Assembly: GCA_013824085.1 (NCBI GenBank)
Contig: PNNF01000017.1
Coordinates: 1 to 52,794, forward strand
Length of the DNA stretch: 52,794 nucleotides
Source of the DNA: Chlorobiaceae bacterium
GTDB taxonomy: Bacteria > Bacteroidota > Ignavibacteria > Ignavibacteriales > Ignavibacteriaceae
Reading direction: 5' to 3'
Part shown: piece after piece, positions 1 through 52,794 of the stretch
How the letters are laid out: each line of letters begins with the position of its first letter
Position numbering within the stretch: the stretch's first letter is position 1
Position numbers and translations under genes: made by a program
The notes under the pieces: generated by a model
The model's database searches: none
Seen by the model: the letters and a program-made list of their open reading frames with translations, nothing else
What the model was told of the DNA's origin: nothing

Positions 1-129
1 AACAAGATTTTTTTGAGTGGTTATCAAACATATTTTCGGTACAAGTCCAGAAGCATAAAAATTATTTATTGTTTTTTGTGTCTGTTCAAATCCATTGTAA
101 GGAAGAAAGAGCGTTATTTTTTTTTTCAT
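1..129 (-). CDS. N-terminus of an unidentified protein (cut by window edge)
   Basis: An open frame of 43 codons starts with ATG at 129 on the minus strand and runs off the left edge. It begins MKKKITLFLPYNGFEQTQ and continues without a stop. A Lys-rich start followed by a hydrophobic strand and a PYNG turn would fit the first beta strand of a Rossmann-like or glycosyltransferase-like domain, but there is too little to assign a family. It is divergent from the TauE gene that follows, so 130-191 should hold both promoters. Confidence 0.5.
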   Translation of the reverse strand, partial: MKKKITLFLPYNGFEQTQKTINNFYASGLVPKICLITTQKNLV

Positions 130-191
130 AATTTACCTATTAGTAGAAATAATTCTTAATTTACTATTCAAATTAAAACTAAATATTAATA

Positions 192-572
192 ATGAAAAAG
201 AATAATATGACAGAAATAATTATTCTCTTGTTGATCGGTTTAGCCGCTGGACTATTGAGCGGATTTATGGGTGTGGGAGGAGGAATAATTATTATTCCAT
301 CTTTAGTAATGTTGTTAGGATTTACACAACATCAAGCGCAAGGAACTTCACTCGGATTTCTACTGCTTCCTGTTGGAATTTTTGCGGTGATGAATTATTA
401 TAAAGCTGACTTAGTTGATTTTCGTGCTGTGTTAATTATGACAGTAACGTTTGTCATTGGAAGTTACTTATCATCTAAAGTTGCTGTTGAGCTACCTGCA
501 ACACTCTTGAAAAAAGTATTCGGAGTATTACTTCTTTTTTATGCTATAAAACTTTTTTTCGACAAAAATTAA
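192..572 (+). CDS. Half-length TauE/SafE-family membrane permease
   Basis: A 126-residue integral membrane protein with about four hydrophobic segments. Near the N-terminus is a glycine-rich GFMGVGGGIIIIP stretch (residues 24-36), typical of the TauE/SafE (sulfite/sulfonate exporter, DUF81) family. Full family members are about 250 residues with two such halves. Only one half is present, with a clean stop and a normal hydrophobic C-terminus, so this is probably a natural half-size form working as a dimer rather than a truncation. It probably moves a small anion or organosulfur compound across the inner membrane, but the substrate cannot be read from sequence. It converges with the TatD/radical SAM gene. 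Confidence 0.75.
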   Translation: MKKNNMTEIIILLLIGLAAGLLSGFMGVGGGIIIIPSLVMLLGFTQHQAQGTSLGFLLLPVGIFAVMNYYKADLVDFRAVLIMTVTFVIGSYLSSKVAVELPATLLKKVFGVLLLFYAIKLFFDKN

Positions 573-623
573 AAGATGATTTTATTTTCTTATAATTCAG
601 ATTCTGATAAATAAATTTTTTTA

Positions 624-1982
624 CTAAAAATAATTTCTAATTCTAAAATTTACTCCAACTTCTTTTTCTGCGAAGTTCCTCGCGGATTCAATATCCACGT
701 CCTTTATTGAGACGACACTCATAACAACATTCTTCACATTCGCTTTTGCTTTTTTAGTGAAGTCAATCATCTCATAAAAAAAAGATTCATCAAGTTGCAT
801 CAACTCAGAATATTGTTTTGGCGTTGTACTATTTAGACTTATAGAAACTGTGTCAATCAATCCGTTCATCTCTTCAGTTATATTTTTTTTGTTGATCAGA
901 TTGCCATGACCATTTGTATTTATTCTTGTAACGCCACCATTATCTTTGACATACTTTGCAATTTCTTTAACAACATTCCAGCGCAAAGTTGGTTCACCAT
1001 AACCACAAAAAACAATCTCGTCATATTTTTTAGGATCGTTAATTTCTTTAATATAAACTTCAGCAGAAGGTTCTTCAGATTTTTTAAGTTTAAGATTATG
1101 ATGATTTATTGTAGCTACTCCTTTACGATCGCAGAATGTACAATTTGCATTGCATCTATTCGTAACGTTGATGTAGAGCGAGTTTCCTAATCTGTACGTA
1201 AAAGTTTTTGCTTCATTTTTTCCGAGTCCAAACAACTTGAACGCATTAAAATCAGTAATGCGAATTAATTCTTCTAACGAAATTTTGTGAATTGCTGCGA
1301 TTTGTTCAGCAACAATTTTTACATTTGCAGGCTCATTTCTTTTTCCACGAAATGGAACAGGTGTCATAAATGGAGAATCTGTTTCGAGTAGAATATTTTC
1401 AAGAGGAATTTTACTTACTACTTCTCTTAACGAATCAAATTTTTTAAATGTAATATTTCCAGTGAATGAAATGAAGTGATTCATTTTTATTAATTCTATT
1501 GCATCGTTTATGTTGCCGTTATAACAATGGAATTGCGCCTTTAGTCCAGAGCCACAATATGATGAAATAATTTCCATTATATCTTTATCTGATTCACGGT
1601 TGTGAACAATAACAGGAAGGTCTAACTCAATTGCTAATTCAAGCTGAGATCTAAATGCTTCAATTTGAATTTCTCTCGGAGAAAAATCATAATAATAATC
1701 TAGTCCAATCTCGCCAATTGCAATTATTTTATTATGCTCTGTTAATTTTCTAAACTCAGGTAATAAATTTTTATTCCATTCTTTTGTGTCGTGCGGATGA
1801 ACGCCAACAGCCCCATAAATGATATCGTATTTATTAGCAAGCTCAATTACTTTTTCTGCAGTCTTTAAATCAGTAGAAGGAACAATTATATAATTTATTC
1901 CATTCTCTTTAGCTCGTTCAATTACCTGATCAAGATCAGCTTCAAAATCTTTCCAAAAAAGATGTGCGTGTGTGTCGATCAT
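624..1982 (-). CDS. TatD-family metal-dependent hydrolase fused to a radical SAM domain
   Basis: A 452-residue two-domain protein. Residues 1-255 are a TatD-type DNase TIM barrel with metal ligands H5 and H7 (THAHLF), E91 (GEIGLDYYYDF), H127 (IVHNRE), H152 (QFHCYNG) and D202 (ETDSPF). Residues 265-452 form a compact radical SAM domain with C277-x3-C281-x2-C284 (CNANCTFC) for the 4Fe-4S cluster and a GYGEPTLR motif near the SAM site. A TatD-associated radical SAM family is known; here the two are one continuous polypeptide. TatD acts as a 3'-5' exonuclease or deoxyribonuclease; the substrate of the radical SAM part is unknown. It lies 6 bp downstream of the TonB receptor gene on the same strand and may be its last cotranscribed gene. 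Confidence 0.88.
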   Translation of the reverse strand: MIDTHAHLFWKDFEADLDQVIERAKENGINYIIVPSTDLKTAEKVIELANKYDIIYGAVGVHPHDTKEWNKNLLPEFRKLTEHNKIIAIGEIGLDYYYDFSPREIQIEAFRSQLELAIELDLPVIVHNRESDKDIMEIISSYCGSGLKAQFHCYNGNINDAIELIKMNHFISFTGNITFKKFDSLREVVSKIPLENILLETDSPFMTPVPFRGKRNEPANVKIVAEQIAAIHKISLEELIRITDFNAFKLFGLGKNEAKTFTYRLGNSLYINVTNRCNANCTFCDRKGVATINHHNLKLKKSEEPSAEVYIKEINDPKKYDEIVFCGYGEPTLRWNVVKEIAKYVKDNGGVTRINTNGHGNLINKKNITEEMNGLIDTVSISLNSTTPKQYSELMQLDESFFYEMIDFTKKAKANVKNVVMSVVSIKDVDIESARNFAEKEVGVNFRIRNYF

Positions 1983-1988
1983 AAAAAA

Positions 1989-4169
1989 TTAATTAATTAA
2001 TGCTTCCAAACTTAATGAATAATTTCTTATTGGAGCTAAGTTGCCAATCATCTCAACATAATAGTAATTGAACAAGTTGTTAATATTGAATGATGCGCGA
2101 ACTGGTAAACCAAATTGAAGCAATGAATAATTTATATTTAAGTCAACTAAATAAACATCGACTCGCTCATCTCCATCTTTTACGAGACCAAAAGAAATAA
2201 GCTCATCATCTATCTCTTCAATTCTGCTCCAATATCTGAAGATGAGATTTGTAGAAAAATCAGCGTAAGAAAAATTTATTGAAGAGTTTGTCATATGACG
2301 AGGACGATATTTCAACGCTTTGTTTGTCTCAAGGTTTCTTCCCCACAAATAAGTATAATTAAATTTCAGTGTAACAATATCTTGAATAAGATTAACTTCA
2401 TTGTTCATTTCAAGACCTTGAATCCTAGCTCGAACTAAGTTTGAGAAAAATATTTGTCCATCTCTGCTATCAAATCCGGGCTCAATCATATCATAAAATT
2501 CATTATGGAAAAGTGCAAGATCAAATTCAAAAAAATTATTTGGTCTATGACTGAATCCAATTTCAGAAGACCAATTTGATTCTGATTTTAATTTAGGATT
2601 TGGTTTAACACGAATTCCATTCACATTTGTTGTGGTAAATACTTCTGCAAGTGACGGTGCTCTAAATCCAAATCCAACCGAACCACGTAAAACTGTTCTA
2701 TCACTCAGCCGATAATTCAATCCAAGCTTAGGCGAGAATGCGTTGAATGAATCAAGCGTATCAAGCTTTGTGTAGTCGTATCTAATACCAAGTGTTGTAA
2801 TTAAATTAAAGTTAGTTTTGTATTGTAGCTGAGCAAACACGCCACTCGAAAATGAAACTGGCTCTTGAAAAATATTTGAATTTACTTTTGCATTTTGAAT
2901 TTCAATTCCTGTAACAACTGTAGCAGCATTACTTATGTATGAAGTTAGCGACAATTCATTTCTAAATAGATTTGTCTTTGAATTATTTCCTGCTGTTGTT
3001 TCATCTCTCCAATCAGTGCTGTAAAAACTTGAGTTGAAGTTAAGCAGCTGTTCACTTGAAATGAGATTCTTATATTGTAAGCCGACAATTGTTCTGTTCG
3101 ATTTTACTCTTAAGTTTTGCACTGCTTCTTCTTGAATCAAAACGTTATTAATATCTTTCCAATAAATAAAATTTCCTCTATTCATATTTAAGTGATTTAC
3201 AAAAAGCGAAACGGAATTTTTTGGATTAATTTGATAATTCAATTTTGTGTAACCGAGTAATCGATTAGCAAAACCATCTTTGCGGTAACTTAAATCTTGT
3301 AGCCGACTGAGTGAAATCGTATATGAAAAATTATTTATTTTGTTAGAGTGTCCGAAAGTAAAACTATTGAAAGGTCTTGATTCTTGTGCCCAATCCCATT
3401 GTTCATAAATTGGTCTATCATAAAATCCCATTGATGCTTTAAAATAATAAGAAGATTTTTCGGTTGGTTCTTTAGTGATAACATTTATTACTCCGCCAAT
3501 AGCAGTTGAGCCATACAATGAACTTGCTGCGCCTTTAACAACTTCAACTCTATCGATTTGATGCAATGGAAAAATTTCCCATATGATTTCGCCTGTATCG
3601 CCGGTATAAAGTGGAATCCCATCCAACGCAACTAACACGCGTGTTCCTGCGCCTCTGCTGTATCCACTCGAGCCACGAATACTAACTTGGTCAAGAGTTA
3701 CATTTACTCCGGGAACATCTCTTAAAACAAAATCCAACGACTGATAATTTCTTGCTGATATTATTTCTGATTTTACTAACTCTGCACTAACAGGTAATTC
3801 AGAAAGATTCTGTTCAAATTTTCCAGCAGTAACAATTACTTCTTCAGTTCGGATAAGCTCTTCAACTAAAACAAAATTTAAGTTTATTGTTTCCTTGTTG
3901 ACTGCAAAATTTCTTGTGATATTTCTTCTATAACCAAGAGACGAAACTTCAATTGTATAATTTCCAAAAGGCAAATTTGAAATTTCGTAATTGCCTTCTA
4001 AATCAGTTTCATCTCCTAATTGAATTCCTCTTATCACAACGTTGGCACCAACGATAGGAATGTTATTTGCAGTTTCAACTTTGCCGCTTAGTGTTGCACG
4101 TTGTGAAAAAGTCAATTGACTAAAAAGAGAAAAAAAGATAGCGATGGTAAATATTTTTTTCATAATCAT
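1989..4169 (-). CDS. TonB-dependent outer membrane receptor
   Basis: A 726-residue receptor. Signal peptide about 1-22 (ending FSQ), a CarboxypepD_reg-like beta-sandwich about 27-105, a TonB-box-like EEVIVTAGK at 109-117, a plug domain about 122-235 (RGSSGYSRG, DGIPLY, VVKGAASSLYG, GGVINVIT), then a 22-strand-type barrel to the C-terminus. It imports a scarce ligand across the outer membrane with TonB energy. The ligand could be a siderophore, cobalamin or another metal complex and is not shown by the sequence. The ATG overlaps the stop of the upstream lipoprotein gene by 4 bp (ATGA), so the two are translationally coupled. Length and plug motifs are normal and the gene looks intact. Confidence 0.93.
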   Translation of the reverse strand: MIMKKIFTIAIFFSLFSQLTFSQRATLSGKVETANNIPIVGANVVIRGIQLGDETDLEGNYEISNLPFGNYTIEVSSLGYRRNITRNFAVNKETINLNFVLVEELIRTEEVIVTAGKFEQNLSELPVSAELVKSEIISARNYQSLDFVLRDVPGVNVTLDQVSIRGSSGYSRGAGTRVLVALDGIPLYTGDTGEIIWEIFPLHQIDRVEVVKGAASSLYGSTAIGGVINVITKEPTEKSSYYFKASMGFYDRPIYEQWDWAQESRPFNSFTFGHSNKINNFSYTISLSRLQDLSYRKDGFANRLLGYTKLNYQINPKNSVSLFVNHLNMNRGNFIYWKDINNVLIQEEAVQNLRVKSNRTIVGLQYKNLISSEQLLNFNSSFYSTDWRDETTAGNNSKTNLFRNELSLTSYISNAATVVTGIEIQNAKVNSNIFQEPVSFSSGVFAQLQYKTNFNLITTLGIRYDYTKLDTLDSFNAFSPKLGLNYRLSDRTVLRGSVGFGFRAPSLAEVFTTTNVNGIRVKPNPKLKSESNWSSEIGFSHRPNNFFEFDLALFHNEFYDMIEPGFDSRDGQIFFSNLVRARIQGLEMNNEVNLIQDIVTLKFNYTYLWGRNLETNKALKYRPRHMTNSSINFSYADFSTNLIFRYWSRIEEIDDELISFGLVKDGDERVDVYLVDLNINYSLLQFGLPVRASFNINNLFNYYYVEMIGNLAPIRNYSLSLEALIN

Positions 4170-4693
4170 AATGGTGGTTGTGGAGGAAGGTTATTAAAAT
4201 CAACACGAATATTAATATTGTCAACAACAGTATTCGATGGAATAACTAATTTGCCGGGCTTTGTCGTATCTCCCGCAGCATAGTAAACACCGACTATGTA
4301 CCAATTCCTTCTTTCAAGCGAAACCATTGCAGATGCTGATTGAATGACAGCAACATAAGAATATTCTCCAGCTTTTATATTTTCAGGAAGCAATGGAAGA
4401 AAATCTGTAAGTGAATTATAGCTGAAAGTAGTTGGCTTGTTTACAATAGGATTACTCAAAAATTTTATATTCGAAACATTAAAATCTGCTGCGCTCAACA
4501 AAGGATTTTGAAAAACAGCTAAGACTGTAAACGTTGCAGAATCAGGCCAAGCCGAAACAAAGTTTACTGTCCCTTTGAATCCTTCAACAGTTAGCACGGG
4601 TGCTGAGGGCTCAAGTCCCTTGTCACAACTGATAAAAACTAACGGAAAGAAAAAAATGATAAAATATTTTCGTGCAATAATTTTTATTTTCAT
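4166..4693 (-). CDS. Lipoprotein of unknown function paired with the TonB receptor
   Basis: A 175-residue protein with a type II signal peptide: basic start, hydrophobic core (residues 10-20) and lipobox VFISC with lipidated C23 followed by DKG. The mature part is rich in beta-forming, Ser/Thr and Asn residues and ends in a Pro-rich tail (NNLPPQPPL), suggesting one or two beta-sandwich domains. I do not recognise a family. The 4-bp overlap with the TonB receptor suggests a surface or periplasmic partner of the receptor, as seen for many Bacteroidota receptor-lipoprotein pairs, but SusD-like features (large alpha-helical TPR) are absent. Confidence 0.7.
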   Translation of the reverse strand: MKIKIIARKYFIIFFFPLVFISCDKGLEPSAPVLTVEGFKGTVNFVSAWPDSATFTVLAVFQNPLLSAADFNVSNIKFLSNPIVNKPTTFSYNSLTDFLPLLPENIKAGEYSYVAVIQSASAMVSLERRNWYIVGVYYAAGDTTKPGKLVIPSNTVVDNINIRVDFNNLPPQPPL

Positions 4694-4861
4694 TCTTGAC
4701 CTTTAAAGATATTATTTATTTAGCACTTGTTTTTTGTAGCCGAACAATTTCTGATGATTCGCAATGCCAATTCTAAAGTAATTCTTTTGTATTAAATTTC
4801 AAATACAAGATTCTCTCTCAATTATCACATAAAAGGAAAAATCTAAAAAAAAGTTGTCTCC

Positions 4862-5854
4862 TCAGACTACTTCTCCGATAACAATGCCTTTTTCATTCAA
4901 TGATTCGGAAGTTCTTAAAATATTTTCTACCTCATTTTTATCGACAACTGCAATCAATCCAATCCCAATATTGAATACACTTCGCATCTCTTCGTCAGAA
5001 ATATTTCCAGATGTTTTAATCAACTTAAAAATTTCTGGCAATTGCCATCCATTCCAATCAATCTTTAGACTTAATCCTTTTGGAATAATTCGTAAAGTGT
5101 TTCCAACAATTCCGCCACCAGTGATATGTGAAAAGCCTTTAATTGAAAAATTATTTTTTAAAGCATTAATTAAGCTCAGATAAGATTTGTGAATTTTTAA
5201 TAATTCATCACCAAGAGTCAGTTCAAAATTTTGTGGGGTTGAATGAAGATCAATATTGCTGAGTACTTTTCTCGCTAATGAGTATCCGTTTGTGTGCAAT
5301 CCATTTGATTGAAAACCAATCAATACATCGCCACGCTTAATTTCTTTTCCATTAATAATTTTTTCTTTCTCAACAACACCAACGATAGTTCCAGAAAGAT
5401 CGTAATCATTCTCTTCATAAAGTCCGGGCATCTCTGCAGTTTCTCCACCAATCAAACTACAATTATTATTTTTGCATGCAATTGCAAAACCCTCAATAAT
5501 TTTTGCGGCTTTGTCAGGAATTAATTTTCCGAATGCTACGTAATCTAAAAAGAAAAGTGGTTCAGCACCGCAAACAGCAATGTCATTCACACAATGATTT
5601 ACCAAATCTTGTCCAATCGTATCGTGCTTGTCCATTGCGATTGCAACTTTTAATTTTGTCCCAACTCCATCAACGCTTGAAACTAAAACAGGATGTTTGA
5701 AGTTCTTAAAAGATGCGTCATAAAAAGCTCCGAACAGACCAATATCAGATAATACATTTGAATTAAAAGTAGATTTAGCAAAAGATTTAATCTTGCTTAC
5801 AGTCTCTTCACCTGCGGAAATACTAACACCCGATGACAAATAAGTTTCGCTCAC
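4862..5854 (-). CDS. purM: Phosphoribosylformylglycinamidine cyclo-ligase (AIR synthetase)
   Basis: A 330-residue cytosolic enzyme converting FGAM and ATP to 5-aminoimidazole ribonucleotide in de novo purine synthesis. Family motifs are all present: SSVDGVGTKLKVA (59-71), NDIAVCGAEPLFFLDY (90-105), LIGGETAEMPGLY (134-146) and the C-terminal GGGIVGN segment that joins the dimer active site. Length matches the family. It stands alone: 168 bp separate it from the lipoprotein gene downstream and 381 bp from divergent hrcA upstream, so it probably has its own promoter. Confidence 0.96.
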   Translation of the reverse strand: MSETYLSSGVSISAGEETVSKIKSFAKSTFNSNVLSDIGLFGAFYDASFKNFKHPVLVSSVDGVGTKLKVAIAMDKHDTIGQDLVNHCVNDIAVCGAEPLFFLDYVAFGKLIPDKAAKIIEGFAIACKNNNCSLIGGETAEMPGLYEENDYDLSGTIVGVVEKEKIINGKEIKRGDVLIGFQSNGLHTNGYSLARKVLSNIDLHSTPQNFELTLGDELLKIHKSYLSLINALKNNFSIKGFSHITGGGIVGNTLRIIPKGLSLKIDWNGWQLPEIFKLIKTSGNISDEEMRSVFNIGIGLIAVVDKNEVENILRTSESLNEKGIVIGEVV

Positions 5855-6166
5855 AAATCCTCATTATGAAAAATGAATAACTAAAATTTTGTTTAGTAAA
5901 GTAATGATAATAAAAGAATTTTTATAATTGTACCATTCAGCGAAAAATTTTCTCCACTAAATAATTTATGAATTTTAGATGCTCTCTACTTAAATTTACG
6001 CAAAGTGATTAATTTTAATGTGAAATTATTCTTATTATTCGATACAATGATATTATTTGAGTGTTTCAAAAGGTTAAAAAAAAGAGAAGAAGAATTTGGG
6101 ATTAGAAAAAGAGCAGCCGATTTATTAGAATGAAAGAGTCGCAGAATTTTAATAACTTCTCCTGAT

Positions 6167-6187
6167 AGATTTTGGGAGTAAAAATCT
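6167..6187. promoter_or_regulatory. Inverted repeat upstream of hrcA, possible operator
   Basis: Perfect 7-bp arms AGATTTT and AAAATCT separated by 7 bases (GGGAGTA). It ends 13 bp before the TATATTTG box of the hrcA operon, a position where a repressor would block polymerase. It is not the CIRCE sequence and may be chance in A+T-rich DNA. Confidence 0.3.
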
Positions 6188-6200
6188 CTTTAAAAATTAT

Positions 6201-6208
6201 TATATTTG
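6201..6208 (+). promoter_or_regulatory. Candidate -7/-10 box for hrcA-grpE-dnaJ
   Basis: TATATTTG matches the Bacteroidota -7 consensus TAnnTTTG and lies 28 bp before the hrcA ATG. The extended word TATATTTGCA also lies in front of surE. A TTTG at 6171 is further upstream than the usual -33 spacing, so the assignment is tentative. Confidence 0.35.
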
Positions 6209-6235
6209 CAAGCTAAAAATTAATTAATTTGGAAG

Positions 6236-7276
6236 ATGGTAGAGTCCTTAAACGATAGAGAAAAAAGCATTTTAAGATATGTTGTTCAACATTTTATCTT
6301 AACTGCATCTCCCGTTGGTTCGAGAAATATCACAAAAAAATATGATATTGATCTCTCGCCAGCAACGGTTAGGAATATTATGTCTGATCTGGAAGACTAC
6401 GGCTACATTAATCATCCGCACACTTCAGCAGGAAGAGTTCCAACTGACAAAGGTTATCGTCTTTATGTGAATGAATTGATGGAAGTTGAAAAAATTAATT
6501 CTGAAGAGAGAAGATTGATTGATGCTCAAATTGATATCTCGGCTGAACGCGAAGAAATTTTAGGGTTGGCTTCAAAAATATTGAGCAATGTTACAAATCA
6601 AATTGCTTGTGTCTTGTATCCAAATTTCGATTCGGGCTTGCTCGAAAAAATTCAACTAATTCAACTCTCTACAACACGAATTTTAGTTGTGATTACTATT
6701 CAGAATGGATTAGTAAAAACTATCACGCTTGAAATGAGTGCTGAAGTTAAAGAGGAGAGATTGCATTTTGTTCAATCAATTCTAAATGAAAGATTGAATG
6801 GCTTAAAGCTTTCAGAGATTAGAGCAACATTAAAAGAAAGATTGAAAGATTTATCCGAAGCAAATGATACGATAGTTACACTATTTCTTAATTCACAAGA
6901 TAAAATTTTTAAGGACATTAAATCTGAAGATAGATTAGTTTTAGCAGGAACGAAAAATCTTATCAAACAACCGGAGTTTGATAAAGCAGATAAGATTCAA
7001 AATATTGTAGAGTTGATGGAAGACAAAGATATCATCATCCATTTGTTTGAAGACACAATGAACTCATCAAAAATGAACGAAAACATTTCTATTACAATTG
7101 GAAGTGAAAGTAAAATTGATCGTCTGGAAGATTATAGCTTAATCTCGAAAGAGTACAGAATGGGCGACCTCGTTGGAATGCTTGGTATTATTGGTCCTAA
7201 AAGAATGGATTATCAAAAAATAATTGCGATTGTTGATTATGTTTCAAAAACATTATCAAATTATGTAAAGATATGA
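6236..7276 (+). CDS. hrcA: Heat-inducible transcription repressor HrcA
   Basis: A 346-residue repressor of class I heat-shock genes. Residues 1-80 form the winged helix-turn-helix (TASPVGSRNITKKYD, LSPATVRNIMSDLEDYGYI, HTSAGRVPTDKGYRLYV). The rest is the GAF-like and inserted dimerisation domain, with the conserved end GDLVGMLGIIGPKRMDY. HrcA normally binds CIRCE and is kept active by GroEL. It is the first gene of an hrcA-grpE-dnaJ operon whose coding regions nearly abut. The ATG at 6236 gives the expected family N-terminus (LNDREKSILRYVVQHF). The absence of CIRCE upstream is notable. Confidence 0.96.
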   Translation: MVESLNDREKSILRYVVQHFILTASPVGSRNITKKYDIDLSPATVRNIMSDLEDYGYINHPHTSAGRVPTDKGYRLYVNELMEVEKINSEERRLIDAQIDISAEREEILGLASKILSNVTNQIACVLYPNFDSGLLEKIQLIQLSTTRILVVITIQNGLVKTITLEMSAEVKEERLHFVQSILNERLNGLKLSEIRATLKERLKDLSEANDTIVTLFLNSQDKIFKDIKSEDRLVLAGTKNLIKQPEFDKADKIQNIVELMEDKDIIIHLFEDTMNSSKMNENISITIGSESKIDRLEDYSLISKEYRMGDLVGMLGIIGPKRMDYQKIIAIVDYVSKTLSNYVKI

Positions 7277-7290
7277 AGGAGAAATATTTA

Positions 7291-7926
7291 ATGAATAATG
7301 AATTAAATAATAATGAAGAAATTAAAAATGAAGAATCAAATAATAAAGAAAGTATAAATGGCGATATGCAAAGTGAATTTGAAATTCAATCTGAAAAGGA
7401 ATTGAAAGAACAGTTAACAAAAATTGAAAATGAGCTGAGTGACTACAAAGATAAATTTATTCGTAAAGTTGCTGAGTTCGAAAATTTTAAAAGAAGAAAA
7501 GATTTAGAAATTCAAAATTTGTTTGAGTATTCATCAGAAAATTTTGTAAAAAAACTTCTTTCAATAATTGATGACTTCGAGAGATCTTTAAATCATATCA
7601 ATGATGCAAAAGATGTTGATTCGATTAAGCAAGGAATCAATTTCGTTTATGAAAAATTTATCAAATTATTAAATGAACAAGGCGTAAGAAAAATTGATTC
7701 CGTTGGAAAAATATTTGATGTTCATTATCACGAAGCACTGATGCAAACAAAAGTTGATGGCGCTGAACCGCATCAAATAATTGATGAAGTTGAAAAAGGT
7801 TATATGTATAAAGATCGAGTTATCAGACATTCAAAAGTTGTAGTTAATGAAGACGTTGAAATTGAAAATTCCATAAATAATTTTGATGACGTTGAATCGA
7901 ATTCAGGAGAAAAAAATAAAGAATGA
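7291..7926 (+). CDS. grpE: Nucleotide exchange factor GrpE
   Basis: About 212 residues. An acidic, Asn/Glu-rich disordered N-terminus (first 45 residues) precedes a long dimerising coiled coil (about 50-90) and the beta-wing head with [11 protein letters not shown] and [19 protein letters not shown], the conserved GrpE end. It releases ADP from DnaK. An in-frame ATG at 7273 overlaps the hrcA stop (ATGA). I prefer the ATG at 7291, because AAGGAG lies at 7276-7281 just upstream. The gene overlaps dnaJ by 4 bp, so translation is coupled. dnaK itself is not in the window. Confidence 0.93.
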
Positions 7927-9074
7927 GTAAAAGAGATTATTACGAAATATTAGGTGTTAGTAAATCTGCAACACAAGATGAAATAAAAAAATTTTATAGA
8001 AAAATTGCGATGGATAATCACCCGGATAGAAATCCGGATAACAAACCTGCAGAAGAGAGATTTAAAGAAGCTACCGAAGCTTACGAAGTCTTGAGCGATG
8101 AAGAGAAAAGAAAAAAATATGATCAGTTTGGTCACGCAGGACTAAAAGGCGGACAAGATTTTCATGGCTTCCAAAATGTGAACGATATCTTCTCACACTT
8201 CTCAGATGTTTTTGGAGGCTCATCAATATTTGATGACTTCTTCGGATCACCATCTTCATCAAGATCTCGCAGCAAAAGAAGATCAGCTGGAACTCCCGGC
8301 TCCGATTTACGAGTAAACTTAAAACTTACACTTGAAGAGATTGCAACTGGAACTACAAAAAAAATTAAAATTAAAAAATATGTTACTTGTACATCTTGCT
8401 CAGGAAATGGATCTGAAGGAAATTCAGCGCTTAAAACTTGCCCCGCTTGCGGTGGAAGTGGAGAAGTTAGAAATGTCTCTCGTTCTGTCTTTGGACAATT
8501 TGTAAATATTCAATCATGTGCTAATTGCAAAGGGGCTGGACAGGTTGTTGACGTTCCCTGCAAAAAATGTTATGCTGAAGGAAGAGTTCAATCTGAAGAT
8601 ACATTAACAATAAAAGTTCCCGCAGGTGTTAGCGAAGGAAGCTATATGACACTGCGTGGAGAAGGAAATGCGGGACAACGCAAAGGACAAAATGGCGACA
8701 TCCTCGTAGTCTTTCAAGAAGCTCCTCACGAATATTTTAAACGTGAAGGGGACGATTTGATTTACGATTTATTCGTAAGTTTCCCCGAGCTTGTGCTTGG
8801 TGCCGAGATTGAAGTTCCAACTTTAAACGGACGTGCAAAACTTAAAATTGATGCCGGCACTCAACCCGGTAAACTTTTAAGAATGAGAGAAAAAGGAATT
8901 CAGCATCTTAATTCGCATGGCGCTGGCGATCAATTAGTTCGCATCAATGTTATCATTCCTAAAAAAGTTTCGGCTAAAGAGAAAGAAATTCTGAAAGAAC
9001 TTTCCAATATGCCGAATATTAAAAGTAACATTGCATCGGATGATAAAAATTTTTTCAGAAGATTCGGAATGTAA
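7923..9074 (+). CDS. dnaJ: Chaperone protein DnaJ (Hsp40)
   Basis: A 383-residue type I J-protein. The J domain (1-70) carries H33-P34-D35, needed to stimulate DnaK ATPase. A G/F- and Ser-rich linker (80-125) follows. The zinc region has Cys pairs at 156/159, 173/176, 199/202 and 213/216. The first three follow CxxCxGxG, while the last reads CKKCYAEG with Ala for the first Gly. C-terminal substrate-binding beta domains complete the protein. Together with HrcA and GrpE it forms the DnaK co-chaperone operon; its ATG overlaps the grpE stop. Confidence 0.96.
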
Positions 9075-9108
9075 TTTTTTTTGTTTGATTTATTCTAAAG
9101 GATAAAAA

Positions 9109-9567
9109 GTGCTTCAGAAAATTTCGTTGATGATTGGCTTTACACAAACGGAAATAAAAGTTCTACTTTTTCTCTTCGTTATGTTCTTTGTTGGTTTTGC
9201 TTATAGTTTATTTATTGCCGAAGAAAAAGTTGAACTTAAAGTTGTTGATTATTCGGTTCAAGATAGTTTGTTTAGCGACATAATTGTGGCTGATAAAAAA
9301 GCAAAAACAATTTCTGAAAAAGAAAATCGCGAACAGAATCAAAAAATAAAAACCACTGATAAAATAAGTGCGAATGAAAAAATTAATATCAATAAAGCAA
9401 ATGCAAATGATTTAATGAGACTTCCCGGAATTGGCATGAGAACAGCAGAAAATATTATTAATAGAAGAAAAGAAATCGGAAGATTTACTTCTCTTAATCA
9501 GTTACTTACTGTTAAAGGTATTGGTGAAACTAGATTAGAGAACATCAAAAAATTTATCGAACTCTAA
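9109..9567 (+). CDS. ComEA-like helix-hairpin-helix DNA-binding protein
   Basis: A 152-residue protein with one N-terminal membrane anchor (about 16-37), a charged linker rich in Lys/Glu (60-95), and a C-terminal double helix-hairpin-helix of ComEA type: ININKANANDLMRLPGIGMR followed by NIINRRKEIGRF and LLTVKGIGETRLENIKKF. ComEA binds incoming DNA in the periplasm during natural transformation, and related proteins are part of type II secretion or DNA repair. The start is GTG at 9109 after AAAGGA. It sits 13 bp before a PilM-like gene; comF is 6 kb away, which supports a competence link. Confidence 0.85.
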   Translation: MLQKISLMIGFTQTEIKVLLFLFVMFFVGFAYSLFIAEEKVELKVVDYSVQDSLFSDIIVADKKAKTISEKENREQNQKIKTTDKISANEKININKANANDLMRLPGIGMRTAENIINRRKEIGRFTSLNQLLTVKGIGETRLENIKKFIEL

Positions 9568-9580
9568 AAATGAGAATAAA

Positions 9581-10498
9581 TTGGACTTAAACAAACTTGG
9601 AATAAATTTAACAACAAAAAAAATTCAACTCATCGAAATAATAAATTTTGATGAAGAATTTACTTTGCAAAATATTGCTGAAGTTTATTTTGATGAAGAG
9701 ATAAATTTTACTGATTACAAAGAGACCAAGAATCTTGAAATCATTCAAGCCGCATACAATGAAATAGTTTTTAATACAAAAATAAAAGCAACGAATACAT
9801 CTATTACACTGCCAATAGAATTGTTCAAAGTATTTCAAGTCCCAATCGATAACTCACTTTTATATCAAGATCAAATTCATCAATTGAAATGGGAATACAC
9901 CAAACTTTTTCCGATGGATGAGGTTGATGAAGTGGTTCTCCAATTTTATGAAGTTGCAAAAAATTCAATCATTCCTTACTCATCTGCAATTGTAGTTTCG
10001 ACGAGAAGAAAATACTTAAAACTCTTAAATAATTTTTGTTTAAAAAATTTCTTGAATCTTGTTCATATTGATAATGCACACTTTGCATCTGACAAAGCAA
10101 TTGAGATTGTAGATTCACTAAGCGAAAGAAGTCTGGTTTTAAGTCTCTATTATATGAACAATTATTTATCGATAGAGATATTATTTTTTGGTAAACCGAT
10201 TTTTATAAAAATATTTCGTATAAAAAATGTGAACGATATTCCTGAAGTTCTCACGCAAGAAGTTTTGAACAACCTGAGAATAGTTGGTAATAGGCAGATA
10301 GAAGTGGCTTATTTTATTGGTGAGGAATTGAGTCACAATTTAGTGAATGAAATTCAGATGCGATTAAATATAAATTTTAGAATAAATAATCCATTTGCAA
10401 ATCTTCAGATAGAAAACTCAATTAGAACAAATAAACTTTTTTTAGAAAAGTATAATTCTTTTTCAGCAGCAACTGGAATAGCACTGAGATTATCATAA
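9581..10498 (+). CDS. PilM-like actin-fold protein (divergent)
   Basis: A 305-residue protein starting at TTG 9581. The N-terminus GINLTTKKIQLIEI resembles the first phosphate loop strand of PilM, and the end NPFANLQIENS...AATGIALRLS matches the PilM C-terminal pattern (NPF... then a final helix with A-x-GLALR). The central region keeps a PilM-like VSTRRKYL and an IDNAHFA strand. PilM is the cytoplasmic actin-like scaffold of type IV pilus machines. Glycines of the ATP site are poorly kept, so nucleotide binding is doubtful. No pilN, pilO or pilQ genes follow. Its pairing with the ComEA-like gene points to DNA uptake or a pilus-like secretion device. Confidence 0.65.
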   Translation: MDLNKLGINLTTKKIQLIEIINFDEEFTLQNIAEVYFDEEINFTDYKETKNLEIIQAAYNEIVFNTKIKATNTSITLPIELFKVFQVPIDNSLLYQDQIHQLKWEYTKLFPMDEVDEVVLQFYEVAKNSIIPYSSAIVVSTRRKYLKLLNNFCLKNFLNLVHIDNAHFASDKAIEIVDSLSERSLVLSLYYMNNYLSIEILFFGKPIFIKIFRIKNVNDIPEVLTQEVLNNLRIVGNRQIEVAYFIGEELSHNLVNEIQMRLNINFRINNPFANLQIENSIRTNKLFLEKYNSFSAATGIALRLS

Positions 10499-10501
10499 AT
10501 T

Positions 10502-11053
10502 ATGAAGCTTAGAATTATTTCAGGTGAATTTAAGGGACGATATATTAAATCCCCCGACTCAAAACTTACGCGCCCAACTACGGAAAGAGTAAGAGAAACA
10601 ATTTTTAATTTATTACAAACGCGTCTCGATTTAGATGGGATAAATGTGCTCGATATCTATGCAGGTTCAGGTTCATTTGGATTTGAAGCACTCAGTCGTG
10701 GTGCGGCTCTTGTTCACTTCATCGAAAAGAATTTTGCCATTTACAAAAATTTAGAAGAAAATATTCATTCACTTGAGGTAAATGACAGAGCAAAAATTTT
10801 CAAAGTTGAAGCCGCAAAATTCCCCTTCATCGCTCCAGTAAAGTATGATTTAATTTTTGCTGATCCTCCATTTTTTGCTTATGATATTTATCGTGTAGTT
10901 GAAAATATTTATGAAAAAAAAATCTTGTCTGATGAGGGGATTTTATTGATAGAGAGATCAATCCAAACATTGGCTAAAGATGTTGAAAATTTTAAGTTAG
11001 AACCATTTAAGCGAATTGGTGATGCTTGCATCTATGAGTTTGTAAATAAATAA
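10502..11053 (+). CDS. rsmD: 16S rRNA (guanine966-N2)-methyltransferase RsmD
   Basis: A 183-residue SAM-dependent enzyme. It has the family start MKLRIISGEFKGRYI and RPTTERVRETIFN (24-36), SAM motif I LDIYAGSGSFGFEALSRGA (50-68), and the catalytic DPPF at 121-124 for N2 methylation of guanine. It methylates G966 of 16S rRNA on the 30S subunit. It starts 4 bp after the PilM-like stop, so it belongs to the same transcript, and it ends 18 bp from the convergent trpG/pabA gene. Confidence 0.94.
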   Translation: MKLRIISGEFKGRYIKSPDSKLTRPTTERVRETIFNLLQTRLDLDGINVLDIYAGSGSFGFEALSRGAALVHFIEKNFAIYKNLEENIHSLEVNDRAKIFKVEAAKFPFIAPVKYDLIFADPPFFAYDIYRVVENIYEKKILSDEGILLIERSIQTLAKDVENFKLEPFKRIGDACIYEFVNK

Positions 11054-11071
11054 TTTTTTTGTTTTAGTGGT

Positions 11072-11638
11072 TTACAATTTCAACCAGTTCTTGATAATAT
11101 TTTTCCCTTCAATTGATAAAATCGACTCAGGATGAAATTGAATTCCTTCGATAGGAAAAATCTTGTGTCGAACAGCCATAATAACTCCATCATCTGTCAT
11201 TGCAGATATTTCAAGTTCGTCGGGAAAAAATTCTTTTTGGATTGTTAATGAATGGTATCGAGTTGCAATAAAATTTTGTGGTAAATTTTTGAAAATAGTT
11301 TTTCCATCGTGTTTGATAAGTGAAGTTTTGCCGTGCATTATTTTTTTTGCTCTGATAACTCTTCCACCGAACGAAATTCCAATTGCTTGATGCCCCAAAC
11401 AAACACCTAAGATCGGAATTCGTTCTCCAAATTTTTTGATTGCAGTTAACGAAATCTTTGAGTCCTCAGGTTTTCCGGGACCGGGAGAAATTAATATTTT
11501 ATGTGGCTTAATTTTTTCAATATCAGATTCATCAATCTCGTCATTTCGTTTGACGATGATATTTTTATTGTAACGTCCAATCAGTTGAACAAGATTGAAT
11601 GTGAATGAATCATAATTATCGATAACTAAAATTTTCAT
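11072..11638 (-). CDS. Glutamine amidotransferase, anthranilate/aminodeoxychorismate synthase component II
   Basis: A 188-residue class I amidotransferase subunit (TrpG/PabA). Catalytic triad C80 (GVCLGHQAIG), H169 and E171 (IQFHPES); the N-terminus MKILVIDNYDSFTFN and oxyanion SPGPGKPED are typical. It supplies ammonia from glutamine to TrpE or PabB, for tryptophan or folate synthesis. In-frame codons extend to a TTG at 11656, but ATG at 11638 has AAAGGA at the right distance and gives the family N-terminus. It is a lone gene: neither TrpE nor PabB is next to it, so it may serve both pathways. Folate genes folB/folK lie 13 kb away. Confidence 0.92.
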   Translation of the reverse strand: MKILVIDNYDSFTFNLVQLIGRYNKNIIVKRNDEIDESDIEKIKPHKILISPGPGKPEDSKISLTAIKKFGERIPILGVCLGHQAIGISFGGRVIRAKKIMHGKTSLIKHDGKTIFKNLPQNFIATRYHSLTIQKEFFPDELEISAMTDDGVIMAVRHKIFPIEGIQFHPESILSIEGKNIIKNWLKL

Positions 11639-11734
11639 TTTTTCCTTTGCGAGCAAAGTCGAATAATAAATAACAAAATGTATCTAAAAATAAATTAAAG
11701 AATTATAATTAAGACATAAGAAAAATTTCTTCAG

Positions 11735-11831
11735 TTGTCACGCTGCAAGCATTCGGATCTCTTCCTAAATTAGGATAAAAAGAGTCTCACTCCTTTAGAA
11801 TTGAGATGTTTCGCTTCGTTCAATTTGACAA
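11735..11831. repeat. Degenerate palindromic intergenic repeat
   Basis: The left arm TTGTCACGCTG...GGATCTC and the right arm, read on the other strand (TTGTCAAATTGAACGAAGCG...CATCTC), are imperfect inverted copies around a core that includes CTAAATTAGGATAAA. The arm words GTCA...GAACGAAGCGAA...ATCTC resemble the dispersed GTCATCCTGAGCGAAGCGAAGGATCT repeat family found between genes in many bacteria. Only one copy lies in this window, so the repeat status rests on that resemblance. Confidence 0.45.
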
Positions 11832-11919
11832 AAAGAATAATTCAGAAGTCCCAAATTTATGTAAATTTGCATTTGAAAATTTGAAATATTAAAATAAAGA
11901 GATTAACTTTAATAAATTC

Positions 11920-11947
11920 TTGACCTATTTGGGAACATAAAGATATT
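11920..11947 (+). promoter_or_regulatory. Candidate sigma70-type promoter for panD
   Basis: TTGACC at 11920-11925 and GATATT at 11942-11947 are separated by 16 bp, about 75 bp before the panD start. The -10 match is weak. Confidence 0.3.
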
Positions 11948-11967
11948 TTTTTAAGTTGAATAAACAG

Positions 11968-11999
11968 TTAAACTTGAGTAACTTTAAATTAAACTTGAG
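11968..11999. repeat. Paired 11-bp direct repeats upstream of panD
   Basis: TTAAACTTGAG occurs at 11968-11978 and again at 11989-11999, exactly 21 bp apart (two helical turns). A weaker relative, TTAAGTTGAA, lies just upstream at 11951-11960. The arrangement suits a regulator binding one DNA face just before the panD start. Confidence 0.4.
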
Positions 12000-12022
12000 A
12001 CCAATTAAAAGAAAAGTTGAAA

Positions 12023-12379
12023 ATGACCAGAGAAATGTTTCGCTCAAAAATTCACAGAGCAACTGTAACAGAAACTGAATTATATTATGAAGGAAGTATC
12101 ACGGTTGATAAAAACCTTTTGGATGCTGCAGATATTCTTCCTTTTGAAAAAGTTCAAGTTGTGAATATGAACAATGGAGCAAGATTAGAGACTTATGCTT
12201 TAGAAGGTGCGGCAGAGAGTGGAATTATTTGCTTAAACGGGCCTGCTGCAAGATTGGGTTTCCCTGGCGACGAAGTAGTTATTATTACTTATTCGCATAT
12301 GAGTGAAGCTGATGCAAAGAAACATAAACCAACAATAGTTTTGGTTGACAAAGAAAATAAAATTAGAAAAGTTATTTAA
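12023..12379 (+). CDS. panD: Aspartate 1-decarboxylase (pro-enzyme)
   Basis: A 118-residue pyruvoyl enzyme making beta-alanine from L-aspartate for pantothenate and CoA. The self-cleavage site is G24-S25 in YYEGSITVD; S25 becomes the pyruvoyl group. Other conserved parts are SKIHRATVT (8-16), Y57-equivalent ARLETYAL, and GAAARLG-like NGPAARLGFPGDEVVIITY. Length matches the family. A TTG two codons upstream (12017) could also start translation; I chose ATG because the family N-terminus is short. It is monocistronic, with no panB or panC nearby. Direct repeats upstream suggest control. Confidence 0.95.
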   Translation: MTREMFRSKIHRATVTETELYYEGSITVDKNLLDAADILPFEKVQVVNMNNGARLETYALEGAAESGIICLNGPAARLGFPGDEVVIITYSHMSEADAKKHKPTIVLVDKENKIRKVI

Positions 12380-12446
12380 TCAAAAATTGGTGCATTGATT
12401 TTAGTGATTCTTTTTATAAAATTGTATTAAACAAATTGGTGATACT

Positions 12447-12935
12447 ATGAAAAAGTATTTAGTAATAATTTTGATTCTCTTCTCGGTGAATTCTTATTCT
12501 CAATTTAGAGACAGAGATATTTTTCAGCCAAGTATTAAAGAAGGAATTGTAAATTCAAATTCAAATTTGATTTTTGGGTTTATCAATCCAAACAATTTTG
12601 TGATGAAACATTCATACAATTTATCTTATTCTGCTTGGGGCGGGAATGGTATGGCTGTTGGTGCATATACAAATTCTATGTTTTATAAAATCGCAGATAA
12701 TTTTGATGTACAAGCAGATATTAGTTTAATACATTCGCCATTTAATTCATTCGGAAGAGAATTCGGAAATCAATTTAATGGAATTCATTTAACGAGAGCA
12801 CAAATAAATTATAAGCCATCAGACAATTTTTTGATTACTGTTCAGTATCGCCAAATTCCGTTTAATTATTTTAATTCTTACGGATTTCATTCACCTTATA
12901 GAAATTACTCACCATTTCATGATTTTGGATTTTAA
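12447..12935 (+). CDS. Secreted protein of unknown function, probably outer membrane beta
   Basis: A 162-residue protein with a signal peptide (MKKYLVIILILFSVNSYSQ, cleavage near residue 19). The mature part is rich in Asn, Phe, Tyr and Ser with alternating hydrophobic residues, and has aromatic-rich end segments (RNYSPFHDFGF) like an outer-membrane or surface beta protein. I recognise no family. It has its own ATG after a short A+T-rich gap and lies just upstream of the LytR_C gene on the same strand; a functional link is not shown. Confidence 0.6.
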   Translation: MKKYLVIILILFSVNSYSQFRDRDIFQPSIKEGIVNSNSNLIFGFINPNNFVMKHSYNLSYSAWGGNGMAVGAYTNSMFYKIADNFDVQADISLIHSPFNSFGREFGNQFNGIHLTRAQINYKPSDNFLITVQYRQIPFNYFNSYGFHSPYRNYSPFHDFGF

Positions 12936-12966
12936 TTTTGTATAGCGACAGTTTTTATATTTTATA

Positions 12967-13449
12967 GTGAATCGATTAAATCCAAATCAAAAAAAAATAG
13001 TTAAGACGCAAAATCATATTCTTAACCTTTCTATTATTTTGTTAAGTTTGATTCTCATTTTTCTTACTTATGAACTTGTAAGTGAACTTAATGATAATCA
13101 AAATGAAATTGCCGTTGTAGAAACAAATTTTTCACCGAAAGATCTTATTCACGTTGAAGTTTTGAACGGATGCGGAATTCCAAGTTTGGTAGATTCTTTA
13201 ACCGAACAATTAAGAAATAATAAGTTTGATGTTATTCAAACAGGAAATTATTTTTCTTTTGATGTTCCACAAACTTTAGTAATTGATCGTATTGGTGATA
13301 TGAAAGTAGCGAGAATTGTTGCGGACTCACTCAATGTCCCAATAGAAAATGTGATTCAATTGAAAAATGAAAATTTGTTATTAGACGTAACAGTAATAAT
13401 CGGAAAAGATTTTAATTTAATAAAACCATTTAGGAGAAACGATAATTGA
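12967..13449 (+). CDS. Membrane-anchored LytR C-terminal-domain protein
   Basis: 160 residues with a GTG start. There is one transmembrane helix (about 20-40) and then an extracytoplasmic LytR_C domain (about 54-150) containing HVEVLNGCGIPSLVDSLTEQL and VIDRIGDMKVARIVADSL. This domain is found at the end of LytR-CpsA-Psr cell-wall enzymes and alone in many Bacteroidota/Ignavibacteria proteins; its exact role is unknown. The TGA stop overlaps the TTG start of rsfS (TTGA), so the two are coupled, a pairing common in this group. Confidence 0.8.
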   Translation: MNRLNPNQKKIVKTQNHILNLSIILLSLILIFLTYELVSELNDNQNEIAVVETNFSPKDLIHVEVLNGCGIPSLVDSLTEQLRNNKFDVIQTGNYFSFDVPQTLVIDRIGDMKVARIVADSLNVPIENVIQLKNENLLLDVTVIIGKDFNLIKPFRRNDN

Positions 13450-13811
13450 GCTCAGAAAATTTAATAGAAAAAATTTCGCTTTTAATTTTTGAAAAAAAAG
13501 GATTTGATGTTACTTTAATGAATCTAAAAAATATTTCAAGCTTCGCAGATCATTTTATTATTTGCACTGCAGATTCTGATACACAAGTAAGAGCAATCTC
13601 AGATCATATTGATAAATCACTGCGAGATGAAGGTATTAGAGTTTGGCACATTGAAGGATATAATTCTCTCAACTGGGTGTTGTTAGATTATGTCGATGTG
13701 GTTGTGCACGTTTTCAAAAAAGATGCGAGAGCTTTTTATAACTTAGAAAAACTCTGGGGCGATGCTCCTTCAACAATTTTAACTGATCCAATTTTTGATA
13801 AAAAAAATTAA
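13446..13811 (+). CDS. rsfS: Ribosomal silencing factor RsfS
   Basis: A 121-residue RsfS/Iojap-family protein that binds uL14 on the 50S subunit and blocks subunit joining when nutrients are scarce. Key segments are FEKKGFDVTLMNLKNISSFADHFIICT, VRAISDHID and WVLLDYVDVVVHVF, followed by ARAFYNLEKLWGDAP. The start is TTG, overlapping the LytR_C stop by 4 bp. Length is typical. It precedes argS by 21 bp. Confidence 0.93.
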   Translation: MSSENLIEKISLLIFEKKGFDVTLMNLKNISSFADHFIICTADSDTQVRAISDHIDKSLRDEGIRVWHIEGYNSLNWVLLDYVDVVVHVFKKDARAFYNLEKLWGDAPSTILTDPIFDKKN

Positions 13812-13832
13812 TCCTGAGCTAGGAGTATCTCT

Positions 13833-15461
13833 TTGAAAGCATATCTTTTAAGTTTATTCAATTCAACTTCAGAAAAATTAAACTACTTGAATGAAATAAA
13901 TCTTACTTTTGAAATTCCTAAAAATTTAGAACACGGCGATCTCTCTTCAAATGTTGCAATGCTCTTAACAAAAAGTCTAAGAAAAAATCCTCGACAAATA
14001 GCAGAAGAAATAATTTCAAATTTTGAACTTGATAAAGATGTTATCTCTAAAGTTGAAATAGCTGGACCAGGGTTTATAAATTTTTTCTTTTCAAAAAATT
14101 ATGTAGCAACAATTGTTAAAAATATTTTAAGTAATGAAAAAGATTTTGGTAAATCAAAAAAATATTTTGGCAAGAGAGCAAATGTAGAATTTGTTTCAGC
14201 AAACCCAACGGGACCCTTGACAGTTGGGCACGGCAGAAATTCAGTCATAGGAGATACTTTTGCAAATCTTCTTGAAGCAATTGGATATGAAGTAGATCGA
14301 GAATATTATTTTAATAACGCTGGCAGACAAATGCGTGTGCTTGGTGATTCCGTAAAGTTACGATATTTGAATTTGCTCGGAAAAGATGTAGTCTTTCCTG
14401 AAGATTATTATCAAGGTGAATACATCAGAGATATTGCACAGAGCTTAGTTAATGATTTTGGTGAAAAGTTAATCGATGAAAATCCTGAAGGAATTTTTAA
14501 AGAGAAAGCTGAAAAAGAGATATTTTATGAGATTGAAAAAACTCTTAAAAGACTCGGAATATTTCATAAGATTTTTTATAACGAACATACTCTTTACGAA
14601 AGCGGAAAAATTGATTCGTTGTTAAACACATTCAAAGAAAAAAATCTAAGCTACGAAAAAGATAATGCAGTTTGGCTGAAACTTTCTGAAATGGGAAATG
14701 ATCAGGATAAAGTTATCGTAAAGAACACAGGCGAACCAACTTATCGTCTTCCCGATATTGCATATCATATTACAAAATATGAACGAAATTATGATCTGAT
14801 TGTAGATCTCTTTGGCTCTGATCACGCAGCGACTTATCCCGATGTGCTCGCAGGACTAAAAGCACTCGATAAGGACATTAGCAAAATGAAAGTTTTAATT
14901 CATCAGTTCGTAACTATTACTCAACACGGTGAAGTTGTTAAAATGTCAACGCGAAAAGCAAATTATATTACGCTCGATGAGTTGATAGATGAAGTTGGAG
15001 TTGATGTTGTGAGATATTTTTTCAATATGAGAGCAATTAATACTCACATGAATTTTGATATCGAACTTGCAAAAAAACAATCAGATGAGAATCCAGTTTT
15101 TTATCTTCAATATGCTCACGCAAGAATTTGTTCCATCTTAAGAATGACTGAAGCTGAAGGAATTAAACTATCAATTGAAAATCTTAATTTGTTAATTTCA
15201 GACGAAGAACAAAAGCTGCTAAAAAAATTAAGTTTCTTTGAAGAAGAAATATTGCAGAGCGCCGAAAATTTTGAACCGAACAAAGTCTGTTCTTACTTAG
15301 AAGAATTAGCAGCAGCGTTTCATAAATTTTATACTTTTTGCAGAATTATTGGAGTGGAAAAAAACTTATCTGAAGCGCGTTTGGCTTTGGCTTGTGCAAC
15401 AAAAATTGTTCTGTTGAATGGATTAAAAATTCTTGGAGTTTCTGCTCCAGAAAAAATGTAA
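13833..15461 (+). CDS. argS: Arginyl-tRNA synthetase
   Basis: A 542-residue class I synthetase charging tRNA-Arg. An N-terminal Add1 domain (1-85) precedes the catalytic core with SANPTGPLTVGHGRN (HIGH-type signature, H133-N136) and KMSTRKAN (KMSKS-type, about residue 370). The C-terminal DALR anticodon-binding domain (about 425-542) ends in NGLKILGVSAPEKM, the standard terminus. TTG start with AGGAG 8 bp upstream (GCTAGGAGTATCTC). It follows rsfS closely and converges with comF, whose stop is only 2 bp away. Confidence 0.96.
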   Translation: MKAYLLSLFNSTSEKLNYLNEINLTFEIPKNLEHGDLSSNVAMLLTKSLRKNPRQIAEEIISNFELDKDVISKVEIAGPGFINFFFSKNYVATIVKNILSNEKDFGKSKKYFGKRANVEFVSANPTGPLTVGHGRNSVIGDTFANLLEAIGYEVDREYYFNNAGRQMRVLGDSVKLRYLNLLGKDVVFPEDYYQGEYIRDIAQSLVNDFGEKLIDENPEGIFKEKAEKEIFYEIEKTLKRLGIFHKIFYNEHTLYESGKIDSLLNTFKEKNLSYEKDNAVWLKLSEMGNDQDKVIVKNTGEPTYRLPDIAYHITKYERNYDLIVDLFGSDHAATYPDVLAGLKALDKDISKMKVLIHQFVTITQHGEVVKMSTRKANYITLDELIDEVGVDVVRYFFNMRAINTHMNFDIELAKKQSDENPVFYLQYAHARICSILRMTEAEGIKLSIENLNLLISDEEQKLLKKLSFFEEEILQSAENFEPNKVCSYLEELAAAFHKFYTFCRIIGVEKNLSEARLALACATKIVLLNGLKILGVSAPEKM

Positions 15462-15462
15462 C

Positions 15463-16143
15463 TTAAGGAAGGCCCACGGAAACTGCATAAATATTGGCTG
15501 CTCCATTTTCATTTAATATTTTCGCACATTCTTTTATTGTCGAACCGGTTGTAATTACATCATCAACTATACAAACATTTTTCCCTTTAATCAACTTTAC
15601 ATTCCTTATTTCAAATGCTTCTCTTACATTCTCTTTTCTTTCGAGAGAATCGAAATTTGTTTGACTTGGTGTAAATCTAATTCTTTTCAATAGAGTTTTG
15701 TCATATTTACTTTTGAGTTTTTTACTCAATCCTTTTGCAATAAAATCAGATTGATTGTATCCTCTTTCAGCTTGCTTTAATGAGTGAAGTGGAACTGGTA
15801 GAATCAAATCAATTTTAAATTCCCTTCGTGTTAATATTTTATCGCCTAATAATTCTCCCAGAAAAATTCCTGTCAGAAACATCTTTTCATATTTTAATTT
15901 ATGAATCAAGAGTTGAATTGTATTTTTTTCGTGGAATAGAAAAGGACTGAAAAAATCTTTTATTACATTTTCAGAAGCAAATTTTTTTTCAAATTCACTT
16001 ATAAGATATTCATCTGAAGTTTCGCCCATTGAGTTCAAACAATTTTTACAAACGATGTTTAATTCTGGAGTAAGTTTGGTGGAACACGATTGGCAGAAGC
16101 GGGGGAGAAGCAAATCTAAAAAAGAATTGATAAGCAAATTCAT
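15463..16143 (-). CDS. comF: ComF-family amidophosphoribosyltransferase-like protein
   Basis: 226 residues. A Cys4 zinc-finger-like N-terminus (C17-x2-C20, C32-x2-C35) is followed by a phosphoribosyltransferase fold with the PRPP loop VDDVITTGST (193-202). ComF is required for natural transformation, acting at the cytosolic side on incoming single-stranded DNA. The open frame extends 13 codons further upstream, but ATG at 16143 is the right start: it lies 5 bp after the VWA-type stop codon, and that same junction is repeated at 19.84 kb. The gene is intact; its original upstream partner is now a fragment (16149-16403). Confidence 0.92.
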   Translation of the reverse strand: MNLLINSFLDLLLPRFCQSCSTKLTPELNIVCKNCLNSMGETSDEYLISEFEKKFASENVIKDFFSPFLFHEKNTIQLLIHKLKYEKMFLTGIFLGELLGDKILTRREFKIDLILPVPLHSLKQAERGYNQSDFIAKGLSKKLKSKYDKTLLKRIRFTPSQTNFDSLERKENVREAFEIRNVKLIKGKNVCIVDDVITTGSTIKECAKILNENGAANIYAVSVGLP

Positions 16144-16372
16144 AATAATTAAAGCATTCCTTCGCGCTTTCTTAAGAACCATTCAAGCGAAAAAAATAAA
16201 ATTATAAAAAACAAAATCCATTCATTCCTGCTTAGATAAATTTCTTTCATCTCAATTTTTTCTTTAACACCTTTTTGATTTAAGGATTTTACTATTTCAA
16301 AAATTTCTGAATACTGATCATTGTAGAAAAATTTTCCATCAGCTAAATTAGCTAATTGCTTCATCATTTCTA
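16130..16372. repeat. Left direct repeat flanking the type III PKS cassette
   Basis: This segment aligns with 19830-20072 at a constant offset of 3,700 bp. Positions 16130-16338 differ from the other copy at about 9 of 209 sites, including an unbroken identical block from about 16250 to 16337. Similarity fades between 16339 and 16372. It contains the first 14 nt of comF, the 5-bp gap, the VWA stop codon and the last part of the VWA coding sequence. Confidence 0.9.
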
Positions 16373-16403
16373 TTTGCTGTTGCAGTTTTAATCTTTTAAT
16401 CAT
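16149..16403 (-). pseudogene. 3' fragment of the VWA membrane protein gene (duplicate)
   Basis: An 84-codon frame whose last 70 or so residues (from QLANLADGKFFYNDQYSEIF to the end REGML) are nearly identical to the C-terminus of the 712-residue protein encoded at 19849-21987. It keeps the FFIILFFSLEWFL membrane helix but lacks the VWA domain and all other parts. Its ATG overlaps the stop of the decayed GroES-like gene (TGATG), so it could still be translated as a short membrane peptide. I treat it as a junction scar left when the cassette entered the VWA-comF operon. Confidence 0.85.
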
Positions 16404-16779
16404 CAGATTCTAAAATCATCATTTCTGATTAGCAATAATATTGCAGAGTTAGGTACAATTAAAAATTTTTCTTTTTCAAATTCTATTTCAAACGCTTCTT
16501 TTCTCAAAAATATTGCCAGATCCCCATCTTTGCTTGGAGTGGAATATATTTTACTTGATCTGAATTTCCTTTCCAGGATTCATCCTCATTTTGGGCTGAT
16601 GTTGCATACCCAGTTCCAACTTTAATTACATATCCGCTTTGAATTTTTTCCTTTTTAGAAACACCTGCAGGCAAGTATAATCCACTATTAGTTTTATTAG
16701 TATCTTCTTGAGGCCTGATGAATACTCTATCACCTGCAACAATAAACTTTTGAAGGTTTTTAATATTTACGTTCTTTAT
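16403..16779 (-). pseudogene. Decayed GroES (Cpn10)-like gene
   Basis: Reading the minus strand gives a GroES-type fold in two frames. The first half has FIVAGDRVFIRPQED, SGLYLPAGVSKKEK and GYVIKVGTG, ending near YIPLQA. After a single-base loss in an A-run (plus-strand 16529-16531) the second half continues KDGDLAIFLRKEAFEIEF and FLIVPNSAILLLIRND to a TGA at 16403-16405. The expected start position (16777-16779) reads ATA, not ATG. Two defects mark it as a pseudogene unless the frameshift is a sequencing error. It lies 44 bp after the FAD oxidoreductase stop, in the same direction, as a fourth cassette gene. It resembles the longer GroES-family proteins of Bacteroidota-type genomes rather than the groEL partner. 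Confidence 0.72.
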
Positions 16780-16823
16780 TTTTTTTTATTAAATGATTGA
16801 TTCCATCCAAGTATAAAAATTCT

Positions 16824-17984
16824 TTAAGTAGTTTTAGTACTTCTGGTAAACTTAATTAAATATGGAATAATTGAAGGATATCTTTTCGCAATGCCAAAAC
16901 CCAATTTTCGTGATTTTCTGTTTAAAATTATGCCTTGAATAATTTTTGCAGTAGAGAGTCTTTTATTAAATACATTTTCATATTGCTTTTTGTAATTCAA
17001 ATATATTTTATCACGATGAATTGTATCCAGATTATATGGTTTTATAACTTCATAGAGAAGTTTTGATGATTCCATTGCCATTCCAATTCCATCCCCTGCT
17101 AAGGGGGAAATAACACGAGCTGCATCACCTACCATAATAATTCCATTTTCGATTACTTTCCTGTATCCAAAATATATATTACCCGTCCCGTAAATATTTA
17201 CAGTTTTGATATATTCAATTGCCTCATTTGAAAAAACTGACTGAAAATGACTGTTTGATTTTATTACCTCAATTAATCTTTCGCGTGATGGAATTTTGGA
17301 GTGCTTCCGGTTTTCAAGAAAACAGACTGTCATATCAGTATCGCTTACTTGATTCATTCCACAATAAAGTTCATCACCAGTATAAATTCTAATCTCTTCA
17401 CTAAACGAACTTTCCAACAGATAAACAGGCAAATGAAATTTTACCCCATTTAAGTAAGACTTTTCATTAACAAATCCTCTCTTCAATTTTTTGTCTAATA
17501 TATTTTGTTTACCGTAAGCGGCGATCACTAACTTGGATTTGATATTTATAATTTGCCCTGAACTATCTTCAATTATAGAATCAAATTCAGATCCTGTTTT
17601 TATTGTAGATATGACCTCAGCAGGTTGGGCGACGTGTACATTTACTGATTTTGCTTTTTCCAATAATATAGAATCAAATACAGAACGTTTCATAGCATAA
17701 GCATCAAATTTTAGATCCGATTTTAATTCTTTTCCAGATGCATCAATAGCCCTGAATGAATTTAGCTTGTTAGGTTTCTGAGATATAAATTCATCAAAAG
17801 CCTTTACATCTTTCAAAATATCAATTACTTCTTTAGAAAGAAATTCACCGCACAAAGTTTCTCTGGGAAACGGTTTTTTCTCAACTAATGTAATATCAAA
17901 ACCTAACTTAGAGAGATATAATGCGGTTGTTGATCCAGCTGGCCCTCCTCCAATAATCAGGATTTCGGTTTCAAGGTTTTTCAT
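16824..17984 (-). CDS. FAD-dependent oxidoreductase, geranylgeranyl-reductase/PHBH type
   Basis: A 386-residue flavoprotein. The N-terminal dinucleotide fold has GGGPAGS (12-18) and VEKKPFPRETLCGE (34-47); the second FAD contact GDAARVISPLAGDG is at 286-299. This pattern is shared by geranylgeranyl reductase-like enzymes and aromatic hydroxylases. In type III PKS clusters such flavoproteins hydroxylate or reduce the aromatic or alkyl product. The substrate here is inferred, not known. The ATG overlaps the methyltransferase stop (ATGA). A cluster role is well supported by coupling to the PKS and methyltransferase. The last residues (TRSTKTT) are followed at once by the decayed GroES-like gene. 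Confidence 0.88.
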   Translation of the reverse strand: MKNLETEILIIGGGPAGSTTALYLSKLGFDITLVEKKPFPRETLCGEFLSKEVIDILKDVKAFDEFISQKPNKLNSFRAIDASGKELKSDLKFDAYAMKRSVFDSILLEKAKSVNVHVAQPAEVISTIKTGSEFDSIIEDSSGQIINIKSKLVIAAYGKQNILDKKLKRGFVNEKSYLNGVKFHLPVYLLESSFSEEIRIYTGDELYCGMNQVSDTDMTVCFLENRKHSKIPSRERLIEVIKSNSHFQSVFSNEAIEYIKTVNIYGTGNIYFGYRKVIENGIIMVGDAARVISPLAGDGIGMAMESSKLLYEVIKPYNLDTIHRDKIYLNYKKQYENVFNKRLSTAKIIQGIILNRKSRKLGFGIAKRYPSIIPYLIKFTRSTKTT

Positions 17985-18640
17985 TTTTTAATTACAATCA
18001 TCCATCTGAATGCCCACTTTTTTTTGATCACAATATTAGAAAAGCTTTCAGTTGAGAGGAGTTTAATTAATTCGGTTTTTGTAAATCCTCGCTTAACCGA
18101 AAGAGGCGCATCATTTTTTACCATCTCACTTTTAGAGAAGAGAAATGTGAGAGTTTTTATTCCCCACAATGCAAGAAAAGATCTTTGAAGATCGTTGATG
18201 ATAATCCCCTTCTTACATATTCTTAAAAACTCTTTGAGCAATATTTGAATCTGTTCTTCCGTAAAATGATGAAGAAAAAGTGCTGCATGAATAATATCAC
18301 AGCTTTCATTTTTGAATGGAAGATAGAATGCATCTGAATTAATTTTGCTTAATGAATTTTTAGTGCTTTTTAATGCGCGAAAGTTTTTATCGATTGAAAG
18401 TATTTTTAGATTACCAAATTTTCTTTTTGCTGCAATTAAATTATCTGAAGAACCTGAACCGATATCCAGAATATTTAATCCATGATTCTCAGTACCAATA
18501 AAATATTTTAATGCAGTTTTTGTTGTTGATATACCACCAAGATACTTGTTGATTACTTTCAATTCTTTTAAAGCCGCATCAATTCTTTCATCAAGAATTG
18601 AAAAATCATCCATTATTTCAGTTTCATAAGATCGATTCAT
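17981..18640 (-). CDS. Class I SAM-dependent methyltransferase of the PKS cassette
   Basis: 219 residues with SAM motif I ILDIGSGSSDN (57-67), an acidic strand end SIDKN about 20 residues later, ALFLHHF, and a C-terminal NDLQRSFLALWGIKTLTFLF...DAPLSVKRGFTKTEL segment typical of methyltransferases beside type III PKS genes. It probably O- or C-methylates the polyketide. The ATG follows the PKS stop directly (TAGATG) and its own stop overlaps the FAD oxidoreductase start, so the three are strictly coupled. The protein looks complete. Confidence 0.88.
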   Translation of the reverse strand: MNRSYETEIMDDFSILDERIDAALKELKVINKYLGGISTTKTALKYFIGTENHGLNILDIGSGSSDNLIAAKRKFGNLKILSIDKNFRALKSTKNSLSKINSDAFYLPFKNESCDIIHAALFLHHFTEEQIQILLKEFLRICKKGIIINDLQRSFLALWGIKTLTFLFSKSEMVKNDAPLSVKRGFTKTELIKLLSTESFSNIVIKKKWAFRWMIVIKK

Positions 18641-19726
18641 CTAAACCACTTTAAATACAACTAGCTCCATAGTTAAGCCGGGACCGAAAGCTATTGCACA
18701 TAAATAATCATCACTTTTTAGTTCAACATTTTCTAAAAAATTTTTAAGGACAAACAGAATAGAAACGGAAGAAAGATTCCCAAAATTTCGCAATACTTCG
18801 CGCGATGGCTTCAATTGCTCATCTGAAAGCGTAAGTCCATTCTGCAATGAATCTAAAATTGCTCTGCCACCTGGATGTAATGCCCAGTGCTTTATTTGCG
18901 AAATGTTCATTCCATTTTGCGCTAATATTTCCTTTGCTCTTGGTGTAGCAGAGTTTAATATTATTTTGGGGAGTTCTGATGAAAGCATCATTTCAAATCC
19001 GTTATTGCCAATTTTCCATCCCATAAACTTTGCTGAATCTTCAAACAGGAATGACTCTGCAAATTGTATTTCAAGTTTCCTTTTAGCAGGTAAAGTTTTT
19101 TTAGAAAAGAAGGCCGCAGCAGCACCATCAGAAAAAATCATATTTGCAAGAATATTATCGCGCGTTGGTTCTGTTTGAAGATGAAGACTGCAAAGTTCAA
19201 CTGAAATCATTAAAACATTTTCATTACTGTTTATTTTCATTGCCTCCCAAACAGAATTGACTCCCACTAAAGCAGCAGCACAACCCATAAAACCAATGTT
19301 AGTCCTTTTTACACTTGGCGAAATATTAAATTCTTTGATTAGTTCATAATCTAATCCGGGAGCAAAAAATCCAGTGCACGAAATAGTAATTAGTCTATCA
19401 ATACTGCTAAAATCTATTTCGTTCTTCTCTGCGAGCTCCTTTACAGCTTGTTTTGTTAAATGAATAGACCATTTTTCGTATTCAGTCATTCGGGTTTTGG
19501 TATCGGGAGAAAAATGCACTCCATCCTTTGTAAATAATTTATCTAATGCATTTTCTTCACCATCTTTTATAACAAAAAAACGATGATCAATACCTGATTG
19601 ATTTGCAGCCATATCGATCATTCTGCTTATTGCGGCTGTTCCTGCCATACGATTTTTTAGTTCATTTGCAGCATAACTTTGTGCAACTTTAAAGGGCGGA
19701 GACGCTGTTGCAATATCTATTAACAT
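18641..19726 (-). CDS. Type III polyketide synthase (chalcone/stilbene synthase family)
   Basis: A 361-residue homodimeric ketosynthase. The catalytic triad is intact: Cys117 in ISCTGFFAPG, His284 in WALHPGGRAIL and Asn317 in FGNLSS. Other family blocks are MGCAAALVG, SDGAAAAFF and the end AFGPGLTMEL. It condenses malonyl-CoA units on an acyl-CoA starter to give pyrones, resorcinols or phloroglucinols. The open frame reaches a TTG at 19786, but ATG 19726 has AGAGGA just upstream and gives the usual N-terminus. It heads a three-gene coupled operon bounded by direct repeats, which points to acquisition as a unit. Confidence 0.93.
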   Translation of the reverse strand: MLIDIATASPPFKVAQSYAANELKNRMAGTAAISRMIDMAANQSGIDHRFFVIKDGEENALDKLFTKDGVHFSPDTKTRMTEYEKWSIHLTKQAVKELAEKNEIDFSSIDRLITISCTGFFAPGLDYELIKEFNISPSVKRTNIGFMGCAAALVGVNSVWEAMKINSNENVLMISVELCSLHLQTEPTRDNILANMIFSDGAAAAFFSKKTLPAKRKLEIQFAESFLFEDSAKFMGWKIGNNGFEMMLSSELPKIILNSATPRAKEILAQNGMNISQIKHWALHPGGRAILDSLQNGLTLSDEQLKPSREVLRNFGNLSSVSILFVLKNFLENVELKSDDYLCAIAFGPGLTMELVVFKVV

Positions 19727-19829
19727 ATTTCCTCTGTTTAGTTTACTTAATAACATGAAGAATTGAAGATTCGTTTCAAATTTCAATTTACTTGTATAAA
19801 TTTGATTAGATATTTTTATAAAGAGTTAA

Positions 19830-19843
19830 ATAAGCAAATTCAT
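19830..19843 (-). pseudogene. First 14 nt of comF, orphaned
   Basis: ATGAATTTGCTTAT here is identical to the comF start at 16130-16143, then the sequence diverges and a stop follows at once (MNLLI-stop). It marks where comF began before the cassette separated it from the VWA gene. Confidence 0.8.
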
Positions 19844-20072
19844 AATAATTAAAGCATTCCTTCGCGCTTTCTTAAGAACCATTCAAGCGAAAAAAATAAT
19901 ATTATAAAAAATAATATCCACTCATTCCTACTCAGATAAATTTCCTTCGACTCAATTTTTTCTTTAACACCTTTTTGATTTAAGGATTTTACTATTTCAA
20001 AAATTTCTGAATACTGATCATTGTAGAAAAATTTTCCTTCCGATAAACTTGCTAATTGAAGCATCAATTCTG
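19830..20072. repeat. Right direct repeat flanking the type III PKS cassette
   Basis: Counterpart of 16130-16372. This copy is continuous with the full-length VWA gene (its last 75 codons), followed by the 5-bp gap and 14 nt of comF. Confidence 0.9.
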
Positions 20073-21987
20073 AGTTAAGTGTTTTATCAATCAACTCAAT
20101 TTCAACGTCGCCAATATTAAATCTACCTTCATCTCTTCCAATTTCATTATTCAGATAAACTGCTGAACCCGAAAAAGAAAAATCGCCCGGAGTGCGTGGA
20201 TTATAAATGCCTCTATAAATTCCATTTCCGATATGAGTAAGAAAAATTTCATCCTCTACATTTTTTGATTTTACTCTTACCTTAACTTCAGCATTTGCAA
20301 TTGCGTTAAAACTTTCATCAAACACATCTGCGAAAAATTCTACTGACTCACCAAGCGAATAAAATTTTTGTGAAGTTCTTATCGAAACTTGCTCTTTTTC
20401 TACTGAAGCATTTAGCCACTTCACAGAATTTAAAATAAAATTGTCAAACAACTCTAAGCGTGATGGAGCTTTTTGCAATTTCCATTTCCAAATGTCTGAA
20501 CTTAAAACAGCGACTGATCGTTTGCTTCCAAGTTTTCTCGAAACAATTAAAGGCGAATTAATCAAGACATTATTGATTTTTAGAGATGCCAACACTTGAG
20601 TTTCTGGCTTTGGAATAAAATTAAAATTTGGTCTCAACGTCGGAGGAAGCGAATTCCATTCAGTAACCGTGCCCGCTTTCATCATTGGATTTGCAGCTTG
20701 TTCACTTGATACATTTGGTTGCACCTCACTAATACCAAAATTTTGATTCGAAATTTCAAACGGCATTTCGCTTCTTAAGTAATTAAATTTTTGAATATCA
20801 AGACTTGAACCGACAAGAATGAAAAAAGGTTTTGAATTATTTTCAATCTCATTTTTTATTAAATCAAGTAGTTCATCAGAGGCAACAGCAGTTGGGAAAT
20901 GAATCAAAAAAATAATGTCTGCAGAGTCAATTGCTTTTTTAGAAAATGAATTGTTTAAAAATCTGTTCGGCGCAATTTGAACAATCTGATCAACAACTAT
21001 GTTCGTATCAAGCGCTAAAGAATTTTTAATGAAAACTAAATCAGTTGAAGGAGTTCCTCCAACAAGTAGAACTTTTATTTTATTGCTTAATACATCAATG
21101 AAAAAACTTTTGTTATTATTCTCCTTTGAAAATTCTCCCGCTAATTCTTCAACTTGAATTGAAAGTTTTTTTTCTCCCTTGCTCTTTGGTTCATATGTGA
21201 ATTCAACATTCTGAAAATTCTGTTCAAGAGTAAAAATTTTATTTTCAACAAGAATATTTTCTTCAAATAATGATGCTCGGATTTGCTTTCCTGAATAACC
21301 TTTGTTCAATATCGACGCGCTTATTGTGGTTGTAGTTCCTGCATAAATTATTTCATTATAGAAAATAGTTGAGATACTCACATCATTTCTCTTTGATGAA
21401 TCTCCTAATCCAATTGTAAAAATGGGAGCAGTCATATTGTCAGCAAGATAAAGTGGAGTGCTTCCATCAGTAATGACGCCGTCGCTTAATAAAATTATTG
21501 ATGAGATATTTTTTTCAAATTTGTCAAGCGAACTAAATGTATTGAACAAATTAGTTCGAGTTTCTGAAAATGTAATTTTGGCGAGAGAATCTTTTGAAAT
21601 CGATTTTATCTCTTTACCAAAAATGTAGAACTCAGAGTTCGCAGTTAGATTATTTTGCTCAAGCTCATCCAAAAATTTATTTGTAATCTCAATTCTATTA
21701 AATCCCTCATTAATATTCATCGACTTTGAGTTATCAATTAAAACAATATTGACGGGCTTAAGTGAAATAGCGCGTTCAAAATTTATTTTTGGATCAAAGA
21801 TTAAAAATAAAATAAGGAGTAGAGCAATTGCTCGAAAAAAAATTAAGAGAAACTTAAATGATTTGCTGACAATCGGGATAGTATATTTATAAATAAAAAA
21901 AGTATAAACACCAATGAGTGCGACTAAGCTGATTAGCCAAAACCAATTAATATTAAAATGAACCGAAAAGTTATCGTATCCAAACAT
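19849..21987 (-). CDS. Membrane-anchored von Willebrand factor A protein
   Basis: 712 residues. Two N-terminal transmembrane helices (about 14-33 and 44-64) precede a VWA domain with MIDAS motif D85-N-S87-K-S89 (LIDNSKSM), SSIILLSDGVITDG and IFTIGLGD. A CARDB/Ig-like region (about 210-300), a glutamine-amidotransferase-like fold with KVLLVGGTPSTDLVF (about 310-450), another beta domain, and one C-terminal helix (FFIILFFSLEWFL) follow. The layout matches large BatA-type VWA proteins common in Bacteroidota; function unknown, perhaps envelope sensing or assembly. The ATG overlaps the surE stop (TAATG). A second copy of the last 75 codons lies at 16.15-16.40 kb. Confidence 0.85.
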   Translation of the reverse strand: MFGYDNFSVHFNINWFWLISLVALIGVYTFFIYKYTIPIVSKSFKFLLIFFRAIALLLILFLIFDPKINFERAISLKPVNIVLIDNSKSMNINEGFNRIEITNKFLDELEQNNLTANSEFYIFGKEIKSISKDSLAKITFSETRTNLFNTFSSLDKFEKNISSIILLSDGVITDGSTPLYLADNMTAPIFTIGLGDSSKRNDVSISTIFYNEIIYAGTTTTISASILNKGYSGKQIRASLFEENILVENKIFTLEQNFQNVEFTYEPKSKGEKKLSIQVEELAGEFSKENNNKSFFIDVLSNKIKVLLVGGTPSTDLVFIKNSLALDTNIVVDQIVQIAPNRFLNNSFSKKAIDSADIIFLIHFPTAVASDELLDLIKNEIENNSKPFFILVGSSLDIQKFNYLRSEMPFEISNQNFGISEVQPNVSSEQAANPMMKAGTVTEWNSLPPTLRPNFNFIPKPETQVLASLKINNVLINSPLIVSRKLGSKRSVAVLSSDIWKWKLQKAPSRLELFDNFILNSVKWLNASVEKEQVSIRTSQKFYSLGESVEFFADVFDESFNAIANAEVKVRVKSKNVEDEIFLTHIGNGIYRGIYNPRTPGDFSFSGSAVYLNNEIGRDEGRFNIGDVEIELIDKTLNSELMLQLASLSEGKFFYNDQYSEIFEIVKSLNQKGVKEKIESKEIYLSRNEWILFFIILFFSLEWFLRKREGML

Positions 21988-22760
21988 TAAGGATTAAGTT
22001 TTATATTTTCAATTTTCCAATTATTCATTACATCATAAGTTTCGTAGTCAGTCAAATCAAAATGAACTGGGGTTACGGAGATGTAATTATTTTTCACAGC
22101 AAATTGATCAAATGTGAGATCATGATCCAAGTCAATAAAATTTCCAGTAAGCCAATAGTATTCTTTTCCATAAGGATCAATTCGTTTCTCGTAAACGTCA
22201 TCCCACTTAGATCTACCTTGTTTGGTGAGCATCACTCCTTTAATAAATTCTGCTGCTACATCTGGAATATTTATATTTAAGAGAGTCCCTTTTTTTAGTC
22301 CATTCTTATAAACTTCATCAACAATTTTTTTTGCAAAATTTCCTGCTTCAAGAAATCGTGTGCAATTATGACTCGTCAATGAAATTGCGATTGCAGGAAA
22401 ATCCATAATCGCAGCTTCACGTGCCGCTGAGACTGTTCCCGAATAAACAATATTTGTCGCAGTGTTCGAGCCGTGATTAATTCCTGACACAACTAAGTCC
22501 GGCGGCTCAGGCATAATATTTCTGATTCCCATCTTTACACAATCAGCAGGAGTTCCATCAACTCCATAGCCAAACAACTTTCCATTTTTGTTTACTTCCA
22601 CTACTCGCAATGGAACTTTCATTGTAATAGCATGACCAACTGCACTCTGTTCATACAAGGGTGCAACAACTGTAACGTCTCCAATTTCTTTTAGAGCGTT
22701 CACTAAAAAATTAATTCCTTGTGAATAAATTCCATCATCATTACTTACTAGAATACGCAA
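21987..22760 (-). CDS. surE: 5'/3'-nucleotidase SurE
   Basis: A 257-residue metal-dependent phosphatase acting on nucleoside monophosphates and short polyphosphates. Metal site SNDDG (6-10), DLVVSGINHGSNTATNIVYSGTVSAAREA with the metal ligand Asn, and GTPADCVKMG are all typical. The start is TTG at 22760 after AAGGTG; the next Met is deep inside the family N-terminus MRILVSNDDGI, so TTG is needed. It is the first gene of the ancestral surE-VWA-comF transcript, with a TATATTTGCA box 20-29 bp upstream. Confidence 0.95.
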   Translation of the reverse strand: MRILVSNDDGIYSQGINFLVNALKEIGDVTVVAPLYEQSAVGHAITMKVPLRVVEVNKNGKLFGYGVDGTPADCVKMGIRNIMPEPPDLVVSGINHGSNTATNIVYSGTVSAAREAAIMDFPAIAISLTSHNCTRFLEAGNFAKKIVDEVYKNGLKKGTLLNINIPDVAAEFIKGVMLTKQGRSKWDDVYEKRIDPYGKEYYWLTGNFIDLDHDLTFDQFAVKNNYISVTPVHFDLTDYETYDVMNNWKIENIKLNP

Positions 22761-22779
22761 GATTTCACCTTTTTTTTAG

Positions 22780-22789
22780 TGCAAATATA
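22780..22789 (-). promoter_or_regulatory. Candidate -7/-10 box for surE
   Basis: TATATTTGCA on the minus strand, 20 bp before the TTG start of surE. It is identical to the box at 6201-6210 in front of hrcA and fits TAnnTTTG. No clear -33 element is seen. Confidence 0.35.
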
Positions 22790-22886
22790 CACCAACGGAA
22801 CTTTATGTAGATTAAGAAAATAAAATTTTTGTAAAAAACGATTGATGCATTTATTAAATTATTCTCTTAATAATAAATCAGTTTTA

Positions 22887-23621
22887 ATGGTAGTTTTAAA
22901 GAGTTCACTTTTAGAAAAATTTCCCGAGTTAAGTTTCGGCTTTTCAACTTTGGTAGAAAAAGAATTGAGTCCGCCTTATAATTTTAATCTCTCTTTGTCA
23001 GTAGATGATGATTCATCACGAGTTAAAAATAATAGAGAAAAATTTTATAATTATTTTGGGCTACAAACCTCAGATGTGGCAACACAATTGCAAGTTCATG
23101 GTAATCGAGTACAAATTGTTTCAACCGCTGGTGACAAGGGCGAAAGCGATGGAATGATTACCAACAAAAAAAATTTAGGAATTGTTATTAGCTCGGCTGA
23201 TTGTCCCGCAATTTTTATTTATGATGCTAAGAATAGAATTATTTCCGGAACTCATTCGGGTTGGCAAGGAACAAGGAAAAAAATTTTATTAGAAACTTTA
23301 ACTTTAATGAAGAGTAATTTTAATTCAGTAGCATCCAATCTTTTCGCTTATATTTCGCCTTCAATTTGTCAACTTTCGTATGAGGTTGGAGCTGAAGTCG
23401 CAACTCAGTTTCCTAAAAAATATCTTGTGAATAAACGCGTCTCTTTTTTTCTTGATTTGACTCAAATCAATTATGATTTTATGACTGAATTTGGAATACC
23501 AAAAAATAATATTCAAAAATCTGAGCTTTGTTCTTACAGTATGAAAAATTTTTTACATTCATACAGAAGAGGCGGTTTGCATTCTGGCAGAGCACTTGGA
23601 TTAATTTTCTTAAAAGGTTAA
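22887..23621 (+). CDS. pgeF: Peptidoglycan editing factor / purine nucleoside phosphorylase, YfiH (laccase-domain) family
   Basis: A cytosolic zinc protein of about 244 residues. The conserved site ligands are visible: His in LQVHGNRV, Cys in SSADCPAIFIYD and His in GTHSGWQGTRK; the end SYRRGGLHSGRALGLIFL is typical. Members were called multicopper polyphenol oxidases, then shown to act as adenosine/purine phosphorylases, and E. coli YfiH corrects UDP-MurNAc peptide errors. The frame extends to TTG 22842; I chose ATG 22887 because LKSSLLEKFPELSFGFST aligns with the normal N-terminus. It is divergent from surE and 3 bp before the EamA gene. Confidence 0.9.
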   Translation: MVVLKSSLLEKFPELSFGFSTLVEKELSPPYNFNLSLSVDDDSSRVKNNREKFYNYFGLQTSDVATQLQVHGNRVQIVSTAGDKGESDGMITNKKNLGIVISSADCPAIFIYDAKNRIISGTHSGWQGTRKKILLETLTLMKSNFNSVASNLFAYISPSICQLSYEVGAEVATQFPKKYLVNKRVSFFLDLTQINYDFMTEFGIPKNNIQKSELCSYSMKNFLHSYRRGGLHSGRALGLIFLKG

Positions 23622-23624
23622 ACA

Positions 23625-24530
23625 TTGAATTCAAATTTCAAATTAGGTTCTGCTTACATTTTAATCTGTTTGATTTGGGGATCTACTTGGCTCGCTATTC
23701 GTCTTGGGCTTGATTCACTTACGCCCTTTATTGGTGCGGGTTCAAGGTTCTTAATCGCGGTTTTAGTTTTTTATTTAATAATGAAAATAAAAAAATTACA
23801 GTTGCAAACAGATAAAGAATCTATAAAATTATATATTCAACTCGGATTTTTTTCTTATCTAATTCCGTTTGGTTTAGTTTATTGGGGACAACAATATGTT
23901 GCATCTGGATTGGCTTCAGTAATTTTTGGAATTTTTCCATTTTTCATTTTGATAAATTCTAAATTCAGATTGCCCAATGAAAATATCGGATTGCTCAGAG
24001 TAATTGGGATGATAATCGCTTTCTGCGGAATTGTAATTATTTTTATTGAAGGGTTTTATAAAGATTTTAGTTTTAGTGTCTATGGAGAATTAGCAATTCT
24101 TTTGAGTGCGATGATGCAAGCTTATACAGCTGTTTCGATTAAAAAACATGGACATCATTTAAATCCTTGGACTATGAATCTTTTGCCAATGTTGATTGGC
24201 GGAGTTGGAATGTTACTTATTGGATTTATTTTTGAAGATACTTCTAAATTAATTTTTGATGAAAAAGCAATCCTCTCTGTTCTTTATTTAGGAGTTTTCG
24301 GAAGTGTGGTTACGTTCACTGCTTATTATTGGCTGATGAAAAAAATAAACGTAATTCTACTTTCTCTCGTTGCTTTCATCACTCCAATTATTGCTATATT
24401 TTTGGGAGTTATTTTTTTGAATGAACAACTTGAGATGAAACATATTATCGGAAGTGTTTTTGTTTTGGCGGGATTATTAATCGCTAATGTAATGCAGTTT
24501 AAAAAAGATTTTTCAAAACCCAAAAATTGA
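23625..24530 (+). CDS. EamA-family (drug/metabolite) transporter
   Basis: A 301-residue inner membrane protein with ten predicted helices in two EamA repeats. The first repeat opens with YILICLIWGSTWLAIRLGLDSLTPFIGAGSRF, a strong family signature; the second starts near LAILLSAMMQAYTAVSIKKHG. It probably exports a metabolite or amino acid, substrate unknown. TTG start at 23625, 3 bp after pgeF, so the two are cotranscribed. A Lys-rich tail faces the cytosol. Confidence 0.88.
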   Translation: MNSNFKLGSAYILICLIWGSTWLAIRLGLDSLTPFIGAGSRFLIAVLVFYLIMKIKKLQLQTDKESIKLYIQLGFFSYLIPFGLVYWGQQYVASGLASVIFGIFPFFILINSKFRLPNENIGLLRVIGMIIAFCGIVIIFIEGFYKDFSFSVYGELAILLSAMMQAYTAVSIKKHGHHLNPWTMNLLPMLIGGVGMLLIGFIFEDTSKLIFDEKAILSVLYLGVFGSVVTFTAYYWLMKKINVILLSLVAFITPIIAIFLGVIFLNEQLEMKHIIGSVFVLAGLLIANVMQFKKDFSKPKN

Positions 24531-24536
24531 GATTGT

Positions 24537-24917
24537 ATGACAAATATTATTAGAATAAAAAAAGCTTCTTTTTATGGCTATCACGGAGTTTTTAAGCAAG
24601 AACAAAATGTTGGCGGAAAGTTTGAAGCTGATGTCGATTTATACACCGATTTTTCAAATGTTTCTGAATTTGATAACTTAAAAAATACAATCGATTATGA
24701 AAAAGTTTATTCACTCATTCTTTCGATTTCAGTTAGTCAAAAATTTTATTTGATAGAAACTTTAACGAATAAAATTGTCGATGAATTATTTTTTCATTTT
24801 GAAAAAATTGATAAGATTGCATTACGAGTAAGAAAAAATAATCCTCCAATTGGAGGAGTAGTTGATTCTGTAGAAGTTGAAGTGATAAAAACGCGTGAGG
24901 AATATTTAAGGAAGTAG
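24537..24917 (+). CDS. folB: Dihydroneopterin aldolase
   Basis: A 126-residue folate enzyme cleaving 7,8-dihydroneopterin to 6-hydroxymethyl-dihydropterin and glycolaldehyde. Motifs: KKASFYGYHGVFKQEQNVGG with catalytic E22, TIDYEKVY, LIETLTNKIVD, and the C-terminal VRKNNPPIGGVVDSVEVEV with the catalytic Lys. The stop is followed directly by the folK ATG (TAGATG). folB and folK encode consecutive steps, so their coupling is expected. Confidence 0.94.
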   Translation: MTNIIRIKKASFYGYHGVFKQEQNVGGKFEADVDLYTDFSNVSEFDNLKNTIDYEKVYSLILSISVSQKFYLIETLTNKIVDELFFHFEKIDKIALRVRKNNPPIGGVVDSVEVEVIKTREEYLRK

Positions 24918-25445
24918 ATGAAGAACGTTGTTTTTCTTGGCTTAGGTTCAAATATTGAAGATCGTTTTGAGTATATTAATAGAGCAGTTTTGTTGTTTGA
25001 TGAAGCGAAAAATTGTGCGCTTGAAAAATATAGTTCTGTTTATGAATCAAAACCATTTGGCAAATCAGATCAAAATAATTTCTTAAATGCGGTTATCAAA
25101 ATAAAGACAGATCTTAGTGTCGAAGATTTATTGATTTTTGTAAAAGAGAATGAAAAAAAACTCGGAAGAATAAGACGAGAAAAATGGGATTCACGTGAAA
25201 TAGATATCGATATTTTATTTTACAATGATCTGATATTTAGGAGCGAAGAATTAATAATTCCGCATCCATCTATTCAGCAACGTGATTTTGTATTAATTCC
25301 GTTGTGTGAAATAGAATCAGAACTTATTCATCCAGTTTTAGAAAATAAAATTTGTGATATTAGAGTATCAGAAAAAGAAAATTATGTTATTAATAAATTT
25401 CCAAAAAAAATTATAACAAATAAACATGTCAGTACAAGAAAATAG
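24918..25445 (+). CDS. folK: 2-amino-4-hydroxy-6-hydroxymethyldihydropteridine pyrophosphokinase
   Basis: 175 residues. It transfers pyrophosphate from ATP to 6-hydroxymethyl-dihydropterin. HPPK signatures: FLGLGSNIEDR (6-16), YESKPFGKSDQNNFLNAVI, and RREKWDSREIDIDILFYND with the Mg-binding DIDID. It ends IPHPSIQQRDFVLIPLCEI plus a short variable tail. The last 20 bp overlap the start of the deoxynucleoside kinase gene in another frame. Confidence 0.94.
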   Translation: MKNVVFLGLGSNIEDRFEYINRAVLLFDEAKNCALEKYSSVYESKPFGKSDQNNFLNAVIKIKTDLSVEDLLIFVKENEKKLGRIRREKWDSREIDIDILFYNDLIFRSEELIIPHPSIQQRDFVLIPLCEIESELIHPVLENKICDIRVSEKENYVINKFPKKIITNKHVSTRK

Positions 25446-26091
25446 TCCTATTAGATATATCGCAATTGAAGGTGTAATTGGTTCAGGAAAAACTTCACTT
25501 GCAAGAAAATTAAAAGAGCGACTAAACGCTCTACTCGCATTGGAGCAGTTTGAAGTCAATCCATTTCTTGAAAAATTTTATGATAACAGAAAGAGATATG
25601 CATTTCAAACGCAGATGTTTTTTTTGGTAAATCGTTACAAGCAACAACAAGATTTAAATCAAGGAAATCTCTTCACAGATTATTTAATTTCTGATTACAT
25701 CTTCGAGAAAGATAAAATTTTTGCTTACTTGAATCTTTCGGGCGAAGAGATAAAACTTTATGAATCAATCTTTCCGCTTTTGTGTAGAAACGTCCGTCAA
25801 CCAGATTTAGTAGTTTATCTTCAAGCAAGTGTTGATAGATTGATGTATAATATTAAAAAACGAAGTAGAGCAATTGAAAAAAATATTGCTCGCACTTACA
25901 TAGCTGAATTAAGCGATGCATACAACGATTTCTTCTTTGATTATAAATCCACACCACTTTTAATAGTGAACTCTTCAGAAATTGATTTTGTGAATAGTGA
26001 TGCTGACTTTGATGAATTGTTTAATGCACTCTTCAGAAATGATCGTGCGTTTATTGAGTATCTTCAACCGGAAGGAAAAAGAATTTTATGA
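25426..26091 (+). CDS. Deoxynucleoside kinase (dNK/dGK family)
   Basis: 221 residues with P-loop GVIGSGKTS (16-24), the substrate helix LEQFEVNPFLEKFY, FQTQMFFLVNRYKQ, SDYIFEKDKIFA and a LID region KKRSRAIEKNI. This family phosphorylates deoxyadenosine, deoxyguanosine or related nucleosides for salvage. A folK-kinase pairing, sometimes a fusion, is common in Bacteroidota and Chlorobi relatives. The ATG lies inside the folK 3' end (20 bp overlap). Base specificity cannot be told from sequence. Confidence 0.9.
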   Translation: MSVQENSPIRYIAIEGVIGSGKTSLARKLKERLNALLALEQFEVNPFLEKFYDNRKRYAFQTQMFFLVNRYKQQQDLNQGNLFTDYLISDYIFEKDKIFAYLNLSGEEIKLYESIFPLLCRNVRQPDLVVYLQASVDRLMYNIKKRSRAIEKNIARTYIAELSDAYNDFFFDYKSTPLLIVNSSEIDFVNSDADFDELFNALFRNDRAFIEYLQPEGKRIL

Positions 26092-26318
26092 GAATAATTA
26101 CGGTAGTTTTGTGGGGAATATTAATTTATTTTATTTACAAAGTGATAAAAATTTTTACTGCAATAAATAGACAAAAGAAGAAACTCTTTTCAGAGATGAA
26201 TAAAAAATATTCGGTGGATAATAACGGAATCGATAAAAAAAATAATATCGATCGAGGAAATATTATTGATGCGAAATTTGAAGAAATTAAAAAAAGTGAT
26301 TTAAATACAAATAAATAG
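26088..26318 (+). CDS. Small single-pass membrane protein of unknown function
   Basis: 76 residues: one N-terminal hydrophobic helix (about 3-25) and a charged, Asn/Lys-rich cytosolic tail ending NIIDAKFEEIKKSD. The ATG overlaps the kinase stop by 4 bp and the stop abuts the next ATG, so it is embedded in the operon and probably real. Such short TM-plus-acidic-tail proteins (DUF4834-like) occur at this place in Bacteroidota operons, but I cannot confirm the family. Confidence 0.6.
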   Translation: MRIITVVLWGILIYFIYKVIKIFTAINRQKKKLFSEMNKKYSVDNNGIDKKNNIDRGNIIDAKFEEIKKSDLNTNK

Positions 26319-27404
26319 ATGGCTTCAAAAAAAAATTTCGGAATTCTTTTCTCCTCAATGCTAAAAAAAATATTTGGTGTAGAAGAGTCTAAAAATTATA
26401 AACTTCCTGACCTAAAAAAAATATTAGTAATAAAACAACACAACCAACTTGGCGATTTACTTGCGTGCGTTTCAATTTTTCGTGCAATAAAAAATAACTA
26501 TCCAAATTGTAAAATCACACTGCTTGTTAGTCCCGAAAATAAAGATGCCGTTCTCAAAAATAAATTATTAGACAAAGTAATTGTGTTCGATAAGAAGGAA
26601 TTATTTTTTCCGTCAAAGTTTAAAAATTTATATAATCTCTTAAAAGAAGAATATGATATTGTTTTAGTTCCAACGACAGTTTCAATTTCTTTCACGAGTA
26701 ATTTGCTTGCGGGAATTGCGAATGCAAAAATTAAAATTGGTCCCTCAAAATTAGATGGAGTATTAAGTAATCACTCCTACTTCTTTACTCACAGAATTCC
26801 AATTAATTGGGGAACTCATCCCGATTCAAATGTGGCTGAGCATGTCTTAAATATTTTGAAACCATTTAGAATTGATACGAAAGATTTTTCATCTGAAATT
26901 AGTTATGATAATAATGATTTAGCTTATGCAAAAACATTTGTTGATGCGATTCTGAAGCAAGACACGAGTAAATTAATTGGGCTTCATGTTGGAGCAGGCA
27001 AGCCTCCTAATAGATGGAGTTGTAAAAAATTTTGTGAGTTGATTGAGCTTCTCGATAAAAATTATAAAGTAAAATTTTATCTTACTGGAACGAATGCTGA
27101 TTTAGAAATAATCGAATATATTGATGCACATACAAAAATTAAACTTCCACGTTTCATTAATAAAACTATTCCAGAAGTAGCAGCGTTGATTTCAATATCG
27201 GATTTATTCATCACGAATGACACAGGCGTTATGCACGTAGCTGGAGCGACTTCAACTCCGCAAATTTCGATATTTGGACCAACTAATCCTTTCAACTGGG
27301 CGCCGATTGGGCAAAATAAATTATTCGTTCGTAAAAGTGAATTTATTGACGAAAATGAAGTGATAGATGTTTTCAATCTTTGTGGAAAGTTTTTAGAAAA
27401 ATGA
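26319..27404 (+). CDS. Glycosyltransferase family 9 (heptosyltransferase-like)
   Basis: 361 residues, GT-B fold. N-terminal ILVIKQHNQLGDLLACVSIFRAIKNNYPNCKITLLVS is the standard GT9 opening; the C-terminal nucleotide-sugar site has LHVGAGKPPNRWSCKKFCELI and FITNDTGVMHVAGATSTPQISIFGPTNPFNWAP. GT9 enzymes add heptose (or other sugars) to the LPS core on the cytosolic side of the inner membrane. kdsB 5 kb downstream supports LPS synthesis. Acceptor unknown. Confidence 0.88.
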   Translation: MASKKNFGILFSSMLKKIFGVEESKNYKLPDLKKILVIKQHNQLGDLLACVSIFRAIKNNYPNCKITLLVSPENKDAVLKNKLLDKVIVFDKKELFFPSKFKNLYNLLKEEYDIVLVPTTVSISFTSNLLAGIANAKIKIGPSKLDGVLSNHSYFFTHRIPINWGTHPDSNVAEHVLNILKPFRIDTKDFSSEISYDNNDLAYAKTFVDAILKQDTSKLIGLHVGAGKPPNRWSCKKFCELIELLDKNYKVKFYLTGTNADLEIIEYIDAHTKIKLPRFINKTIPEVAALISISDLFITNDTGVMHVAGATSTPQISIFGPTNPFNWAPIGQNKLFVRKSEFIDENEVIDVFNLCGKFLEK

Positions 27405-28330
27405 ATAGATTTAATAATGTAGCCGCACTCGATATCGGAACAAATTCTTTTCACTTGATTATTGCTTCAATTGGTGATGATAACAAAATTCATATCCTTG
27501 ATCGCAAAAGAGAAGTGTTGAGACTCTCCTCAAAAAATCTTAATGGAGAGACCGTAATAAAACTGCGACAAATTACTTCGGCTGTAGTTTTAATAAAAAA
27601 ATTTCAGAGACTGGCAAAAATTTATAACACAGAAATAACTGCAGTTGCAACTAGTGCGGTTCGTGAAGCAATTAACAAAAATGAATTTCTTGAAATTGTA
27701 AAAAAAAATACGGGAATAAAAGTAAAAATAATTCAGGGTAAAGTTGAAGCGGAGTTAATCTATAATGCAGTTGTAAATTATTTTGATGAGTTAGCAAATC
27801 AAAAAATACTCTGTATTGATATTGGTGGCGGAAGTACAGAATTTATTGTTGCAAAAAAAAATAAAATATTTATTGCAGAAAGTCTTAAACTTGGTGCTGT
27901 CAGATTTGCGAAAGAATATTTTACTAATCCGATATTGGCAAAAAATAATATTAGTCTTTGTGAACTTCATATTGAAAAAGAATTGAAAAAAATTTCTGAA
28001 GCAGTCATCAATGAAAAATTTGTTGAAGTAACTGGCTCATCGGGAACAATTCAAACAGTGAGATCGATATTAAAAGAATTCTACAAAATAAATCTCGTTG
28101 AAGATAGAATTACAAAAGAAGACGTTGAGATGGTGTTTGATTTGGTGATGAGTAAAAAAGATATCGAAGAACGACTTCAGATTCCGGGATTAGAATTCAA
28201 ACGTGCTGATATATTTCCGGCAGGTATCTTAATCCTAAAAAAAATTTTCGATCTCTTAGAGCTTAAATCTATGCGTGTATCTGATTACGCACTTCGTGAA
28301 GGAATAATTTATGAAATGTGTAAAAAATAG
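27401..28330 (+). CDS. Ppx/GppA-family phosphatase
   Basis: 310 residues, ASKHA fold. MNRFNNVAALDIGTNSFHLIIA is phosphate loop 1; VATSAVREAINKNEFL, LCIDIGGGSTEFIVAK (loop 2) and EVTGSSGTIQTVRSIL follow. It degrades polyphosphate or pppGpp. It has only the N-terminal catalytic pair of domains, without the HD-like C-terminal part of long exopolyphosphatases. The ATG at 27401 overlaps the GT9 stop by 4 bp; the frame can be read from TTG 27380, but the ATG matches the family start. Confidence 0.92.
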   Translation: MNRFNNVAALDIGTNSFHLIIASIGDDNKIHILDRKREVLRLSSKNLNGETVIKLRQITSAVVLIKKFQRLAKIYNTEITAVATSAVREAINKNEFLEIVKKNTGIKVKIIQGKVEAELIYNAVVNYFDELANQKILCIDIGGGSTEFIVAKKNKIFIAESLKLGAVRFAKEYFTNPILAKNNISLCELHIEKELKKISEAVINEKFVEVTGSSGTIQTVRSILKEFYKINLVEDRITKEDVEMVFDLVMSKKDIEERLQIPGLEFKRADIFPAGILILKKIFDLLELKSMRVSDYALREGIIYEMCKK

Positions 28331-28392
28331 AAGATGTGTGTTATTTACAAAAAATTAAATCGTGTTGTTAATAATTAAAAAGAAAAAAAATA

Positions 28393-29559
28393 ATGAAGAA
28401 TGTTTACTTAAAAAAGAATGAAGAACGTAGAATAAAATCAGGGCACTTATGGGTTTTTAGTAATGAACTTGAAAAAATTGAGGGAGCACCGGAAAATGGA
28501 GACGTAGTCAAAATTTTTGATTCACGAAAAAATTTACTTGGGTCGGGATTTTTCAATAACAACTCTTTAATAGCCGTTAGATTTTTATCGAACGAAATTG
28601 ATTTTGAGGTGGAGCCATTCTTAAGAAAAAAAATTAATCTAGCATCAGAGCTAAGGAAAAAAATCTGTGGCGAAAGAAATTCATATCGTTTAGTTTTTAG
28701 CGAAAGCGATTTTCTTCCCGGACTTATAATCGACAAGTACAATGAAACTTTCGTGCTACAGATTTATTGCTCTGGCATCGAAAAAAATATTGAAGTGATT
28801 GTTGATGAATTAAAAAATTTGGGAGCAAAAAATATTTTCACTAAGAATGATGAATATTTTAGAACTTTGGAAAAATTACCTACTGAGGATAAAATTTATT
28901 TAGGTTCTGTCGCTGAAGAACTGATTGAAATTAATTCTATAAAATATAAAATCGATTTTACCCATTCTCAAAAAACGGGCTTTTACTTTGACCAAGTTGA
29001 TAACAGAAAATATCTTGAAAAAATATTTAAAGGAAAAAATGTTATTGACGCCTTCTCAAATTCTGGTGGATTTGGATTGCACGCTGCTTTGTCAGGAGCT
29101 TCAAGGGTAACGTTTGTTGATCAATCTTCGTCGGAAATAGAAAAAGTTCGTACAAATTTATCGCTTAACAATTTTACTACTGAGACCGAATTGATCTGTA
29201 GTGATGTATTCGATTTTTTTAAAAATAAAATTTCGCAATGTGAGTTATTTGACATTGTAATGATTGACCCGCCCGCGTTTGCAAAAAATAAAAAAACAAT
29301 AGCAACTGCAATTGCAGGTTATGAAAAATTAAATAAATTAGGGCTTGATTTAGTTAAGCAAGGGGGCTTTTTAGTTACTTCTTCTTGTTCATTCCACGTA
29401 AAGAAGGAAGATTTTTTATTTATGCTAAACAAAGCGGCGATAAAAAGTAACAAAAGTATTCAATTGCTTTATTATGGCGAAGCTGCAGCGGATCACCCAA
29501 AATTAATCTCTATGCCTGAGACAAGTTATTTGAAATTTGCAGTATTAGCAGTTGGTTGA
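28393..29559 (+). CDS. Class I SAM-dependent 23S rRNA methyltransferase, RlmI-like
   Basis: 388 residues. An N-terminal PUA domain (about 1-75; RIKSGHLWVFSNELEKIEG) is joined to a linker domain and a SAM fold with KTGFYFDQVDNRKYL, VIDAFSNSGGFGLHAALSGA and MIDPPAFAKNKK, then the catalytic Cys in TSSCSFHV. The end AAADHPKLISMPETSYLKFAVL matches RlmI, which makes m5C1962 in 23S rRNA. It follows Ppx/GppA after 62 bp. Confidence 0.92.
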   Translation: MKNVYLKKNEERRIKSGHLWVFSNELEKIEGAPENGDVVKIFDSRKNLLGSGFFNNNSLIAVRFLSNEIDFEVEPFLRKKINLASELRKKICGERNSYRLVFSESDFLPGLIIDKYNETFVLQIYCSGIEKNIEVIVDELKNLGAKNIFTKNDEYFRTLEKLPTEDKIYLGSVAEELIEINSIKYKIDFTHSQKTGFYFDQVDNRKYLEKIFKGKNVIDAFSNSGGFGLHAALSGASRVTFVDQSSSEIEKVRTNLSLNNFTTETELICSDVFDFFKNKISQCELFDIVMIDPPAFAKNKKTIATAIAGYEKLNKLGLDLVKQGGFLVTSSCSFHVKKEDFLFMLNKAAIKSNKSIQLLYYGEAAADHPKLISMPETSYLKFAVLAVG

Positions 29560-29634
29560 TATTAATTTTTCTGGTTTATTCCGGGCTAAATTAGGATAAA
29601 GAATTATGATTAGATTTGAATTAAAATTTTTGAT

Positions 29635-29643
29635 TATATTGCA
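29635..29643 (+). promoter_or_regulatory. Candidate -10 box for the YHS/Cys-rich gene pair
   Basis: TATATTGCA lies 24 bp before the ATG at 29668, which also has an AGGAG just upstream. It resembles the hrcA and surE boxes with one T missing. Confidence 0.3.
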
Positions 29644-29667
29644 TTAATCTATAAAATAGGAGTATAA

Positions 29668-29949
29668 ATGAGAAAGTATTTGTTTATAATTTTAGCTGGA
29701 ATTTTATTATTTGGATTTTCAAATAATACAACTGCACATGAAGGACATAAGAAAGATACAGTGTTTAATACTGTTTGCCCAGTAACTGGTGAAGAATTAA
29801 AAGGCAAACATTTTATTAAATATAAAGAAGTTACTTATCAATTATGTTGCAAAAGATGCATGAGAAAATTCGATAAGGATCCAGAAAAATATATCAAAAA
29901 TTTAAGTAAAGACGGAAAAAAATTCATCGGTAACAATCAACCCAAATAG
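29668..29949 (+). CDS. Secreted YHS-type metal-binding protein
   Basis: 93 residues with a signal peptide (about 1-23), then HEGH (24-27) and a small YHS-like domain: C37 in CPVTGEELKGKHFIKY and C60, C61 and C64 in QLCCKRCMRKF, followed by DPEKYI. The CPVTG...Y...CC..C..F..DPEKY pattern is that of YHS or TRASH-type heavy-metal-binding proteins found with copper or other metal handling genes. Periplasmic location is expected. It is 8 bp before the Cys-rich gene and clearly cotranscribed; AGGAG precedes its ATG. Confidence 0.8.
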   Translation: MRKYLFIILAGILLFGFSNNTTAHEGHKKDTVFNTVCPVTGEELKGKHFIKYKEVTYQLCCKRCMRKFDKDPEKYIKNLSKDGKKFIGNNQPK

Positions 29950-29957
29950 GAGTCAAT

Positions 29958-30389
29958 ATGTTAAAACAAATGTTCGTTTTTTTATTTGTAGCATTATTTA
30001 GTATTTCAATTTCTGCGACAGAACCAATTAATGCAAAAAAAGAATGCTGTAAAAAAGATAAAGCTTGTGAATCAGTAAAAGATTCAACTAATGTAAAATC
30101 TTGTTCAATCGATAAGAAAGCTTCAGACTGCAAGAAAAAATGTGATGCTAAAAAAACTGGCAAAAAATGTTGTGGAAGTGAAAAATGTGATGGTAAAAAA
30201 ACTGACACAAAATGTTGTGGAACCGAAAATTGTTGTGGAACTGGAAAATGTGAAGGTATAAAAGCTGACAAAAAATGTTGTGGAAGTGAAAAATGCGCAA
30301 CAAAGAAAGCTGAAGGAGACGCTAAAAAACCTTGTTGTCCAAAAGACAAACCTAAAGTAGAAGAAGCTCCTAAAACTCAACCTAAATAA
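29958..30389 (+). CDS. Secreted, extremely Cys/Lys-rich metallothionein-like protein
   Basis: 143 residues: signal peptide (about 1-20, SISISATEP), then a low-complexity region with 19 Cys, many as CC pairs, in loose repeats such as KKCCGSEKCDGKK, TKCCGTENCCGTGKCEG and KKCCGSEKCATKK. The tail is Pro/Lys/Glu-rich. It has no fold signature I recognise. The spacing suggests thiolate metal clusters, as in metallothioneins, but exported. Paired with the YHS-type protein and ending at a strong terminator, it forms a two-gene metal-binding unit. Antisense frames here are shadows of the repeats. Confidence 0.75.
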   Translation: MLKQMFVFLFVALFSISISATEPINAKKECCKKDKACESVKDSTNVKSCSIDKKASDCKKKCDAKKTGKKCCGSEKCDGKKTDTKCCGTENCCGTGKCEGIKADKKCCGSEKCATKKAEGDAKKPCCPKDKPKVEEAPKTQPK

Positions 30390-30409
30390 GAAATTATTGA
30401 ATTCTTTTT

Positions 30410-30448
30410 AACCTTCTTGTCAATTATGATGAGAAGGTTTTTTATTTT
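30410..30448 (+). terminator. Rho-independent terminator after the Cys-rich gene
   Basis: Perfect 8-bp stem AACCTTCT / AGAAGGTT with a 14-nt loop, followed by a T-rich run (TTTTATTTT). It closes the YHS/Cys-rich unit and separates it from the M48 gene. Confidence 0.85.
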
Positions 30449-30471
30449 AAAGAAAGAGTAAATTGGAAATT

Positions 30472-31620
30472 ATGTCAGACTATAAAAAATATAATAATAC
30501 TAAACTTGCAATCAGCATTGCGAAGGCTGTTGTCAGCTTCCTTTTGATATTGATTTTTGTTGCCAGTGGTTGGAGTTTGAAATATTTTGAAATCGTAAAT
30601 AAAATTCATCCGAATGAATATTTGCAATTTTTAGGTTTCGTATTTTCATTGGGAATAATTTCCTCGATATTATTTTTTCCTCTTAATTTTTATTCAAGTT
30701 TTCTACTTGAACATAAATACAAATTATCAAATCAAACTTTTTTAAAATGGTGTTGGGAAAATATCAAAGGAATGCTAATAGGAATTCCGATTGCGATTCC
30801 AATCCTTCTTTTCTTTTTTTACTCATTAAAAAATTTTGAAAATCTTTGGTGGCTTCCTTTTGCGATCTTTCTTTTTTTAATTTCAGTTGTGTTAGCAAGG
30901 ATAATCCCAACTTTTATTTTACCATTATTCTATAAAATTACTCCGATTGAAGATGAAGCATTGAGAGAAAAAATAAAAATTCTCGCCGCAGACGTTAATC
31001 TAAAAATTGAGAATGTTTATAAATTTGATATGAGTAAGAATACAAAAAAAGCAAATGCGGCTTTCACAGGAATTGGTAAATCAAAAAGAATTTTACTTGG
31101 AGATACTTTGTTGGATAGTTACACTCAAGATGAAATTGAAACTGTATTAGCTCATGAATTTGGACATTATAAAAAGAAACACATTCAAAAAAATATTTTG
31201 CTCGGAACAATTTTTTCTTTTTTAACCCTCTTTATAATTAGCTCACTCTATTCTTTCTCCCTAAGTTATTTTGGTTTTTCACTTATTACAGAAATTGCAG
31301 CGTTACCAATTCTTCTACTTTGGAGTATGCTAGTTTCAATAATAACAAGCCCGATCTCGAGTTATATTTCGCGAAAGTATGAATACGAAGCCGATGATTA
31401 TGCAGTAACATCAACGCTAAAGCCTGCTGCATTTATTTCTACACTGAATAAATTAACAGACCAAAACCTTGGCGACAAAGAACCTCATCCTTTGGTAGAA
31501 TGGTTTTTTTATAGTCATCCATCCATAAAAAAAAGAATTGATGCAATACACAAAGTATGTGTTCAAAAAAATATTAATTTTAGTCTTAACGAAAATAAAA
31601 TTGTAGGTGAATCATTGTGA
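30472..31620 (+). CDS. M48 family CAAX-protease-like zinc peptidase (Ste24 type)
   Basis: About 382 residues, polytopic membrane protein. Zinc site HEFGH in TVLAHEFGHYKKKHI, third ligand Glu in KYEYEADDYAV, and the end FFYSHPSIKKRIDAI are Ste24 hallmarks. Helices flank the site on both sides. Bacterial members cleave misfolded membrane proteins or peptides. The frame starts at TTG 30463, but ATG 30472 after GGA fits better. The stop overlaps the plsC GTG. Confidence 0.9.
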   Translation: MSDYKKYNNTKLAISIAKAVVSFLLILIFVASGWSLKYFEIVNKIHPNEYLQFLGFVFSLGIISSILFFPLNFYSSFLLEHKYKLSNQTFLKWCWENIKGMLIGIPIAIPILLFFFYSLKNFENLWWLPFAIFLFLISVVLARIIPTFILPLFYKITPIEDEALREKIKILAADVNLKIENVYKFDMSKNTKKANAAFTGIGKSKRILLGDTLLDSYTQDEIETVLAHEFGHYKKKHIQKNILLGTIFSFLTLFIISSLYSFSLSYFGFSLITEIAALPILLLWSMLVSIITSPISSYISRKYEYEADDYAVTSTLKPAAFISTLNKLTDQNLGDKEPHPLVEWFFYSHPSIKKRIDAIHKVCVQKNINFSLNENKIVGESL

Positions 31621-32321
31621 TTAGTTTAATTAGAGTTTTTTTAATTGGTCTGTTTACTGCTTTGATATCAATCCCTTCTTTGTTTATTCCTTTTTTGGAT
31701 AGGACATTTAAAAGTTACTTTTTTGTTTCAAGGATTTTTTCGGGAGGCGTATTATTATTGAGCGGAGTAAAACTAAAGGTAAAAGGATTAGAACACATCG
31801 ATGTTGATAAAACTTATGTCTTCGTGGCAAATCACAGTAGTATGTTTGACATTCCAGCGTTGCAAAAATCTTTACCCGTAAACACATCGATGGTTTATAA
31901 AGAAGAGTTAAACAAAGTTCCTCTTTTCGGATGGCAATTAAAATTTGGACCTTACATTTATATTGATAGAAAAAATCCCGAAAAAGCAATGAAGAGTATT
32001 GAACGAGCCAAAAAATTAATGTCCAAGAAGAAAATTTCTGTGGTTTTGTTTGCAGAAGGAACAAGAAGCAAAGATGATACTGTTCAACCATTTAAGCGCG
32101 GAGCATTTTATCTTGCTACAAGAGTTAATCATCCGATAGTTCCTGTTTCAATTAGTGGTACGAATAAAATTATGTCAAAAGGAAAACTAAAAATTAATCC
32201 CGGAACAATTACTGTTACGTATGACAAGCCAATAGATACTACGAATATAAAATCTAAAGTTGATGAGTTAGCTTTAATGGAAAAAGTTAGAGAAATTGTA
32301 ATTCAAAATAAGGAAGTCTAA
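31617..32321 (+). CDS. plsC: 1-acyl-sn-glycerol-3-phosphate acyltransferase
   Basis: 234 residues. One or two N-terminal membrane helices, then the acyltransferase box NHSSMFD (H-x4-D) and the second motif PFAEGTRSKDD-like (LFAEGTRSKDD), plus KRGAFYLA and PIVPVSISGT. It makes phosphatidic acid from lysophosphatidic acid at the inner membrane. GTG start overlapping the M48 stop (GTGA), so translation is coupled. It is followed directly by gatC. Confidence 0.92.
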   Translation: MISLIRVFLIGLFTALISIPSLFIPFLDRTFKSYFFVSRIFSGGVLLLSGVKLKVKGLEHIDVDKTYVFVANHSSMFDIPALQKSLPVNTSMVYKEELNKVPLFGWQLKFGPYIYIDRKNPEKAMKSIERAKKLMSKKKISVVLFAEGTRSKDDTVQPFKRGAFYLATRVNHPIVPVSISGTNKIMSKGKLKINPGTITVTYDKPIDTTNIKSKVDELALMEKVREIVIQNKEV

Positions 32322-32615
32322 ATGTCAGTTACAATTAATGATGTTAAACATATTTCTGAATTAGCAAAACTTAAATTTTCAGACGTTGAGTTGAATGAGT
32401 TTACAAATCAATTGAATGAAATTCTTGGATATGTTGAAAAACTAAATGAGCTTGATACATCTAATGTTGAACCACTTTCATATCCAGTAGAGATGACAAA
32501 TGTTTTTCGTGAAGATGAAGCAACTCCTTCAACTCCAAGAGAGATAGCATTATTAAATTCGGAAGATGCAGATGAAAAATATTTTCGAGTACCAAAAGTA
32601 ATAAATCAAGATTGA
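32322..32615 (+). CDS. gatC: Asp/Glu-tRNA amidotransferase subunit C
   Basis: 97 residues. It starts MSVTINDVKHISELAKLKF and contains LNEILGYVEKLNELDTSNVEPLSYPVEMTNVFREDE, the GatC signature. It stabilises GatA in the GatCAB complex that converts Glu-tRNA-Gln and Asp-tRNA-Asn. GatB is 5.3 kb downstream; gatA is not in the window. ATG directly follows the plsC stop. Confidence 0.95.
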   Translation: MSVTINDVKHISELAKLKFSDVELNEFTNQLNEILGYVEKLNELDTSNVEPLSYPVEMTNVFREDEATPSTPREIALLNSEDADEKYFRVPKVINQD

Positions 32616-32620
32616 AAAAA

Positions 32621-33388
32621 ATGCAAATCATAGGCGTAATACCTGCGCGATATGCTTCAACAAGATTGAAGGGAAAACCACTCGCAGATATTCATGGTAA
32701 GCCGATGATTCAACATACTTATGAATCGGCTTTGACCGCTAATTTATTGGATCGCGTTATTGTTGCTGTTGATGACAAACGCGTCTATCAAGAAGTAAAA
32801 AATTTTGGCGGGGAAGTTATGATGACTCCAACTGAAATTCAGACGGGGAGTGATAGAATTGCTTTTGTTGTAAAAAAAATTCCGCAAGCTGCTATCATAG
32901 TCAATATTCAAGGCGATGAACCATTCATCTCAGGAAAAATGATTGACCAAGCTATTGAGCCGATGCTTTTTGATAAAAAAGTTTATGTCTCAACTCTCGC
33001 AAAAAAAATTAATTCAATCACAGAATTAAAAAATCCTTCCGTAGTAAAAGTTGTTTTTGACTATCAAAATTATGCACTCTATTTTTCCAGAGCGCCAATT
33101 CCATTTTCACGTGATGCTATTAACTCAAGCGACAAACTTTGGGTGACTGAAGCTTACAAACATGTTGGCTTGTATGTTTATAGAAGAGATTTTTTATTGA
33201 AGTATTCGCAAATGGAAGTTACTGACCTTGAACAAATTGAAAAACTTGAACAGTTAAGAATATTAGAAAATGGTTTTAGAATTAAAGTTGTAGAGACTGA
33301 ATATGAAAGTTTAGCAGTTGATACAAAAGAAGATCTCGAAAAAGCCAGAATATATTTTAAGAAGAATCAAAGATTAAAAGCGAAATAA
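32621..33388 (+). CDS. kdsB: 3-deoxy-manno-octulosonate cytidylyltransferase
   Basis: 255 residues. It activates KDO as CMP-KDO for lipid A core assembly. Motifs: IGVIPARYASTRLKGKPL (nucleotide loop), TGSDRIAF, NIQGDEPFI, YFSRAPIPFSRD and KHVGLYVYRRDFL. It starts at ATG 32621; a TTG three codons upstream overlaps the gatC stop (TTGA) and may be the coupled start. It shows that the host makes LPS, in line with the GT9 gene. Confidence 0.95.
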   Translation: MQIIGVIPARYASTRLKGKPLADIHGKPMIQHTYESALTANLLDRVIVAVDDKRVYQEVKNFGGEVMMTPTEIQTGSDRIAFVVKKIPQAAIIVNIQGDEPFISGKMIDQAIEPMLFDKKVYVSTLAKKINSITELKNPSVVKVVFDYQNYALYFSRAPIPFSRDAINSSDKLWVTEAYKHVGLYVYRRDFLLKYSQMEVTDLEQIEKLEQLRILENGFRIKVVETEYESLAVDTKEDLEKARIYFKKNQRLKAK

Positions 33389-33391
33389 GCT

Positions 33392-34345
33392 ATGAAAAAC
33401 ATTGAACCAAAAAAACTTTGTTTAGCAAACCTTCCAACGCCAATTCAAAAAGTTGTATTTGAAGGGAAATCATTTTTGATAAAGCGAGATGATTTTACTG
33501 GGCTTGAAACTTCAGGTAATAAAATCAGAAAACTTGAATATCTTCTCTACAAAGCAAAAAAAGAAAAAGCAGATTATGTTTTCACTACTGGTGGTGAACA
33601 GTCAAATCATGCAAGAACAACGGCTGTTAGCAGCGCTTCTATTGGACTAAAGTCAAAATTATTTCTTTGGGGAAAAGATTCTGCAAACGCCGATGGTAAT
33701 TTATTCTTAGATAAAATCTTTGGAGCCGAATTAAGATTTTTAAGTAAAGCAGAGTTTATAAATTCTTCTAAAATTATGAGTGATGAGGAGATTAATTTTA
33801 AGAAAAAAAATAAAAAAATTTTTTTGATTCCCGAAGGTGGTTCTTCAACGCTTGGAATTTGGGGCTACATCAACTTCATACATGAATTAAATAGTCAGTT
33901 GGAATTGAAAAAACTAAATGGAATTACTGCAGCTTCAGGTTCAGGTGGAACAGCAGCAGGAATGTTGATTGGGCTCACTCTGCTTGGACTCAAAACAAAA
34001 ATTTTTGCAGTGAATGTGTTGTATGAAAAAAAAATAATTACTGAAAAAATATTTACGTTGGTTTATGATTGTATCAAAGAATTTAATCTTAAAATAAAAA
34101 TTGATGAATCGCTTTTAGAAATTGTTGATGGCTACTCGACTGAAGGTTATAAAAATATTTCGGCAGATAAATTAAGCGTGATTAAATCATTTGCGCGTTC
34201 ATCAGGAATTTTACTGGACCCAACTTATACCGGAAAAGCATTCAATGCTTACAATGATAATTTTATTGGCAACAAAAATCTCTTCGTTCACACGGGAGGA
34301 ATATTTGGTGCTTTCAACAAAAGAAAAAATTATCTCGAAACATAA
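33392..34345 (+). CDS. PLP-dependent D-cysteine desulfhydrase / ACC deaminase family
   Basis: 317 residues, fold type II. The PLP lysine lies in SGNKIRKLEYLL; GGEQSNHARTTA binds the substrate carboxylate and AASGSGGTAAGMLIGL binds the cofactor phosphate. Members degrade D-cysteine to pyruvate, sulfide and ammonia or open 1-aminocyclopropane carboxylate; D-cysteine desulfhydrase is more common in bacteria. It follows kdsB after 3 bp but has no obvious pathway link to it. Substrate is not settled by sequence. Confidence 0.88.
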   Translation: MKNIEPKKLCLANLPTPIQKVVFEGKSFLIKRDDFTGLETSGNKIRKLEYLLYKAKKEKADYVFTTGGEQSNHARTTAVSSASIGLKSKLFLWGKDSANADGNLFLDKIFGAELRFLSKAEFINSSKIMSDEEINFKKKNKKIFLIPEGGSSTLGIWGYINFIHELNSQLELKKLNGITAASGSGGTAAGMLIGLTLLGLKTKIFAVNVLYEKKIITEKIFTLVYDCIKEFNLKIKIDESLLEIVDGYSTEGYKNISADKLSVIKSFARSSGILLDPTYTGKAFNAYNDNFIGNKNLFVHTGGIFGAFNKRKNYLET

Positions 34346-34382
34346 ATTTTGCCTTCTTTTAATTTCAGTCTATTTTTGAAGT

Positions 34383-34802
34383 ATGAAATGTATTTTTTGT
34401 GAAATTGTAAATAGGAATTCTCCTGCAGAAATAATTTTCGAGGATGAAAAAATTATTGCATTCCTTGACAATAAGCCATTTAACTTTGGTCATTCTTTAG
34501 TGATTCCGAAAATTCATTGTGAAGATTTTCTTTCAGTTCCAGAAGATCATCTTATGAATCTAATTTCTGCAGTTCAAGCAGTATCTAAAGCTGTGCTGAA
34601 GGGATTGAATGTTTCAGGTTTTAATATAATTTCAAATAATGGAAAAACTGCGGGTCAATCAGTATTTCATTTTCACTTTCATATAATTCCGAGATTTAAA
34701 AGTGATAAACATAAATATCGACTTAACTTAAAAAGTTATGCTCCAGGTGAAATGAAAAGATTTGCTGAATCAATTAAAAATTTTGTAAATAATCAGGAAT
34801 AA
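34383..34802 (+). CDS. HIT-family nucleotide-binding hydrolase
   Basis: 139 residues. Zinc Cys pair C3-x2-C6 ([10 protein letters not shown]), [24 protein letters not shown] and the histidine triad [12 protein letters not shown] proteins hydrolyse dinucleotides or adenosine phosphoramidates. Short cytosolic housekeeping enzyme; 4 bp before the B12-binding gene. Confidence 0.93.
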
Positions 34803-34806
34803 AAAA

Positions 34807-35214
34807 ATGAAAAATAGAATTCGAGTTTTAGTTGCAAAAGCTGGATTAGACGGTCACGACAGAGGTGCGAAAGTTATTGCTGCTGCTTTACGTGATTCGG
34901 GTATGGAAGTCATTTATACTGGCTTACGACAGACTCCAGAGATGATTGTTGAAGCCGCTACTCAAGAAGATGTTGATGTTATTGGCATCAGTATTTTGTC
35001 AGGTGCACATATGACCCTCTTTCCTAAAATCATAAATTTGATGAAAGCGAAAGGGCTTGATGACGTGCTATTGACAGGTGGTGGAATAATCCCCGAAGAA
35101 GATGTGATAGAATTAAAGAAACTCGGAGTTGGAGAAATATTTACTCCTGGCTCAGCTACAACTGATATTGCGAATTACATCAAAACTTGGAGAGCAGAAC
35201 ATCCACGTAATTAA
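34807..35214 (+). CDS. Stand-alone cobalamin-binding subunit of methylmalonyl-CoA mutase type
   Basis: 135 residues forming one B12-binding Rossmann domain. D-x-H-x2-G is visible as D15-G-H17-D-R-G20 (GLDGHDRG), H17 replacing the dimethylbenzimidazole ligand; [14 protein letters not shown] and [13 protein letters not shown] follow. The domain matches the C-terminal part of methylmalonyl-CoA mutase or the small subunit of isobutyryl-type mutases. It carries adenosylcobalamin for carbon skeleton rearrangement. No catalytic TIM-barrel subunit lies in the window. A terminator follows. Confidence 0.92.
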
Positions 35215-35245
35215 TAGAACTAAAATTTATTATTTTTTTCTAAAC

Positions 35246-35287
35246 TCAAATCTTGTCTAACAACAAAATTTGATTAGAATTTTTTTT
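35246..35287 (+). terminator. Probable terminator after the B12-binding gene
   Basis: Inverted arms TCAAAT (35246-35251) and ATTTGA (35268-35273), with further TTG/CAA pairing inside, are followed by TTAGAA and eight T. It lies between convergent genes. Confidence 0.55.
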
Positions 35288-35291
35288 ACTG

Positions 35292-35630
35292 TTATTCTTC
35301 ATTTAACAGTTTTAATTTTTGCACAAAATCATCAGCGAATGATTTAATAAAATCTGCTGTGTCAGAATCTTTTGTCGAACGATAAAATGTATCTGACATT
35401 TTCAGTAATGTTTGATGAAAGAAAAATTGCATCTCTTCAATGGTCATCTCTTTTGTCCAGAGATCAAGTCCAAGTGTAGATTTATTTTTTTGATCCCAAA
35501 CTGAAATAAGAAAAGCAGAAGACTCCATCTCATCTTTAACATCAGAGTCTGTAGCACTCCATTTAATTTTTGTCGGAATATTATTTTCATCTAAATCGAT
35601 ATTAAAAATTATTGAAGAATTTTTTGACAT
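35292..35630 (-). CDS. gldC: GldC-family protein
   Basis: 112 residues, cytosolic. IDLDENNIPTKIKWSA, SAFLISVWDQKNKSTLGLDLWTKEMTIEEM and FFHQTLLKMSDTF match GldC, a protein linked to gliding motility and the type IX secretion gene set in Bacteroidota, though also found in non-gliding members. It stands alone on the minus strand between a terminator and the FKBP gene. Biochemical role unknown. Confidence 0.88.
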   Translation of the reverse strand: MSKNSSIIFNIDLDENNIPTKIKWSATDSDVKDEMESSAFLISVWDQKNKSTLGLDLWTKEMTIEEMQFFFHQTLLKMSDTFYRSTKDSDTADFIKSFADDFVQKLKLLNEE

Positions 35631-35771
35631 AGTGAACCTTAATTATATTTATAAAAATTTTATGATAATTTAAAACGAAATGAAATTATTTGTAAATCAA
35701 TAATAATTAGAATTAACAAAAATTCCGAACTTGGGAAAAATTATTCTAATTATGTCTTTCTACATTTTCCT

Positions 35772-35782
35772 TATATTGTGCA
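35772..35782 (+). promoter_or_regulatory. Candidate -10 box for the FKBP-amylase-gatB-lepB run
   Basis: TATATTGTGCA, 40 bp before the GTG start at 35823, similar to boxes ahead of hrcA, surE and the YHS gene. An AACAGGAG ribosome site follows at 35810-35817. Confidence 0.3.
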
Positions 35783-35822
35783 ATTAAATTATTATTTATT
35801 TATTTAGTTAACAGGAGTAAGT

Positions 35823-36521
35823 GTGAATAAAACATTATTGTTAGTATTGCTTTCAGTCAGTTTTGTTTCTTGTCAAAATAATTACAACAAACCAGAAGAT
35901 TTAAAAACCGACAAAGAAAAAGTCAGTTATAGCATCGGGGTAGATGTTGGCAACAGCTTAAAAGCTAATGAGATTGATGTTGAAGCAAAGGCATTCATTA
36001 AAGGCTTAGAAGACGCATTAAAAGGAGATTCACTACTTTTAACTGCAACACAAATGCAAGAAGTAATTCAAAAATTTCAACAAGAGATGGCAGCTAAACA
36101 GAGTGAAAAACAAAAAATAGTTGGCGAAAAAAGTAAAGCAGAAGGCGAAGCATTCCTCGCAGAAAATAAAATGAAAACAGGTGTTGTAACTACTGCAACT
36201 GGACTTCAATACAAAGTTGTTACTGCAGGTAAAGGACCAAGCCCAAAAGAAACTGACAAAGTAAGAGTTCATTACAGAGGCAGATTGATTGATGGAACTG
36301 TCTTTGATAATTCTTATGATCGTGGTGAGCCAATTACATTTCCTTTGAACGGTGTAATTCCAGGTTGGACAGAAGCATTGCAGTTAATGAAAGTTGGCGA
36401 TAAATGGGAAATTTATCTTCCCTCACAATTAGGTTATGGCGAAGCTGGTGCTGGCACTATTCCACCAAACGCAGCTTTAATTTTTGAAGTTGAATTATTG
36501 GAAATTAACCCAAAAGAGTAG
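35823..36521 (+). CDS. FKBP-type peptidyl-prolyl isomerase lipoprotein
   Basis: 232 residues with a type II signal peptide (lipobox FVSC, C17), an FKBP_N dimerisation domain (about 28-115; SYSIGVDVGNSLKANE) and an FKBP domain (about 125-230; VRVHYRGRLIDGTVFDNSYDRG, FPLNGVIPGWTEALQLMKVGDKW, YGEAGAGTIPPNAALIFEVELL). It speeds folding of exported proteins; of the FkpA/Mip type but lipid-anchored. GTG start after AGGAG. 8 bp before the amylase gene. Confidence 0.93.
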   Translation: MNKTLLLVLLSVSFVSCQNNYNKPEDLKTDKEKVSYSIGVDVGNSLKANEIDVEAKAFIKGLEDALKGDSLLLTATQMQEVIQKFQQEMAAKQSEKQKIVGEKSKAEGEAFLAENKMKTGVVTTATGLQYKVVTAGKGPSPKETDKVRVHYRGRLIDGTVFDNSYDRGEPITFPLNGVIPGWTEALQLMKVGDKWEIYLPSQLGYGEAGAGTIPPNAALIFEVELLEINPKE

Positions 36522-36529
36522 GAACAATT

Positions 36530-37876
36530 ATGAAGCGGTATTTTATTTTTTTAGGAATCATAATGTTTTCGTTTATGTTTAATCTTTTTGGTCAGCCAAA
36601 AAGTAGTGTCAAAAGTCCTGCGTGGAGTTATAACTTAAATATTTATGAAGTTAATCTTCGCCAGTTTACACCAAGTGGAACGATAAAAGAATTTCGAACT
36701 CATCTGCCTCGTTTAAAAGAGATGGGAGTTGGAATTCTTTGGTTTATGCCAATTCATCCTATCGGAGAAAAAAATCGAAAGGGAACACTTGGAAGTTATT
36801 ATTCAGTAAAAGATTATTTTGCTGTTGATCCAGCGTATGGAACGATGGACGAATTTAAAGCACTCGTTAAAGAAATACAATCAATGGGGATGTATGTAAT
36901 TCTTGATTGGGTAGCTAATCATACTGCTTGGGATCATCCATTGACAATAACAAATCCAGAATTTTTTACACGTGATTCGCTAGGAAATAAAATGCCGCCC
37001 GTTCCCGATTGGTCTGATGTGGTTGATCTTAACTTCGATAAAAAAGAAGTTTGGAAATATATGTATAATGCTTTGGAGTTTTGGGTGCGCGAAGTGAATG
37101 TTGACGGATATAGATGCGATGTTGCTGCAATGGTTCCTTTTGAATTTTGGGATGAAGCAAGAAAAAGATTGGACAAAATTAAACCTGTCTTTATGCTCGC
37201 AGAAGCTGAAGAACCTAAACATCACATCAAAGCTTTTGATATGAGTTATTCTTGGGAGATGCATCATCTCTGGGCAAAAATTTATCGAGAAGAAAAAAAA
37301 GCTTCTGACATTGTTGCTGAATTAAAAAAAGAAAAAAAGAAATTTCCTAAAAATGCTTTCCGTATGAGATTCACAACTAACCATGATGAAAATTCTTGGA
37401 ACGGAACTGAGTTCGAAAAATTTGGTGACGGTGCAAAAACTTTTGCGGTTGTTGGTGCAACTATTCCCGGAATGTTTTTAATTTATACGGGACAAGAATC
37501 TGCAAATAAAAAGAGATTGGATTTCTTTGAAAAAGATGCAGTCAAATGGGGAAATTTTGTCTCACAAGATTTTTATTCAAGACTCAATTCATTGAAGAAA
37601 GAAAATAAGGCACTCTGGAATGGCGAAAAAGGTGGAGAGTTTATTAATGTAAATAATTCATCGCCCGATAAAATTCTTTCGTTCATTCGGAAAAAAGATA
37701 ATAACAAAATTTTAGTCATCGCTAATTTATCAAAAGAGAAGAAGGATGTAAGTTTCCAAGATAAAAATTATTCGGGAACTTATACAGATGCTTTCAGTGG
37801 TGAAAAAATAAATTTAACAAAAGAAGAGAGTTTGCAATTAACTCCTTGGTCATATAAGGTGCTGATATCCAGATAA
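36530..37876 (+). CDS. Secreted alpha-amylase family (GH13) glycosidase
   Basis: 448 residues: signal peptide about 1-21, then a GH13 barrel. Visible regions: YEVNLRQFTP, LDWVANHT (region I), GYRCDVAAMVP with the nucleophile Asp (region II), FMLAEAEE with the acid Glu (region III) and FTTNHDENSW with the transition-state Asp (region IV). A small C-terminal beta domain follows. It hydrolyses alpha-glucans in the periplasm or outside. Placed between FKBP and gatB in a tight plus-strand run. Exact substrate unclear. Confidence 0.92.
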   Translation: MKRYFIFLGIIMFSFMFNLFGQPKSSVKSPAWSYNLNIYEVNLRQFTPSGTIKEFRTHLPRLKEMGVGILWFMPIHPIGEKNRKGTLGSYYSVKDYFAVDPAYGTMDEFKALVKEIQSMGMYVILDWVANHTAWDHPLTITNPEFFTRDSLGNKMPPVPDWSDVVDLNFDKKEVWKYMYNALEFWVREVNVDGYRCDVAAMVPFEFWDEARKRLDKIKPVFMLAEAEEPKHHIKAFDMSYSWEMHHLWAKIYREEKKASDIVAELKKEKKKFPKNAFRMRFTTNHDENSWNGTEFEKFGDGAKTFAVVGATIPGMFLIYTGQESANKKRLDFFEKDAVKWGNFVSQDFYSRLNSLKKENKALWNGEKGGEFINVNNSSPDKILSFIRKKDNNKILVIANLSKEKKDVSFQDKNYSGTYTDAFSGEKINLTKEESLQLTPWSYKVLISR

Positions 37877-37881
37877 ATTCA

Positions 37882-39327
37882 ATGTTAAATAAGTACGAAG
37901 CAGTTATTGGATTAGAAGTTCACGCACAACTTTTGACTAATAGTAAATTGTTTTGTGGTTGTTCAGCAAAATTTGGAAATGAACCGAACACAAATATTTG
38001 TCCAATTTGTCTCGGGCATCCGGGTGTGTTGCCTGTCCTCAATAAAAAAGCAGTTGAGTTTACTGCTCTAATGGGATTAGCAACAAATTGTAAGATAAAT
38101 CAGAAATCCATTTTTGCTCGTAAAAATTATTTCTATCCCGATTTACCAAAAGGATTTCAAACTTCTCAATATGATAAACCACTTTGTGAAGATGGTTTTC
38201 TTGAAGTGAAAACAAAAGATGGATTAACAAAAAAAATTAATATCAAAAGAATTCATCTTGAAGAAGATGCGGGAAAATCGATTCACGATCAAGCATATGA
38301 AACATTAGTTGACGTAAACCGATGTAGCGTTCCATTGATGGAAATTGTTACTGACCCTGATATCAACTCATCTGAAGAAGCTTATTTATATTTGACGAAG
38401 ATAAAACAGATAGTTCAATACCTCGATATTTGTGATGGAAATATGGAAGAAGGCTCTTTGCGTTGTGATGCAAATGTTTCTGTCAGATTAATTGGCGAAA
38501 AAACTTTGGGCACAAAAACCGAAGTGAAAAATATGAACTCGTTTCGTAATGTAGAAAAAGCTATCAATAAAGAGATTGAAAGACAAATTGAAATTATTGA
38601 AGACGGCGGAAAAATTATTCAGCAGACTTTGCTTTGGAATGACAATGATAATAATGTTTCTCCAATGAGAAGCAAAGAGGAAGCACACGATTATAGATAT
38701 TTCCCCGAACCTGATTTGATGCCCGTCGTTATTGATGAAAAATGGCAGACGCGTTTATTATCGATTCTTCCTGAATTACCAGAAAAAAAAATTGAGCGAT
38801 TTGTAACTCAATATCAGTTGCCTTTGTACGATTCTGAAATTCTTACTCAAGATAAATCGATTGCAGAATATTTTGAAAACGTAACTTCAATTTGTGATGA
38901 TTATAAATCTGCAAGCAATTGGATTATGACGAGTGTGCTCGGCTACTTGAATGAAAAAAAAATTAACATTAAGCAATTTCCAATCTCTTCTGAAAATTTT
39001 GGCAAAATGTTGAATCTAATTAAGAGTGGAATTATCAGTTCAAAAATTGCGAAAGAAATATTTTCAGAAATGCTTGAGAATAATTCTGATCCTGAAATAA
39101 TTATTAAAGAAAAAAATCTTGTTCAAATATCTGATACTGACGAAATAAAAAAAATTATAGAATTTATTTTGGATACTAATAAATCTGAACTTGAAGACTA
39201 TCTTAATGGTAAAGAAAAAATTTTTGGTTCATTTGTCGGAAAGATAATGAAAGAATCAAAAGGGAAAGCAAATCCCAAGATTGTAAATGAGTTACTTAAA
39301 TCAATTTTAGAATCAATGAAAAATTAG
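37882..39327 (+). CDS. gatB: Asp/Glu-tRNA amidotransferase subunit B
   Basis: 481 residues. YEAVIGLEVHAQLLTNSKLFC opens the kinase-like domain; zinc ligands lie in FCGCSAKFG and ICPICLGHPG; LPKGFQTSQYDKP and IHLEEDAGKS form the amide-transfer site; SLRCDANVSVR and TEVKNMNSFR are conserved. The C-terminal YqeY-like tail binds tRNA. Works with gatC (32.3 kb) and an off-window gatA. Confidence 0.96.
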   Translation: MLNKYEAVIGLEVHAQLLTNSKLFCGCSAKFGNEPNTNICPICLGHPGVLPVLNKKAVEFTALMGLATNCKINQKSIFARKNYFYPDLPKGFQTSQYDKPLCEDGFLEVKTKDGLTKKINIKRIHLEEDAGKSIHDQAYETLVDVNRCSVPLMEIVTDPDINSSEEAYLYLTKIKQIVQYLDICDGNMEEGSLRCDANVSVRLIGEKTLGTKTEVKNMNSFRNVEKAINKEIERQIEIIEDGGKIIQQTLLWNDNDNNVSPMRSKEEAHDYRYFPEPDLMPVVIDEKWQTRLLSILPELPEKKIERFVTQYQLPLYDSEILTQDKSIAEYFENVTSICDDYKSASNWIMTSVLGYLNEKKINIKQFPISSENFGKMLNLIKSGIISSKIAKEIFSEMLENNSDPEIIIKEKNLVQISDTDEIKKIIEFILDTNKSELEDYLNGKEKIFGSFVGKIMKESKGKANPKIVNELLKSILESMKN

Positions 39328-39336
39328 GAGTTGTGA

Positions 39337-40350
39337 TTGTCATTCAAGGAAAAATTAAAAAAGTTCGTGGGAATAAAAACAGTTGAAGAACTGAACAAAA
39401 CGAGAACTAAAAAAGAAAAAATTAAAGATTTTTTTGAGTCCTTATTTTTTGCTGGAATAGCAGCGTTATTCATTATTACTTTTATCGTTCAGAATACGCG
39501 TATTCCAACTACATCTATGGTCGGGACAATTCTTGTTGGAGATTTTGTTCTCGTAAATAAATTTATTTTTGGTTCAAGTTCACCCAAATATATTCCATTC
39601 ACAGAAATTGAGTTGCCATATTATTTCACACTTCCCTCAGTAAGAGAGCCAAAAGAGGGCGATATTGTTGTCTTCGAATATCCTGGGCATAAAGATCAAT
39701 TAAGACCAGATGAGAGATTGCCGCATCTGATGTTGCCCGAAGAATTTTATAATTTAAATGTTAATTATGTAAAAAGATTAATTGGTTTGCCCGGCGATAC
39801 AATAGAGATTCGCGATAAAGTAGTTTACATCAATGGTAAAGAAGCTCCCATTCCGCCTTACGTTCGTTACTATGATGAGGAGTTAAGCCGAGTTGCAGCT
39901 TATCCAGATGTCTATAAACCATTTCCTGCTGGACAAAGAGATCCAAATATTTTTCCTTCGGGAAAAGATTGGAATCAGGATAATTACGGACCACTTTATA
40001 TCCCGAAAAAAGGTGATGTAGTTGAGTTGAACATTGATAACATTGATCAATGGCGAACAATAATTGATCGCGAGTTTATGAGTCGTGTTGTAACAGTTCG
40101 GGATTCGGTAATTTATATAAACGGGGAACCAAAAACTTCTTACACTTTGAAGAAAGATTACTTCTTTATGTTGGGTGATAATCGAGATGTGAGTCTTGAT
40201 AGTAGATTCTGGGGCTTCATTTCACGCGATATGATTGTTGGGCAGGCTTTTATGGTTTTATTTTCTTGGGATAGAGATATTCCGTTCAGTGATTTCTTTA
40301 GATTGATTTCATCTATTCGACCTGAAAGAATATTAAAACTTTTAGAATAA
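39337..40350 (+). CDS. lepB: Signal peptidase I
   Basis: 337 residues. N-terminal membrane helix (about 30-50), then the Ser nucleophile in IPTTSMVGTILVGD and the Lys general base in YVKRLIGLPGDTIEI, with the end GDNRDVSLDSRFWG. It removes signal peptides at the outer face of the inner membrane. A large insert (about 165-250) between the lysine box and GDNRD is usual in this phylum. TTG start, 9 bp after gatB. Confidence 0.94.
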   Translation: MSFKEKLKKFVGIKTVEELNKTRTKKEKIKDFFESLFFAGIAALFIITFIVQNTRIPTTSMVGTILVGDFVLVNKFIFGSSSPKYIPFTEIELPYYFTLPSVREPKEGDIVVFEYPGHKDQLRPDERLPHLMLPEEFYNLNVNYVKRLIGLPGDTIEIRDKVVYINGKEAPIPPYVRYYDEELSRVAAYPDVYKPFPAGQRDPNIFPSGKDWNQDNYGPLYIPKKGDVVELNIDNIDQWRTIIDREFMSRVVTVRDSVIYINGEPKTSYTLKKDYFFMLGDNRDVSLDSRFWGFISRDMIVGQAFMVLFSWDRDIPFSDFFRLISSIRPERILKLLE

Positions 40351-40425
40351 AATTGATTTCGATAAATAAAATTTTTTAAAACATCTTCCTACTGAAGAAT
40401 AATTTCAAGAATAAATTTGGATTAA

Positions 40426-41709
40426 ATGGTAGAACTTCTAAAAATAAATTACGATAAATATAAATTGAACAATGGGTTGGAAGTCATTTTATATCAGGAC
40501 AAAAGTAATCCCATTGTGGCGTTAGATCTTTTGTATAATGTTGGTTCACGAAATGAAAAAAGAGGGAAGACAGGACTCGCGCATTTCTTTGAACATATGA
40601 TGTTTCAAGGTTCAGCAAATTTGGAAAAGGGGATGCACTTTAAGCTGTTAAATCAAGTCGGCGGTGTGCTTAATGCGTCAACAAGTTCCGATTATACGAA
40701 GTATTGGGAAACAGTTACTTCAAATTATTTGGAGTTAATTCTTTTTTTAGAATCTGAAAGAATGGGAAATTTTATTCCAGCACTTACACAAGAAAAAATT
40801 CAAAATCAAATTGATGTCATAGTTAATGAAAGATTAGAGAACTATGACAATCAACCTTACGGCTTGTCATCGGAAAAATTACATGCTATGATGTTCACTG
40901 AAGATCATCCTTACAGCTGGCCTACAATAGGTTACATAAATGATATCAAAAGTTTTTCGATTGAGGACACAAAAGATTTTTTCCAAAAATATTACTCGCC
41001 TTCAAATGCAACACTGTTAATTGGTGGCGATTTTGAAAAAGAAAAAACAATAAAATTAATTGAAAAATATTTTGGCGAGATTCCTTCAAATCAAGAAGAT
41101 CTGAAGAATGAAGTTCTCGTTCCAGAAAATTCAACAAAATCTAAATTAAAATTTGAGTATGAAGATAAAGTTGAATTACAAAAGTTATCACTCGCTTGGC
41201 ATATAATTAAATCGACGGAAGAAGAAGATGTAATTTTAGATTTTATCTGTTTGATATTAACGGGTTCAAAAAATGGAAGATTAACTAAAAAAATTATTTA
41301 TCAAGAAGAGAAATGTAGCTCGATAGATGCAACATTATACTCAAGGAAGTATTCAGGTTTGTTTATTGTAAGCGCTAAAATTCGGCATGAGTTTAATGCT
41401 GAAGAAATAAAAAATGAGATACTGACTGAATTAGTGATAATTAAAAAAAGTGGAATTGATGAGGATGAATTTATAAGGGCGTTGAATAATTATAAGACTG
41501 GATTTTTGTTATCGATGGAAGGTATAAGTTCATTGTGCACAAATTTGAATCGATTCAATTTTTATTTTAATGAACCAGACTTGTTGAATAAATTTTACAA
41601 AACTTATTGCGGCATTACTAACGATGACATTATTAGAGTAGCAAATAAATTTTTCGACGACAGTTTTTGTGAAATGATAATTCATCCAATGAGAGGTGCA
41701 AATGAATAA
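40426..41709 (+). CDS. M16 zinc peptidase, catalytic member
   Basis: 427 residues of the pitrilysin/processing-peptidase family. The inverted zinc motif HxxEH is present (LAHFFEHMMFQGS), with the distal Glu in NERLENYDNQPYG. Two M16 half domains. Works with the next gene product, which lacks the zinc site. ATG 40426; the upstream 75 bp gap may carry a promoter. Its 3' end overlaps the start of the second M16 gene by 8 bp. Confidence 0.92.
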   Translation: MVELLKINYDKYKLNNGLEVILYQDKSNPIVALDLLYNVGSRNEKRGKTGLAHFFEHMMFQGSANLEKGMHFKLLNQVGGVLNASTSSDYTKYWETVTSNYLELILFLESERMGNFIPALTQEKIQNQIDVIVNERLENYDNQPYGLSSEKLHAMMFTEDHPYSWPTIGYINDIKSFSIEDTKDFFQKYYSPSNATLLIGGDFEKEKTIKLIEKYFGEIPSNQEDLKNEVLVPENSTKSKLKFEYEDKVELQKLSLAWHIIKSTEEEDVILDFICLILTGSKNGRLTKKIIYQEEKCSSIDATLYSRKYSGLFIVSAKIRHEFNAEEIKNEILTELVIIKKSGIDEDEFIRALNNYKTGFLLSMEGISSLCTNLNRFNFYFNEPDLLNKFYKTYCGITNDDIIRVANKFFDDSFCEMIIHPMRGANE

Positions 41710-43069
41710 TGTTATTACAGAGCTTCTCCAAGCCGATGATTTAATTTTTTCTCCACCAAAATTTAATAGTCGAACTCTGACCAATGGAATTAAGGTTCAA
41801 TCGTATGTGAAGCATCATTTGCCGTTGGTGCAATTTTCTCTGATGCTCAAAGGCGGGAATAAATATGACTTACGTAGTAAACAGGGAACTGCTTATTTGC
41901 TTGCGAAGTTAATTGATGAAGGTGCGGGTGACTACGATAATTATCAGTTGAGTGATATGATTGGAAAACTCGGCGCAAGCATTTCTGTCGATTGTGGAAA
42001 CGAAAATATTAATTTTAATCTTCTGACTCTTTCAGAAAATTTTGAAAAAGTTTTTGATCTGCTCCTTTTAATTTTGACTAAGCCACGTTTTAACGACGAA
42101 GATTTTGAAAGAGAGAAAAAATCATTATTAATTTTTCAGAACCAAATTAAAAAATATCCTGATTTTATTGCGTCGCGTTTAATACCGTTGTTTATTTTTG
42201 ATGAATCAAATCCTTATTCGAACAGCAGTTTTGGTTTTAGTAACACAGTTGAAACAATTTCAAAAAGTGATGTTGTTGAACATTATAATAAATTTCTTTC
42301 TTCTAAGAATATCGCAATAAACATAGTAGGAAGTTTTGATGAAGCGAATGTTTTAAGTTTGTTTGAAAAGAGATTTGAATCGCTTCCAAAATTTACTCCA
42401 ATTCCACAATATGATTATGCATATAGTGAGATGATAGGGAAACAGGTTGTTGTAATCGATAATAAAAATGCACTTCAATCCGAAATTAGGATTGCCCACT
42501 CATTTCCGAAGAGAAATTTAAAAAATATTTTTTCTAACAGTATTTTAAATCTGATTTTTGGTGGAGATTTTTCAAGTAGATTAAATCAAAATCTTCGTGA
42601 AGAAAAAGGTTTGACTTATGGAATTGGTTCACAAATTGTTAATTATTTGGAAGCATCCTATTTTAACGCTGCTACTTCAGTTTCCACAGACGAAAGCTTT
42701 AACGCTGTTAATGAAATTCTTAATGAGATGCAAAAAATAAAAATCGACATCACAGAAAAAGAAATAACTGATGCGAAGCAAAAAATAAAAAGAAATTTCG
42801 CAATGTCATTCGAGACTTTGGGAGATGCAATTAATCTTCTAAAGAATAAAACTTATTTTGATTTGGAAGATAATTTTTATGATAATTATACAGCCTCTTT
42901 AGATTTAGTAACATATGACGAAGTCAAAAAAAATGCGAATGAAAATCTAAAGCCCGATGATTGCCTGATTATTATTGCTGGTGATAAAGAAAAAATATTA
43001 GCTCAATTTAGCAACTCTGAATATAAAAATATTGTAATCAGCGATGTTGAAGGAAACATTATTCAATAA
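41702..43069 (+). CDS. M16 peptidase-like protein without a zinc site
   Basis: 455 residues. The M16 fold is clear (LPLVQFSLMLKGGNKYD, GTAYLLAKLIDEG, NPYSNSSFGF, LNQNLREEKGLTYGIGS with the R/Y substrate site), but HxxEH is replaced by YLLAK, so it is the non-catalytic partner. Such pairs act as heterodimers. ATG 41702 with GAGAGG upstream is preferred over GTG 41696. The 3' end overlaps a convergent gene by 11 bp. Confidence 0.9.
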   Translation: MNNVITELLQADDLIFSPPKFNSRTLTNGIKVQSYVKHHLPLVQFSLMLKGGNKYDLRSKQGTAYLLAKLIDEGAGDYDNYQLSDMIGKLGASISVDCGNENINFNLLTLSENFEKVFDLLLLILTKPRFNDEDFEREKKSLLIFQNQIKKYPDFIASRLIPLFIFDESNPYSNSSFGFSNTVETISKSDVVEHYNKFLSSKNIAINIVGSFDEANVLSLFEKRFESLPKFTPIPQYDYAYSEMIGKQVVVIDNKNALQSEIRIAHSFPKRNLKNIFSNSILNLIFGGDFSSRLNQNLREEKGLTYGIGSQIVNYLEASYFNAATSVSTDESFNAVNEILNEMQKIKIDITEKEITDAKQKIKRNFAMSFETLGDAINLLKNKTYFDLEDNFYDNYTASLDLVTYDEVKKNANENLKPDDCLIIIAGDKEKILAQFSNSEYKNIVISDVEGNIIQ

Positions 43070-44051
43070 AGGCTTGATTGAAGGGAAGAATTTTCATCCC
43101 CTTCCTTTTTTTTGCTTTTAATATCTCTATAATGTTTTCAAAATTATTGATATCAATCATCAACACTGCAACATCATTGGGTGCAATTGAATTTATTTTC
43201 TCATCAAAATATTTTGCCAATTCAATATTTGCCTCTGAACTAATTCTCTGAATTTTATTTATATCGGAAATCATAATTTTCCTTCTATCAAATTCTGATT
43301 GAATAAATGGGAAAACAGGACTTTGATATAGTTCTCCCGACTTATTTATGTAGAAAATATTTTCATCAGGAAATGTTCCAACAATTGTTCTAACTGAAAT
43401 TCGTAATCTGTTGTTAGAATATTCAGGTGATAGTTTTAGCGCAAGCTCATCAGTATCTTCAATTAATTCAACTAAAAAATTTTTTCTATTCGCCAATATT
43501 TTTTTAGAAAGTTGTTCAGAATTTTTTAAAGGATTAATCATGAAAGTTAAATGTTCAGGATAAATTAAAATTTCCTTGAACTCATCAAAATTTGTCGGAG
43601 TTAATCCAGAAATAATTAATGAAAGATTCCCAATTCTTCTAATTGCATTTGTGTCAGAAACAAAATCAACAACAAAAATATTCTTATTTTCTCTTTGTAA
43701 CATAAAAGTAGCAGCACGATTTAATCTTCTCTCTTCAGCCGAAATTTGAACATCGTAATTTAAAAAAGTAGAAGTTAAATTTTGAATCAGAATAGGAATT
43801 GGAAGCTCGATTGGAACAGCAACTCGAAATTCAGGAAGATTAATATTCTTGGTTCTTTTTTTTCTAACGAAGGAAGAGTCCAAATTAAATTCAAGCATTG
43901 ACTGATAAAATTTATTTGAAATTTCATCAGTAGTGATGCTTAATTTTGAAAGCGGTTCATTTTTTTTTATTTCGTCTTTAGTAAAAAGAAGAGCAAAAAT
44001 TAATGCGACTGAAAAAATAATTTGTATGAAAATAATTTTTTTTTTATTCAT
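43059..44051 (-). CDS. YibQ-like divergent polysaccharide deacetylase protein (tentative)
   Basis: 330 residues with an N-terminal signal anchor (about 4-22), then a region resembling the YibQ/divergent polysaccharide deacetylase fold: NLSLIISGLTP, YPEHLTFMINPLKNSEQLSKK, FLVELIEDTD, and a final NDVAVLMIDINNFENIIEIL. The catalytic HxxH and Asp ligands of true deacetylases are not seen. Extracytoplasmic. Its 3' end contains, on the other strand, the terminator of the M16 operon. 11 bp before it on the same strand is the crotonase gene. Confidence 0.5.
   Translation of the reverse strand: MNKKKIIFIQIIFSVALIFALLFTKDEIKKNEPLSKLSITTDEISNKFYQSMLEFNLDSSFVRKKRTKNINLPEFRVAVPIELPIPILIQNLTSTFLNYDVQISAEERRLNRAATFMLQRENKNIFVVDFVSDTNAIRRIGNLSLIISGLTPTNFDEFKEILIYPEHLTFMINPLKNSEQLSKKILANRKNFLVELIEDTDELALKLSPEYSNNRLRISVRTIVGTFPDENIFYINKSGELYQSPVFPFIQSEFDRRKIMISDINKIQRISSEANIELAKYFDEKINSIAPNDVAVLMIDINNFENIIEILKAKKRKGMKILPFNQAFIE
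43080..43113 (+). terminator. Rho-independent terminator of the M16 operon
   Basis: Perfect stem GAAGGG / CCCTTC with a 13-nt loop, then C and eight T. It starts 11 bp after the second M16 stop and lies wholly inside the 3' coding end of the opposite YibQ-like gene. Confidence 0.8.
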
Positions 44052-44062
44052 CTAAAGTAAAA

Positions 44063-44845
44063 CTAACAGTTTTTAAAATTCGGCTGGCGTTTTTCAAGAA
44101 ATGCAGAAGTTCCTTCTTTAAAGTCTTCAGTTCCGCAAGCAATTGCAAAGAGAGAAGCTTCATAATTCTGACCTTCACGCAAGCCCATATTATCAACGGC
44201 GCGAACCGCTTTTACTGAAAGCTTAATTGCTTGAAAAGGTTTGGAAGAAATTTTTTCGGCAAGTTCAAAAGCCTTTGGAATTAATTCGGCTGCGGGATAA
44301 ACGTGGTTTACTAAGCCCAATCTAAAAGCTTCGTGAGCGTCAATTCTATCTGCAGTCAAAATATATTCGAGTGCACGACCAGAATTTATTAATCGAGTTA
44401 AGCGTTGAGTTCCGCCATAACCGGGAATAATTCCAAGATTAACTTCGGGCTGTCCAAATTTTGCATTCTCTGATGCTAAGCGGATATGACAAGCCCAAGC
44501 AAGCTCAGAGCCACCACCAAGAGCAAAGCCGTTGACAGCAGCGATAACTGGTTTGTTCAAGTTCTCAATCAAATTAAAAATTGCTTGTCCTTTTTCAGCG
44601 AACTCTTTCCCACTAATAATATCTAATTTATTTAGCTCCGAAATATCTGCTCCTGCAATGAAAGCTTTTTCACCTGCACCAGTTATAATCACAACATGAA
44701 TCTCATCATCATTATTTATCTCATTAAAAATAAATTCCATTTCTGTGAATGTAAGTTGGTTGAGTGCATTTAATTTATCAGGTCTATTAATTGTAACGAG
44801 AGCAATTTTATTTTTCTTTTCGTATAATAAATTTTTGAGTTCCAT
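44063..44845 (-). CDS. Enoyl-CoA hydratase (crotonase family)
   Basis: 260 residues. The oxyanion loop GADIS (65-69), G110-G112, and both catalytic glutamates E114 (GGGSELAWACHIR) and E134 (GQPEVNLGIIPGYGG) are present, so it is an active hydratase of the short-chain type. It hydrates crotonyl-CoA-like substrates in fatty acid oxidation or butyrate-type metabolism. SGRALEYILTADRIDAHEA is conserved. Transcribed from 44.85 kb down, after AGGAG. Confidence 0.93.
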   Translation of the reverse strand: MELKNLLYEKKNKIALVTINRPDKLNALNQLTFTEMEFIFNEINNDDEIHVVIITGAGEKAFIAGADISELNKLDIISGKEFAEKGQAIFNLIENLNKPVIAAVNGFALGGGSELAWACHIRLASENAKFGQPEVNLGIIPGYGGTQRLTRLINSGRALEYILTADRIDAHEAFRLGLVNHVYPAAELIPKAFELAEKISSKPFQAIKLSVKAVRAVDNMGLREGQNYEASLFAIACGTEDFKEGTSAFLEKRQPNFKNC

Positions 44846-44856
44846 TTTTTCTCCTA

Positions 44857-45447
44857 CTAAAAACTGATGTAAAGAGGGAGTCTAACTTTTAAGTCGATTC
44901 CCATATATTGATTTTTATGATAATAATTGTATGTAGCCAGAACTTCAAGAATAAACATTGATGCCGAGACACCAGCAGTAAATCCAAGCTTCGAACCATC
45001 CTCAACAAAATTACTTCTTCCTGAAGTTATCTTGAATTGATGAAGGTACTGAAAGACTAAAATATTTGCTGAGAGCTCAATGCTTGGAAGAATAATAATT
45101 ATATTTTCTAAAATCGGTGGAAGATAATATCTCACACCGAATGAGATTGGTAAAAACCTTGTCGCCAGATTTGAATAATCTGTTGTCTGATAAAGCTCTT
45201 GTGAACCTGGAAATTGTTCAAATCCAACTCTACCAAAAAGAAATAAGGGTAAGTATTCATTGTCTGTATAAGCAATTTCAACATTGAATCCGTAACCCAT
45301 AGTTGTGCGATTTGAAAAATCAAAAGTCGGAACTCTTGGACCAACTGCAAAAGCCAAAAATGTGCCCCGTGCTTTGTCGGCAGGAGGAACTGAAGCAAAA
45401 TTATTTTGCGTCAATAAAATTAAGAGGATAAAAATATATTTTTTCAT
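44857..45447 (-). CDS. Outer membrane beta-barrel-like protein of unknown function
   Basis: 196 residues: signal peptide about 1-18, then alternating hydrophobic and polar strands rich in Gly, Tyr and Phe (GYGFNVEIAYTDNEYLPLFLFGRVGFEQF, ISFGVRYYLPP, GFTAGVSASMFILEVLATYNYY), ending in LPLYISF with terminal Phe as in outer-membrane barrels. No family recognised. It lies 11 bp before the crotonase gene on the same strand. Confidence 0.6.
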   Translation of the reverse strand: MKKYIFILLILLTQNNFASVPPADKARGTFLAFAVGPRVPTFDFSNRTTMGYGFNVEIAYTDNEYLPLFLFGRVGFEQFPGSQELYQTTDYSNLATRFLPISFGVRYYLPPILENIIIILPSIELSANILVFQYLHQFKITSGRSNFVEDGSKLGFTAGVSASMFILEVLATYNYYHKNQYMGIDLKVRLPLYISF

Positions 45448-45526
45448 TATAACAAACTTTGTTACTCAAAATTAAGAAGAACAAATCGATATATAGAATT
45501 TATTAATTAAAAATTTAAACTGTTTT

Positions 45527-46324
45527 TTATTTTTTTGAATTTGAAAAAAACAATAGAATTAAGGAAACAACTAAAAAATACAAACTCATTGTATAGTTTC
45601 TTAAACTTTTTTCAACGATAAAAAAACCGTCCCAAGCTTCAAAATTTTTTGCTAATAAAATATTTGTCAATGTAAGAGAGTTAGTTCCAAAACAAATTAT
45701 AGAAACCCAAATTATTCCAAATATGAAAAAGGAGATTGAATAAGCATTCTCATTTTTTTTCGTTACTAAAGCTACAGCAATTGAAAATAAAAATAGTTCA
45801 AGAAAATTTATTGGGGCGAACTTAAAATTATTTAAGTCAATAAATTCAAACAGAGCAACGGAAATAGTAAATAAGAAAATCAAAATAAAATTGAGGTTAA
45901 AATTATTTTTGAGATATAAATAGAATGAGTAGATGAGTATTAGTTGCGGCAAATTCCACAAAAAATAAATTGGGAAATCTACAATTGATGAAAGTCCCAA
46001 CTCGTAAAAATAATCAGGGTCGCCAATTTTTATTTTATTTATGATTAATCCCGCAATAAGAATAACTACCGCCGGAATAATTAAGGTAAGAATAAGAGAT
46101 AATATTTTTGGATTTTGATAAGCGATAAAACTCGATTTGATAGAATGAAAACTATCTTTTACGAAGATAAAATATCCGAGAAAAATTAAAATTGGAATTA
46201 AGTGAAATCTAAAACCAAGTATGATTATGTATGTTGATAATTCAAAATGCTTTAACAAAAAACCGAATAGATTACTAAAGAGTATTATTGAGATCAGAAA
46301 TAGTATTGGTTTTATTTTATTCAC
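45527..46324 (-). CDS. Polytopic membrane protein of unknown function
   Basis: 265 residues with about eight hydrophobic helices and short charged loops. WNLPQLILIYSFYLYLKN, preceded by DFPIYF, lies in the middle, but no CAAX-protease (EExxxR) or other active motif is visible. The gene has strong Phe/Leu/Ile bias. It follows the DUF2231-like gene by 2 bp and is therefore cotranscribed with it. Function unknown. Confidence 0.55.
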   Translation of the reverse strand: MNKIKPILFLISIILFSNLFGFLLKHFELSTYIIILGFRFHLIPILIFLGYFIFVKDSFHSIKSSFIAYQNPKILSLILTLIIPAVVILIAGLIINKIKIGDPDYFYELGLSSIVDFPIYFLWNLPQLILIYSFYLYLKNNFNLNFILIFLFTISVALFEFIDLNNFKFAPINFLELFLFSIAVALVTKKNENAYSISFFIFGIIWVSIICFGTNSLTLTNILLAKNFEAWDGFFIVEKSLRNYTMSLYFLVVSLILLFFSNSKK

Positions 46325-46326
46325 AA

Positions 46327-46884
46327 CTATTCAGCAATATTTTCATCTTGTTGAGGAATATTTTTTTCATTTGAGAGCGAGTCGATATTTTCAGGTTTAA
46401 TTAATTCAGTACCAACGCCATATTTATACACAAGTTTGCCGCCATGCTCGGCTGTTTGATAAATATAATAAGAGCCAATAATTGCAAGTAAAGCAAAACA
46501 ATATCGTGCTAACGTTAAAAATTTTTCATAATTTTTTCTAATCATAAATTGAATTACAAATAAAGTTCTTAGCACAAGCAAAGCAAAGAAAAACCAGACT
46601 GTGATAGTTGCATATTCTTCATGCTCGCTTATCAAACCGAAAGGAATTATTGCATCATTTTTTGTTCCTATCTCATCCCAGAGCGATGCTTTAACTCCAG
46701 CTTGTTCACCTGTTAAAACAGCTGCAATTGCTCCGACTACACCTAACACTAAGAGCGAATAAGCCAAGTATGAAAAAAATTTATTTTTCGTTATGGCACT
46801 AATAATTTCAACTAACACATAGACCGAAAGTAATGCGATAGGAAAGTGAACAACTTTCGGATGAAACTCGGCTAAAAATTCCAT
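46327..46884 (-). CDS. DUF2231-type membrane protein
   Basis: 185 residues with four helices. EFHPKVVHFPIALLSVYVLVE near the start and LTGEQAG after the second helix are signatures of DUF2231, a family of inner membrane proteins with conserved His that may bind heme or metal; here H8 and H13 are visible. The C-terminal tail is acidic and disordered. ATG 46884 has AAAGGA upstream; a TTG at 46899 is also in frame. Confidence 0.75.
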   Translation of the reverse strand: MEFLAEFHPKVVHFPIALLSVYVLVEIISAITKNKFFSYLAYSLLVLGVVGAIAAVLTGEQAGVKASLWDEIGTKNDAIIPFGLISEHEEYATITVWFFFALLVLRTLFVIQFMIRKNYEKFLTLARYCFALLAIIGSYYIYQTAEHGGKLVYKYGVGTELIKPENIDSLSNEKNIPQQDENIAE

Positions 46885-47025
46885 TCTAATTCCTTTCAAA
46901 AATAAATTGGTTTTTTATTCGGCAAAAATAGGACAACAGTATATTAATTTTCCGAAGGAGAAAATATTTTCTTTACTCCACTTTGTTTAATAAAAATTGA
47001 ATAACTACATAAACAAAAGAGGAGT

Positions 47026-47778
47026 TTACCCAATTAATACGCTACCGCCATTAACATTTAAGATTTCGCCATTAATATGTTTTGCAAAATCAGATGCAAG
47101 AAATAGAGTTGGTCCTGCTATATCTTCAGCTTTTGCGATTCGTCTCAATGGAATTCCATTCTCAACTTCTTTTCGATATTCTTTATTTGATAAAACATCT
47201 TTTGACATATCAGTAAGAACCCAACCCGGAGCTACGCAATTAGTAGTAATATTAAATTTCCCAAATTCAACGGCTAAAGATTTTGTAAAAGAAATCATTC
47301 CACCTTTTGATGCAGCATAATGTGAATAAAAAGCTTCGCCTCTTTGTCCCGCAGTTGATGATATGTTTATGATTCTACCGAATTTATTTTTTTTCATTGA
47401 CTTTAAAACTTCTCGTGTTACGAGAAAAGTCCCAGTCAAATTTATTTTTAAAGTTTCCTCCCAATCGTGAAGCGACATTTTATCAGCTTCTCCGAATTTC
47501 CAAATGCCCGCATTGTTTATTAAAATGTCTATACGCTTAAACTCTTTGATTAATCTTTGCGTGATCAATTTTATGTTTGCTTCTGAATCTAAACTCATTC
47601 TAATTCCGAATGGGCTATTTTCTTCAATTTGATTTACAAGTTTTGCAGCAGCATTTACATCATTCTTAAAAGTGAAAATAACTTTTGCATTTGCTTGGCA
47701 AAATAATTTTACACAAGCAGCTCCAATTCCTCTTGAGCCACCAGTGATTAACACGACTTTGTTTTCGAGATTGATCAT
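47026..47778 (-). CDS. Short-chain dehydrogenase/reductase (FabG-like)
   Basis: 250 residues. Nucleotide loop TGGSRGIG (12-19), NNAG (88-91), catalytic S141, Y154 and K158 (YAASK), and the end GGSVLIG. It could be a 3-oxoacyl-ACP reductase or another NAD(P)H alcohol dehydrogenase; FabG-like sequence alone does not settle it. Separated from truA by 2 bp, so cotranscribed, though without an obvious functional link. Confidence 0.9.
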   Translation of the reverse strand: MINLENKVVLITGGSRGIGAACVKLFCQANAKVIFTFKNDVNAAAKLVNQIEENSPFGIRMSLDSEANIKLITQRLIKEFKRIDILINNAGIWKFGEADKMSLHDWEETLKINLTGTFLVTREVLKSMKKNKFGRIINISSTAGQRGEAFYSHYAASKGGMISFTKSLAVEFGKFNITTNCVAPGWVLTDMSKDVLSNKEYRKEVENGIPLRRIAKAEDIAGPTLFLASDFAKHINGEILNVNGGSVLIG

Positions 47779-47780
47779 AA

Positions 47781-48509
47781 TTAATACTTTATTTTGTAAA
47801 GAAATAAACCTTTAGCAGGTAGTGATTCCCCCGAATTTTTTCTCTCCTTAGAACCTAAAATTTCTGACATCTCATTCTCATTTCCACTTGAATTATGAAT
47901 ATTAAGAATTGTTCCGGTTATTGAACGCACCATTCCGTGCAAAAAACGATTTCCTTCAATCATAAAAATATAAAAATTTTTTGTCTCTTTCCACCATGCA
48001 TTTTTGACTGTGCAAATTGTATTTTCAACTTCTGCTACATTTTTTGTGAAAGCTGAAAAATCATAAGTGCCGATAATTTTTTTAGAAATTAGATTTAATT
48101 TATCGACATTATATTTTATGTTTTGAAAATGAGAATAACGAAAGTAAAAAGGGGATTTGATATTTGTGATTAGATAAAAGTAGATTCTTTTTTTTGCAGA
48201 ACTTCTCGAATTAAATTTCTCCTCAACATTAGCTATTTCAGTTATCGAAATGCTCTTGGGTAAGATTGAATTTAGTTGATGTTTGAAGCGATAAAAATCC
48301 AATTCAACTTCACTCTTAAAATTTGCAGTTTGTCCAAGCGCATGAACACCTGCGTCAGTTCTGCCAGCTCCAATCAAATTAATTTTTTCTCTTAGTATTG
48401 TTTCAATGGCATTAGAAATTTCACCTTGAATGCTCGGTTCATTTCGTTGAATTTGCCAACCGCAAAAATCAGTGCCATCGTATTGAATTATAAGTTTGTA
48501 ATTGTTCAA
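47781..48509 (-). CDS. truA: tRNA pseudouridine(38-40) synthase
   Basis: 242 residues. QYDGTDFCGWQIQ starts the fold; catalytic D52 lies in GAGRTDAGVHALGQ; FHGMVRS-like RFLHGMVRSITGTIL closes the RNA-binding site. It modifies U38-U40 in the anticodon arm of tRNAs. It lies between suhB and an SDR on the minus strand. Confidence 0.95.
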   Translation of the reverse strand: MNNYKLIIQYDGTDFCGWQIQRNEPSIQGEISNAIETILREKINLIGAGRTDAGVHALGQTANFKSEVELDFYRFKHQLNSILPKSISITEIANVEEKFNSRSSAKKRIYFYLITNIKSPFYFRYSHFQNIKYNVDKLNLISKKIIGTYDFSAFTKNVAEVENTICTVKNAWWKETKNFYIFMIEGNRFLHGMVRSITGTILNIHNSSGNENEMSEILGSKERKNSGESLPAKGLFLYKIKY

Positions 48510-48536
48510 TGTTAAATTTTTTCCAAAGAATTTAAA

Positions 48537-49307
48537 TCAGCTTATAGATTTTATGACGTCAATCATTTGTGAATGAATTAATTTATTCGAGCATAAAATT
48601 TTTGGTGAAAAAATATCGGTTAGCTTACCATCAAAATCAGTTACAATTCCGCCACTCTCTTCTACAATTAATTTTCCCGCACAAATATCCCAAGGATGAA
48701 GATGAACTTCCCAGAAGCCATCGAAAACACCTTTAGCAACATAGCAGAAATCAATTGCGGCGGAGCCAAGTCTTCTAATCCCTCGTGAATTTTTTGTCAT
48801 TGCAACAAAAATATCAAGTGCTTTTTCGGGATTGTCGGCGATGTCATAAGGAAAACCTGTAACTAAAAGACTTCGCGGTAAGGAATCATTTTTACTAACA
48901 ATTATTTTATTTCCATTCTCAGTTGCACCGGAATTTTTTTCTGCTGCATAAATAATATTTTGCATCACGTCATAAATTACACCTGCGATAATTTCGCCTT
49001 TGTGCAGAACTCCAATCGAGACTGAAAAAATTGGGAAACCATGTGCAAAATTTGTCGTGCCATCTAATGGATCGATAACCCAACAGTAATCGGATGAGCT
49101 TTGTGACTCTCCAGATTCTTCAGCGAGAATGCTATGTGTTGGGAATTTTTTTCTGACGTAATTAATTATTGTTTGTTCAGATTTTTTGTCAATCTCTGTT
49201 ACTAAGTTTGATTCATTAGTCTTAAACTCAATCGAAAATTTTTTTCCAAATCCTTCTTTTATTATCTCGCCAGCTTCTTGAGCAATTTCTATTAAATTAT
49301 TTACCAT
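48537..49307 (-). CDS. suhB: Inositol monophosphatase family protein
   Basis: 256 residues. Metal and substrate motifs: EESGE, WVIDPLDGTTNFAHGFPIF, GVIYDVMQN, RRLGSAAIDFCYVAKGVFDGFWE and HPWDICAGKLIVEESGG. It hydrolyses inositol-1-phosphate or related sugar phosphates; SuhB-like proteins also aid rRNA transcription. ATG at 49307; three more codons reach a TTG at 49316. The upstream 460 bp up to lon is noncoding. Confidence 0.93.
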   Translation of the reverse strand: MVNNLIEIAQEAGEIIKEGFGKKFSIEFKTNESNLVTEIDKKSEQTIINYVRKKFPTHSILAEESGESQSSSDYCWVIDPLDGTTNFAHGFPIFSVSIGVLHKGEIIAGVIYDVMQNIIYAAEKNSGATENGNKIIVSKNDSLPRSLLVTGFPYDIADNPEKALDIFVAMTKNSRGIRRLGSAAIDFCYVAKGVFDGFWEVHLHPWDICAGKLIVEESGGIVTDFDGKLTDIFSPKILCSNKLIHSQMIDVIKSIS

Positions 49308-49767
49308 AAAATCCAAAGTTAAAAATTAAGAATGTTGCAAATTACGAATTAGAAATTACGAATTACGAATATTGCAATTTTATAAGCAAAAAAAATCAAT
49401 GCCACGAATGCACGAATACAAAAAATTATTTTCGCAATCGTCCCAACTGTCCCTAAAGTCCCAGAAAAAAAACTTTGTGAAACTTTGACTTTACGTGATG
49501 AGACTTCGTGACCTGTTTTAAAAACAATTTGCAGAAAATTATTTCAGAACAAGGATTAACGATTTATCATTTTAGATGTAATAAACATTTTGCTATCGGT
49601 AGATTGAGTTTTTCCCTTTACCACAGATTAACACAAATTTCATCACAGATTAACGCATTTAAATTTTTTAAACGCAAAAAGTTTTAAGTACTTTATTTGC
49701 TCACAAATAATGATATCTCTTTTTGGTATATTTCACATTCAAAAAATGAAAATTGGAATTATTAAGA
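49308..49767. other. Divergent suhB/lon intergenic region with simple repeats
   Basis: About 460 bp without a gene. It contains ATTACGAAT words at 49341, 49355 and 49362 flanked by TTGCAA, a CACGAATGCACGAAT doublet (49403-49417), and CACAGATTAAC at 49622-49632 and 49644-49654 (22 bp apart). These look like remnants of dispersed intergenic repeats. A TATATTTC box at 49727-49734 may serve lon. Confidence 0.55.
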
Positions 49768-52197
49768 ATGAATAATGAGATAGAATCTAAAAATGAAAAT
49801 TTAGTGGTTGATGACGTTCCTGAAGTTCTGCCAGTGCTACCACTTCGAGATATTGTGATTTTTCCTTATATGATTTTTCCCGTGCTTGTGGGAAGAGAGC
49901 AATCAATTAAAGCTGCAAATTATTCTCTCGAAAATGGGAAGTATATTTTTCTTGCTACTCAAGTAAAATCTAATATCGAAGATCCGCAGAAAGATGAAAT
50001 TCATAAAGATGGAACGATCGCACGAATTGTACAAATTCTGAAATTGCCGAATGGATTATTAAAAATTTTGGTCGATGGTTTACTTCAAGGTAGAATTGTA
50101 GAGTTCAACGAAAATCCAAATTTCTTTGAAGCTAAAGTTGAAATAATTGTTCCTAAACTGGAAGATGATTCTGAGATGAACGCACTCGTTAGGCAGTTGA
50201 CAAATCTGTTTAAAGAATATGTGAAAGTAAATCGGAACGTCCCATCAGAAGCAATAAACGCTTTTGAATCAATTGATGAACAGGATAGAAAATTATTTTA
50301 TGTAGCTGCAAACATTAGTCAGTCAATTGAAACTAAGCACAAGATACTTCAGATTTATAATCTCAAAGAACAATTTTATGAAGTGATTAAACTTCTAATT
50401 TCCGAAATCGATATTCTTAAAATTGAAAAAGAAATTGATTTCAAAGTTCAAGAGAACGTTGCCAAGACTCAGAGAAAATTTATTATTCAAGAACAGATAA
50501 AAATTTTACAAGAAGAGTTAGGCGATGATGAAGATGTCTCTCCTGAAATAATGAAAATTCGCGACAAAATAAAAAAAGCGAAAATGCCTAAGCAAGCGAA
50601 TGAAAAAGCGTTGGAAGAGTTGACCAAGTTAAGAAAAATTTCTCCAATGTCGCCAGAGTTTACTGTAATTAGAAATTATCTCGATTGGTTAATAGAAATT
50701 CCTTGGGAAAAGCGATCGAAAGATAATCTCAACTTAAAGCACGTTCAAACTATTTTGGACGAAGATCATTTTGGATTAGAAAAACCAAAGGATAGAATTG
50801 TCGAACATATCGCAGTTCTAAATCTTGTGAAACAGATGCGGGGACAAATTTTATGTTTGGTAGGTCCGCCCGGTGTTGGCAAAACTTCACTTGGAAGATC
50901 AATTGCAAGAGCACTTGGTAGAGAATTCGTTCGCATTAGTTTGGGTGGAGTGCGAGATGAAGCTGAAATTAGAGGCCATAGAAGAACTTACATCGGTTCA
51001 ATGCCCGGAAAAATTATTCAATCAATGAAAAGAGCAGGCACAGTTAATCCGGTAATTCTTCTCGATGAGATTGACAAAATGAGTGCTGATTTTAGAGGCG
51101 ATCCTTCGTCTGCAATGCTTGAAGTTTTGGATCCTGAACAAAACCATTCATTCCAAGATCATTATGTTGAAGTTGATTATGATCTTTCGCAAGTAATGTT
51201 TGTTACTACTGCGAATGTGAGATATCAGATTCCTTTGCCACTACAAGATAGAATGGAGATCATTGAGTTACAAAGTTATCTCGATTTTGATAAACTCGAA
51301 ATTGTTAAGCGACATCTAATGCCAAAGCAATTAAAAGCACACGGATTAGAAAACAGAAAAATAAAAATCTCTGATGCTGTGTTGAAAAAAATTATTCGCG
51401 AGTACACGAGAGAAGCAGGAGTCAGAAATCTTGAAAGAGAACTCTCTTCTATCTTAAGAAAAATTGCAAAAGTTGTTGTTCAGTCAGAATCGCAAAATGC
51501 AAAAGGTTCTACAAAAATTAATAGTTTCGATCTTACAGAAAAAAAAGTTGAAGAATTTCTCGGTGTGCCTAAATATCGGAATCAAGATTTCATCAAAGAA
51601 AACAAAATTGGATCTGTTACAGGGTTGGCTTGGACAAGTGTTGGCGGTGATATTCTTTCAGTCGATGTTTCGATTATGCCGGGGGCGGAGAAACTTACAT
51701 TGACGGGACAACTTGGAAATGTTATGAAAGAATCTGCTCAAGCTGCTCTCAGTTATTTACGAAGCAATGCAAAGAAGTTCGGTATTGAAGAAAATTTTTT
51801 CAAAGGAAAAGAAATTCATATTCATCTGCCAGAAGGAGCAATTCCAAAAGATGGACCTTCGGCAGGAATAACAATGGCAATGGCGATGTTATCAGCAATA
51901 AAAAATATTCCAGCTTCGGGTGATGTTGCAATGACAGGTGAAGTTACTTTAAGAGGAAAAGTAATTCCAATCGGAGGTTTATCGGAAAAACTTCTTGCTG
52001 CAAAAAGATATGGTATTAGTTCGATTATTATTCCGAAAGCAAATGTTCCTAACTTAAAAGAAATTCAAAAATCTATTACTGAAGGTTTAAAGATTATTCC
52101 GATCGAAAAAATTGAAGAAGCAGTTCCTTTTGTTTTTCCTAAGGTGAAATTATTTTCTGAAGCAAAAACAAAAAACAAAAAAGTGAAAAAAGTTTAA
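49768..52197 (+). CDS. lon: ATP-dependent protease La
   Basis: 809 residues. The N-terminal LON substrate domain (LPVLPLRDIVIFPYMIFPVLVGR) covers about the first 200 residues, then a coiled coil, the AAA+ module with Walker A GPPGVGKTS (366-374) and Walker B ILLDEIDKM, and the protease domain with catalytic S698 (KDGPSAGITMA) and K741 (GGLSEKLLAAKR). It degrades misfolded and regulatory proteins. ATG 49768 is preferred over the TTG at 49753. Together with hrcA-grpE-dnaJ and FKBP it adds to protein quality control here. Confidence 0.96.
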   Translation: MNNEIESKNENLVVDDVPEVLPVLPLRDIVIFPYMIFPVLVGREQSIKAANYSLENGKYIFLATQVKSNIEDPQKDEIHKDGTIARIVQILKLPNGLLKILVDGLLQGRIVEFNENPNFFEAKVEIIVPKLEDDSEMNALVRQLTNLFKEYVKVNRNVPSEAINAFESIDEQDRKLFYVAANISQSIETKHKILQIYNLKEQFYEVIKLLISEIDILKIEKEIDFKVQENVAKTQRKFIIQEQIKILQEELGDDEDVSPEIMKIRDKIKKAKMPKQANEKALEELTKLRKISPMSPEFTVIRNYLDWLIEIPWEKRSKDNLNLKHVQTILDEDHFGLEKPKDRIVEHIAVLNLVKQMRGQILCLVGPPGVGKTSLGRSIARALGREFVRISLGGVRDEAEIRGHRRTYIGSMPGKIIQSMKRAGTVNPVILLDEIDKMSADFRGDPSSAMLEVLDPEQNHSFQDHYVEVDYDLSQVMFVTTANVRYQIPLPLQDRMEIIELQSYLDFDKLEIVKRHLMPKQLKAHGLENRKIKISDAVLKKIIREYTREAGVRNLERELSSILRKIAKVVVQSESQNAKGSTKINSFDLTEKKVEEFLGVPKYRNQDFIKENKIGSVTGLAWTSVGGDILSVDVSIMPGAEKLTLTGQLGNVMKESAQAALSYLRSNAKKFGIEENFFKGKEIHIHLPEGAIPKDGPSAGITMAMAMLSAIKNIPASGDVAMTGEVTLRGKVIPIGGLSEKLLAAKRYGISSIIIPKANVPNLKEIQKSITEGLKIIPIEKIEEAVPFVFPKVKLFSEAKTKNKKVKKV

Positions 52198-52200
52198 GAG

Positions 52201-52689
52201 ATGGCTGAATCTTTTTCTGTAAATAAGTTGTTAAGCGACGAAGAAAAATATCTGGAGCTTCTTCCGCAGATAAAAAGCTTACTCAATAAAAATGAAAACT
52301 TGATTTCTAATCTTTCAAATTTTACTGCTGCATTAAATCAGTCATTTGAAAAAATTAGTTGGGTTGGCTTTTATCTCTTTGACGGAAAAAAACTTTATCT
52401 CGGTCCATTTCAAGGAAAAGTTGCTTGCACTACTATTGAAATTGGAAAAGGTGTTTGTGGTGCAGCAGCCGAAAAAAAAGAAACTATTATTGTTCCTGAT
52501 GTTCACGAATTCCCCGGACATATTTTTTGTGATGGAGGAACTAATTCTGAAATAGTTATTCCAATAATAAAACAAAAGAATTTGATAGGTGTGCTTGATT
52601 TAGATAGCTATGAGTTTTCTGCATTTAATGAAACAGATAAAATTTATTTAGAAAAACTGATTGAGTTTCTTACTACTGACATTTTTTAA
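52201..52689 (+). CDS. Free methionine-(R)-sulfoxide reductase (GAF domain)
   Basis: 162 residues, one GAF domain. The three functional cysteines C76, C86 and C110 have exactly the spacing of the known fRMsr enzymes (10 and 24 residues) within VACTTIEIGKGVCG and FPGHIFCDGGTNSE. It reduces free Met-R-sulfoxide with thioredoxin. ATG 3 bp after the lon stop, so cotranscribed. Confidence 0.92.
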   Translation: MAESFSVNKLLSDEEKYLELLPQIKSLLNKNENLISNLSNFTAALNQSFEKISWVGFYLFDGKKLYLGPFQGKVACTTIEIGKGVCGAAAEKKETIIVPDVHEFPGHIFCDGGTNSEIVIPIIKQKNLIGVLDLDSYEFSAFNETDKIYLEKLIEFLTTDIF

Positions 52690-52699
52690 GTTCTTGACA

Positions 52700-52719
52700 T
52701 TAAGACGAGAAAGTCTTAA
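52700..52719. other. Hairpin after the fRMsr gene
   Basis: Perfect 7-bp arms TTAAGAC / GTCTTAA around a GAGAAA loop, 11 bp after the stop. No T-run follows on either strand, so it may be a transcript-end hairpin but is not a standard terminator. The remaining 75 bp to the window end shows no start or gene. Confidence 0.4.
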
Positions 52720-52794
52720 GTTATCTCCATCTAACAAATAGTAATTTATTATTTCTCCTCACATTTTGTAACAATGACTACTGCACGATATTTA

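Follow-up and report, generated by a model that had tools for sequence, protein, structure and literature searches.

How did a type III polyketide synthase (PKS) operon come to lie between VWA and comF, two genes that are neighbours in related genomes? The locus falls in a 52,794-nt stretch of contig PNNF01000017.1 (GCA_013824085.1; the whole stretch is referred to as the window) from a member of a little-studied bacterial group, for which the initial annotation had proposed that two copies of the VWA/comF junction bracket a three-enzyme PKS operon, as either a single crossover of a circular donor or a duplication with insertion would leave. The best overall explanation, which we rate slightly above an even chance, is that a donor-derived cassette arrived with a diverged VWA/comF junction and was joined to the chromosome there, likely through one homologous crossover.

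A duplicated junction and the genes between its copies

A repeat search confirmed the two direct copies (16130-16371 and 19830-20071; 242 nt at 93% identity, which rules out a chance repeat) and their spacing of exactly 3,700 nt. Each consists of the VWA 3' end including the stop codon, a 5-nt gap, and the initial 14 nt of comF, and the window holds no other direct repeat of at least 50 nt except a short array at 30137-30313 (14-nt seed). In alignments, the innermost ~13 nt of the left copy match donor DNA (see below), so the host-derived repeat is about 16130-16358 and 19830-20058 (~229 nt, with 14 differences between the copies). Donor DNA abuts this repeat directly on the left, and on the right at most ~25 nt matching neither clearly lie between. 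An intact comF (start at 16143) to the left and the intact 712-aa VWA gene to the right were found as initially annotated; the arrangement is one of foreign DNA between direct copies of one target segment with both neighbours whole. The protein matched no Pfam or NCBIfam family, and the name VWA is that of the initial annotation; it has a match in 58 of the 59 genomes searched, this one included. Within this genome, the VWA search returned the two junction copies and no further one; a weak blastn match on contig C22 (L003; E 6e-05, 57/82 columns identical, 12 gaps), considered as a third VWA-like source, was taken as chance.

The PKS, methyltransferase (MT), and FAD-dependent oxidoreductase (FAD) genes are adjacent on one strand, with intact reading frames and in the same direction as the host operon (Table 1). 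The three-enzyme operon therefore stands as described, but the initial annotation overlooked a fourth member, a broken GroES-like gene. Based on its Chal_sti_synt_C and 4b0n matches, the PKS is a member of the chalcone/stilbene-synthase superfamily. The GroES remnant carries two lesions and, compared with the Ignavibacterium-type locus L069, has 82% nucleotide identity, dN 0.063, and dS 1.35; two further GroES genes are present elsewhere in this genome. Donor similarity continues on either side of the genes, with 34/43 nt identical to L069 at 16372-16414 (which includes the last bases of the GroES-like gene) and, in the PKS upstream region, 66–77% identity to donors over the aligned part, the outermost 15–25 nt being without clear alignment.

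The open reading frames listed for the cassette are the PKS, MT, FAD, GroES remnant, and VWA fragment. As initially reported, no transposase or integrase was found among ORFs of at least 100 aa between the repeats, nor among those of at least 25 aa at 16000-17000. A foreign base composition was considered and rejected, as the GC content of the cassette is ordinary (0.319 compared with 0.314 for the window), with 33% of equal-size windows as high or higher. The product is probably a methylated, oxidised alkylresorcinol-type (phenolic) lipid, a prediction made because of operons with the same gene content. Streptomyces srsABC is one operon with these three enzyme classes.

Table 1. Features of the VWA/comF locus and the inserted cassette (window coordinates)
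Feature	Coordinates	Strand	Evidence or remarks
argS	13833..15461	+	ORF; convergent with comF, conserved block, beside comF in many relatives
comF-family phosphoribosyltransferase, intact	15463..16143	-	Pribosyltran; TIGR00201 comF E 1.4e-29, below its cut-off
Left repeat copy: final 69 VWA codons and stop, 5-nt gap, 14 nt of comF start	16130..16358	-	Repeat search extends to 16371
Donor-derived stretch 3' of GroES-like gene	16359..16402	-	Alignment to L069
GroES-like (Cpn10) pseudogene, donor type	16403..16776	-	Lacks its start codon; a single frameshift; no further stop
FAD-dependent oxidoreductase	16824..17984	-	FAD_binding_3 / geranylgeranyl-reductase-like
SAM methyltransferase	17981..18640	-	Methyltransf_25; best NCBIfam PRK06202, below cut-off
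Type III polyketide synthase, 361 aa	18641..19726	-	Pfam Chal_sti_synt_C 2.2e-24; solved type III PKS 4b0n 8.3e-45
PKS upstream region	19727..19829	-	Gene-proximal part aligns with donors
Right repeat copy: VWA 3' end within intact gene, 5-nt gap, 14 nt of comF	19830..20058	-	Repeat search extends to 20071
VWA, 712 aa, intact	19849..21987	-	ORF
surE, conserved block	21987..22760	-	Family matches, relatives

Empty target, home site, and donor clade

VWA and comF lie next to each other, with no cassette in between, in 34 of 34 further genomes examined; the distance from the VWA stop to the comF match was -34 to 754 nt (24 genomes measured). The PKS-MT-FAD-GroES genes are resident elsewhere in Ignavibacterium-type genomes. 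The home site of the PKS-MT-FAD operon there is flanked by a glycosyltransferase/methyltransferase pair (GT/UPF-MT) and a second GroES-like gene, and only some genomes have it occupied, the site being empty in the others. Because the 34 genomes lack the cassette at VWA/comF and its home site lies elsewhere, the view that it is an insertion is well supported by this sequence comparison, which was the comparison that the initial annotation had called for. The possibility that VWA/comF is an insertion hotspot was checked in nine relatives with larger gaps and found no support; four contain an unrelated ORF (134–179 aa), and in none of the nine did VWA or a cassette gene have a match at E 0.1 or was a copy of the flanks present.

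Phylogenetically, the cassette places the window within the donor clade (support 97/93), with an AU p of 0.035 against a position outside that clade, although the group was defined only once the tree had been inspected. AU tests restricted to VWA did not reach significance (p 0.189 and 0.12), and for that reason three more core genes were added. The resulting core-gene tree (LG+G4, a simpler model; argS missing in 10/25 rows and surE in one) groups the window with G033 (97/98), with AU p values of 0.0156 and 0.000465 against grouping with the donors. As the cassette and core trees conflict, the cassette appears to have been acquired from outside, from an Ignavibacterium-type donor that is a distant cousin. 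The operon is shown to be exchanged among Ignavibacterium-type bacteria, and here it sits outside its home site.

A search around the other cassette loci found bracketing direct repeats of at least 45 nt in 0/16 (direct repeats are present at L058, L061, and L090, not bracketing the cassette), so the case in the window looks like one event rather than a mobile family. A recent plasmid source was rejected, as PKS relatives in 189 plasmid records were all <60% identical, with Deinococcus at the top.

How the cassette may have arrived

As the comparisons show, ~3.45 kb of donor DNA was added, comprising the PKS, MT, FAD, and GroES-like genes, the PKS upstream region, and ~40 nt beyond the GroES stop. 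Under the preferred explanation, it came in on a molecule that most likely also bore a slightly diverged VWA/comF junction. One homologous crossover within the junction would have joined a circular or end-joined chimeric molecule to the chromosome; an alternative route would rely on homology for one end only, with an illegitimate joint at the other. The outcome would be an added cassette, a duplicated junction, and a partial copy of VWA, with both host genes whole. The GroES-like gene, redundant with the two GroES genes elsewhere, has decayed. The DprA and ComEC families are present in this genome. No genome with the diverged junction was found for this species, whose genus is represented by one genome.

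The most serious rival, possible though distinctly less probable, is an illegitimate insertion with target duplication, in which a staggered break or template switch doubled the ~229-bp junction and the copies diverged later, in patches created by recombination or gene conversion. The ends of the cassette offer the simplest geometry for such an event, given the direct contact of donor DNA with the left repeat and the few extra nucleotides on the right. What bears on the choice is how the copies differ. Within VWA, 12 codons differ with only four amino-acid changes (dN 0.030, dS 0.296, dN/dS 0.10), and the differences are mostly synonymous and clustered (P 0.0019, gap variance), whereas a functionless fragment should gain more amino-acid changes; a fully neutral model was rejected at P 0.0001 in simulations with assumed mutation weights, and a model with the left copy alone neutral was marginal (P 0.05). 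That there are only four amino-acid differences also speaks for target duplication, as does their nature, since the left-copy residues A and M occur in 0/24 relatives and are what relaxed constraint would give (N occurs in 6/24 and D in 1/24; the right-copy residues at the same four sites occur in 4, 1, 2, and 0 of 24). The adjacent GroES remnant is little changed, which leaves little neutral time for the copies to diverge, unless the GroES-like gene stayed in use after insertion. As far as these sequences can tell, the synonymous, clustered differences marginally favour a single crossover with a diverged junction over target duplication and neutral drift. The first of the two mechanisms in the initial annotation thus fits the geometry and the differences, and the marginal one-copy result leaves the second standing.

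It is improbable that the arrangement is an artefact in which a cassette on another molecule (e.g., a circle with the junction) or in another strain was joined via the repeat. The assembly has 75 contigs, of which the window is one, and the copies share identical stretches of 87 and 70 nt, more than a short assembly word, but the copies can be told apart by their own differences and each is flanked on either side by unique sequence, the cassette resembles the window in GC content, and a 242-nt repeat would be short relative to paired reads. Even less credible, and very improbable in our judgement, is a relocation of this genome's own cassette from the home site to VWA/comF without interspecies transfer. 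On contig C14 the genome does have the home site without a PKS operon, as a move would leave; the site, however, still holds its native GroES (58–66% amino-acid identity to four donor genes), which is unlike that of the cassette, and relocation does not accord with the conflict between the trees.

If insertion by a crossover in the junction is true, the repeats keep both neighbours intact, and ordinary recombination could release the cassette and restore the operon. More broadly, and only tentatively, a biosynthetic operon may have moved between genera without a recombinase, through a natural insertion-duplication that used a diverged version of the recipient's own operon junction as its address.

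Comparison with known systems

The event is a tidy example of an already known kind of gene transfer. To our knowledge, and without a systematic search, natural scars of such insertions have seldom been connected with an empty target as well as with the home site of the donor DNA. Here, all of these are known, namely the empty target, the home site of the cassette, and the donor clade, so that the sequence of a second strain would make the mechanism testable. Narrow literature searches, by which absence from print is not shown, yielded few titles for a natural case of such an insertion and, for Ignavibacteria with a type III PKS, nothing apparently related.

The same three enzyme classes share an operon in the alkylresorcinol/hierridin operons described from Planctomycetota (PMC10896814) and cyanobacteria (PMC8086630), and the PKS-MT-oxidoreductase order is also known from these accounts as hidC>hidA>hidB. 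In the Ignavibacterium-type genomes examined here, unlike those operons, a GroES-like gene is linked, and the product here is predicted.

Additive, recombinase-free insertions are known from laboratory crosses, as described for circular non-replicative DNA in E. coli conjugation experiments (PMC3240628), where single crossovers left duplications of 109–950 bp in 14 sequenced clones. Such Campbell-type integration likewise places foreign DNA between direct copies of a short target, whereas the event here is natural and 14 of ~229 nt differ between the host-derived copies. Homology-facilitated illegitimate recombination, for which the E. coli test predicted a deletion of target DNA (PMC3240628), has been put forward for effector modules of Vibrio cholerae (PMC5361080), which as described there are also foreign modules at a host locus with one homologous anchor and no integrase. 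The Vibrio model has the old effector displaced but retains the old immunity gene; at VWA/comF, in contrast, both host genes remain intact and there are two copies of the junction. Duplications also arise when Streptococcus pneumoniae is transformed with DNA that is partly repeated, giving merodiploids (PMC3784515), though the duplications reported there are tandem and span ~100–900 kb between repeats, unlike the short duplicated junction that flanks the cassette here.

An insertion at the VWA/comF junction

The two copies of one operon junction, 3,700 bp apart, described in the initial annotation were borne out by a reading of the sequence at 14500–21500 and a repeat search, which returned a 242-nt direct repeat (93% identity). 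Read along the minus strand, both copies take in the 3' terminus of the gene for a 712-aa protein with the stop codon, then a gap of 5 nt, then the opening 14 nt of comF. For the 712-aa protein, which had zero matches to Pfam and NCBIfam models, we retain the label VWA on the presumption of the initial annotation. The VWA fragment of the left copy lies within an uninterrupted frame of 84 aa whose end is 5 nt short of comF and which preserves the comF translation start context. With a 14-nt seed, there were no other direct-repeat families of at least 50 nt in the window except a short array in a Cys- and Lys-rich, probably exported protein with imperfect repeats; this protein is preceded by one of 93 aa whose CPVTG...CCKRC motif resembles a metal-binding YHS-type domain.

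Coordinates of the cassette and other features of the window
Feature	Position	Strand	Remarks
Left repeat copy	16130-16371		beside intact comF
VWA-fragment frame	16149-16403	-	84 aa
FAD-dependent oxidoreductase (FAD)	16824-17984		contiguous with PKS, MT; frame open
SAM methyltransferase (MT)	17981-18640		contiguous with PKS, FAD; frame open
Type III polyketide synthase (PKS)	18641-19726		contiguous with MT, FAD; frame open
Right repeat copy	19830-20071		spans 3' end of intact VWA gene
Cys/Lys-rich protein	29958-30389	+	143 aa
Repeat array	30137-30313		

The three enzyme genes are followed by a Cpn10/GroES-like gene (Pfam 3.6e-9 on a 55-residue piece) that has lost its start codon and carries one frameshift but no further stop, with 13 amino-acid differences over 123 codons relative to contig L069 of a donor-type genome. 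Donor-like DNA extends beyond its stop (34 of the 43 nt of 16372-16414 equal L069), and alignment with the donors places the start of the VWA fragment at ~16358. At the other edge, the region upstream of and near the PKS aligns with four donors at 66–77% identity over the aligned part, with 15–25 nt adjoining the right repeat lacking a clear assignment.

A VWA match was present in 58 of the 59 genomes searched, the window's included. In all 34 other genomes whose VWA loci were examined (29 and a further five), VWA is followed on the same strand by comF with no cassette between them, and the cassette is therefore an insertion; an uninterrupted operon in relatives is what the initial annotation named as support for this. 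Spacing between the VWA stop and the match to comF ranged from -34 to 754 nt (24 of the 34 genomes). Of the nine larger gaps inspected, four contain an unrelated ORF of 134–179 aa: a 134–138 aa ORF (..SIDEQH..), presumably hemerythrin-like, in G051, G052 and G055 (L131, L136, L137) and a different 179-aa ORF in G046.

Horizontal origin and home site

Full-length PKS relatives with at least 52% identity occur in 16 of 58 other genomes, with weaker matches only in four more. Identity was 81–88% in four contigs titled Ignavibacterium or Ignavibacteriales (L067, L068, L069 and L070, the last from G011) and 61% in a fifth. A tree of the joined PKS, MT and FAD (20 rows; G010 PKS only, G003 without FAD) placed the window within G011/(G059, G060, G061) with support 97/93; constraining those four to group without the window, a grouping defined post hoc, gave an AU p of 0.035. 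A core tree of joined VWA, surE, argS and comF (25 rows, LG+G4; argS absent in 10, surE in one) placed the window as sister to G033 (97/98) and rejected its grouping with the donors (p = 0.0156 with G011, 0.000465 without); with VWA by itself the tests did not reach significance (p = 0.189 and 0.12). In path length, the window lies 0.17–0.35 from the four donors for PKS, whereas for VWA the nearest of the 19 other rows is 1.56 away. Insertion and horizontal origin of the cassette are well supported, and we hold them with high confidence.

In the four donors (G011 read from L057) PKS-MT-FAD-GroES is preceded by a glycosyltransferase, accompanied in some cases by a UPF methyltransferase. Among cassette loci examined, the operon is linked to this GroES gene in ten genomes (G003 on two contigs) and lacks it in the stretch read in eight; the G010 contig ends next to the PKS. 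The window's genome has such a home site on contig C14, with GroES beside the methyltransferase and glycosyltransferase and no PKS operon, and 12 of 29 other GroES loci read (L093-L121) likewise have one or both neighbours without the operon. The native C14 GroES shares 58–66% amino-acid identity with the four donor genes; the cassette remnant shares 82% nucleotide identity with L069. The C14 gene is a second, longer GroES-like gene (117 aa, L066:5192-5545; 120–126 aa in L057, L058, L068 and L069) with matches at E < 1e-20 in 55 of 59 genomes, often adjoining a glycosyltransferase and a methyltransferase; a stronger Cpn10 match on C64 of the window's genome is presumably the canonical GroES.

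Methylated alkylresorcinols are the product predicted here, by analogy with operons of matching gene content for which their synthesis has been demonstrated or suggested. Of six Planctomycetota PKSs expressed alone (PMC10896814), four yielded alkylresorcinols and two, both taken from species that lack an operon of this kind, yielded none; when the Gimesia maris PKS was combined with its own MT and oxidoreductase, methylated forms were made too.

Origin of the repeat

Across the 69 VWA codons shared by the repeat copies, 12 differ, eight synonymously and four nonsynonymously (dN 0.030, dS 0.296). With assumed mutation weights, an all-neutral model expects ~10.6 amino-acid changes (P = 0.0001), while neutrality of the fragment only gives P = 0.05. 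The differences are clustered (87-nt identical run, P = 0.014; gap variance, P = 0.0019). The few amino-acid changes and the clustering favor a junction copy that would have diverged as a functional gene in a relative, then entered with the cassette. Against this reading, the left-copy residues A and M are seen in none of 24 relatives, although its N and D are seen in 6/24 and 1/24 (right-copy counterparts, 2/24 and 0/24). The single crossover suggested in the initial annotation is the best-fitting mechanism but falls short of proof, and we lean towards it only slightly. That an assembly or strain artefact explains the arrangement appears unlikely.

The locus is of moderate interest as a well-documented natural case of an already known phenomenon, and comparable ectopic insertions occur in pneumococcus. 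Family matches to DprA and ComEC make DNA uptake by this genome plausible, though they are silent on this event. In an E. coli study (PMC3240628), a duplication PCR product was obtained from 56 of 60 clones, where homology-facilitated illegitimate recombination would be expected to give a deletion, and duplications of 109–950 bp in 14 sequenced clones were ascribed to a single crossover of a circular molecule. The repeat described here, at 229–242 nt, is of a length inside that range.
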